From Candidatus Limnocylindrales bacterium (lineage in GTDB: Bacteria > Chloroflexota > Limnocylindria > Limnocylindrales > CSP1-4), in NCBI GenBank assembly GCA_025450915.1, contig JANWLH010000036.1, positions 1 through 44,070 of the forward strand: DNA of 44,070 bases. Direction: 5' to 3'. Below, in pieces: positions 1 to 44,070 of this stretch. The translations under genes and the position numbers were made by a program. The notes below the pieces were generated by a model. That model saw only the letters and a program-made list of their open reading frames with translations, made no database searches and was not told the origin of the DNA. Position 1 is the stretch's first letter, and each line of letters begins with the position of its first letter.

Positions 1-2
1 AC

Positions 3-242
3 AAGGCGATCCTCGCCCTGTCGGCGAAGATGTTCACGGTCCCGGGAACGCTGCCCGCCAAGACGTACGCGGCTCCGCCTGCGTCGAGCGGTGGCGGTGG
101 CTCGGGCGTCAGCAACTGCGCACCAGCTGCGACCCCGACCCCGAAGCCGACTCCCAAGCCGACGCCCCACCCGACCCCGAGCCCGTCGCCCGACGTCACG
201 GCGACCGTCAGCCCAAGCGACGAGGAGTCGTCTGGGCCGTAG
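3..242 (+). CDS. C-terminal fragment of a protein with a Pro/Thr-rich tail (5' end outside window)
   Basis: Open frame from the window edge, ...KAILALSAKMFTVPGTLPAKTYAAPPASS..., then PTPKPTPKPTPHPTPSPSP and a stop at 240-242. Confidence 0.5.
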   Translation, partial: KAILALSAKMFTVPGTLPAKTYAAPPASSGGGGSGVSNCAPAATPTPKPTPKPTPHPTPSPSPDVTATVSPSDEESSGP

Positions 243-282
243 CGGGTCGCGGTGTTTCCTCGGCGGACCTCGGATCCGCGAA

Positions 283-458
283 CTTCGTCGAAATGCCGCC
301 ACCAGGCGCCTTCGCGACAACCCGGGCTGGCTGAGGCCCGCGACTCCGGTCGGCGTGGGCGAGGCTGAGCACGGGTCCATCGGGAATCCCGTCAGTCAAC
401 GGCACCTGGGGGCTCGGCATCTCCGCAATGCGTCCCTGGGCGGCTTTCCTGCGAAGTC
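283..458 (+). repeat. Left copy of a 176-bp direct repeat
   Basis: Aligns without gaps to 1256-1431 at a constant offset of 973 bp; about 13 mismatches by eye. Confidence 0.93.
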
Positions 459-511
459 CGCAGTGAGGACGAGGCGATCGGCGCGTGAGGGCCGTGGCCT
501 AGCTTCGGGCA

Positions 512-1249
512 GTGGACGATCTCCGTTTTGGCCGGCTCGTCCGGGTTCTCAGGCACAAACGCGGATGGCGCCAGGCGGACCTCGCGGCCCGCGCCGGCGT
601 AAGCCGAACGATCGTTTCCGACATTGAGCACGGCCGGGCATCCCGGACGAGCATCGCCGTCGTGCGCCAGGCGACCGCGCCGCTCGAGCTCAGCGTGGAT
701 CTGGCCGCCCGGGGTCGTGGCGCCGATGTCGACCGCGTGCTCGACGAACGGCACCTCCGGCTGCTCGGGGCCGCGGCCCGCTGGCTCCGTGGTCTCGGCT
801 GGGCCACGATGGCCGAGGTCTCCTACTCGGAATGGGGTGAGCGAGGTTCGATCGATCTGCTCGCTTGGAACGAGCCAACTGCGACCCTGCTGGTCATCGA
901 GATCAAGACCGAGCTGGTCTCCGTCGAGGCGACCCTGCGCAAGCATGACGAGAAAGTCCGCCTCGCTCCGAGGATTGCGCGCGACCGATTCGGCTGGGTG
1001 GCTAGAGCGACGGCCAGGCTAATCGTGTTTCCCGACGATCGGACCGAGCGCGCCCGGATCGCTGCCCAGGCAGTTGTGCTCGAGGCGGCCTATCCCGTTC
1101 GCGCGTACGCCGCCCGGCGCTGGTGCCGGCTGCCAAGCGGCCCGTTCTCCGGCTTGCTCTTCCTCAAGGCTGATCCGGATTCGCGCGGGCGCCATTTGAG
1201 GGGCCCGCGACTCAGGGTTCAAAAGCCTCGAGAGGCCCGCGGGCGGTGA
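512..1249 (+). CDS. XRE-type HTH protein fused to a PD-(D/E)XK nuclease-like domain (copy 1)
   Basis: N-terminal HTH (WRQADLAARAGVSRTIVSDIEHGRA); C-terminal EVSYSEWGERGSIDLLAW...LLVIEIKTE resembles the E...D...ExK nuclease core; paralog of 15944-16738. Confidence 0.8.
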   Translation: MDDLRFGRLVRVLRHKRGWRQADLAARAGVSRTIVSDIEHGRASRTSIAVVRQATAPLELSVDLAARGRGADVDRVLDERHLRLLGAAARWLRGLGWATMAEVSYSEWGERGSIDLLAWNEPTATLLVIEIKTELVSVEATLRKHDEKVRLAPRIARDRFGWVARATARLIVFPDDRTERARIAAQAVVLEAAYPVRAYAARRWCRLPSGPFSGLLFLKADPDSRGRHLRGPRLRVQKPREARGR

Positions 1250-1255
1250 CCAAGA

Positions 1256-1431
1256 CTTCTTCGAAATGCCGCCACCAGGCGCCTTCGCGACAACCCGGGC
1301 TGGCTGAGGCCCGCGATTCCGGTCGGCGCGCGCGAGGCTGAGCACGGGCCCATCGGGAATCCCGCCAGTCAACGGCACCCTGGCTGTCGGCCTCTCCGCA
1401 ATGCGTCCCTGGGCGGCATTCCTGCGAAGTC
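1256..1431 (+). repeat. Right copy of the 176-bp direct repeat
   Basis: See 283-458. Confidence 0.93.
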
Positions 1432-1462
1432 GGGACCGTCGCCCTCCGCGTAGTCGCCCTGA

Positions 1463-3963
<2,501 letters not shown>

Positions 3964-4050
3964 CCCCGGGACCAGCCTTCGGTCCCGCTACCTGCTCATC
4001 AGGATGTGCGTGACCTCAGGCCCCATCCTCCACACGGCGGGGCCGCCAGG
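3964..4050 (-). promoter_or_regulatory. Candidate cis-regulatory leader (riboswitch or T-box-like) of metY-metX
   Basis: Hairpins just upstream of the attenuator: gggacc-gaaggct-ggtccc, cctg-atgag-cagg and gcccc...ggggc; class not identified. Confidence 0.45.
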
Positions 4051-4179
4051 GCATACACATCTCCATGGACCGGCAGGTGCGCTTCACGAACGAAATGGTG
4101 GGCGAGCCGGCGGAGATCGTCAATCCCAGAGCCCCGTGTAGAGGGTTCCTCGTGGCTGGCGCGGCCGTAGAATCGCCTG

Positions 4180-5184
4180 GTGACGCACCCGCCAGCCGCC
4201 TTTCGAGCCTTCGTCGCCGAGAAGCTCGACGACCGGGTGGAGCGGGGGATTCGGACCTTCGGACCAGCCGACCTGCCGCCCGGCGAGGTGACGGTCCGGG
4301 TCGACTGGTCGAGCGTCAACTACAAGGACGCCCTCGCGACGATTGCCAACGGCCGGGTCGCGCGGATGAACCCGCTCGTGCCCGGGATCGACCTGGCCGG
4401 CGAGGTGATCGCGAGTGACGACCCGGAGGTCCCGGCCGGGAGCGCCGTCCTGGCCCACGGCTACGACCTGGGCGTCGCCCACCAAGGCGGCTATGCGGAA
4501 TACAACCGGCTGCCGGCCGGCTGGATCGTGCCGCTCCCCGAGGGCCTCTCCGCCCGCGACGCGATGACGATCGGCACGGCGGGCTTTACCGCCGGGCTGT
4601 CGATTGCCCGGCTCGAGGCGCGCGGGCTCGATCCCTCGGACGGACCCGTCCTCGTCACCGGCGCGTCGGGCGGCGTCGGCCGGATGGCGACCGCGATCCT
4701 CCTCGAGCGGGGCTATGAGACGTGGGCCTCCACGGGCAAGGCGGCCGCCCACGAAGATCTCAACGCCCTGGGCGTCAGCGGGATCGTGGGACGCGACGAG
4801 GTGATCGCCGAAAGCCCGCGACCCCTCGAATCCGAGCGCTGGGCCGCCGCCGTCGATTGCGTTGGCGGCGCGACCCTGCCGTACCTGCTCCGGACCCTGC
4901 GCTACGGCGGGGCCGTGGCGGCCTCGGGCAACGCGGGCGGCGCGGCGTTCTCGACGACGGTCTTCCCGTTCATCCTGCGGGGCGTGGCCCTGATCGGGGT
5001 CGATTCGGCGCAGCTACCGATCGCCGAGCGCCGCGTCCTCTGGGAGCGCCTCGCGTCGGACCTCCGCCCGCGGGCGCTCGGCGACCGGGTTGCCGAGGTG
5101 ACCCTCGAGACGCTGCCGGAGGCGCTCGATGGCATCCTCGCGGGCAGGGCTCATGGGCGCTGGCTCGTTCGGGTGGCCGGATGA
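4180..5184 (+). CDS. YhdH/YhfP-family quinone oxidoreductase (acrylyl-CoA reductase-like MDR)
   Basis: SSVNYKDALA, PGIDLAGEV, TGASGGVGRMA; full-length MDR. Confidence 0.88.
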   Translation: MTHPPAAFRAFVAEKLDDRVERGIRTFGPADLPPGEVTVRVDWSSVNYKDALATIANGRVARMNPLVPGIDLAGEVIASDDPEVPAGSAVLAHGYDLGVAHQGGYAEYNRLPAGWIVPLPEGLSARDAMTIGTAGFTAGLSIARLEARGLDPSDGPVLVTGASGGVGRMATAILLERGYETWASTGKAAAHEDLNALGVSGIVGRDEVIAESPRPLESERWAAAVDCVGGATLPYLLRTLRYGGAVAASGNAGGAAFSTTVFPFILRGVALIGVDSAQLPIAERRVLWERLASDLRPRALGDRVAEVTLETLPEALDGILAGRAHGRWLVRVAG

Positions 5185-6011
5185 GCTCTCCGTCGACGAT
5201 CGCGGCGCGAGACGGTGAAGCCCTGGCCCTGCGCCACTGGCCGGTGGCCGGCGAGGCCCGGGCGAGCCTGCTGATCATCCACGGGCTCGGCGAGCATGGC
5301 GGCCGCTACGAACGGGCTGCCGGCATCTTCGCGGGAGCAGGGTTCGATACCTGGGCCCTGGACCTGCGCGGCTTCGGTGCATCAGGTGGCCGGCGCGCCT
5401 ACGTCGAGCGCCTCGATGTCTGGCTCGACGACGTTGCCGATCGGCTGGCGGCGCTGCGCGACCTCGGCCCGCCGGTCGTCCTGCTCGGCCATTCGATGGG
5501 CGGGCTCGTGTGCCTGCGGTACGCGGAGAGCGATCGGCCCCAGCCGGATCTCCTCGTCGTCAGCGCGCCGGCCGTCGCCGGCAACGTGCCGGCCTGGAAG
5601 CGAGTCCTGGCCCGTGCGCTGGGAGGCGTAGCGCCCACGCTCGCCGTCAAGAACGCGATCGACGGCTCGGTCCTCTCACGCGATCCGGCGGTCGGCGCCG
5701 ACTACGTCGCGGATCCGCTGAACGTCCACTCGACGACGACCCGTCTGGGCGTCGTCCTCTTCGGGGCCCAGGCCGCGGCGATCGCCGACCGGACCAGGAT
5801 CCGGGTTCCAACGCTGGTGATCCACGGCGGCGCGGACCATCTCGTGCCCACCGCCTCGTCGGCGGTCTTCGATGGCCTGCCCGGAGTCGAGCGACGGGTC
5901 TACGACGGTCTCGCCCACGAGACCTTCAACGAACCCGAGGGACCGCAGGTTGTCGCGGACGTCGCTGCCTGGATCGGCGCGCACCTGCCCGGGTCCGCGC
6001 ACCGGACCTGA
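5181..6011 (+). CDS. Alpha/beta hydrolase, monoacylglycerol lipase-like
   Basis: LLIIHGLGEHGGRY, GHSMGG, HGGADHLVP; ATGA overlap with upstream gene. Confidence 0.87.
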   Translation: MSSPSTIAARDGEALALRHWPVAGEARASLLIIHGLGEHGGRYERAAGIFAGAGFDTWALDLRGFGASGGRRAYVERLDVWLDDVADRLAALRDLGPPVVLLGHSMGGLVCLRYAESDRPQPDLLVVSAPAVAGNVPAWKRVLARALGGVAPTLAVKNAIDGSVLSRDPAVGADYVADPLNVHSTTTRLGVVLFGAQAAAIADRTRIRVPTLVIHGGADHLVPTASSAVFDGLPGVERRVYDGLAHETFNEPEGPQVVADVAAWIGAHLPGSAHRT

Positions 6012-6201
6012 CTCAGTCGAGCTCGCCGCGCAGCTGGGCGCCGGCCCGTTCGAGCGCCGCGGTCGCCACGGCGAGGGGATACGGCGCCTGCCTGGCCGCA
6101 TCGGCCAGCGCGAGTCCGCCCGAGCCCGTCCGCCGAAGTCACTCGAAACTCCTCCGTGTGCACCCCTCGCGCCGTCGCGGCCGATGGCATCCTAGTCGGC
6201 G

Positions 6202-7527
6202 ATGAACGACCGCCGCACGATCGTCTTCTTTCCCGAGGGTGCCTTCGGGCCGACGAACAACTGCGTCGGCATCGGCGACGTCCTGCGGGCCCGTGGCCAT
6301 CGAGTCGTCTTCATCGTCGAGGAGTCATTCGCCGGGCGGCTCGAGGCGCAGGGCTTCGAGGAGCGCCTCATGCGCCTCGGCCCGCCGCCCGAGGTGCCCG
6401 AGATCCCCGGCCAGTTCTGGATCGACTTCATCCGGGACACGGCGCCCGTCTTCCGGAAGCCGACCATCGAGCAGCTCGGCGAGTTCATCGCCCCAACCTG
6501 GCTGGCCCTGTGTGACGGGGCGCGCTACGTCGAGCCGCGGCTCCAGGAGATCTTTGGGGAGCTCCGGCCGGACGCGATCGTCGAGGACAACGTGGTCGGC
6601 TTCGCGGCGGTCGTGACGGCCGGCCGCCCGTGGGCCCGGATCGTCAGCTGCAACCCGGCCGAGGTCAAGGACCTGGCAATCCCGCCGTTCTCGAGCGGTT
6701 ATCCGACGTCGGACCGCAGCGGCTGGCCGGCGTTCCTCGACGAGGTCGCCCGGACCCACGGCGAGATGTGGTCGGCGTTCGACGCGTTCGTGCGCGAGTC
6801 CGGTGCCCCCGGCCTTGCCAACGGGCCGCTCGGTCCCGAATTCATTCACGAGTCGCCGTTCCTGAACATGCTGCTCTACCCGGAGGAGGCGGACTACGCG
6901 CGAACGACGCCGCTCGGTCCGACATGGCACCGGCTCGGATCCTGCGTCCGGGCGACGGACGAGACGTGGCAGGTGCCGGCCTCGCTCGCCGCGGGCGCCG
7001 GCGGCCGCGACGGGGCGCTGATCTACCTCTCGCTTGGTTCGCTCGGCTCCGCGGACGTCGGCCTCATGCAGCGTCTCGTCGACATCCTCGGCCGGACCCG
7101 TCACCGCGTCGTCGTCAGCAAGGGCCCGCTCGCCGACCAGCTCGAGCTGTCCGACAACATGACCGGCGAGGCGTTCCTGCCGCAGCCCGCGATCATTCCC
7201 CAGGTCGACCTGGTGATCACCCACGGCGGCAACAACACGGTCACCGAGTCGTTCCATCACGGCAAGCCGATGGTCGTCCTGCCGCTCTTCTGGGACCAGG
7301 TCGACAACGCCCAGCGACTCGACGAGACCGGCTTCGGGGTCCGGCTCGCCGCCTACGAAGCCGATGCGGCGCAGCTGACAGGGGCCATCGATCGGCTGCT
7401 CGGAGATCGTGCCCTGGCCGCCCGGCTCGGGGCACTCTCGGCGCGCCTCCAGGCGGATCCCGGCACGGTTCGCGCGGCGAGCCTCATCGAGCGCCTCGCC
7501 CGGACGGGCGAGCCGATCAGCGCCTGA
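6202..7527 (+). CDS. Glycosyltransferase, GT1/MGT family
   Basis: C-terminal HGGNNTVTESFHHGKPMVVLPLFWDQVDNAQRL signature. Confidence 0.88.
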   Translation: MNDRRTIVFFPEGAFGPTNNCVGIGDVLRARGHRVVFIVEESFAGRLEAQGFEERLMRLGPPPEVPEIPGQFWIDFIRDTAPVFRKPTIEQLGEFIAPTWLALCDGARYVEPRLQEIFGELRPDAIVEDNVVGFAAVVTAGRPWARIVSCNPAEVKDLAIPPFSSGYPTSDRSGWPAFLDEVARTHGEMWSAFDAFVRESGAPGLANGPLGPEFIHESPFLNMLLYPEEADYARTTPLGPTWHRLGSCVRATDETWQVPASLAAGAGGRDGALIYLSLGSLGSADVGLMQRLVDILGRTRHRVVVSKGPLADQLELSDNMTGEAFLPQPAIIPQVDLVITHGGNNTVTESFHHGKPMVVLPLFWDQVDNAQRLDETGFGVRLAAYEADAAQLTGAIDRLLGDRALAARLGALSARLQADPGTVRAASLIERLARTGEPISA

Positions 7528-7661
7528 TCCACGTCGGGGCCGTGCTCCGATTCTCGATCCCACGGGCGGAACGGCACGGAACGACCCGCCGTGTCTGGCG
7601 CACAATGCCCTGACGATCTGATGACCCACTCCAGGACCGAACTGCCGGAGGATCCAGCGCC

Positions 7662-9107
7662 GTGACCGACACCCTCGAGAAGACCAGGACCTATCAGCAG
7701 TTCATCGGCGGCGAATGGGTTGACAGTGCCTCCGGGCAGACCCTCGCGGTCGAGAATCCAGCCAACGGCGAGGTGATCGGCCACGTCCAGGCGTCCGGTC
7801 CCGAGGATGTCGATCGGGCCGTCAAGGCGGCCGCGAAGGCGTTCCAGACCTGGCAGCACACGACCCCGGCCGAGCGCAGCAGCGCCCTGCTCAAGCTGGC
7901 CGATGCCATCGAGGCGCGGGCCGACGAGCTCGGCCGCCTCGAGAGCCGCAACGCCGGCAAGCCGGTGGGCGCCGCGATCGACGAGATCCCGGTGATGGTC
8001 GACAACCTGCGCTTCTTCGCGGGGGCGGCCCGGGTGATGGAGGGCAAGGCGGCCAACGAGTACATGGCCGGGCACACCTCGATGATCCGCCGCGAGCCGG
8101 TCGGGGTCGTCGCCTCGATCGCGCCCTGGAACTATCCGCTGATGATGGCCGGCTGGAAGATCGGACCGGCCCTGGCGGCGGGAAATGCCGTCATCCTGAA
8201 GCCGTCCACCCGAACGCCGCTGACGTCCATGGTCCTGGCCGAGATTGCCGCCGACATCCTGCCGCCGGGCGTGCTCAACGTGATCAGCGGCACCGGTGGC
8301 GCGATCGGGGATGCCCTGGTCGGCCATCCAGGCGTCGGGATGATCTCGGTCACCGGCGACACGGATACCGGCAAGCGCATCGCCCGGACGGCCGCCGAGC
8401 GGGTCAAGCGCCTCCACCTCGAGCTGGGTGGCAAGGCGCCGGTGATCGTCTTCGACGATGCCGACCTGGATGCGGTCAGCGAGACGATCAAGCTCTTCGG
8501 GTACTGGAACTCGGGCCAGGACTGCACGGCGGCCTGCCGGGTCATTGCCGGCCCGAAGATCTACGACAAGTTCGTGGCCAAGCTGGCCGACGGCGTGAAG
8601 TCGATCAAGTGGGGCGATCCGGCCGAAGGCGACCACATCGAGATGGGCTCGTTGATCTCCGGCCCGCAGGTTGACAAGGTGGCCGGAATGGTCGATCGGG
8701 CCAGGTCCGGGGCCGAGGTCGTGACCGGCGGGCATCGTCCGGATCGCGTCGGCGCCTACTACGAGCCGACCGTCGTCGCCGGGCCCGACCAGCGCAGCGA
8801 GATCGTCCAGGACGAGGTCTTTGGTCCGGTCGTGACCGTCCAGCGTTTCAGCGACGAGGACCAGGCGATTGCCTGGGCGAACGACGTCCGCTTCGGGCTC
8901 GCGGCCTCGGTCTGGTCGAGCGACGTGGGCAAGGCGCTCCGGGTGGCCAAGGCGATCCAGTTCGGAACGGTCTGGATCAACGACCACTTCATGCTCGTCT
9001 CGGAGATGCCCCACGGCGGCTTCAAGGAGTCGGGCTACGGCAAGGACCAGAGTATGTACGCGATCGAGGACTACACGGTCGTCAAGCACGTGATGATCAA
9101 GCTGTAG
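7662..9107 (+). CDS. Aldehyde dehydrogenase, gamma-aminobutyraldehyde/betaine-aldehyde type
   Basis: FIGGEWVDSASG, APWNYPLMM, LELGGKAP, GQDCTAACR. Confidence 0.92.
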   Translation: MTDTLEKTRTYQQFIGGEWVDSASGQTLAVENPANGEVIGHVQASGPEDVDRAVKAAAKAFQTWQHTTPAERSSALLKLADAIEARADELGRLESRNAGKPVGAAIDEIPVMVDNLRFFAGAARVMEGKAANEYMAGHTSMIRREPVGVVASIAPWNYPLMMAGWKIGPALAAGNAVILKPSTRTPLTSMVLAEIAADILPPGVLNVISGTGGAIGDALVGHPGVGMISVTGDTDTGKRIARTAAERVKRLHLELGGKAPVIVFDDADLDAVSETIKLFGYWNSGQDCTAACRVIAGPKIYDKFVAKLADGVKSIKWGDPAEGDHIEMGSLISGPQVDKVAGMVDRARSGAEVVTGGHRPDRVGAYYEPTVVAGPDQRSEIVQDEVFGPVVTVQRFSDEDQAIAWANDVRFGLAASVWSSDVGKALRVAKAIQFGTVWINDHFMLVSEMPHGGFKESGYGKDQSMYAIEDYTVVKHVMIKL

Positions 9108-9381
9108 GTCGGCGGGACCCGAATCTGGCGGCATCCCGGCCGGAGTTCCGGGATACCAACCCGGGGAGTCGTGAGAACGAAGCTGGCCTCGATTCGGTCG
9201 GTTTGTCCAGCCGGGGCCGAATTCTGAGCGTGGCCGTCTCGTCCATGGGCCGGGACGCGTGAATCCGTGGTCGAAATCGCTCCTGCTTCTTGCTTGGTAC
9301 CCCACCCGTTGGTAGACGGGGAGAATCGACGGGCCAGTGGATCCGGGGCCATCTCGCCCGTAGATCCGTGACACTGCTGCG

Positions 9382-10347
9382 ATGACCGTTCCTGAGAGTC
9401 CCCGGGTAGATCACGTTGCCCGGCTGGACCTGGCCGCCTTCCGGCGGGCCGTCCTCGACTGGTTCGATGCCCGGGGACGGGTCTTCCCGTTCCGGGGGAC
9501 CACCGACGCGTACCTGGTCCTCGTTTCGGAGGTCCTCCTCCAGCAGACCCAGATCTCGCGCGGCGGCCCGGCCTGGGTCCGCTTCACGACCGAGTTCCCG
9601 ACCGTCCAGGCGCTGGCCGCCGCGTCGCCCGCGGACGTCCTTCGGGCCTGGCAGGGGCTGGGCTACAACCGTCGGGCGATCAACTTGCGCCGGGCGGCAC
9701 GGATCGTCGTCGACGAGCTCGGCGGTGCCTTCCCACGCGATGTTGCCGGCCTCGAGCGGCTGCCGGGCGTCGGGCCGTACACCGCCCGGGCAGTTGCCTC
9801 GATCGCCTTCCAGGTCCCGACCGGAGCGGTCGATACGAACGTCCGGCGGGTCCTGGGTCGGGTGCTGGCCGGCGGGGCTGACGGCCTGACGGCCCATCAG
9901 CTCCAGGCGGCGGCCGACGACGTCGTCGATCCCGGCCAGCCGGACGACTGGACCCACGCGTTGATGGACATCGGCTCGACGCTCTGCAAGCCCGTCCGGC
10001 CGCTCTGCCCGGAGTGCCCGGTCGCTGCGTTCTGCGGCTATGCGGCGGGTGTTCGGCCACGCGGCCTGGACGCCGCCCGGCCGGGCGTTGCCCGGCCACG
10101 TCCGGCCGGCGCCGCAACCCGCGCCGCGGCCGGCGAGTTCCACGAGACGACGCGCTGGCTGCGAGGTCGCATCCTGGACCTGCTGCGCGACGCGCCGGGA
10201 GACGCCTGGACGGACTTCGACCAGCCGATCGGCGGCCACGACCGAGCGGCCATCGGGGTGTCGCTCCGGGCGATGGAACGGGACGGCCTGCTCGAGCTCG
10301 AGGGGGTTGAGAGCGCGAGTCCGCGGGCACGCCTTCCAATCGCCTGA
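9382..10347 (+). CDS. mutY: MutY-like A/G-specific adenine glycosylase (no NUDIX domain)
   Basis: LQQTQ, LPGVGPYTARAVASIAF, VDTNVRRVLGR, Cys cluster CKPVRPLCPECPVAAFC. Confidence 0.85.
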   Translation: MTVPESPRVDHVARLDLAAFRRAVLDWFDARGRVFPFRGTTDAYLVLVSEVLLQQTQISRGGPAWVRFTTEFPTVQALAAASPADVLRAWQGLGYNRRAINLRRAARIVVDELGGAFPRDVAGLERLPGVGPYTARAVASIAFQVPTGAVDTNVRRVLGRVLAGGADGLTAHQLQAAADDVVDPGQPDDWTHALMDIGSTLCKPVRPLCPECPVAAFCGYAAGVRPRGLDAARPGVARPRPAGAATRAAAGEFHETTRWLRGRILDLLRDAPGDAWTDFDQPIGGHDRAAIGVSLRAMERDGLLELEGVESASPRARLPIA

Positions 10348-10364
10348 GGGGCTACGCTTGGCGG

Positions 10365-11186
10365 GTGTCCGCCACCCTGCCGGTCGCTCATGTCACGATC
10401 GATCCGCGCACCGGCATCGTGCTGCCCACCGAGGACCGGGACCTCATGACGCTCGGACTGCGCGACCTCGTGAAGCGCTGGGCGGCGGCCAAGGACCTGC
10501 CGCCGATGGCGGCCGAGGCGATGACCGGGGCCGACCGCAAGGCCCAGGCCCTCGGGGTGCCCGGCGGCCGGCTGATGGAGCAGGCGGGCACGGCCGTCGC
10601 TGCCGCAGTCCGGGCCGTGGCCGCCGACCAGGGCCGGCTCGGATCGGGCCCGATCCTGGTGATGTGCGGCCCGGGCAACAACGGCGGCGACGGCTTCGTG
10701 GCGGCCCGCCGGCTGGCCCACCTCGGGCTCAACGTGCTGGTCGTCTTCGTCGCGCCGGAGGCCAAGCCCGGAACGCCGGATGCGTCCGTCAACTGGGACC
10801 GCCTGGCGAACGAGGCAACCGTGACCCGGATCCATGCGCCCTCGACGCGCGACCTCGTGATCCTCGGGCAGGGGATCGAGAGGGCAAGCGTGATCGTCGA
10901 TGCGCTCCTGGGCACCGGCGTCCGTGGCGCCCTGCGCGATCCGATCCGGACGGCGGTCGAGATGATCCGCCGCGCCGCCGCCGCGGGCGTGCCCGTTGTC
11001 GCCGTGGACACCCCGACCGCGGTCGACCTGACGAGCGGCGAGGCGTCGGATCCGGCCGTCCGGGCCGACCTGACGGTTACGTTCCATCGCCCGAAGACCG
11101 GGCTGCTGACACGCCGGGGTGCCGCGCTGGCGGGCAAGGTCCTCGTCGCCCCGATCGGAATTCCGCTGGAGGCCGACCGTGCCTGA
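10365..11186 (+). CDS. nnrE: NAD(P)H-hydrate epimerase domain protein (YjeF N-terminal)
   Basis: MEQAGTAVA, CGPGNNGGDGFVAARRL, VVAVDTPTAVDLTSGE. Confidence 0.85.
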   Translation: MSATLPVAHVTIDPRTGIVLPTEDRDLMTLGLRDLVKRWAAAKDLPPMAAEAMTGADRKAQALGVPGGRLMEQAGTAVAAAVRAVAADQGRLGSGPILVMCGPGNNGGDGFVAARRLAHLGLNVLVVFVAPEAKPGTPDASVNWDRLANEATVTRIHAPSTRDLVILGQGIERASVIVDALLGTGVRGALRDPIRTAVEMIRRAAAAGVPVVAVDTPTAVDLTSGEASDPAVRADLTVTFHRPKTGLLTRRGAALAGKVLVAPIGIPLEADRA

Positions 11187-11433
11187 TCCGGCCTCGGACC
11201 CGACCCCGAATCCGACCCACGATCCCGCGACGGCCCGTGTCTACGGCTGGCGCGAGGTCCTGCTCGTCGGCGGGATCATAGTCGCGATCGTCCTCGGCAT
11301 CTCGCTCGTCACGACCATCCTGCCCGACGGTCCGCGCTGGGTCATCTTCCAGTCGCCGCTGGCGATCATCGTCATCGCCGTCGGGACCGTCCTGGTGCTC
11401 GCCAGCCTCCTGCGAGGATCACGCCGGAGCTGA
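11179..11433 (+). CDS. Small two-TM membrane protein
   Basis: GTG start overlapping nnrE stop; two hydrophobic segments. Confidence 0.6.
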   Translation: MPDPASDPTPNPTHDPATARVYGWREVLLVGGIIVAIVLGISLVTTILPDGPRWVIFQSPLAIIVIAVGTVLVLASLLRGSRRS

Positions 11434-11600
11434 GCACGGGCTCGCCAGTTTTTCCCTATGTACACGCGCACGATGGCGGCCTAGACTCCCGCCCATCAAA
11501 CGCCACGGCCCGGGGTCGTGACCAGAGCCCGTAGCACGCTGACCGAACTCCTCTCTGGCTGACGCGAGGAACCGACGGCATCGCGAGGCTACACAGAGGA

Positions 11601-11996
11601 GTGTTCGTGTACACCGATAAGAACCTGACCTGCGCCGACTGTGGGCAGGAATTCGTCTTCACTGCCAGCGAGCAGGACTTCTACGCCCAGCGCAACTTCA
11701 CCGAGCCACGCCGCTGCGCGAGCTGCCGGGCGAGCCGCAAGGCTGCCCGCAACGCCAGCGACGGTGGTGGCGGTGGCAGCTACTCCGCCGAAGGCGGTTC
11801 GTCGAGCTACGGCGGCTATGGGGCCGGCGGCTCGTACAGTGCCGGCGGCTACAGCGGTGCGCGCGACCGCGGCCCCCGCGAGATGTTCACGGCCACCTGC
11901 AGCAACTGCGGCCGTGACGCCCAGGTCCCGTTCCGCCCGACCAGCGGCAAGCCCGTCTACTGCAGCGACTGCTTCCGGACGATGCGCGGCGCCTGA
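11601..11996 (+). CDS. Dual zinc-ribbon protein with Gly/Ser/Tyr-rich linker
   Basis: CADC...CASC and CSNC...CSDC pairs separated by GGGGGSYSAEGGSSSYGGYGAGGSYSAGGYSGARDRG. Confidence 0.8.
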   Translation: MFVYTDKNLTCADCGQEFVFTASEQDFYAQRNFTEPRRCASCRASRKAARNASDGGGGGSYSAEGGSSSYGGYGAGGSYSAGGYSGARDRGPREMFTATCSNCGRDAQVPFRPTSGKPVYCSDCFRTMRGA

Positions 11997-12015
11997 CCCG
12001 CCCTTCGCCCAATCC

Positions 12016-12032
12016 GACCGCCGCCGGCGGTC
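12016..12032 (+). terminator. Possible terminator hairpin
   Basis: gaccgcc-gcc-ggcggtc, no U-tract. Confidence 0.3.
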
Positions 12033-12184
12033 CCGGGCTCCAACCCCGGCGCTGCGCCAGCCCAGCTGCCGATCCGGAGTCCCGAGACACCTGGCGGCGG
12101 TTCTGATTCCGGCCAGGAGCGTCGGTTGCGTGGGTTGGGACACCACGCGTACCATCGATCGGTCCCCCAACGCATTTCGCGAGG

Positions 12185-13639
12185 TTGCCCCACTCGATGG
12201 CTGTCGGCTCCAGTAACGACTTCGACCTCGTCGTCCTTGGGGCCGGCACAGGTGGCTATACCGCCGCGTTCAGGGCGGCCCAGCTCGGGCTGCGCGTTGC
12301 CCTCGTCGACGAGGACAAGGTCGGCGGAACGTGCCTCCACCGCGGGTGCATCCCGACCAAGGCGCTCCTCGAATCGGCCGAGATGGTCAACCGGGCGCGC
12401 CACCTCAAGGATTACGGCGTCGTCCTGGCGGGCGAGCCGGAGATCGACTACGCGACGATCGCCGGCCGCCGCGATGCGGTCGTCAAGCGGATGTGGACCG
12501 GCCTCAGGAGCCTCGTCGACAAGAACAAGGTGACCTGGGTCGCCGGACGGGGACGGCTTGACGGGCCGAATCGGGTCCGCGTCCGCCAGCCCGGCGAGGA
12601 CGGCACGCCGGGAGCGGGCGGCGAGCGGATCCTCCAGGCGACCGACGTGATCATCGCCACGGGCAGCCGGGTGAAGAGCCTGCCCGGGCTCGTCCCGGAC
12701 GGCAAGGTGATCGTCACCAGCGACGACATCCTGCGCCTGACCGACCGGCCCGCGAGCATCGTGATCGTCGGCGCCGGTGCCGTGGGCGTCGAGTTCGCCA
12801 GCTTCTACCACGACATCGGGACGGCGGTGACGCTCCTCGAATACCTGCCCGGGATCGTGCCCCTCGAAGATCGCGACGTGAGCCAGCTCGTCGAGCGCAG
12901 CTTCACCAAGCGGGGCATCAAGGTGATCACCAAGGCGCGCTTCGACGTGGCCGCGGTGAAGACCTCGAAGAGCGGCGTCCGGCTGACGGTCGGACCCGAA
13001 GGCGGTCCAACCGAGGAGATCAGCGCCGAGCTGATGCTCGTGGCGACGGGCCGGGCGGCGAACACCGAGGAGATCGGCCTCGAGACCACCAAGGTCGAGG
13101 TCGAGCGCGGGGTCATCAAGGTCAACGGCAAGATGCGGACCCGCGAGCCGCACGTCTACGCGATCGGCGACGTGATCGGCGGGCTGTGGCTCGCCCACAC
13201 GGCGGCCCACGAGGGGATCGTCGCGGCGCACACGATCGCCGGCGAGAAGGATGTCCCGGAGATCGACTACAGCGAGCAGCCCAAGGCCACGTACTGCCGG
13301 CCCGAGATCGCGTCGATCGGCCTGACCGAGGCCCAGTGCCAGGAGCGCGGCCTGCCCTACAAGGTCGGCAAGGTGCCCTTCCAGGCGATCGCCAAGGCGA
13401 TCATCGGCGGCGAGTACGAAGGCTTCGCCAAGGTCATCAAGAACACCGAGACCGGTGACACGCTCGGCGTGCATCTCGTCGGGCCGCACGCCACCGATTT
13501 GATCGCCGAGGCATCGCTCGGCTTCGAGCTCGAGGCGACGCCCTGGGAGATCGGGGCGGCGACCCATCCCCATCCCACGCTTTCGGAGATCCTCGGCGAG
13601 GCGGCCCTCGCCGTCGACGGCCGATCGATCAACTTCTGA
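12185..13639 (+). CDS. lpdA: Dihydrolipoyl dehydrogenase (E3)
   Basis: GGTCLHRGCIPTKALL, GAGAVGVEFASFY, AIGDVIGG; start may be 12197. Confidence 0.93.
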   Translation: MPHSMAVGSSNDFDLVVLGAGTGGYTAAFRAAQLGLRVALVDEDKVGGTCLHRGCIPTKALLESAEMVNRARHLKDYGVVLAGEPEIDYATIAGRRDAVVKRMWTGLRSLVDKNKVTWVAGRGRLDGPNRVRVRQPGEDGTPGAGGERILQATDVIIATGSRVKSLPGLVPDGKVIVTSDDILRLTDRPASIVIVGAGAVGVEFASFYHDIGTAVTLLEYLPGIVPLEDRDVSQLVERSFTKRGIKVITKARFDVAAVKTSKSGVRLTVGPEGGPTEEISAELMLVATGRAANTEEIGLETTKVEVERGVIKVNGKMRTREPHVYAIGDVIGGLWLAHTAAHEGIVAAHTIAGEKDVPEIDYSEQPKATYCRPEIASIGLTEAQCQERGLPYKVGKVPFQAIAKAIIGGEYEGFAKVIKNTETGDTLGVHLVGPHATDLIAEASLGFELEATPWEIGAATHPHPTLSEILGEAALAVDGRSINF

Positions 13640-13652
13640 TCAGGGAGGCGGT

Positions 13653-14771
13653 ATGACCGCGACCCGCCAGCGAGCGAAGGCCGCACCTCACCTCGGTGCC
13701 GCGGCCGGCCTCGACGACGACGAGCTCCTCGCGATGTACCGGATGGTCGCGCTCGCGCGCGCCGTCGATGAGCGGATGTGGATCCTCAACCGGGCGGGAC
13801 GCATCCCGTTCGTGATCAGCGGCCAGGGCCACGAGGGTGCCCAGGTCGGCGTCACCTGGGCGCTGCGCAAGGGCCATGACTGGATCGCGCCGTTCTACCG
13901 CTCGATCGCGATGTGCATGACCTTCGGGATGAGCGCCAGGGACATCATGCTCGCCCAGTATGCCCGGGCCAGCGACCCGTCCTCGGGTGGCCGCCAGATG
14001 CCCGGCCACTACGGCGATCGACGGCACAACCTGCTGTCGGTCTCGTCGCCGGTCGCCACGCAGATCCTGCACGCCGTGGGGATCGCCCTCGCGGCCAAGA
14101 TCCGGGGCACCGCCCAGGTGGCCCTGACGGCGATGGGCGAAGGCTTGTCGAACCAGGGCGACGTCCACGAGGCATTGAACTTCGCGGCGATCCACAAGCT
14201 GCCGTTCGTCTTCCTCGTCGAGAACAACGGCTATGCGATCAGCGTCCCGGCGGTGATGGAGCTGGCCGTCCCGGATGTCGCGGCGCGGGCAGCCGGCTAC
14301 GGGATCCCGGGCGTGGTCGTCGACGGTGCCGACGTCCTGGCCTGCTACGTCGCGGCGAAGACGGCGATCGAGCGGGCGCGGGCCGGCGACGGGCCGACCC
14401 TGATCGAGGCCAAGGTGACCCGGCTCACCGGCCACTCCTCCGACGACCAGCAGACCAAGTACCGGACCGAGGAGGAGATGGCCCTCGAGAAGGGACGCGA
14501 TGCGCTGCCCCGCTTCCGCGACCAGTTGCGGGCGGCCGGGATCCTGACGCCGGCCGTCGAGGCCGCCCTGACCGAGGAGATCGCGGCGATCGTGACCGAT
14601 GCCACCGAGTTCGCCGAAGGCGAGCCCGATCCCGAGCCGTCGACGGCGATGCGCTGGGTCTACGCCGAGGACTGGCCCTCGGAGACTCCGCCGCCGTGGG
14701 GCTTCGGCGAAGGCGACGACGACGCGGGCTCCGGCTCCGAGGGTGGCGGCCCGGCGGCGGGCGGCGACTGA
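13653..14771 (+). CDS. 2-oxoacid dehydrogenase E1 alpha (pyruvate or branched-chain type)
   Basis: GRQMPGHYGDRRHNLLSVSSPVATQ, GEGLSNQGDVHEALNFAA. Confidence 0.9.
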   Translation: MTATRQRAKAAPHLGAAAGLDDDELLAMYRMVALARAVDERMWILNRAGRIPFVISGQGHEGAQVGVTWALRKGHDWIAPFYRSIAMCMTFGMSARDIMLAQYARASDPSSGGRQMPGHYGDRRHNLLSVSSPVATQILHAVGIALAAKIRGTAQVALTAMGEGLSNQGDVHEALNFAAIHKLPFVFLVENNGYAISVPAVMELAVPDVAARAAGYGIPGVVVDGADVLACYVAAKTAIERARAGDGPTLIEAKVTRLTGHSSDDQQTKYRTEEEMALEKGRDALPRFRDQLRAAGILTPAVEAALTEEIAAIVTDATEFAEGEPDPEPSTAMRWVYAEDWPSETPPPWGFGEGDDDAGSGSEGGGPAAGGD

Positions 14772-15754
14772 TGCCCACCCGGACGTTCATCGAGGCAATC
14801 CGCGAGACGATCGCCGGCGAGATGCGCCGCGACGAATCGGTCATCGTGCTCGGCGAGGACGTCGGCAAGAAGGGTGGCGTCTTCCTGGCGACCGACGGCC
14901 TGTGGGCCGAGTTCGGCTCGGATCGGGTGATCGATACGCCGCTGACCGAGTCGATGATCGTCGGCGCCTCGATCGGCGCTGCGGTCAACGGCCTGCGCCC
15001 GATCGCCGAGATCCAGTTCGCCGACTTCATCCACCCGGCGTTCAACCAGATCGTGTCCGAGGCGGCGCGGATGCGCTATCGCTCGAACAACGCGGTCGGG
15101 GTGCCGCTCACGATCCGCGCCCCGTACGGCGGGGGAGTCCACGGCGCGCTGTATCACTCGCAGTCGGTGGAGGCGTTCTTCAGCCACGTGCCCGGCCTGA
15201 AGGTCGTCGTGCCCTCGACGCCCTACGACGCCCGGGGCCTCCTTCGGAGCTCGATCCGCGACGACGACCCGGTGCTGTTCTTCGAGCACAAGAAGATGTA
15301 CCGGAGCGTCCGCGGCGACGTTCCCGACACGGACTACGTGGTCCCGCTGGGCCGGGCGGCGATCACTCGCCCAGGGACCCAGGTGACGGTGATCGCCTAC
15401 GGGTTGATGGCCCACTACGCCCTGGAGGCGGCCGAGCGGGTCGAGGAGGAGGGGATCAGCGTCGAGGTCGTCGACCTGCGCACGCTCCGGCCGCTCGACA
15501 AGGAGACGGTCATCGGCTCGGTCCGCAAGACCGGCAAGTGCCTCGTCGTCTACGAGGACAACCGCTTCGGCGGCTACGGCGCGGAGGTCGCGGCGACCGT
15601 TGCCGAGGAGGCCTTCGACTACCTCGACGGCCCCGTCACCCGAATCGCCGGCCCGGACGTCCCCGGCGTCCCGTACAACCACGTCCTCGAGGACTGGTTC
15701 ATGGTCGACCCCACCAAGATCACGGCAGGCATCCGCAAGCTCGCCGCGTACTGA
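14771..15754 (+). CDS. 2-oxoacid dehydrogenase E1 beta
   Basis: EDVGKKGGVFLAT, DTPLTESMIVG, PYGGGVHGALYHSQS. Confidence 0.92.
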   Translation: MPTRTFIEAIRETIAGEMRRDESVIVLGEDVGKKGGVFLATDGLWAEFGSDRVIDTPLTESMIVGASIGAAVNGLRPIAEIQFADFIHPAFNQIVSEAARMRYRSNNAVGVPLTIRAPYGGGVHGALYHSQSVEAFFSHVPGLKVVVPSTPYDARGLLRSSIRDDDPVLFFEHKKMYRSVRGDVPDTDYVVPLGRAAITRPGTQVTVIAYGLMAHYALEAAERVEEEGISVEVVDLRTLRPLDKETVIGSVRKTGKCLVVYEDNRFGGYGAEVAATVAEEAFDYLDGPVTRIAGPDVPGVPYNHVLEDWFMVDPTKITAGIRKLAAY

Positions 15755-15943
15755 GCGTCGTTGCTCCGGGCGAGTGGGCCGCGCCCGCCCGATCCTGGGG
15801 TTGGCGCCTTGGACCCGGGCGGCCCGAGTTGGTCGCGGCACTCTTTCGCCCTTTCCCGACCCGACCGCCCGGCCGTGCGGCCCTTGGACCGCGATTCTTC
15901 CGATCTACCAGCCGGTGAGGTGGTACGTGTGGATGCGCGTCGA

Positions 15944-16738
15944 TCAAGGTCGATCCGGGCCGTCTGATCCCAGGCCCGTGAGCAACTTCGCGCTCGCCCG
16001 GGCGTGATTCGATACAGGTTTGGGCCGCCGGACACGGTGCGAGCCCCGCGGTTCTTGCTTACGACCACGGGGATTGGTAATCCGGAAGAACAGCCGTCCC
16101 TGCAGGCTGCCCGATGGCGCCGCAAGCCAGCGACGCACGGCGATGTTCTGAGAAGGCAGCACCGAATCCAGAATCCGCGCATGCCGGGCGAGTTGATCGC
16201 GGGCCGTTGTCGACTCTGGCAGCACAAGGAGGCGGGAAATGCTCGTGGGCTGCCACTTGAGTTGATCCCGCGCGATGCCCGCCGCGAGACGGACCTTGGC
16301 ATCGTGGCGCCGGAGGGTCTCCTCGATCGAGGTGAGCTCCGTCTTCACCTCGATGACGAGCAGCGACCCGGTTCGAGGGTGGAAGGCCAGCACATCGACT
16401 GAGCCGCGTTCGCCGAAGATCGAATAGGTCACCTCGACGGCCCAGAGCCAGCCCATCTGTGCCAGGAGAGCGATCGTCGCGTCGATCAAGCGAGCATGGC
16501 CCTCATCGAGCATTCGATCGAGAGTTCCGCCCCGCCAGCGCACATCGATTTCGCATCGGGCATCGAGCAGGCCAAGGATGTGCCGCAGGGTGCGATTCGC
16601 AACCGTGTCGAGATGACCGCGCTCGATCGCCGAAACGAGTTGCTGCGATACGCGGGCTGCGGCGGCCAGGTCGGACTGGCGCCAGGCGCGCCGGCGGCGG
16701 AGGGCGCGGATGACCAGGCCGACGCGTCGATCGTCCAT
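15944..16738 (-). CDS. XRE-type HTH protein fused to a PD-(D/E)XK nuclease-like domain (copy 2)
   Basis: HTH (WRQSDLAAAARVSQQLVSAIERGHL) plus EVTYSIFGERGSVDVLAF...LLVIEVKTE; start at MDDRR. Confidence 0.82.
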   Translation of the reverse strand: MDDRRVGLVIRALRRRRAWRQSDLAAAARVSQQLVSAIERGHLDTVANRTLRHILGLLDARCEIDVRWRGGTLDRMLDEGHARLIDATIALLAQMGWLWAVEVTYSIFGERGSVDVLAFHPRTGSLLVIEVKTELTSIEETLRRHDAKVRLAAGIARDQLKWQPTSISRLLVLPESTTARDQLARHARILDSVLPSQNIAVRRWLAAPSGSLQGRLFFRITNPRGRKQEPRGSHRVRRPKPVSNHARASAKLLTGLGSDGPDRP

Positions 16739-16896
16739 GGCCGGATCATCGCAACCGCGCCTTACCGGGCCAGTACCGAGCGGATGGCGGGCAGCGGCTC
16801 GACCGATCCGGGCGCGATGCGCGACACTGTGCCCTGGAGCCGGCCGGCCGATCATTGAGTCCGACTCGCAGCGCGACGTCCAGGAGGACTGAATCC

Positions 16897-18441
16897 GTGG
16901 CCAAGGTGACGATGCCCCAGCTCGGCGAGAGTGTTGCCGAAGGGACAATCGGCAAGTGGCTGAAGAAGCCCGGCGATCACGTCGACAAGTACGAGCCGCT
17001 CCTCGAGGTGATCACCGACAAAGTGAACGCCGAAGTCCCGTCGCCGGTCGAGGGCATCCTGACCACGATCCTCGTCGAAGAGGGCGCGACGGTCCCGAAC
17101 AACGCCGAGATCGCGATCATCGAGACGGCCGACGAAGCGGGCAGCGCAACGGCTGCCGCCCCTGCGCCGGCAGGCACCTCGACCCAAGCCGCCGCGGCCA
17201 CCGCCCCTGGCGCCGCCGCGGCCCCCACTGGCCCAGTCGTGACCTCGACCCCGGCCGCCTCGACCCCGGCCGCCTCGACCCCGGCCGCCTCGACCCCCGC
17301 GAACGGTCCCGCGGGCTCTGACGAGCGACCCGAGCGGCACTCCGAGCCGGCTCTCGCCCCCGCGGCCATCGCCACCGAAGATGAAGGCTCGCTGCCGGGC
17401 GACCCCGATGCCCGGATGACGCCGGCCGTCCGCCGCCTGCTCCGCGAGCATGGCCTGACCGCAGCGATGATCGTGGGCACCGGCGGCGGTGGCCGGATCA
17501 CCCGCGACGACGTCTCGAACTACGTCGAGACCCAGCGCACGAACACGCCGGTCGGCGGCCAGGTCGTCGGCGGCGCCGCAGCCAGCGGAGCGGCCGCGCC
17601 AACCGGCGGCGCGGGATCGACAACCGCCGTGCCACCGGCCACCCGCCCGGCGCCCCGCGTCGAGGCGGCCCCGGCTCCCGCCGCCAGGGCGAGCTCAGCC
17701 GGCGCATCCAGCCAGATCAGCTTCCCCGAGGGTGCCGACGAAGTCCTCCTGCCGATGACCCAGATGCGCAAGGGGATCGCCGCCCAGATGACCCGGGCGC
17801 TGGCAATTCCCCACGCCTACGTCCAGATGGAGGTCGACGTCTCCGGGCTCGTCCGGTTGCGCGACAAGCTCAAGCGCGAGTACCACGCCGCCAACGGCCT
17901 CTCCCTGAGCTACGTGCCGTTCGTCGTCAAGGCGACCGTCGAGGCGCTCCGGCGGAACCCGACGTTCAACGCCAACTGGACCGATGCCGGCCTGCTGGCC
18001 AAGCGCAAGTACAACATCGGCGTCGCCGTGGCGGTCGACGACGGGCTGATCGTGCCGGTCATCCGGGATGCCGACCAGCTCTCGATCCACGGCCTGAATC
18101 AGGCCATCTCCGAAGTCGCCGGTCGGGCCCGGCTGAACAAGCTCCGTGTCGACGATTTCGGTGGCGGCAGCTTCACGATCGACAACACCGGCTGGCTGGG
18201 CTCGAACCTGACGATGCCGATCATCAACTCGCCCGAGGTCGGGATCCTGACGATGGAGGCGATCACCAAGCGCGCCGTCGTCCTCGAGACGGCCGACGGC
18301 GACGTGCTCGCGATCCGGCCGGTCATGAACGTCGTCCTCGGGCTCGACCACCGGGCGAACGACGGCGCGGGCGGAGCTGCGCTCCTGCGCGACATCAAGG
18401 CCTGGCTCGAAGGGGTCGGACCCGACACCGCGATCTACTAG
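16897..18441 (+). CDS. 2-oxoacid dehydrogenase E2 (dihydrolipoamide acyltransferase)
   Basis: One lipoyl domain (VITDKVNAEVPSPVEG), subunit-binding domain (MTPAVRRLLREHGL), catalytic DHRANDGA; GTG start after caggagg. Confidence 0.92.
   Translation: MAKVTMPQLGESVAEGTIGKWLKKPGDHVDKYEPLLEVITDKVNAEVPSPVEGILTTILVEEGATVPNNAEIAIIETADEAGSATAAAPAPAGTSTQAAAATAPGAAAAPTGPVVTSTPAASTPAASTPAASTPANGPAGSDERPERHSEPALAPAAIATEDEGSLPGDPDARMTPAVRRLLREHGLTAAMIVGTGGGGRITRDDVSNYVETQRTNTPVGGQVVGGAAASGAAAPTGGAGSTTAVPPATRPAPRVEAAPAPAARASSAGASSQISFPEGADEVLLPMTQMRKGIAAQMTRALAIPHAYVQMEVDVSGLVRLRDKLKREYHAANGLSLSYVPFVVKATVEALRRNPTFNANWTDAGLLAKRKYNIGVAVAVDDGLIVPVIRDADQLSIHGLNQAISEVAGRARLNKLRVDDFGGGSFTIDNTGWLGSNLTMPIINSPEVGILTMEAITKRAVVLETADGDVLAIRPVMNVVLGLDHRANDGAGGAALLRDIKAWLEGVGPDTAIY
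17243..17297 (+). repeat. 15-bp tandem repeat in the E2 linker
   Basis: cctcgaccccggccg repeated about 3.5 times, encoding (STPAA)n. Confidence 0.85.
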
Positions 18442-18454
18442 GCACAGGCCGCCG

Positions 18455-19423
18455 ATGCGCATCGTCGTCACCGGCGCAACCGGGTTCATCGGCGGGGTCG
18501 TCGCCCGGCAGCTGCGAGCCCGGGGCGACACGGTCGTCGCGATCGTCCGCAATCCGGCTGGAGCCACGGACCTGCGCGACCTCGGCGTCGAGCTGGTGGC
18601 CGGCGACCTGGGCGACGTGGCCTCGATCAGCGGTCAGCTCGCCGGGGCGGACGTGCTCGTGCACATGGCCGGTTCGTACCGGATCGGGATCGGGCTATCG
18701 GAGCGACCGGCGATGCTCGATGCGAACGTCGGCACGACGACCCGGCTGCTCGACGCCGCCGCGCAGGTGGGCACGCCGAGGATCGTCTATACCTCGACCG
18801 TCAATGTCTTCGGGAACACGCACGGCGAGGTCGTCGACGAGACCTACGTGCGGAACCTTGCCGAGGGCTTCCTCAGCTACTACGACCTGACCAAGTACCG
18901 GGCCCACGAGCTGGTTGCGGCGCGGATCGCCGGCGGGGCGCCGATCGTCGTCGCGATGCCCGGCGGGGTCTACGGCCCGGGCGACCACTCCGAGGCGGGC
19001 GGCCAGCTCGCCCTGGCCCACGCGGGCAAGCTGCGCTACATCGCACTCGGTGACACCGGCCTGAGCTGGACCTTCGTCGACGACGTCGCCGATGGGATCG
19101 TGCGGATCCTCGACCACGGCGGCCTGGGTGACTCGTACATCCTGAGTGGCCCGTCGCTCCTGCTGCGGGACGCGGTCGGAGCCGCAGCCATCGCCGGGCA
19201 CCGGCGCCCACCGCGGCTCGTCCTGCCGACCGGCCTGCTGCGCCTGTTCATCCCGCTGAGCCGGCGCTTCGGCGCCGTCGGCGGCCTGCCCGCCAACCTC
19301 GCCGAGACGATCCGGGCTGGTGACGGCGTCACCTATTGGGCTCGAGCGGCCAAGGCCGAGCGTGAGCTGGGCTTCCAGGCGCGTGACCTGGAGTCCGGAT
19401 TGCGCGCCACGTTCGGGTCGTAG
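18455..19423 (+). CDS. NAD-dependent epimerase/dehydratase (extended SDR)
   Basis: VTGATGFIGGVVA; YYDLTKYRAHE. Confidence 0.87.
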   Translation: MRIVVTGATGFIGGVVARQLRARGDTVVAIVRNPAGATDLRDLGVELVAGDLGDVASISGQLAGADVLVHMAGSYRIGIGLSERPAMLDANVGTTTRLLDAAAQVGTPRIVYTSTVNVFGNTHGEVVDETYVRNLAEGFLSYYDLTKYRAHELVAARIAGGAPIVVAMPGGVYGPGDHSEAGGQLALAHAGKLRYIALGDTGLSWTFVDDVADGIVRILDHGGLGDSYILSGPSLLLRDAVGAAAIAGHRRPPRLVLPTGLLRLFIPLSRRFGAVGGLPANLAETIRAGDGVTYWARAAKAERELGFQARDLESGLRATFGS

Positions 19424-19438
19424 GCCTACACTCCCGCC

Positions 19439-20527
19439 ATGGGACGCGAATTGCCGATCTTCGAGCCGCCCGGCGCCGCCGGCGCCCACCACACGGGCAC
19501 GGCCGGCCTGTCGATCGCCCTCGGCGGCGGCTACGGCCTGGACGCGAGCCCAGCCCCCGGCGACCCGAACGTCGTGCGCCGGCACCCCGACTGGATCAAG
19601 GCCCGGATCCCCTCCGGCGAGAACTACCACGACCTCAAGGCGCTCCTCCGCGGCCAGACCCTCAACACGGTCTGCGAGGAGGCCCACTGCCCGAACATCG
19701 CCGAGTGCTGGGACCAGCGGACCGCGACGATCATGATCCTGGGCGACACGTGCACCCGGGCCTGCGGCTTCTGCGCCGTGAAGACCGGCCGGCCGACGTG
19801 GTTCGACGACGATGAGCCCCGGCGGGTTGCCGAGGCGCTCGCGACGCTCGATCTGGAGCACGTCGTCATCACCAGCGTCGCCCGTGACGACCTGCCCGAC
19901 GGGGGAGCCGGGATCTTCGCCGAGACGATCCGCCAGGTCCGGACGAAGTCGCCGGGGATGGGCGTCGAGGTCCTGATCCCCGATTTCAACGGCACCGACG
20001 GGCCGTTGCAGACCGTGATGGACGCCCGGCCGGACATCCTCAACCACAACCTCGAGACCGTCGAGCGGCTCCAGAAGCCGGTCCGCAAGCGGGCGCGCTA
20101 CGGGCGCAGCCTGTCGGTCCTCGAGCGGGCCAAGGCGTATGCCGTGGCCGACGGCTGGACGGTCCACACGAAGTCGAGCCTGATGGTCGGCCTCGGCGAG
20201 ACGCGCGACGAGCTGAGCCAGGCCTTCCGCGATCTGCGGGCGGTCGATTGCGACATCCTCACGATCGGCCAGTACCTGCGGCCGTCGATGGACCACCTCG
20301 AGCTCATCCGCTACTACCACCCCGACGAGTTCGCCGAGATGAGGGCCGAGGCCCTCGAGCTGGGCTTCCGGCATGTCGAATCGGGGCCCCTCGTCCGGTC
20401 GAGCTATCACGCTCGCGACCAGGTCCCCGGCGCGGAGCTGCGTCGGGCCCGGCGCCAGGCGACGATCGACGCCCAGGGCCGGGTCGTTCCGGGAGTCGCC
20501 GCCCTGCCGGACGCGCTGGCCGGCTGA
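19439..20527 (+). CDS. lipA: Lipoyl synthase
   Basis: CEEAHCPNIAECW and radical SAM CTRACGFCAVKTG. Confidence 0.95.
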   Translation: MGRELPIFEPPGAAGAHHTGTAGLSIALGGGYGLDASPAPGDPNVVRRHPDWIKARIPSGENYHDLKALLRGQTLNTVCEEAHCPNIAECWDQRTATIMILGDTCTRACGFCAVKTGRPTWFDDDEPRRVAEALATLDLEHVVITSVARDDLPDGGAGIFAETIRQVRTKSPGMGVEVLIPDFNGTDGPLQTVMDARPDILNHNLETVERLQKPVRKRARYGRSLSVLERAKAYAVADGWTVHTKSSLMVGLGETRDELSQAFRDLRAVDCDILTIGQYLRPSMDHLELIRYYHPDEFAEMRAEALELGFRHVESGPLVRSSYHARDQVPGAELRRARRQATIDAQGRVVPGVAALPDALAG

Positions 20528-20542
20528 ACCGGTCGTCAAGGA

Positions 20543-20557
20543 CAGCCGCACCGGCTG
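20543..20557 (+). terminator. Hairpin after lipA, possible terminator
   Basis: cagccg-cac-cggctg. Confidence 0.35.
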
Positions 20558-20615
20558 CCTGGGCCGGCCGTAGGCCCGGGACGTCGGCGAATCGCCCGTG
20601 GGCTATCCTCAGGCG

Positions 20616-21668
20616 ATGGCGACCATCTCGCGCAAGACGGCCCTCGCGGAGCTCCACTGCCACCTCGGCGGGGCGGTGACCCCGTCGATCATGTGGGGCA
20701 TCGCCCACGCCCAGGGGATCAAGCTCCCGACCAAGGACTACTGGGAATTCCGGGACATGATCACCGTCTCCAACAAGCGCAGCCGGAGCTTCGACGGCTA
20801 CCTCCAGCTCTTCCACTGGACGGAGCTGATCCAGTCATCGCCGCTGGCCGTCGAGCGCTCGGTCTACGAGGTCGTCGGTGGCGCCTACCGCAAGAACAAC
20901 ATCACGACCACCGAGCTGCGTTTCAACCCGATGAAGCGCAACCGGGGTGGCGAGCAGGATCTGGACCACATCATCGCGGCCGCAGTCCGGGGCATGGACC
21001 GGGCGTCGCTCGAGTACCCGGTCAAGCCCGGGCTGATCTTCTGCCTTGATCGAGCCTTCCCGTTCGAGCTCAACGAGATCCTGGTCGAGAAGGCGATCGT
21101 CTGGCACGACCGGGGCGTCGTCGGCATCGACATCGCCGGTCCGGAGAGCTCGACGTTCCGGGTCGCCGACTACAAGCGTCTCTTCCGGCGAGCCCGCCAG
21201 TTCGGCCTGGGCCTCACCGTCCATACCGGTGAGTCGGGGCCGATCGAGGAGGTTGCCCGGGTGGTCGAGCTCCTCGAGCCCGACCGGATCGGGCACGGCG
21301 TGAAGGCGGCCTACGACCCGCGGGCGCTGGAGATGCTCCGCGAGCGGGCGATCGTCCTCGAGATCTGCCCCACCTCGAACCTCAACACGGGCGTCGTGTC
21401 GAGCTGGGAGGAGTTCCGCTGGATCTTTGACCAGTTCCGGCGCAACGAGGTCCGCTTCTCGATCAACACCGACGGCCCGGAGATGCTCAAGACCTACATC
21501 CGCGACGAGCTCCAGACGCTCGGCCGGCTGGGGATCCTCTCGACCGACGACCAGCGCATCGCGATCGACACGGCCCTCGGTGCGTCGTTCGTGCCCAACG
21601 TGACCGACGTCATCCCGGCAGTCCTCGAGCCGGCCCGGCGCGCCGAGGTCGAGCGCGAGGAGGCCTGA
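20616..21668 (+). CDS. Adenosine deaminase family protein
   Basis: ELHCHLGGAV, TVHTGESG, CPTSNLNTG, SINTDGP. Confidence 0.88.
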   Translation: MATISRKTALAELHCHLGGAVTPSIMWGIAHAQGIKLPTKDYWEFRDMITVSNKRSRSFDGYLQLFHWTELIQSSPLAVERSVYEVVGGAYRKNNITTTELRFNPMKRNRGGEQDLDHIIAAAVRGMDRASLEYPVKPGLIFCLDRAFPFELNEILVEKAIVWHDRGVVGIDIAGPESSTFRVADYKRLFRRARQFGLGLTVHTGESGPIEEVARVVELLEPDRIGHGVKAAYDPRALEMLRERAIVLEICPTSNLNTGVVSSWEEFRWIFDQFRRNEVRFSINTDGPEMLKTYIRDELQTLGRLGILSTDDQRIAIDTALGASFVPNVTDVIPAVLEPARRAEVEREEA

Positions 21669-21683
21669 CGGCGGCGACGCCGG

Positions 21684-22424
21684 TCAGTCCGGCCGGCCGC
21701 TGATCCGGTACGTGCAGCAGCGGTCGCCGTTGGCGATGTGCGTCTCCCGGACGACATCCGCGCCGAGCACGTCCTGGAAGAGGGCCAGCTCGGCCTCGCA
21801 GGCCGCCGGATCCCCCGACGCCACGTGGAAGATCGCGCAGTTGTGCTCGCGCAGGCGGATCGTGCCGTCGGCCGACAGCTCGGCAGCGCACAGGTAGCCC
21901 TGCTCGTCCTGGATGACGGCGAGCTCGCGGACGCGCTCGAAGAACGGGGCCTCGCTGCCCGGGCTCTCTTCGAGTCGGCGCTGGATGCGCTCCGTGGTCT
22001 GGGCGCGGCGGGCCTCGAAGACCCGGTCGACGAGCTCGCGGCCACCGACCGCGTCGATCGCGGCGATCAGGCCGGCGGCCAGGCCGTCGTAGTTCGACGG
22101 GAAGAGCTGCTGGGCATTCTGGGTGACGTCATACAGGTGGCGCGGCCGGCCGACGCCGTGGCGTTCGGTGCGGCGCGAGACGAGTCCGTCGGCCTCGAGG
22201 AACCGGAGCTGCTGGAGGACCCCGGTCCGGCTGGCACCGACCAGCGCGGCCAGGTGATCCGGTGAGCTCGGTCCGTTCGTCCGCAGCGCCAGGACCAGCT
22301 CCCGGCGGAGGGTCGGCGCATGGCCGTTCGGGTGGGCGACGGGGCCGCCCCCTGGGGCGGTGGCGTGATGACGCGCCTGCAGCGAGTCGTTGGGGTGCGG
22401 CGAATCGAGGCTTGGGCCCTCCAT
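21684..22424 (-). CDS. HTH regulator with SufR-like C-terminal Cys cluster
   Basis: N-terminal wHTH (SSPDHLAALVGASRTGVLQQLRFLEADGLV); C-terminal NC-x12-C-x27-C. Confidence 0.78.
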   Translation of the reverse strand: MEGPSLDSPHPNDSLQARHHATAPGGGPVAHPNGHAPTLRRELVLALRTNGPSSPDHLAALVGASRTGVLQQLRFLEADGLVSRRTERHGVGRPRHLYDVTQNAQQLFPSNYDGLAAGLIAAIDAVGGRELVDRVFEARRAQTTERIQRRLEESPGSEAPFFERVRELAVIQDEQGYLCAAELSADGTIRLREHNCAIFHVASGDPAACEAELALFQDVLGADVVRETHIANGDRCCTYRISGRPD

Positions 22425-22508
22425 CACGGGTGAGGCTAGCAGAGGGTCGTCAAAGCCGCTCGCCCTGCCCGGCCCGCGCTGCGGCCGGCCCGCCGGCCGG
22501 CTCGCCCG

Positions 22509-23708
22509 GTGTACCCTCCGGCTGTGGACCTCGACCTTTCCCCGGAGCATTCGCTCCTCCGCGAGACCATCCGGGCGTTCATGCTGGGCGAGGTCGACGG
22601 CCAGGTCGACGAGCACGAGAAGGCCCGCCGCTTTCCTCGCCAGATCGTCGATCGCCTGGGCAGCCTCGGCTGGCTCGGCATCCCGTTCCCCGAGGACGAA
22701 GGCGGCTCGGGCCTCGACACGCTGGCGTATGCGATCGCGGTCGAGGAGATCGGCCGGGTGTGGGGATCCCTCGGGCTGATCGTCGCCGCCCACACCAGCC
22801 TCGGCTGCGGGCCGCTGCACATGTCCGGAAGCGCCGCCCAGAAGCACCAGTTCCTCGTGCCGATGGCCGAAGGCAAGGTGATCGGCGCCTACGGGCTCAC
22901 GGAGCCGGGAGCAGGTTCCGACTCGGGTGGGACGCGGACCACCGCGCGCTTCGAGGCCGGCACCGACGGCGGCTCGTGGGTCATCGACGGCGGCAAGCGG
23001 TTCATCACGAATGCCGGCCAGGCCGGCACGTACATCGTCACGGCCCGCACGGGAACGCGGCCCAGGGCTGGCGGAGAGGGTGACGGCGGCGCGGAGATCA
23101 GCGCGTTCATCGTCCCGGCCGATACGCCCGGCTTCAGCATCGGCCGGCTCGAGGAGAAGATGGGCCTCCACGCCTCGGCGACCGGCGAGCTGATCTTCGA
23201 GGGTGCCCGGGTGCCCGCGGCGAACCTGCTCGGCGAGCGCGGCGACGGCTTCAGGATCGCCCTGCGCACGCTCGACGGGGGCAGGATCAGCATCGGCGCC
23301 CTGGCCGTCGGCCTGGCCCAGGCGGCGCTCGACGCGGCCATCCCGTATGCCCAGACCCGCCGGCAGTTCGGCCGGCCGATCGGCACGTTCCAGGGCGTCG
23401 CCTTCATGGTCGCCGACATGGCCACCGAGATCGAGGCAGCGCGCCAGCTCGTCTGGCGGGCGGCCTGGCTCAAGGACCAGGACCGCGACTACGGCCTCGC
23501 GGCCGCCCAGGCCAAGCTCTTCGCCTCGGAGGTCAGCGCCCGGGCGACCAATGCCGCGATCCAGGTCCACGGCGGCTACGGCTACATCGAGGAGTACAAG
23601 GTCGAACGCTTCCTGCGCGACGCCAAGCTGACCGAGATCGGCGAGGGCACGAGCCAGATCCAGCGCCTCGTGATCGCCCGGAAGATTCTCGGCCTGCGGG
23701 TCGTCTGA
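22509..23708 (+). CDS. Acyl-CoA dehydrogenase
   Basis: GAYGLTEPGAGSDSGG, QVHGGYGYIEEYKVERFLRDAKLTEIGEGTSQIQR. Confidence 0.92.
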   Translation: MYPPAVDLDLSPEHSLLRETIRAFMLGEVDGQVDEHEKARRFPRQIVDRLGSLGWLGIPFPEDEGGSGLDTLAYAIAVEEIGRVWGSLGLIVAAHTSLGCGPLHMSGSAAQKHQFLVPMAEGKVIGAYGLTEPGAGSDSGGTRTTARFEAGTDGGSWVIDGGKRFITNAGQAGTYIVTARTGTRPRAGGEGDGGAEISAFIVPADTPGFSIGRLEEKMGLHASATGELIFEGARVPAANLLGERGDGFRIALRTLDGGRISIGALAVGLAQAALDAAIPYAQTRRQFGRPIGTFQGVAFMVADMATEIEAARQLVWRAAWLKDQDRDYGLAAAQAKLFASEVSARATNAAIQVHGGYGYIEEYKVERFLRDAKLTEIGEGTSQIQRLVIARKILGLRVV

Positions 23709-23714
23709 CCCGGC

Positions 23715-24194
23715 TCAGGGGTTCCCGCCGCCCCCGCCGTCGCTCCCGTTGCCGCCATCACCGGCCGCCGTCGTCAGGATCTGTCGGAGCGTGTCCCGGA
23801 ACTTCGTGGCCCACGGCCCCTGGCCGGCCACCACGTACGGCGACGGATCGACCGACTCGTAGGTCTCCGGATCCGTGACGAAGCTCATGGCGCATTGCGA
23901 GACGCTGCTCGAGAGCCGTGACCAGGTCGCGGCGTCGGCAAAGATGAAGATGTGGATCCGGACCGGAGCGAGCTGGTCGAGGCCGGACGCCGTGAACCCG
24001 ATCGCCGTCGGCACCAGGTTCGAGTCCTTGCAGCCGGCATCGCCCGAGACCTGGTTGGTGACGCTGATCCCCGCGTCGCCGAGCAGCGAGGCGATCGATG
24101 GGAAGTTGGCCGGCGACGGTGCCGGCAGGTCCGAGACACGGGTCCCGCAGCCGGCCAGGAGCAGGGCCAGCAGGCCGATCAGGATCCGCGACAT
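23715..24194 (-). CDS. Predicted lipoprotein
   Basis: Signal peptide with lipobox LLAGC; Gly-rich C-terminus. Confidence 0.65.
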   Translation of the reverse strand: MSRILIGLLALLLAGCGTRVSDLPAPSPANFPSIASLLGDAGISVTNQVSGDAGCKDSNLVPTAIGFTASGLDQLAPVRIHIFIFADAATWSRLSSSVSQCAMSFVTDPETYESVDPSPYVVAGQGPWATKFRDTLRQILTTAAGDGGNGSDGGGGGNP

Positions 24195-24299
24195 GGGCCG
24201 AGGCTACCACCAGCCTCGATGGCCCGCGCCGGGAGCCCCAAGCCGACCCCGGTATCGTAGGATTGGGGTGCCGAGGCGCTCACCGACGGTCCTTCCGTC

Positions 24300-25157
24300 G
24301 TGCCCAATCGCCGCGCCCGCACCGAGGACCCAGTGCCCGACGTCCGACCCTTTCGCGCTCTCCGCTACGAGTCGGATGTCGTCGGCGACCTGGCGGCGGT
24401 CGTCAGCCCGCCCTACGACCTGATCGATCCGACCCAGGCCGTCGACCTGCTCAACCGCCACCCGAAGAACGCCGTCCGGCTCGACCTGCCGCTCGGCGAG
24501 CAGGGCGACGGTCCCGACGACCGCTACCGACGAGCGGCCCGGACGTTCGCCGCCTGGCGCTCCGACGGCACGTTCCGCAAGGACCCCCGGCCGTCGCTCT
24601 ACGCCTACGAACAGCTGCCGGGCGGCACCGACGGCGCCAATGGTCCGGTCCGGCGTGGCTTCTTCGGCCGCCTCCGCCTCGAGCCGTTCGGGGCCGGCGC
24701 CGGCGTCGAGCCCCGGGAGGCGGCCGGGTCGGCCCAGCGCGAAGATCGCTACAAGCTCCTCCGGGCGACCGGTGTCAATACCAGCCCGATCGTGGTCCAG
24801 CTGGCGGGCCCGACGAGCCAGGCAGCGCGGATCCTGGCCGCCGTCGGCGGCGGAACCCCGGATGTCGAGTTCTGCGATGCGAGCGGCGTTCGCCACCGCG
24901 TCTGGGCCCTTGCCGCCGAGGGCCCGGACGCCGAGAAGGTCGCGACCCTGCTCGCCGCCGCCGACTCCGGTCCGGTCACGATCGTCGACGGCCAGGCGCG
25001 CTACGAGTCCGCGTTGCGCTACCGTGACGAGCGCCGGATGAGCCGCTCCTGCGAGGAGGATCCGGCGTTCGACTACATACTTGCCCTGTTCGTCGACGCG
25101 CCCGATGCGGACACCCAGCCGCCCACCGGCCTCGTCCTCAATCCCCACGAGTGGTAG
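24300..25157 (+). CDS. DUF1015-like protein, shortened and degenerate
   Basis: VRPFRALRYESDVVGDLAAVVSPPYDLI matches the DUF1015 N-terminus; ends at 285 aa; start may be 24333. Confidence 0.72.
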   Translation: MPNRRARTEDPVPDVRPFRALRYESDVVGDLAAVVSPPYDLIDPTQAVDLLNRHPKNAVRLDLPLGEQGDGPDDRYRRAARTFAAWRSDGTFRKDPRPSLYAYEQLPGGTDGANGPVRRGFFGRLRLEPFGAGAGVEPREAAGSAQREDRYKLLRATGVNTSPIVVQLAGPTSQAARILAAVGGGTPDVEFCDASGVRHRVWALAAEGPDAEKVATLLAAADSGPVTIVDGQARYESALRYRDERRMSRSCEEDPAFDYILALFVDAPDADTQPPTGLVLNPHEW

Positions 25158-25161
25158 GACC

Positions 25162-26031
25162 ATGACCGAAACCCCGACGGGCGTCAGGCCGATGGCTCCC
25201 AGCGTGCCAACCCGCCCCGTCCGCAAGGACGAGATCGAGCTGAGCGACCGGGGCATCTACATCGAGTCGTGGCTGCCCGAGCGGCGCTCGCGCCGCCGGC
25301 CACTCCTGTTCGTCCACGGCGAGCTCGCCGGATCGTGGGTCTGGGAGCACCACCTCCAGTACTTCGCCGCCCGCGGCTGGGAAGGCCACGCGCTCAACCT
25401 GCGCAACCACTTCTGGTCGCAGACCGCCGATCCGACGACCCTCTCGTTCGACACGTACACCGAGGACGTCCTCGAGGCGATCGAGCGCCTGGGCTCGTCG
25501 GTCGTGGTCGTCGGCCACGGCATGGGCGGACTCCTCGCCCTCAAGGCCGTCGAGCGGCACCCGGTCGGCGGCCTGGTCCTGCTGTCCTCGGAGCTGCCCA
25601 AGGAGCTCCGCCCACCGGCCCACGCCCACGAGCTCCGGGAGATCCCCGACGTCTACGGGCGTGACCTCCTCGGCTGGGAGACCCTGCCCGAGCGCCTCCA
25701 GCGCGACCATCGCGACCTCGCCCTGGCCGACATCCTGCGGATCCAGCATCTCCTCGGCCAGAAGCCGCACGAGTCCGGCGCCGCCCGGCGCCAGATGATC
25801 TCGGGGATCCCGATCGAGCGCGGCAGGCTCGCGAACATCCCGACCCTGGTGATCGGCGCGGGCCTCGACCGCTACGTTCCCGAGGCCTCGAGCGAGCGCC
25901 TCGCCGAATGGCTCTCCGCTGAATACGAGCCGTTCGGTGCCCACTCCCACTTCGGCCTCGTCCTGGGCGAAGCGAGCCACCTCCAGGTGGCCGAGACCGT
26001 GCGGGCATTCCTCGAGGCGAATCACCTGTAG
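25162..26031 (+). CDS. Alpha/beta hydrolase-fold protein with GHGMG instead of GHSMG
   Basis: LLFVHGELAGSWVWEHHLQYFAARGW, VVVVGHGMGGLLALKAVERH. Confidence 0.82.
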   Translation: MTETPTGVRPMAPSVPTRPVRKDEIELSDRGIYIESWLPERRSRRRPLLFVHGELAGSWVWEHHLQYFAARGWEGHALNLRNHFWSQTADPTTLSFDTYTEDVLEAIERLGSSVVVVGHGMGGLLALKAVERHPVGGLVLLSSELPKELRPPAHAHELREIPDVYGRDLLGWETLPERLQRDHRDLALADILRIQHLLGQKPHESGAARRQMISGIPIERGRLANIPTLVIGAGLDRYVPEASSERLAEWLSAEYEPFGAHSHFGLVLGEASHLQVAETVRAFLEANHL

Positions 26032-26085
26032 GCGCTCGCTGGTATCATTCCGGCCGGTCCGGCGCTCGCCGCCATCGGCCGACCT

Positions 26086-26162
26086 GCCGCATTCGTCTAG
26101 AGGCCCAGGACACCGCCCTCTCAAGGCGGAGATCACCGGTTCGAATCCGGTATGCGGTACCA
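26086..26162 (+). tRNA. tRNA-Glu (CTC)
   Basis: Cloverleaf by eye; anticodon loop CTCTCAA, TTCGAAT T-loop, encoded CCA. Confidence 0.93.
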
Positions 26163-26204
26163 GCGATTCGATGGCCGGCTGGAGTGCACGCCCAGGAGGG
26201 CCCC

Positions 26205-27317
26205 GTGACCGACGCGCCGGTGCGCCGCCTGATCATCCTCGCCGAGGGCCGGTTCGGGCCCCACGACGGCAAGACGGCGATGGGCGTGATCCGCTACGGC
26301 CCCGACCCGATCGTCGCGGTCATCGATTCGACGAACGCCGGCCGGAACGTCCAGGAATGGCTCGGCAGCGGGCCGCGGTTCGCCATTCCGATCGTCGCCT
26401 CGCTGGCCGACGCGCTGGACCTCGCCCCGGAGCGCGGCACGCCGACGGCGCTGCTCATCGGCATCGCCCCGACCGGTGGCAAGTTGCCGGCGCCCTGGCG
26501 ACGGGCGATCCTCGACGCGATCGGCGCCGGCCTCGACATCCTCTCCGGGCTGCACACGTTCATCGGCGACGATCCCGAGTTCGCCGCGGCGGCCCTGGCT
26601 GCCGGGGTCGCGATCATCGACTACCGCCGGCCGCCACGCCGCGAGGAGACCGCCGTCGGCCGCGCCCACGAGCCGGGCAAGCACGTGATCCTGACCGTCG
26701 GCACTGATTGCGCGATCGGCAAGATGAGCGTCGCCCTCGAGCTCCGCCGGGCGGCCAGCGAAGCCGGCCTCGCGGCAGTCTTCGTGCCCACGGGCCAAAC
26801 CGGGATGATGATCGACGGCTGGGGCGTCGCGGTCGACCGGGTGGTCAGCGACTTCGCCAACGGGACCTGCGAGTGGCTGGTCGAGCAGGCCGAGTCGAAG
26901 GGCGACTGGATCATCGTCGAGGGCCAGGGCTCGCTCGACCATCCGGCATACAGTGCGGTGACCCTGAGCCTGATTCACGGCAGCACGCCCCAGGCGATGG
27001 TGATGGTCCACAAGCCGGGCCTGCCCGAGCACGATTGGGACCACGTGCCGGGCCGGACATTCCCGCTCCAGCCGCTGCGCGACTTCATCCGGCTCCACGA
27101 GCAGGTTGCGGGGGTCGTCGCGCCGTCGAAGGTCGTCGCCGTGGCCCTCAACACGTCGCTCTTCGCCGACGAGGCCGATGCCCGGCGAGTGATCGCCGAG
27201 ACCGCCGCGGAGACCGGGCTGCCGGCCGACGATCCGGTCCGGTTCGGCCCGGGGCGCCTGTGGGCGGCGATCCAGGCGGGCGTCGAGGCGCTCGAGCCGT
27301 CCTCGGCCGCGCGATGA
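26205..27317 (+). CDS. dgcN: DUF1611 family, D-glutamate N-acetyltransferase-like (DgcN)
   Basis: GTDCAIGKMSVALEL, PTGQTGMMIDGWG, EGQGSLDHPAYS; GTG start after caggagg; next gene is DgcA-like. Confidence 0.78.
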   Translation: MTDAPVRRLIILAEGRFGPHDGKTAMGVIRYGPDPIVAVIDSTNAGRNVQEWLGSGPRFAIPIVASLADALDLAPERGTPTALLIGIAPTGGKLPAPWRRAILDAIGAGLDILSGLHTFIGDDPEFAAAALAAGVAIIDYRRPPRREETAVGRAHEPGKHVILTVGTDCAIGKMSVALELRRAASEAGLAAVFVPTGQTGMMIDGWGVAVDRVVSDFANGTCEWLVEQAESKGDWIIVEGQGSLDHPAYSAVTLSLIHGSTPQAMVMVHKPGLPEHDWDHVPGRTFPLQPLRDFIRLHEQVAGVVAPSKVVAVALNTSLFADEADARRVIAETAAETGLPADDPVRFGPGRLWAAIQAGVEALEPSSAAR

Positions 27318-28375
27318 CCCTGGGCCTGACCAGCGCGAAGATCCACCTGCCCTATGTCGAGCCGTTCCGGATCGCCCGGGCGCACGGCGGCGACGGGATG
27401 AGCTCGGTCATCGTGGAGCTGCGCAACCCGGCCTGGCCGGGACTCGTCGGGCGCGGCGAAGGCTACCCGGACGCCTACTACGGCGAGACGCTCGAGACGA
27501 TCGAGGTCGTCCTCGAGGTTCTCATGAGGACGCTCTCGGGGGAGGTCCTCGAGCGGGCAGCGGCCGATCCCGAGGCCGGCCTGGAGGCGATCGGCGACGC
27601 GTTCGACACGGCCATCGCCAATCACGGGGCGGCCAAGTGCGCCCTCGACATGGCCGTCCACGATCTCGTCGGGCAACGCCTCGGCCGGCCGGTCTACGAC
27701 CTGCTCGGGCTGTCGGCCGACATCGGACCGACCGACTTCACGGTGGGCATCGACGAGCCGGCGATCGTCGCCGAGCGCGCGGCGCGCCACGCCAACTTCC
27801 CGGCACTCAAGATCAAGGTCGGCGGGCCATCGGACCTCGAGACACTCGAGGCCGTCCGGCGGGTCTTCAGCGGGCCGATCCGGGTCGATGCGAACACCGG
27901 CTGGACGCCGGACCAGGGCGCCCGGCTGATTGCGGACATGGTCCGCCTGGGCGTGGAGCTGATCGAGCAGCCGTTCCCGGCCCACCGCCTCGACCAGCTG
28001 CGCTGGCTCCAAGAGCGCTCCGAGCTGCCCCTCGTCGCCGACGAGAGCGCCATCACGATCCGCGACCTCGATGGCCTCGTCGGCGTCGTCGACGGGGTCA
28101 ACGTCAAGCTGGCCAAGTGCGGCGGACCCGGTCCCGCCCGGCGAATGCTGGCCCGGGCGAAGGAGCTCGGCTTCAAGACGTTCCTGGGCTGCATGGAGGA
28201 GACGTCGCTCGGCATCGCCGCCTCGGCCCACGTCGCGAGCCTCGCCGACTGGATCGACCTCGATGGCTGCCTGCTCATCTCGGGCGATCCCTTCGAGGGC
28301 CTCGACCTCGATCCCGGCTGCCGCTGGCAGCTGACTGCGGCACCCGGGCTGGGGATCCGCCGCCGCGCCGCCTGA
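27314..28375 (+). CDS. dgcA: Enolase-superfamily dipeptide epimerase / N-acetyl-D-glutamate racemase-like (DgcA)
   Basis: KIKVGG, RVDANTGW, ELIEQPFP, VADES, GCMEETSLGIAA; ATGA overlap with upstream gene. Confidence 0.8.
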   Translation: MTLGLTSAKIHLPYVEPFRIARAHGGDGMSSVIVELRNPAWPGLVGRGEGYPDAYYGETLETIEVVLEVLMRTLSGEVLERAAADPEAGLEAIGDAFDTAIANHGAAKCALDMAVHDLVGQRLGRPVYDLLGLSADIGPTDFTVGIDEPAIVAERAARHANFPALKIKVGGPSDLETLEAVRRVFSGPIRVDANTGWTPDQGARLIADMVRLGVELIEQPFPAHRLDQLRWLQERSELPLVADESAITIRDLDGLVGVVDGVNVKLAKCGGPGPARRMLARAKELGFKTFLGCMEETSLGIAASAHVASLADWIDLDGCLLISGDPFEGLDLDPGCRWQLTAAPGLGIRRRAA

Positions 28376-28432
28376 GCTGCCGGGGCCCCGCTGATCCGCC
28401 CGTTCGGGCGTCGATTCGGGTCGGGTTCCTCG

Positions 28433-28468
28433 TGTGGACAACTTGGTGGACGAGATCGTGGACAAACC
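28433..28468 (+). promoter_or_regulatory. Three DnaA-box-like 9-mers at exact 12-bp period
   Basis: TGTGGACAA (28433), GGTGGACGA (28445), CGTGGACAA (28457). Confidence 0.6.
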
Positions 28469-28620
28469 CCCTGCCCCCGATCCGGACCGGCGCCTATGAT
28501 GCTCGGTACGGGCTGAGGCACCTCGGGAGGGGGTCCTCGGCACCCCAATTGCACGCGGCCGGACCGCCCGCTTCCGCGGTCGAGCGCGCCCTGCAGACGC
28601 GAGAGGAGGAGGGGACAGCA

Positions 28621-28911
28621 TTGACTGATACGCGCACGCCCGCCGCGGCGACCGTGTCCGCCGAGGCGATCGATTTCGTGCGCTTCTGCTACAGCCGTCG
28701 AAGGGTCGGCTGGCCAGAGCTGTACGACGAGATGTGCGCCGTTGCGAGTCGGGGGCTCTACAACGGATGGGGCCTCTCCGAGCTTTCCGAGCATGGGATC
28801 GGGTTCTCACTCTTCGAGACGCCCGCCCTGGCCCGAGTCGCAGCGGACGTGGCCCGTGAGGAGTCCGACCGACGGGCCGCAGCAACCTCGATACCGGTCG
28901 TGACCCACTGA
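28621..28911 (+). CDS. Small hypothetical protein (about 96 aa)
   Basis: TTG start after gagaggaggagggg; terminator hairpin shortly after the stop. Confidence 0.6.
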   Translation: MTDTRTPAAATVSAEAIDFVRFCYSRRRVGWPELYDEMCAVASRGLYNGWGLSELSEHGIGFSLFETPALARVAADVAREESDRRAAATSIPVVTH

Positions 28912-28935
28912 TCGGGTCCTGACCCAGACACGATG

Positions 28936-28962
28936 CGACCCCTGTCGAATTGGCAGGGGTCG
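28936..28962 (+). terminator. Hairpin terminator candidate
   Basis: cgacccctg-tcgaattgg-caggggtcg, perfect 9-bp stem, weak U-tract. Confidence 0.6.
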
Positions 28963-29211
28963 TTCGATTCCTGGTTCTGTGCCGACCGTCGGCGGCCGCG
29001 GCTCTTGGCGAATGTCGCACCCAGAAAGACAAACGACGCCATTGAGGCCGGGATCGCCGGGCCAGAGTCGCACCAGCCTCTGTTTTCATCCCCAGCCACG
29101 CTCCGACCGGGATGAAATCCCGCGTTGGTTCGAAGGCGCGAGTCCTGCAGGGTGCTGGAAAGCGTTGTTTGTCGCACCACGATCAACAACGGCTCCGAAT
29201 TGGTGAGACCG

Positions 29212-29230
29212 AGGGCCCGGACAGGGCCCT
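29212..29230 (+). other. Perfect 7-bp hairpin in the non-coding region
   Basis: agggccc-ggaca-gggccct. Confidence 0.5.
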
Positions 29231-29326
29231 GAGCCGGGGCTCGGCTTCCTACCCGTCGCGCAGAACAGGGCGTTTGCTGTTCCAGGAACACCACAGGACG
29301 GGCAGATCGACGAAGCGTGCCGGCGT

Positions 29327-29510
29327 GGGTACCCCATACCTCAAAACGGCGGTTTGCCGGCGAAAACCCAGGCGAAGGGGCGGGTGGGACTGCTCCAACG
29401 GTCCCGGCGCGAGCGTGGGCGGGAATGAAAATCCCAAGCGTCGACGCCGACTGGCCCTCGCGCGCGCCAAATCGGACTCCGGCAAGCAGGATTTGAGGTA
29501 CGAGGTACCC
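29327..29510. repeat. Inverted repeat pair, 19-nt arms, 184 bp overall
   Basis: 29327-29345 gggtaccccatacctcaaa vs reverse complement of 29492-29510 (gggtacctcgtacctcaaa), 17/19. Confidence 0.75.
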
Positions 29511-29551
29511 GCGCGGGCGGGGCGCCGGGCCACGAGCCCCAGCGAGGCGGG

Positions 29552-29779
29552 CTATGCCCGGATGCGCCGCCGGGCCATCTCGCCCTCGATCTGACGCTCG
29601 GCCTCGACGTACCGGTCGATCTGGTCGCGGATCTCGTTTGCCTCGGGGGTGTACAGGTGGACCTGCTGCTGGAGGATGTAGCTGAGGCGGCGGCTCGTCA
29701 TCCGGACGTGGTCGAGGTTCTTCATGAGGACCAGCGGATCCATCGCGGCCAGGTCCGACGGGTGGTACATCTCCTGCAT
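29552..29779 (-). CDS. Small hypothetical protein (75 aa)
   Basis: MQEMYHPSDLAAMDPLVLMKNLDHVRM...; helical, no recognised family. Confidence 0.5.
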   Translation of the reverse strand: MQEMYHPSDLAAMDPLVLMKNLDHVRMTSRRLSYILQQQVHLYTPEANEIRDQIDRYVEAERQIEGEMARRRIRA

Positions 29780-29897
29780 GGCCGCATTCTAGCGGGGGCC
29801 CGGCCTCGACCGGGCGGCGCGGAGGGCACGAGGCGGCCCGGCGAGCCGCGGTACGGGCGGGCCCTGAACGGCGAGGGTCGCTGGACGCCGAAGGAGG

Positions 29898-31445
29898 CTA
29901 GACGGCGCGCAGTCGCCGGGGCGGCCAATCCCAGTCGACCGGCAGCGCGGCGCCGCTCAGGGCGCGTCGCCGGCCGGCCTCGGTTGCCCCGAGGACCAGG
30001 ATTCGATCGAGCTTCGTGGCCCGGCCGGCCTCGTCGCCCCACAGCTTGGTCATCTTGCGGCCGGCCGCCACGTCGTCGAGCGCCACGCCGGCCAGCCGAT
30101 AGCCCGCGGGCAGCGCTGCCTCCGCCCAGACGCGTTCCGCCAGCCCGACCCCACCGTTCAGATGCCGCCCGCGGTCACGCTCCACGTCACCCACGACCAG
30201 GACGACGACCGCGTCATCGGCCAGGACGGCCCGCAGGCCCTCGAGGACCTCGCGCATGAAGACCAGGTAGGCCGTTCGATGGTGGGCGTCGTCGAGGGCC
30301 GCATCGATCGCCGCCGGGTCCTCGCCCAGCAGCCACGCCCGCATCCAGTTGTAGTAGCCGTACTTCACGACCCGCAGGTAGGGCGGCGAGGTGACGACGA
30401 GACGGGCTCGTTCCGGCAGGGCCCGGGCCCGCAGCGCCGACCGGGCGCGGACGCCGGCGTCTCGCGCATCGCCGAGCAGGGCGATCCCGGTCGAGGCGGG
30501 TGGCGGCTGGCGGTACAGGCGGGTCAGCTTGCGGTCGAGGCAGGCGAAGACATCTCGTTCCGGCGAGTGGAAGTCGGTGCGGGCCACGAAGTCGCGGACG
30601 TAGCCCCGGGCCATGCTGAACGTGTTCGGCATCACTTCCGAGAGATAGCTCGCGGACTTGCCGTGGAGGATTCCCGTCAGACCGGCCGCCAGGAACCGAT
30701 CGACCCGGTCGTCGAGCTGGAGGACGGTCCGGACGAAGAGGAGCTGGGCGAACGTCCGAGGATGGAACGAGAGGGCCACCTCGAGCGGGACCGGTTCGAC
30801 GCCTTCGGTCGGGGCCACCCCGGAGCCGGCCGCAGGGACGAGCACGCCGCCCGGTCCCGGCGCGCCGAGGAGGCGGACCGAGAGAGCGAGCCAGGCGGCA
30901 CCCTCGTTGGCCCAGCGCAGCCGGAGCGCCGTGAGGCGGGTTCGGGCCTCGGCCGGCGAGGCGGGCTCGACCTTGGCCGCGGTCAGCAGGAAGGCGAACG
31001 GATTGAGGTCGTTGCCGACGCCGATCCGGCCTTCGGCACAGGCCTGCAAGGCAGTGGTTCCCCGACCGCTGAACGGATCGAGGACGACATCGCCGGGCCG
31101 CGACCAGCGGGCGATGAAGGCATGGGCGAGGGCCGCCGGAAAGCTCGCCAGGTACGAGCACATCGGATGGAAGCTGTGGCCCCACAGCCGCTGCTGGTCC
31201 TTCCACTCCGGCGCGATTGTCAGTCGGGGAAGCTCGGCCGGCAGCTCGAGCGCAAGCTGGGCGGCACTGTGGGTGCTGGGCGGCGGGGCGCTGGCGCGTT
31301 GGGCGCGCGGCACGTTCGGACGGGCCTCCGGGAGCTTCAGTCGCGATTCCGAAGCGACGGAGGCGGAGTGTAGCACGGCGATTCTGGCGCTCCACACGGT
31401 ACTCTTAGGCCGCCGCGTCCTACGGTCGCGCCCATCAACCGTCAC
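29898..31445 (-). CDS. DNA (N4-cytosine/N6-adenine) methyltransferase-like protein
   Basis: VVLDPFSGRGTTALQA (motif I) and VVTSPPYLRVVKYGYYNW (motif IV); start uncertain. Confidence 0.78.
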   Translation of the reverse strand: MTVDGRDRRTRRPKSTVWSARIAVLHSASVASESRLKLPEARPNVPRAQRASAPPPSTHSAAQLALELPAELPRLTIAPEWKDQQRLWGHSFHPMCSYLASFPAALAHAFIARWSRPGDVVLDPFSGRGTTALQACAEGRIGVGNDLNPFAFLLTAAKVEPASPAEARTRLTALRLRWANEGAAWLALSVRLLGAPGPGGVLVPAAGSGVAPTEGVEPVPLEVALSFHPRTFAQLLFVRTVLQLDDRVDRFLAAGLTGILHGKSASYLSEVMPNTFSMARGYVRDFVARTDFHSPERDVFACLDRKLTRLYRQPPPASTGIALLGDARDAGVRARSALRARALPERARLVVTSPPYLRVVKYGYYNWMRAWLLGEDPAAIDAALDDAHHRTAYLVFMREVLEGLRAVLADDAVVVLVVGDVERDRGRHLNGGVGLAERVWAEAALPAGYRLAGVALDDVAAGRKMTKLWGDEAGRATKLDRILVLGATEAGRRRALSGAALPVDWDWPPRRLRAV

Positions 31446-31459
31446 AGTCGGAGCGCGTC

Positions 31460-32038
31460 ATGGACAATCTGCTCAAGGAGATCAGCGGAGCGGTCGAGGG
31501 CCAGGCGGGGCAGGCCGGCGGGCCGAATCTCGGCCAGGCGACCCAGGGCCTCGGCGAGCTTCAGCAGCTGCTCGGCGGCCTGGGCGGCGGCAATGCCGGT
31601 TCGCTGCTCGGCGGGGTGACTGGGACCGTCGGTGCAACGGCCGGCGCAAACTCGCTGGGCAGTCTCGGGTCGATCCTGCCGGCCCTGCTCGGCGTGCTCG
31701 GCGGGCAGGCCGCCAACAACCAGACGGGCCTGCACCAGCTCGTTGGCAACATGGAGGCGAACGGCCTGGGCGGCGTCGCCCAGTCGTGGATCGGGAGCGG
31801 TGCCAGCCAGGCGATCACGCCGGCGCAGGTGGAGCAGGTCCTGAGCTCGAGCCAGCTCTCGCAGATCGCTTCGCAGTCAGGCCTCCCGCCCGACCAGCTC
31901 AAGAGCGGGATCGCCGCGATCCTGCCCCATCTCGTCAGCGGCCTGTCGCCGAACGGGTCGCTGCCCGCGCCGGCCCAGGTCCAGGGCATGATCGGCCAGA
32001 TCCAGGGTGCTCTGGGCGGTCTTACCGGCCAGCGCTGA
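31460..32038 (+). CDS. DUF937 / YidB-like protein
   Basis: SGLPPDQLKSGIAAILPHLVSGLSPNGSLP; Gly/Gln-rich N-terminus. Confidence 0.8.
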   Translation: MDNLLKEISGAVEGQAGQAGGPNLGQATQGLGELQQLLGGLGGGNAGSLLGGVTGTVGATAGANSLGSLGSILPALLGVLGGQAANNQTGLHQLVGNMEANGLGGVAQSWIGSGASQAITPAQVEQVLSSSQLSQIASQSGLPPDQLKSGIAAILPHLVSGLSPNGSLPAPAQVQGMIGQIQGALGGLTGQR

Positions 32039-32141
32039 CCCGCCGGCCCATGGACAGCCGCGGCCGACTCGCCCAAGGGCCGGTCCGGCACTCGGCCGGC
32101 GTTCGACCCGGCAGCACGAATCAGAGGGAGAGGGCTCAACC

Positions 32142-33827
32142 GTGACTCAGTCGTTCCATGACGCGATGGCCCAGGGCTATGCCCTCAATGAGCCGGCGAT
32201 TCCGATCGGATCGCCCATCGACGGTGATGCGGCCCTCGGCGACGTGCGCGTCCAGGTCTCGCTCGGCGTCCTCAATCGCCATGGGCTGATCGCCGGGGCG
32301 ACCGGCACCGGCAAGACCAAGACGATCCAGCTCCTCGCCGGCGAGCTCTCGAAGGCCGGCGTGCCGGTCTTCGTCACCGATATCAAGGGCGATGTCACGG
32401 GACTCGGCGCGCCAGGTGACGCGACCAATCCGCGGGTCGTCGAGCGCTGCCAGCAGCTCGCCTGGACGTTCGCGCCATCGGCCCATCCAGTCGAGTTCCT
32501 GTCCCTGTCGGGCAAGCTCGGGGCCCAGATCCGGGCGACGACCCATTCGTTCGGGCCGGTCCTGCTGGGCAAGGTCCTCGGCCTCAACGACACCCAGACC
32601 TCGATCCTCTCGATCGTCTTCAAGTACTGCGATGACAACCAGCTGCCGCTGCTCGACCTGGCCGACCTGCGCACCACCCTCAACTACCTGGGGTCTGACG
32701 CTGCCAAGGCTACGCTTGCCGACTACGGCGGGATCGCCCCGGCCTCGCTGGGGGTCATCAACCGGGCCCTGATCACCCTCGAGCAGCAGGGCGCCGACGC
32801 GTTCTTCGGCGAGCCCGAGTTCGACGTCAACGACCTCATCCGGACGACGTCGGACGGCCAGGGGATCATCAGCATCCTCGAGCTGTCCGACGTGATGGAC
32901 AAGCCGGCGCTCTTCGGGACGTTCGTCCTGTGGATGCTTGCCCAGCTCTATCACGCCCTGCCCGAGATCGGCGACCCGGTCAAGCCACGGCTGGCGTTCT
33001 TCTTCGACGAGGCACACCTCCTCTTCGACGACGCCAGCAAGGCCCTCCTCGACGAGATCGAGCAGACCGTCCGGTTGATCCGCTCGAAGGGCGTCGGCGT
33101 CTTCTTCGCCACCCAGACACCGACCGACATCCCGGCCTCGGTCCTGGCCCAGCTCGGCAATCGCTTCCAGCACGCGCTGCGGGCCTTCACGCCCCAGGAC
33201 GCCGACGACATCAAGAAGACGGTACAGACATTCCCGATGACCTCGTTCTTCGATGTCGGCCAGCGCATCCAGCAGCTCGGGACCGGCGAGGCGCTCGTGA
33301 CGGTCCTCTCGCCGAACGGCGTCCCGACGCCGCTCGCGCCGACCCGCGTCGGGCCGCCGGATTCGCTCATGGCGGCCCTCGATCCGGCAACGTTCCAGCA
33401 GCTCGTCGCGACCGGCTCGTTGAGCGCCAAGTATTCCGCGACGGTCGATCGGCAGAGCGCCCACGAGATCATCACCGCCCGGATCCAGGCCGCCCAGCAG
33501 GCGGTGTCGGCTGCTGCGCAGGCGACCGTGCCAGCGGCCGTGGCTGGGGGCACCGGCGTCGAGGTGCCCGGCGCGACTCCTGGCCAGGTCACGATGACCC
33601 AGGCCGAGTACAACCGGCAGGTTCGTGACCAGGAACGGGCCGCGGCCCAGGCGCAGCGCGCCGCCGACCAGGAGCAGCGCGCTGAGCAGCGGGCGAAGGC
33701 CCAGGCGGCGGCTGCCCAGAAGCGCCAGGAGACCCAGATCCTGCGCACGGGCACCAGACTGGTGACCTCGAGTGTCGGCCAGAGCCTGATTCGGGGAGTC
33801 TTTGGAACGCTCTTCGGCAAGCACTGA
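32142..33827 (+). CDS. HerA-like ATPase (DUF853 family)
   Basis: LIAGATGTGKTKTIQLLAGEL, VFVTDIKGDVTGL, AFFFDEAHLLF, ATQTPTDIP; GTG start. Confidence 0.9.
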   Translation: MTQSFHDAMAQGYALNEPAIPIGSPIDGDAALGDVRVQVSLGVLNRHGLIAGATGTGKTKTIQLLAGELSKAGVPVFVTDIKGDVTGLGAPGDATNPRVVERCQQLAWTFAPSAHPVEFLSLSGKLGAQIRATTHSFGPVLLGKVLGLNDTQTSILSIVFKYCDDNQLPLLDLADLRTTLNYLGSDAAKATLADYGGIAPASLGVINRALITLEQQGADAFFGEPEFDVNDLIRTTSDGQGIISILELSDVMDKPALFGTFVLWMLAQLYHALPEIGDPVKPRLAFFFDEAHLLFDDASKALLDEIEQTVRLIRSKGVGVFFATQTPTDIPASVLAQLGNRFQHALRAFTPQDADDIKKTVQTFPMTSFFDVGQRIQQLGTGEALVTVLSPNGVPTPLAPTRVGPPDSLMAALDPATFQQLVATGSLSAKYSATVDRQSAHEIITARIQAAQQAVSAAAQATVPAAVAGGTGVEVPGATPGQVTMTQAEYNRQVRDQERAAAQAQRAADQEQRAEQRAKAQAAAAQKRQETQILRTGTRLVTSSVGQSLIRGVFGTLFGKH

Positions 33828-35019
33828 CGCTGCCTTTCCGACGGGCACGGCCCGCGAGGTCCTCGGCGCAGCCGTCCGCCTCGGTCTGGCCTCGTTTGGC
33901 GGCCCGGTGGCCCACCTCGGCTACTTCCGGCGCGAGTATGTCGAGCGTCGCCGGTGGCTGGACCAGTCCGAGTTTGCCGACCTCGTCGCCCTCTGCCAGC
34001 TCCTGCCCGGCCCCTCGAGCAGCGAGCTCGGGATCGCCATCGGCACGCTCCGGGCCGGTTACCTCGGCGGGCTCGCTGCGTGGCTCGGATTCACGCTGCC
34101 GTCGGCCTTTGCCCTGACCGCGTTCGCCCTGTTGAGCACGAACGTCGACCTGGCCACGGCCGGCTGGGTGGAAGGGTTGAAGCTCGCCGCCGTGGCAATC
34201 GTCGCGCAGGCCGTCTTCGTCATGGCCCGGACGATCATCGTCGACATTCGGGGGTTGACCCTGGCCGTCGCCGCCGTGGTCGTGATGCTGCTGGCTCCGA
34301 CATCCCTGCTCCAGGTGGTCGTGATCCTCGGCGCGGGAGCGATCGGCTGGCGGCTGTTCGCGACGCACGCGGCCGGGCGCGAGGCCATCCCCCGGTTTCA
34401 TTCCCGGCAAGCGGTCGGCCGGCTCTGCCTGGTTGTGTTCGTGGGACTCCTGATCGGGTTGCCGATCGGTCGGACCATCGTGGCCGACCAGGCGCTGGCG
34501 GTCTTCGACGCGCTCTATCGATCCGGGTCACTGGTCTTCGGCGGTGGCCATGTCGTCCTGCCGCTGCTCCATGCCGCCACCGTGACCCCGGGCTGGATCG
34601 CGGATGACCGGTTCCTGGCGGGCTACGGTGCTGCCCAAGCCGTTCCGGGGCCGTTGTTCACGTTTGCGGCGTTCCTGGGCGCGTCGTTCGAGCAGGCACC
34701 GAATGGGGCGGCGGGCGCAATGCTGGCGCTCGTCGCGATCTTCCTGCCGGCGTTCCTGCTGGTCTGGGGCGTGCTCCCGTTCTGGGACCGCCTGCGGCAA
34801 TCCGGAGCATTTGCGGCCGCCCTGCGGGCCGCCAACGCCGCGGTGGTCGGGATCCTCCTGGCCGCCCTGATCAGCCCGATCGGTACCAGCGCGCTGCACA
34901 GCCCGATCGAGGCGGCGATCGCGCTTCTCGGCCTGCTGGCACTCGTGTTCGGCCGGGTTCCGCCGATCCTCGTCGTCGGCGTTGCCGCGTTGGCCGGCCA
35001 GCTGCTGAACCTGACCTGA
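33802..35019 (+). CDS. chrA: Chromate transporter, two-domain ChrA
   Basis: LASFGGPVAHLGYFRREYVERRRWLD, LLPGPSSSELGIAIG, second-half FGGGHVVLPLL; TTG start overlaps the HerA-like gene. Confidence 0.88.
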   Translation: MERSSASTDAAFPTGTAREVLGAAVRLGLASFGGPVAHLGYFRREYVERRRWLDQSEFADLVALCQLLPGPSSSELGIAIGTLRAGYLGGLAAWLGFTLPSAFALTAFALLSTNVDLATAGWVEGLKLAAVAIVAQAVFVMARTIIVDIRGLTLAVAAVVVMLLAPTSLLQVVVILGAGAIGWRLFATHAAGREAIPRFHSRQAVGRLCLVVFVGLLIGLPIGRTIVADQALAVFDALYRSGSLVFGGGHVVLPLLHAATVTPGWIADDRFLAGYGAAQAVPGPLFTFAAFLGASFEQAPNGAAGAMLALVAIFLPAFLLVWGVLPFWDRLRQSGAFAAALRAANAAVVGILLAALISPIGTSALHSPIEAAIALLGLLALVFGRVPPILVVGVAALAGQLLNLT

Positions 35020-35067
35020 GGGTGGTTGACCGGGTGCGGCCCGGGCTGCTTAGACTTGGCGCGGCCC

Positions 35068-35143
35068 GTCCCCGTAGCTCAGTGGACAGAGCAACCGCCT
35101 TCTAAGCGGTAGGTCGAAGGTTCGAACCCTTCCGGGGACGCCA
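35068..35143 (+). tRNA. tRNA-Arg (TCT)
   Basis: Cloverleaf by eye; anticodon stem accgc/gcggt, loop CTTCTAA, encoded CCA. Confidence 0.94.
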
Positions 35144-35482
35144 TCGTTCCAGTCAGCCTCCCGATGGACTCCGCCCGGTGCGATTCCTGTTCACGAGCAT
35201 CGGTGATGCGTGTTCGAGGTTGCGTCGTCGCGGCGCCAGCTCGGGTCCGTGCACGATCTGGTCGTCATGAGTTGTCGGCCGCCGCGGGGAGCCGGGCGTC
35301 GACCGTGGACGCAAACGGGCTCCGCTGAGATACTTCCGGAACGATCCATCGACAAGGCAAGCGCGTGCGGTCTTTGTAACGGTCGCCCCGGCCGCGCGCG
35401 GCCAATGGCGAGACCGGTCTGTCGGGATTAGTCGGCCAGCGCGTGTCCGAACGCGAGGCACGCCGGCCCAGGAGGTGCCCAG

Positions 35483-36664
35483 ATGGCATTTGTTGCAGCA
35501 CATCGCCGATTGCGTGCGGCGGCGCTCTTAACAGGCGTCGCCGTCGCCGCGCTCTCGCTCGCGGCCCCAGTCGCCGCCGCGGGTCCCGCAGGACTCTACG
35601 TCTCCAAGCACCACGGCAGCGATACGAATCCCTGCACGCATAGCCAGCCCTGCCTCACGATCAGCCATGCCGTCAGCGTTGCGCCGGCTGGGGCGACGAT
35701 CCTTGTCGGCAAGGGCACTTACCACGAGCAGGTCTCGATCACCAAGGACGTGACCCTCAAGGGCAAGCACGCAGTGATCGACGCGACCGGGCAGACCGGT
35801 GGCATCGAGCCCCTCGCGAGCATGGGCATCGTGGGCTACGGCCTGCTGGTGTTCGGTCCGGGCGCCAGCGGGACAACGATCGAGGGCCTCACCGTCGAAC
35901 ACGCCCTGGGCGAGGGCATCCTCGTGGCTGGGACCTCGAAGGTCTCGATCGAGGACAACACCGTCCGGCTCAATGACCAGGGCCTGAACACGACGGCAAC
36001 CTTCGAATGCCAGGCCCAGGGCGCTGTCCCGGGCGATTGTGGTGAAGGCCTCCACTTCATTGGGGTGACCTGGTCGCGGATCTTGGACAACGTCGTCGAG
36101 AACAACGTTGGCGGCATCCTGATCACCGACGAGATCGGCCCGAGCGCCCATAACGTGATCGCCCACAACATTGCTCGCAACAACAAGGAGGACTGCGGGA
36201 TCACCCTGCCGTCCCACAACGCGATGGCCGTGTCGGACCCGACGAAGGCCGGCGTCTACGACAACCTCGTCATCGACAACGTCTCGGAGGGCAACGGCGG
36301 CGCCGGCGTCGGCATGTTCGCGCCGTTCCCGGGAACCGCCTCGTACGACAACTGGGTGATCGACAACACCCTTCGTAACAACGGCGAGGCGGGTGTCGGC
36401 ATCCACGCCCATGCCCCGGGGCAGAACGTGTCGGGCAACGTGATCGTCGACAACAGGATCTCGGGCAACGGGGTCGATCCGGATTCGGGCAGCGGCCATC
36501 CCACCGGGATTGCCCTCTTCAGCGCCGCGGTGCCGGTGACGGTGGTGGTCGCCGACAACCACATCGCCAACGAGTACTGGGGCGTCTTCCGGAATGGGCC
36601 GCTCACGATCATCGGCCTCTCGACCAACCACTACGCGACGTCGGTGACCCACCACGTGAACTGA
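35483..36664 (+). CDS. Secreted right-handed beta-helix repeat protein
   Basis: Signal peptide; GLYVSKHHGSDTNPCTHSQPCLTISHAVSVA; repeated N/G/V/I rungs. Confidence 0.85.
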   Translation: MAFVAAHRRLRAAALLTGVAVAALSLAAPVAAAGPAGLYVSKHHGSDTNPCTHSQPCLTISHAVSVAPAGATILVGKGTYHEQVSITKDVTLKGKHAVIDATGQTGGIEPLASMGIVGYGLLVFGPGASGTTIEGLTVEHALGEGILVAGTSKVSIEDNTVRLNDQGLNTTATFECQAQGAVPGDCGEGLHFIGVTWSRILDNVVENNVGGILITDEIGPSAHNVIAHNIARNNKEDCGITLPSHNAMAVSDPTKAGVYDNLVIDNVSEGNGGAGVGMFAPFPGTASYDNWVIDNTLRNNGEAGVGIHAHAPGQNVSGNVIVDNRISGNGVDPDSGSGHPTGIALFSAAVPVTVVVADNHIANEYWGVFRNGPLTIIGLSTNHYATSVTHHVN

Positions 36665-36675
36665 CCGCAGCGTCA

Positions 36676-36705
36676 GGGCCAGCGGCCTTCGAGGGTCGCT
36701 GGCCC
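36676..36705 (+). terminator. Hairpin terminator
   Basis: gggccagcg...cgctggccc, 9-bp stem, 12-nt loop. Confidence 0.65.
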
Positions 36706-37105
36706 ATCTCTTGTCGGTTCGGACCGATCGATCGTGCTCAGTTCGTGCTCGCCGAGCGGCCCGCCCGCGGCTGAGCTGTCTCGGCGGGAGCCGTAGGGCC
36801 GACGTTGCGCTCAGGATGCCCATGCAGCCGGCGCGGACACGCTCAGGCCACGAGCAACGGTCCAAGCGCAGTGCCTGCGGTGGGCCTTGCAGGAGGCCGG
36901 CGGCGGAGCGCGGGACGCCCGCGCCGAGCATGCGCGCGGCAATCACGGGAGGCCCTGTGGTACTCCCGGTCGGGACGAATGTACGGCTTGGCGGTGAGCA
37001 TGACCCACCCCTACAGTCCACTCAGCAGCAGGCCGCACTCTACCCGTCACAACCGGACGGGCCCGGAACGGCCGAAGACGCACCGACGTGAGGCAAACTC
37101 GACAG

Positions 37106-37300
37106 ATGGCATCCATGGCCGCCACAGACCTGGGACCGATGCTCACAGCGAGCGAAGTTGCCGAGATGCTCCACCTGCACGTGAACACGGTGAAGCGACT
37201 CGGGGACCGCGGCGAGCTTCCTTTCTATCGCGTCTGCAAGCGGGGCGATCGTCGCTTTCGCCTCGATGACGTGATGGCCTTCCTCGCCCGCAACCGCTGA
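37106..37300 (+). CDS. Excisionase/BldC-like MerR-type DNA-binding protein
   Basis: LTASEVAEMLHLHVNTVKRLGDRGELPFYRVCKRGDRRFRLDDVMAFL. Confidence 0.82.
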   Translation: MASMAATDLGPMLTASEVAEMLHLHVNTVKRLGDRGELPFYRVCKRGDRRFRLDDVMAFLARNR

Positions 37301-37304
37301 TTTC

Positions 37305-37320
37305 GGCGGCGCAAGCCGCC
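37305..37320 (+). terminator. Hairpin with GCAA loop after the excisionase-like gene
   Basis: ggcggc-gcaa-gccgcc. Confidence 0.4.
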
Positions 37321-37638
37321 CATCCTCCATACGACCGTCTTCGAGCGTCCGCCCCGCGGCGGGCGCTCGCTGCTGTCCAGCGCGCCTTCGCCGGCCGTCG
37401 CCTCGGGCGACTTGGGACGAATGTCGCCACCGGACGCACTACCTCCAGGTTCGAGTCGATCCAGCTCGTGCGAAGCCCGGTCCGAGCCGAATTCGTGCGT
37501 GGCGGCGGCCCAGGACGGCCCCCAGCCTCCCGATTCGAGGGAGAAGCTTCCATTACCGCGTCCGGTGGCGACAATCGTCCCAACCTGACGATCCAGCCGG
37601 CGGCACGCCGACGCCGGCGCCGCTACGGCCCGGACCCG

Positions 37639-38967
37639 CTAGCGAGCCAGCCCGGCGAGGGTCCGGTCGATGATCCCGAGCGCCTCACCCACCTCGTCGG
37701 GCGTCACGTTGATCGGCGGGATCAGCCGGATCACGTTGTGGTCGCGGCCGCAGGCCAGGACGAGCAGCCCGGCGTCGGCGCAGCCGGCCATCAGGGCGCT
37801 GGCGAGATCACCGTCCGGCTCCCGCGACGCTCGATCCTTCACCAGCTCGATCCCGATCATCAGGCCCGGCCCGCGGATATCGCCGATTCGAGACTCTTCG
37901 GCGGCGATCGCCTGAAGGCCACGGGTCAGCTCCGCCCCGCGGGTCGCGGCGTTCTCGACGAGCCTCTCCGACCTGATCGTGGCCAGGACGGCGAGCGCCG
38001 CCGCACAGGCCACCGGATTGCCGCCGTACGTGCTGCCGTGGGCGCTCTTGCCCCAGCGCTCATGAAGGGCACGGGTGCTCACGATCGCCGACAGCGGCAG
38101 GCCGTTGGCGATCGCCTTGGCCACGCACACCACGTCGGGCACGATGCCGGCGTGCTCGAATGACCACATCCGACCGGTGCGTCCGTAGCCGGTCTGGACC
38201 TCGTCCATGATCAGGACGATCCCGTGCTCGCTGGCGAACGCCCGGAGCGCCTGGAGGAACCGGATCGGGGCCGGGTAATAGCCACCCTCGCCCAGGATCG
38301 GCTCGATGAGGATCGAGCCGATGCCTTCGGCGGGGATCGTCGTCCGCACGAGCTCCTGGAGCGCGGCCAGGCAGGCGCTCGTCGCCCGCTCCTCGTCGCC
38401 CTCGAAGTCGCGGTAGGCGGCCGGGAACGGCAGGAGATGGACGCCCGGCAGGAGGGGCTCATAGCCCGCCCGGTAGTTGATGTTCGAGCTGGTCACCGAC
38501 GCCGAACCGAACGTCCGCCCGTGGAAGCCGCCCCGGAACGCGATGATCCCGGCCCGGCCGGTCGTCCGCCGGGCGAGCTTGAGCGCGGCCTCGATCGCCT
38601 CCGAGCCCGAGTTCAGGAACATGACCGTGTCGAGCGGCTCGGGGAGCGTGGCGGCCAGCTCGGTCGCCAGGCGGACGACCGGCTCGGAGTAGCCGATCGC
38701 GGCGGTCGGGACGATCAGCCGGTCGACCTGCTCATGGATCGCCTTCGTCACGGCCGGATGGCCATGGCCGAGGGCCGAGACCGCGATCCCGTTGGCGAAG
38801 TCGAGATAGGCCTTGCCGTCCGTGTCGTAGAGCCGGTGGCCGATCCCGTGGCTCCAGCTGTGCTCGAAATAGCGGCCCAGGACAGGCGTCAGGTTCGCGG
38901 CGGCGAGCGCCCCGAGGTCGGTGCCGCTCGGGGCGATGATCGGAGTGGCGAGCTCGAGTGGATCCAT
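37639..38967 (-). CDS. Class-III aminotransferase (4-aminobutyrate/acetylornithine type)
   Basis: FANGIAVSALGHGHPAV, NSGSEAIEAALKLAR, DEVQTGYGRTGRMWSFEH, HGSTYGGNPVACAAAL; start at MDPLEL. Confidence 0.92.
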   Translation of the reverse strand: MDPLELATPIIAPSGTDLGALAAANLTPVLGRYFEHSWSHGIGHRLYDTDGKAYLDFANGIAVSALGHGHPAVTKAIHEQVDRLIVPTAAIGYSEPVVRLATELAATLPEPLDTVMFLNSGSEAIEAALKLARRTTGRAGIIAFRGGFHGRTFGSASVTSSNINYRAGYEPLLPGVHLLPFPAAYRDFEGDEERATSACLAALQELVRTTIPAEGIGSILIEPILGEGGYYPAPIRFLQALRAFASEHGIVLIMDEVQTGYGRTGRMWSFEHAGIVPDVVCVAKAIANGLPLSAIVSTRALHERWGKSAHGSTYGGNPVACAAALAVLATIRSERLVENAATRGAELTRGLQAIAAEESRIGDIRGPGLMIGIELVKDRASREPDGDLASALMAGCADAGLLVLACGRDHNVIRLIPPINVTPDEVGEALGIIDRTLAGLAR

Positions 38968-39066
38968 CGGCCGAGGATACCGGCTCCCGGGACTCGTCGT
39001 GGCGATGGCACAATGGCCGCGGTCGAGCACCGCCCCGGTCCAGCACCCTCGTGAGGCGCGCCCTTC

Positions 39067-40290
39067 GTGATCGATTTCCAATTGAGCGACGAGAACCGCC
39101 TCGTCCAGGCCAGCGCCCGGGCGTTCGCCGAAGCCGAGATCCTGCCCAACATCCGCGAGTGGGATAGCAGCGGCGAGGCCCATCCCGAGGTCTTCGCCAG
39201 GATGGGCGAGCTGGGCTTCCTCGGTGCCCCGATCCCGGAGGCATACGGCGGGCTGGGGATGGACTACATCAGCTTCGCCCTGCTGTGCGAGGAGCTCGAG
39301 CGGGCCGACACGGCCTTCCGCGTCGTCCAGAGCGTCCATGTCGGCCTGAACTCGCTGACCCTCCTGCAGTGGGGGACCGAGGCCCAGCGCCGGCAGTACC
39401 TCGTGCCCCAGGCGCGCGGCGAGAAGCTCGCGACGTTCGGCCTGACCGAGCCGGGCGTCGGGACCGACGCGGGTGCCCTCCAGACCACGGCCCGGCGTGA
39501 CGGCGCGATCTATCGCCTGAACGGCCAGAAGATCTGGATCAGCCTCGCCGACCTCGCCGACCACTTCCTCATCTTCGCGACGGTCGACAGGGCGAAGAAG
39601 CACCGCGGCGTGACCGCCTTCATCGTCGAGCGCGGCTTCAAGGGCCTCTCGACCGGCACGCTCCACGGCAAGCTCGGGATCCACGCCGGCAACACGGGCA
39701 TCGTCAACCTCGACGACTGCGAGGTCCCGGCCGAGAACCGGGTCGGCGAGGAGGGCGAGGGCTTCCTGATCGCGATGAGCGCGATCGACCAGGGCCGCTA
39801 TACCGTCGCGGCCGGGGCAGTCGGCCTCGCCCAGGCCTGCCTCGACGCGAGCCTCAAGTACGCCCACGAGCGCCAGACATTCGGCGACGAGATCGGCCGC
39901 CACCAGCTCGTCAAGCAGATGATCGCCAAGATGGCCGCCGGGACCGAGATCGGCCGGCTCCTCGTCTGGAAGGCAGGCTGGCTGAAGAACCAGGGCCTGC
40001 GCAATACCCGCGAGACGAGCCTCGCGAAGTGGCACGCGACCGAGCACTCCGTCCAGGCGGCCCTCGATGCGATCCAGATCCACGGCGCGAACGGCTATTC
40101 GAACGAGTTCCCGGTCGAGCGCTACCTGCGCAACTCGAAGGCGGCGGTCATCTACGAAGGCACGAGCCAGCTGCACACGCTGATCCAGGCCGACTACGCC
40201 CTCGGCTATCGCGAGGACCGGCCGTTGCGTTGCGAGCCCTGGCCGGCCCAGGGATTCGAGCGCGGGGTGCCCGCGGCAGACCCGGGATGA
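39067..40290 (+). CDS. Acyl-CoA dehydrogenase
   Basis: ATFGLTEPGVGTDAGA, QIHGANGYSNEFPVERYLRNSKAAVIYEGTSQLH. Confidence 0.92.
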   Translation: MIDFQLSDENRLVQASARAFAEAEILPNIREWDSSGEAHPEVFARMGELGFLGAPIPEAYGGLGMDYISFALLCEELERADTAFRVVQSVHVGLNSLTLLQWGTEAQRRQYLVPQARGEKLATFGLTEPGVGTDAGALQTTARRDGAIYRLNGQKIWISLADLADHFLIFATVDRAKKHRGVTAFIVERGFKGLSTGTLHGKLGIHAGNTGIVNLDDCEVPAENRVGEEGEGFLIAMSAIDQGRYTVAAGAVGLAQACLDASLKYAHERQTFGDEIGRHQLVKQMIAKMAAGTEIGRLLVWKAGWLKNQGLRNTRETSLAKWHATEHSVQAALDAIQIHGANGYSNEFPVERYLRNSKAAVIYEGTSQLHTLIQADYALGYREDRPLRCEPWPAQGFERGVPAADPG

Positions 40291-42332
40291 CAGCCGCGGC
40301 CGCCGGTCCTGCCGAACTGTCCCCGTCGGCATGGTCGGCGGCCGAGCTGGCGACCCTCGCGGCGGTCGCCGAGTCGTTCGTCCCGGGCGCGGCGACCCGT
40401 CGGGCCACGCTCGCCGCGGCGGCCCTCGACCTGGCCGCCGATCCCGGGCAGGTGGCCCAGATCCGGATGGTCCTGCGCCTCCTGGAACGGCCGGTCATCG
40501 GTCTCGCCCTGGGTGCCGGCTTCGCCCGGTTCAGTGACCTCAGCCCGGCCGCCCGCGAGCGGTACCTGTTGAGCTGGAGCACCTCGCGCTTCGCCCAGCG
40601 CCGGAGCGCCTTCCAGGCCCTGCGCAAGCTGCTCAGCTTCCTTGCCTACGCGGATCCGGGCGAAGGCGGGATCGTCAATCCGCACTGGGCCCGGATCGGC
40701 TACCGGCCCGACGTGGCGCCGCTGGCGACCCGGCCGACACCGATCCGCCCCTTCGACCTGCCGGCCGTGGGTCCGGCTGGGTCGCTGAGCCTCGAGGCGG
40801 ATGTCGTCGTCGTCGGATCGGGTGCCGGTGCCGGCGTCGTCGCCCGCGAGATCGCCGCGGCTGGGCGCGCCGTGCTGATCCTCGAAGCCGGGTCGCTCGT
40901 TCCCGAGCCGGCAATGCCCAGGGATGAGCTCGCGGCATTCGACCGGCTCTATCTCGATCATGGCCTTGCCTCGACCTGGGACGGCTCGATCTCGATCCTC
41001 GCCGGCGCGACGGTCGGCGGCGGGACGACGATCAACTGGATGACCTGCCTCGCGGCACCCGACGAGGTCCGCCGGGAGTGGGCGCGCGAGCACGGCATCG
41101 CCGGCTTCGACGGAGCCGAGGGCGACACGGACTTCGCGGCGATCCGGAGCGAGCTCGGCGTGGCGCCGGCGCCCGAGCTTCCGCCGAAGGATGCCGCGCT
41201 GATCGCCGGCGCCCAGGCCCTCGGCATCGAGGCCGCGCCGACGGAGCGCGACGCGACGAGCTGCACCAGCTGCGGCTCGTGTCCCTTCGGCTGTCGCGCC
41301 GGCACGAAACGTTCGGGCCTCCAGGCCCACCTCGCCGACGCGACCGTCCGCGGCGCCCGGCTCGTGCCGGACGCCCGTGTCACCCAGGTGCTCATCGAAG
41401 GCAACCAGGTGACGGGCGTCCTCGCGACGCTCGGCGGCATCGGCCCGGACGGCCGGCCACACCCGCCGCGCTCGCTGACCGTCCGGGCGCGCCAGGTCGT
41501 CGTCGCGGCCGGCGCGTTGCGGAGCCCCGGGATCCTGGTCCGGAGCGGTCTCCGGCATCCGGCGATCGGCCGCAACCTGCGCCTCCATCCGGTCCCGCTG
41601 GTGGCCGGCAGCTTTGGCGAGTCGATCGACATGTGGAGCGGGGTGATGCAGGCGGCTCGCTCGACCGAGTACATGGACGGTGAGCCGGGCCGCAACGGCT
41701 ACGTCATCGAGTCGGCGCCCGGCCATCCGGGCCTCATCGCCCTCGGGTTCTCGTGGGAGGGCGCCGACCGGCACGCGGAGCTGATGGAACGAATCGGGAC
41801 CTTCGCGCCGCTGATCGCCATCACCCGCGATGGTGGCGAGGGACGCGTCGGGCTCACCCGGTCAGGTTCGGTGCGCGTCGACTACCGCCTCGATCCCACC
41901 GGGGTCGCGACCCTCAGGCACGCCCTGGTCCGGATGGCCCGGATCAGTCGCGCCGCGGGTGCCCGGGAGGTGGTGGCGATGGGCACGCCGCCCGCCTGGC
42001 ACCGCCGGGAGGCATTTGGCCCGGGTGGCGAGGAGCGGGCATTCGCGGCGTTCGAGGAACGGCTCGGTTCGTTCGACTTCTCGCCCAATCGGGGTTCCGT
42101 CTTCTCGGCCCACCAGATGGGCACGGTCCGATTGGGCTCGGACCCACGCCGTCACGCCTGCGACCCGGGCGGCCGCGTGCGGACGGGCTCATCGGAGCAG
42201 GTCGTCAGAGGCCTGTACGTCGCCGACTCGTCGCTCTTTCCGACAGCCCTCGGCGCGAATCCGATGCTGACCGTGATGGCCCTCGCCAGGCGCGTGGCGC
42301 GGACGGTGGCCGCCGAAGCCGAGGCCGTCTAG
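40287..42332 (+). CDS. GMC-family oxidoreductase (long-chain alcohol oxidase-like)
   Basis: VVVGSGAGAGVVAREIAAAG, CTSCGSCPFGCRAGTK, VADSSLFPTALGANPMLTVMALA. Confidence 0.88.
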   Translation: MTAAAAGPAELSPSAWSAAELATLAAVAESFVPGAATRRATLAAAALDLAADPGQVAQIRMVLRLLERPVIGLALGAGFARFSDLSPAARERYLLSWSTSRFAQRRSAFQALRKLLSFLAYADPGEGGIVNPHWARIGYRPDVAPLATRPTPIRPFDLPAVGPAGSLSLEADVVVVGSGAGAGVVAREIAAAGRAVLILEAGSLVPEPAMPRDELAAFDRLYLDHGLASTWDGSISILAGATVGGGTTINWMTCLAAPDEVRREWAREHGIAGFDGAEGDTDFAAIRSELGVAPAPELPPKDAALIAGAQALGIEAAPTERDATSCTSCGSCPFGCRAGTKRSGLQAHLADATVRGARLVPDARVTQVLIEGNQVTGVLATLGGIGPDGRPHPPRSLTVRARQVVVAAGALRSPGILVRSGLRHPAIGRNLRLHPVPLVAGSFGESIDMWSGVMQAARSTEYMDGEPGRNGYVIESAPGHPGLIALGFSWEGADRHAELMERIGTFAPLIAITRDGGEGRVGLTRSGSVRVDYRLDPTGVATLRHALVRMARISRAAGAREVVAMGTPPAWHRREAFGPGGEERAFAAFEERLGSFDFSPNRGSVFSAHQMGTVRLGSDPRRHACDPGGRVRTGSSEQVVRGLYVADSSLFPTALGANPMLTVMALARRVARTVAAEAEAV

Positions 42333-43420
42333 GCCGAGACGATCTCCGGTGCCTCGACTGCCTGGGAACGAGCAGGATTGCTCGCCGGCTGCCCACTGCC
42401 CCGACCGGGCCGGCCGCGGGCGGTGACGATCAGCGCGACGCCGAGGACGATGACGCCTCCGGCCAGGGCCGTGCGCGGTTCGATCGTCTCGCCGAGCAGG
42501 AGACCGGCCAGGACGAAGGCGACGATCGGGTTGACGTAGGCATACGTCGCGACCTTCGAGAGCGGGGCGACCCGCAGCAGCCAGACATACGTCGTGAAGC
42601 CGACCAGGCTGCCCACGGTGGTCAGGTAGGCGAGTCCGAGAAGCGATCGGCCCGTCATGGCGGCCACGTCGAAGCTCGTGAGCTCGCCGGTGATCAACGC
42701 GGCCACCATCAGGAGCGCTCCGCCGCAGACCATCTGGAGGCCGGTCGCGGTCAGCGGCCGCCGGGGCAGGACCGCCTTGTGGCTCGAGTAGAGCGAACCG
42801 GATCCCCAGAAGATCGGCGAGACGAGGAGGACGACGAGGCCGAACGCATCGAACGCCGGCCCGCCGCCGCCGAGGGGATCCACGAGGATCGCGACGCCGA
42901 GCAGCCCGACAAGGATGCCCACCACGACGATGCGCGGCAGCCGTTCGCCGAAGAAGATCCGGCCGAGGACGGCGATCCACACCGGCAGGAGCGCGATCTG
43001 GAATGCCGCGACGCCTGCCGGGACCGTCCGCTCTCCGAGGGCCACGAGGCCCATGCCGCCGAGCAGGAGGGCGCCACCGACGATCGTGGAATCGCGCACC
43101 TGGCGTCTCGTCGGCCGGAACGACGGCTCGATCGCGACGATCGACTTCGTGCGCTGTTCGGCGCCCCGGATCCGGCGCACCGCGGCGTACTCCCAGAGCA
43201 GGAGGGCCAGGCCGGCCAGGAGGAATCGGACGCCGGCCATGAGGAATGGCGGGATCGACTCATCGGCCAGGCGGATGCCGATGTACGTCGAGCCCCAGAC
43301 GAAATAGATGGCGAGCAGCCCCAGCCAGATCGCGACAGGTCCCGCCGTTGCGCTGACCCGGCCATCGGCGCCGGTGACGGTACTTGGCTGAGTTGGCTGG
43401 TCCAAGTGCGGAGCATACAT
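42329..43420 (-). CDS. EamA-family (DMT) transporter
   Basis: YFVWGSTYIGIRLADESIPPFLMAGVRFLLAG; about 10 TM segments; second EamA repeat. Confidence 0.9.
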   Translation of the reverse strand: MYAPHLDQPTQPSTVTGADGRVSATAGPVAIWLGLLAIYFVWGSTYIGIRLADESIPPFLMAGVRFLLAGLALLLWEYAAVRRIRGAEQRTKSIVAIEPSFRPTRRQVRDSTIVGGALLLGGMGLVALGERTVPAGVAAFQIALLPVWIAVLGRIFFGERLPRIVVVGILVGLLGVAILVDPLGGGGPAFDAFGLVVLLVSPIFWGSGSLYSSHKAVLPRRPLTATGLQMVCGGALLMVAALITGELTSFDVAAMTGRSLLGLAYLTTVGSLVGFTTYVWLLRVAPLSKVATYAYVNPIVAFVLAGLLLGETIEPRTALAGGVIVLGVALIVTARGRPGRGSGQPASNPARSQAVEAPEIVSA

Positions 43421-43476
43421 CGAACGCCAACGGCCGCGCGAGGGTCAAGATCGCGAGGACCAATGGCGCCCACAGG

Positions 43477-44070
43477 TCAGGCGGCGACGGCCACCGGCCG
43501 GCACTGGCTGCAGGCGTGATAGCCGGCCGCGATCCCGGCCGCCGCCGACTTGAAGAGCACGCGATGGCGATCGGTGATCCGCTTCGCGTTGTGGCACGTC
43601 GGCAGGCAGTAGATGTGGGTCGTGTCCGAGCCGACGTAGCGGACTCCCGCGCGGGCGAGGCCCTCCATGGCGTCGGGATCCAGCCCTTCCGAGGCCAGGA
43701 TGGCCCGCTTGTTGGCCGGTCCACCCAGCGAGTACTGGCCGAGCATCCCGTCGCTCCGGACGACCCGGTGGCAGGGCACGATCAGGGGCACCGGGTTGTG
43801 GCCCAGGGCGGTCCCGACCGCACGAACTGCCTTTGGCCGGCCGATCTCGGAGGCGATCCAGCCGTAGGGCCGGACCTCGCCGCGCGGGATCTCGAGGGCC
43901 TTCTGCCAGACGTCACGCTCGAAGTCGGTGTGACCCCGGAGATCGAGGTCGATCCGGACCTGCGTGTCGCCGTCGAGCCGGCGCGCGATCGCCGAGGCCA
44001 GGCCCCGCGGCAGCTCGCCGGCGTCATGTGCCGGGCGCCCGGTCCGCAGCCGATGGCGTGCCTCGAACGC
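43477..44070 (-). CDS. O6-methylguanine-DNA methyltransferase (Ogt) with C-terminal Ada-type zinc domain; N-terminus beyond window
   Basis: IPRGEVRPYGWIASEIGRPKAVRAVG...NPVPLIVPCHRVV; then THIYCLPTCHNAKRI...GYHACSQCRP; frame open to window end. Confidence 0.87.
   Translation of the reverse strand, partial: AFEARHRLRTGRPAHDAGELPRGLASAIARRLDGDTQVRIDLDLRGHTDFERDVWQKALEIPRGEVRPYGWIASEIGRPKAVRAVGTALGHNPVPLIVPCHRVVRSDGMLGQYSLGGPANKRAILASEGLDPDAMEGLARAGVRYVGSDTTHIYCLPTCHNAKRITDRHRVLFKSAAAGIAAGYHACSQCRPVAVAA

Follow-up and report, generated by a model that had tools for sequence, protein, structure and literature searches.

An XRE/PD-(D/E)XK nuclease and a putative partner family of palindromic elements in a Limnocylindrales genome (Chloroflexota)

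To our knowledge, the one class of enzymes with a firm link to dispersed extragenic palindromes in bacteria is that of the HUH tyrosine transposases. MITE copies normally have interiors in common. Rpn nucleases are PD-(D/E)XK enzymes, and we know of no report of an XRE domain or of cognate dispersed palindromes for them. These Rpn (YhgA-like) nucleases form a multi-copy family once filed as transposases (PMC5350276, PMC10327210). In the REPIN/RAYT (TnpA-REP) systems, short inverted arms lie around a spacer which is kept in length and not in sequence; the elements are mostly extragenic, and a genome holds several families, each tied to an adjoining enzyme gene (PMC3116915, PMC8266576). The REPIN spacer has been described as kept for its length and hairpin capacity (PMC3116915).

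The window analyzed here, the whole stretch of 44,070 nucleotides of contig JANWLH010000036.1 from a Candidatus Limnocylindrales bacterium (genome G000), contains a nuclease gene between two direct copies of a palindromic element, R. We describe the architecture of R, its association with the nuclease family, its cognate dispersal in three genomes and its insertion differences between species. Like REPINs, R has inverted arms, a spacer of fixed length and a mostly extragenic placement, as seen in the type named R-B. Unlike RAYT, the enzyme accompanying R joins an XRE domain to a PD-(D/E)XK domain and is not an HUH/Y1 tyrosine transposase. R also differs from REPINs in that its arms reach into the 3' end of the gene, in element size (145-200 bp, many with a central box) and in number, with tens of copies and not hundreds.

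The nuclease gene, its flanking repeats and the empty site

The preliminary description of this DNA had reported direct repeats of 176 bp at an offset of 973 with ~13 mismatches, a single credible gene between them, encoding an XRE/PD-(D/E)XK protein, and no visible transposase. Alignment of the two copies, named R-A, gives 177 bp at a constant offset of 973, with 92.7% identity, exactly 13 differences and E ~1e-72 within the locus; the nuclease gene is the only supported gene between them, and no transposase is found there. What had been missed is that the repeat itself is palindromic, with an architecture of its own, and is a cognate partner of the nuclease family. Each copy shows inverted 19-bp ends (ACTTCGTCGAAATGCCGCC versus ACTTCGCAGGAATGCCGCC, 16/19 matching) and TGAGCACG centered on its exact dyad (Table 1). 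The arm pattern has four matches in the window, all of them ends of the two copies, with a chance expectation of 0.08. Unlike the flanking copies of a composite transposon, which encode an active transposase, the R-A copies are non-coding.

No R-A copy beyond these two was found in the 70%-complete source genome or in 106 relatives, and a search of G000 with the arm pattern, allowing up to two mismatches, gave no additional copy; the suggested insertion beside an existing dispersed repeat does not agree with this distribution. Two matches to the repeat in relatives, one of 36 bp in the 3' end of recG (G057) and one in a transporter gene (G039), were set aside as probably due to chance.

The nuclease product matches HTH_31 (E=1.4e-11), with weak MmcB-like/UPF0102 matches besides, and shows no Rpn Pfam match. 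Residues E96, D109, E124 and K126 are 96-100% conserved among 125 homologues and correspond to the PD-(D/E)XK pattern, according to which the catalytic residues are predicted to be intact; the product thus holds both the catalytic D...E-x-K and an HTH domain. A structure model built from five sequences (mean pLDDT 68) places a mixed alpha/beta nuclease-like domain after the HTH helices, and a PDB fold search recovered the HTH alone and not the nuclease fold. Like Rpn, the window nuclease belongs to a multi-copy nuclease family, found in 97 of 107 related genomes with up to 13 matches a genome. Its N-terminal HTH fold is similar to restriction-modification controller and SinR/HipB-type XRE proteins; however, here the HTH is fused to a nuclease domain, and neither a methyltransferase nor a toxin partner was seen beside the gene. 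A phage or plasmid origin was rejected because the protein had zero matches in phage, plasmid and viral-contig collections, and a defense-system reading was rejected because PADLOC matches were confined to HTH domains.

The gap between E1-beta and E2 of a dehydrogenase operon, where the second family nuclease of the window is located, contains 18 family members (that of the window included) in both orientations. Such a pattern is consistent with, and no proof of, a mobile gene that may have been repeatedly inserted or inverted there.

An empty site occurs in G082, the nearest relative and a member of the same genus: the left gene and metX are direct neighbors there, their stop codons lie ~34 bp apart, and the site shows neither nuclease nor repeat. 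Since these neighbors are adjacent without gene or repeat, the R-nuclease-R block looks like a lineage-specific insertion, and by parsimony ~1.15 kb appears to have been gained in the window lineage. The left gene is also near metX in G004 and G005, which belong to another genus, and the nuclease is absent there. MetX proteins differ by ~16-21% across the genus, and neutral intergenic DNA of the genus is therefore hard to align. The mobile or recombining unit of the preliminary description is borne out in part, in that the block looks recently inserted and other elements of its type occur scattered through the genome.

Table 1. Features of the window discussed in the text.
Feature	Position	Strand	Remarks
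Left-flank gene, 3' end, proline/threonine-rich tail	1..241	+	Homologous to L137, where the stop is ~34 bp from the metX stop
R-A copy 1 (177 bp)	282..458	.	5' of the nuclease gene; 93% direct repeat of 1255-1431; inverted ends
R-A1 left arm, ACTTCGTCGAAATGCCGCC	282..300	+	Arm pattern search
R-A1 central TGAGCACG	366..373	+	Center 369.5, exact dyad of 282-457
R-A1 right arm, ACTTCGCAGGAAAGCCGCC	439..457	-	Arm pattern search
XRE HTH + PD-(D/E)XK nuclease gene, 245 aa, GTG start	512..1249	+	Domain matches, conserved residues, structure model
R-A copy 2 (177 bp)	1255..1431	.	Begins 6 bp past the nuclease stop codon
R-A2 left arm	1255..1273	+	Arm pattern search
R-A2 central TGAGCACG	1339..1346	+	At dyad 1342.5; pattern positions and sequence
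R-A2 right arm	1412..1430	-	Arm pattern search
metX-like acyltransferase gene, right flank of the insertion	1463..2557	-	Pfam Abhydrolase_1; synteny in G082
Palindrome overlapping the 3' end of the second nuclease gene	15886..16099	.	Arms 16060-16099 and 15886-15925, 27/40
Second family nuclease gene	15944..16738	-	Between E1-beta and E2 genes; 44% identity
R-C, probable third R type	29319..29518	.	Arms ~40 bp, unlike the others; GAGCGTGG 4 bp from the dyad
Solitary R-B element, 172 bp	37412..37583	.	Arms 26 bp; CGTGCGTG at the dyad

Palindromes of the nuclease family and their dispersed copies

Palindromes were surveyed around the 117 family members whose flanking DNA was long enough. A best-palindrome score of >=14 was reached in 40/117 members and in 14/151 control windows, and in 41/117 the left arm begins at gene nt 620-660, inside the coding 3' end. 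Palindromes of the same design, which start within the 3' end of many family genes, show TGAGCGTGG near their center. This motif was spotted by eye at dyads first and later confirmed by unbiased k-mer counts, in which the de novo k-mers most enriched just downstream of family genes are pieces of TGAGCGTGG. Its exact 9-mer was observed 10 times in nt 700-750 (0.16 expected), and CACGCTCA is present in 22/125 windows downstream of family genes versus 38/2290 windows. Direct repeats flanking the whole gene were found in 5/63 members at E<1e-5 and in 3/181 control genes (p = 0.03), although P values of family association overstate independence because the members are related. Besides the window, these whole-gene repeats are mainly those of L048 (132 bp, 90%), L049, L050 and L047, and an upstream R is present in a minority of nuclease members. 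Beside the nuclease genes at L100, L072, L068 and L060 there are also tandem repeats, the period of which is roughly 66-110 bp.

In the source genome, R elements with the same arms as a nuclease locus are scattered alone between genes. The nuclease named C15, which is the closest paralogue of the window nuclease (57%), has R-B arms on both flanks; the chance expectation for R-B-like elements, counted up to 300 bp from any one of seven nuclease genes, is 0.10. The R-B element of the window was found by scanning loci for solitary palindromes and is missing at the orthologous site in G082 and G083; both an R and the R-nuclease-R block are absent at orthologous sites of relatives. At the site of this element, G081 has an IS481-like transposase gene (L287, ~1922-2996).

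At least 24 two-arm copies of R-B were aligned from the 70%-complete G000, 19 of them with a length of 170-173 bp, typically 171-172 bp. Mean pairwise identity is 74% in the arms and 34% in the interiors, and nearly all aligned copies show a CGTGC-like box at the dyad. Six spans lie more than 5 bp off ~171.5 bp (152, 161, 161, 181, 181, and 182) and deviate by about one or two helical turns, with a chance of such phasing of ~0.0005, calculated after the pattern had been noticed. Among 26 scored elements, 25 are clear of any predicted gene, and the genes on either side of 11 are convergent; these calls come from a crude gene finder which missed some real genes, the nuclease included, and neighbor orientations are therefore approximate. 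Interior self-complementarity is 0.331, versus 0.329 for mismatched elements, with a fold z of -0.38, and no element-specific covariation was found between the arms; unlike that of REPINs, the R-B spacer has neither hairpin capacity nor compensatory changes. Compared with shuffled sequences, one R-A copy folds somewhat better (z -2.15) and the other does not (z -0.40). A single-stranded hairpin reading was rejected, since only one R-A copy folds above shuffles and R-B interiors are unpaired. In 9/24 R-B copies (L280-L313), the triplet directly outside the arms reads AGG on one side and GAC on the opposite side, a hint that this near-symmetric element has an intrinsic polarity.

Cognate dispersal was examined in three genomes, G000, G007, and G100, the last two serving as independent tests. 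In G100, of another genus, the query was a palindrome overlapping a nuclease gene, picked in advance of the result. Inverted pairs of its arms were found at three other sites by search and at two further by sequence reading; the interiors are unrelated, and no nuclease was found near these solitary elements. The 132-bp flanking repeat of G007, a member of a different genus again, has inverted ends and at least three additional copies elsewhere, none of them near a nuclease, and no central box was noticed in this element. An orthologue of the G007 nuclease is present in G008 and G009, and G013 has a 42-bp empty site. As in REPIN/RAYT, G000 (C15), G007, and G100 each show an element beside its own enzyme gene together with matching dispersed copies.

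A candidate nuclease-palindrome partnership and its alternatives

We give an even chance to a REPIN/RAYT-like partnership in which nuclease and palindromic element belong together and R-nuclease-R would be the complete unit. In this reading, R is a palindromic element, mostly 145-200 bp long, with inverted arms cognate to the locus of its own nuclease and, in the families studied in most detail, a GAGCGTG/CGTGC-like box at the dyad. R may be mobilized by the nuclease, which would bind both arms as duplex DNA, bridge them and cut them. Repair of the break would then copy R or R-nuclease-R into new intergenic sites, as in the RAYT proposal for REPINs, and recombination between two direct R copies could delete the gene and leave a solitary R. 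Duplex binding is suggested by a spacing kept to whole helical turns, which fits a protein complex that would hold the two arms on the same face of a DNA duplex, and a double-stranded two-site target by R-B interiors that do not pair, unlike those of REPINs. Nearly unrelated R-B interiors of fixed length fit long-kept functional sites and recent copying equally. Against mobilization, neither a transposition intermediate nor a junction read was observed, and R-A itself has two copies in the 70%-complete genome.

More tentatively, and at somewhat under an even chance, this could be a new mobile or domesticated bacterial system, present throughout a Chloroflexota family, in which a PD-(D/E)XK nuclease has its own dispersed elements with two arms and a central box, recognized as duplex with helical phasing. 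It looks like a previously undescribed enzyme-and-repeat partnership which resembles REPIN/RAYT and is built on an unrelated enzyme, and no description of such a nuclease-palindrome pairing was found in the open PubMed Central literature. If true, such partnerships would have arisen more than once, here with a restriction-type nuclease that has palindromic elements of its own. The pair would also be a tractable system of two components, for which both sites and spacing are predicted, in which to ask whether the elements are selfish or useful, and would explain why a large group of uncultured bacteria has these repeats and nuclease paralogues.

The main alternative, which we consider rather unlikely, is that R is a double-stranded platform for the HTH of the nuclease, serving regulation, chromosome organization or programmed recombination, and is kept as useful to the cell and not spread by the nuclease. 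The conservation of arms, center and helical spacing while interiors drift, the intergenic and often convergent placement and the lack of element-specific arm covariation would all suit such a platform; however, elements are gained at single sites in one lineage, the arms differ from nuclease clade to clade, and R lies on either side of an inserted nuclease.

It is clearly less probable that an unrelated transposase moves the R elements as ordinary MITEs, with the nuclease as a passenger in a MITE-bracketed cassette. As in MITEs and mobile insertion cassettes, R shows terminal inverted repeats and no transposase inside, and a gene is bracketed by two copies; the absence of coding capacity, the dispersal and the empty sites agree with this. 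In contrast to MITEs, R interiors are unrelated, the central box and helical spacing are conserved, and no parent transposase with these ends was noticed in the loci examined. Furthermore, the arms overlap the coding end of the nuclease in dozens of members, and no target-site duplication was seen by eye in the 12-nt flanks of the elements.

A local event, in which R would be the control region of the nuclease and R plus gene were duplicated in tandem before one gene copy was lost, is improbable: R-A is confined to this locus and tandem repeats are frequent upstream of these genes (9/63 nuclease versus 2/181 control genes), but the empty site of the relative also lacks R, and elements of this design are dispersed on their own, with no nuclease gene. 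Assembly artefact or chance similarity, for which one could cite a draft genome of 170 contigs with the locus close to a contig end, can practically be dismissed given 13 true differences between the copies, independent cases in other genomes and the extreme significance.

A conserved-RNA reading of the elements was rejected, as the only Rfam matches, two tRNAs and a borderline riboswitch, lie elsewhere. The last of these is a match to the c-di-GMP-II-GAG riboswitch at 35344-35428 of the window, which lies upstream of 35483-36664 and scores 40.8 bits (cut-off 40).
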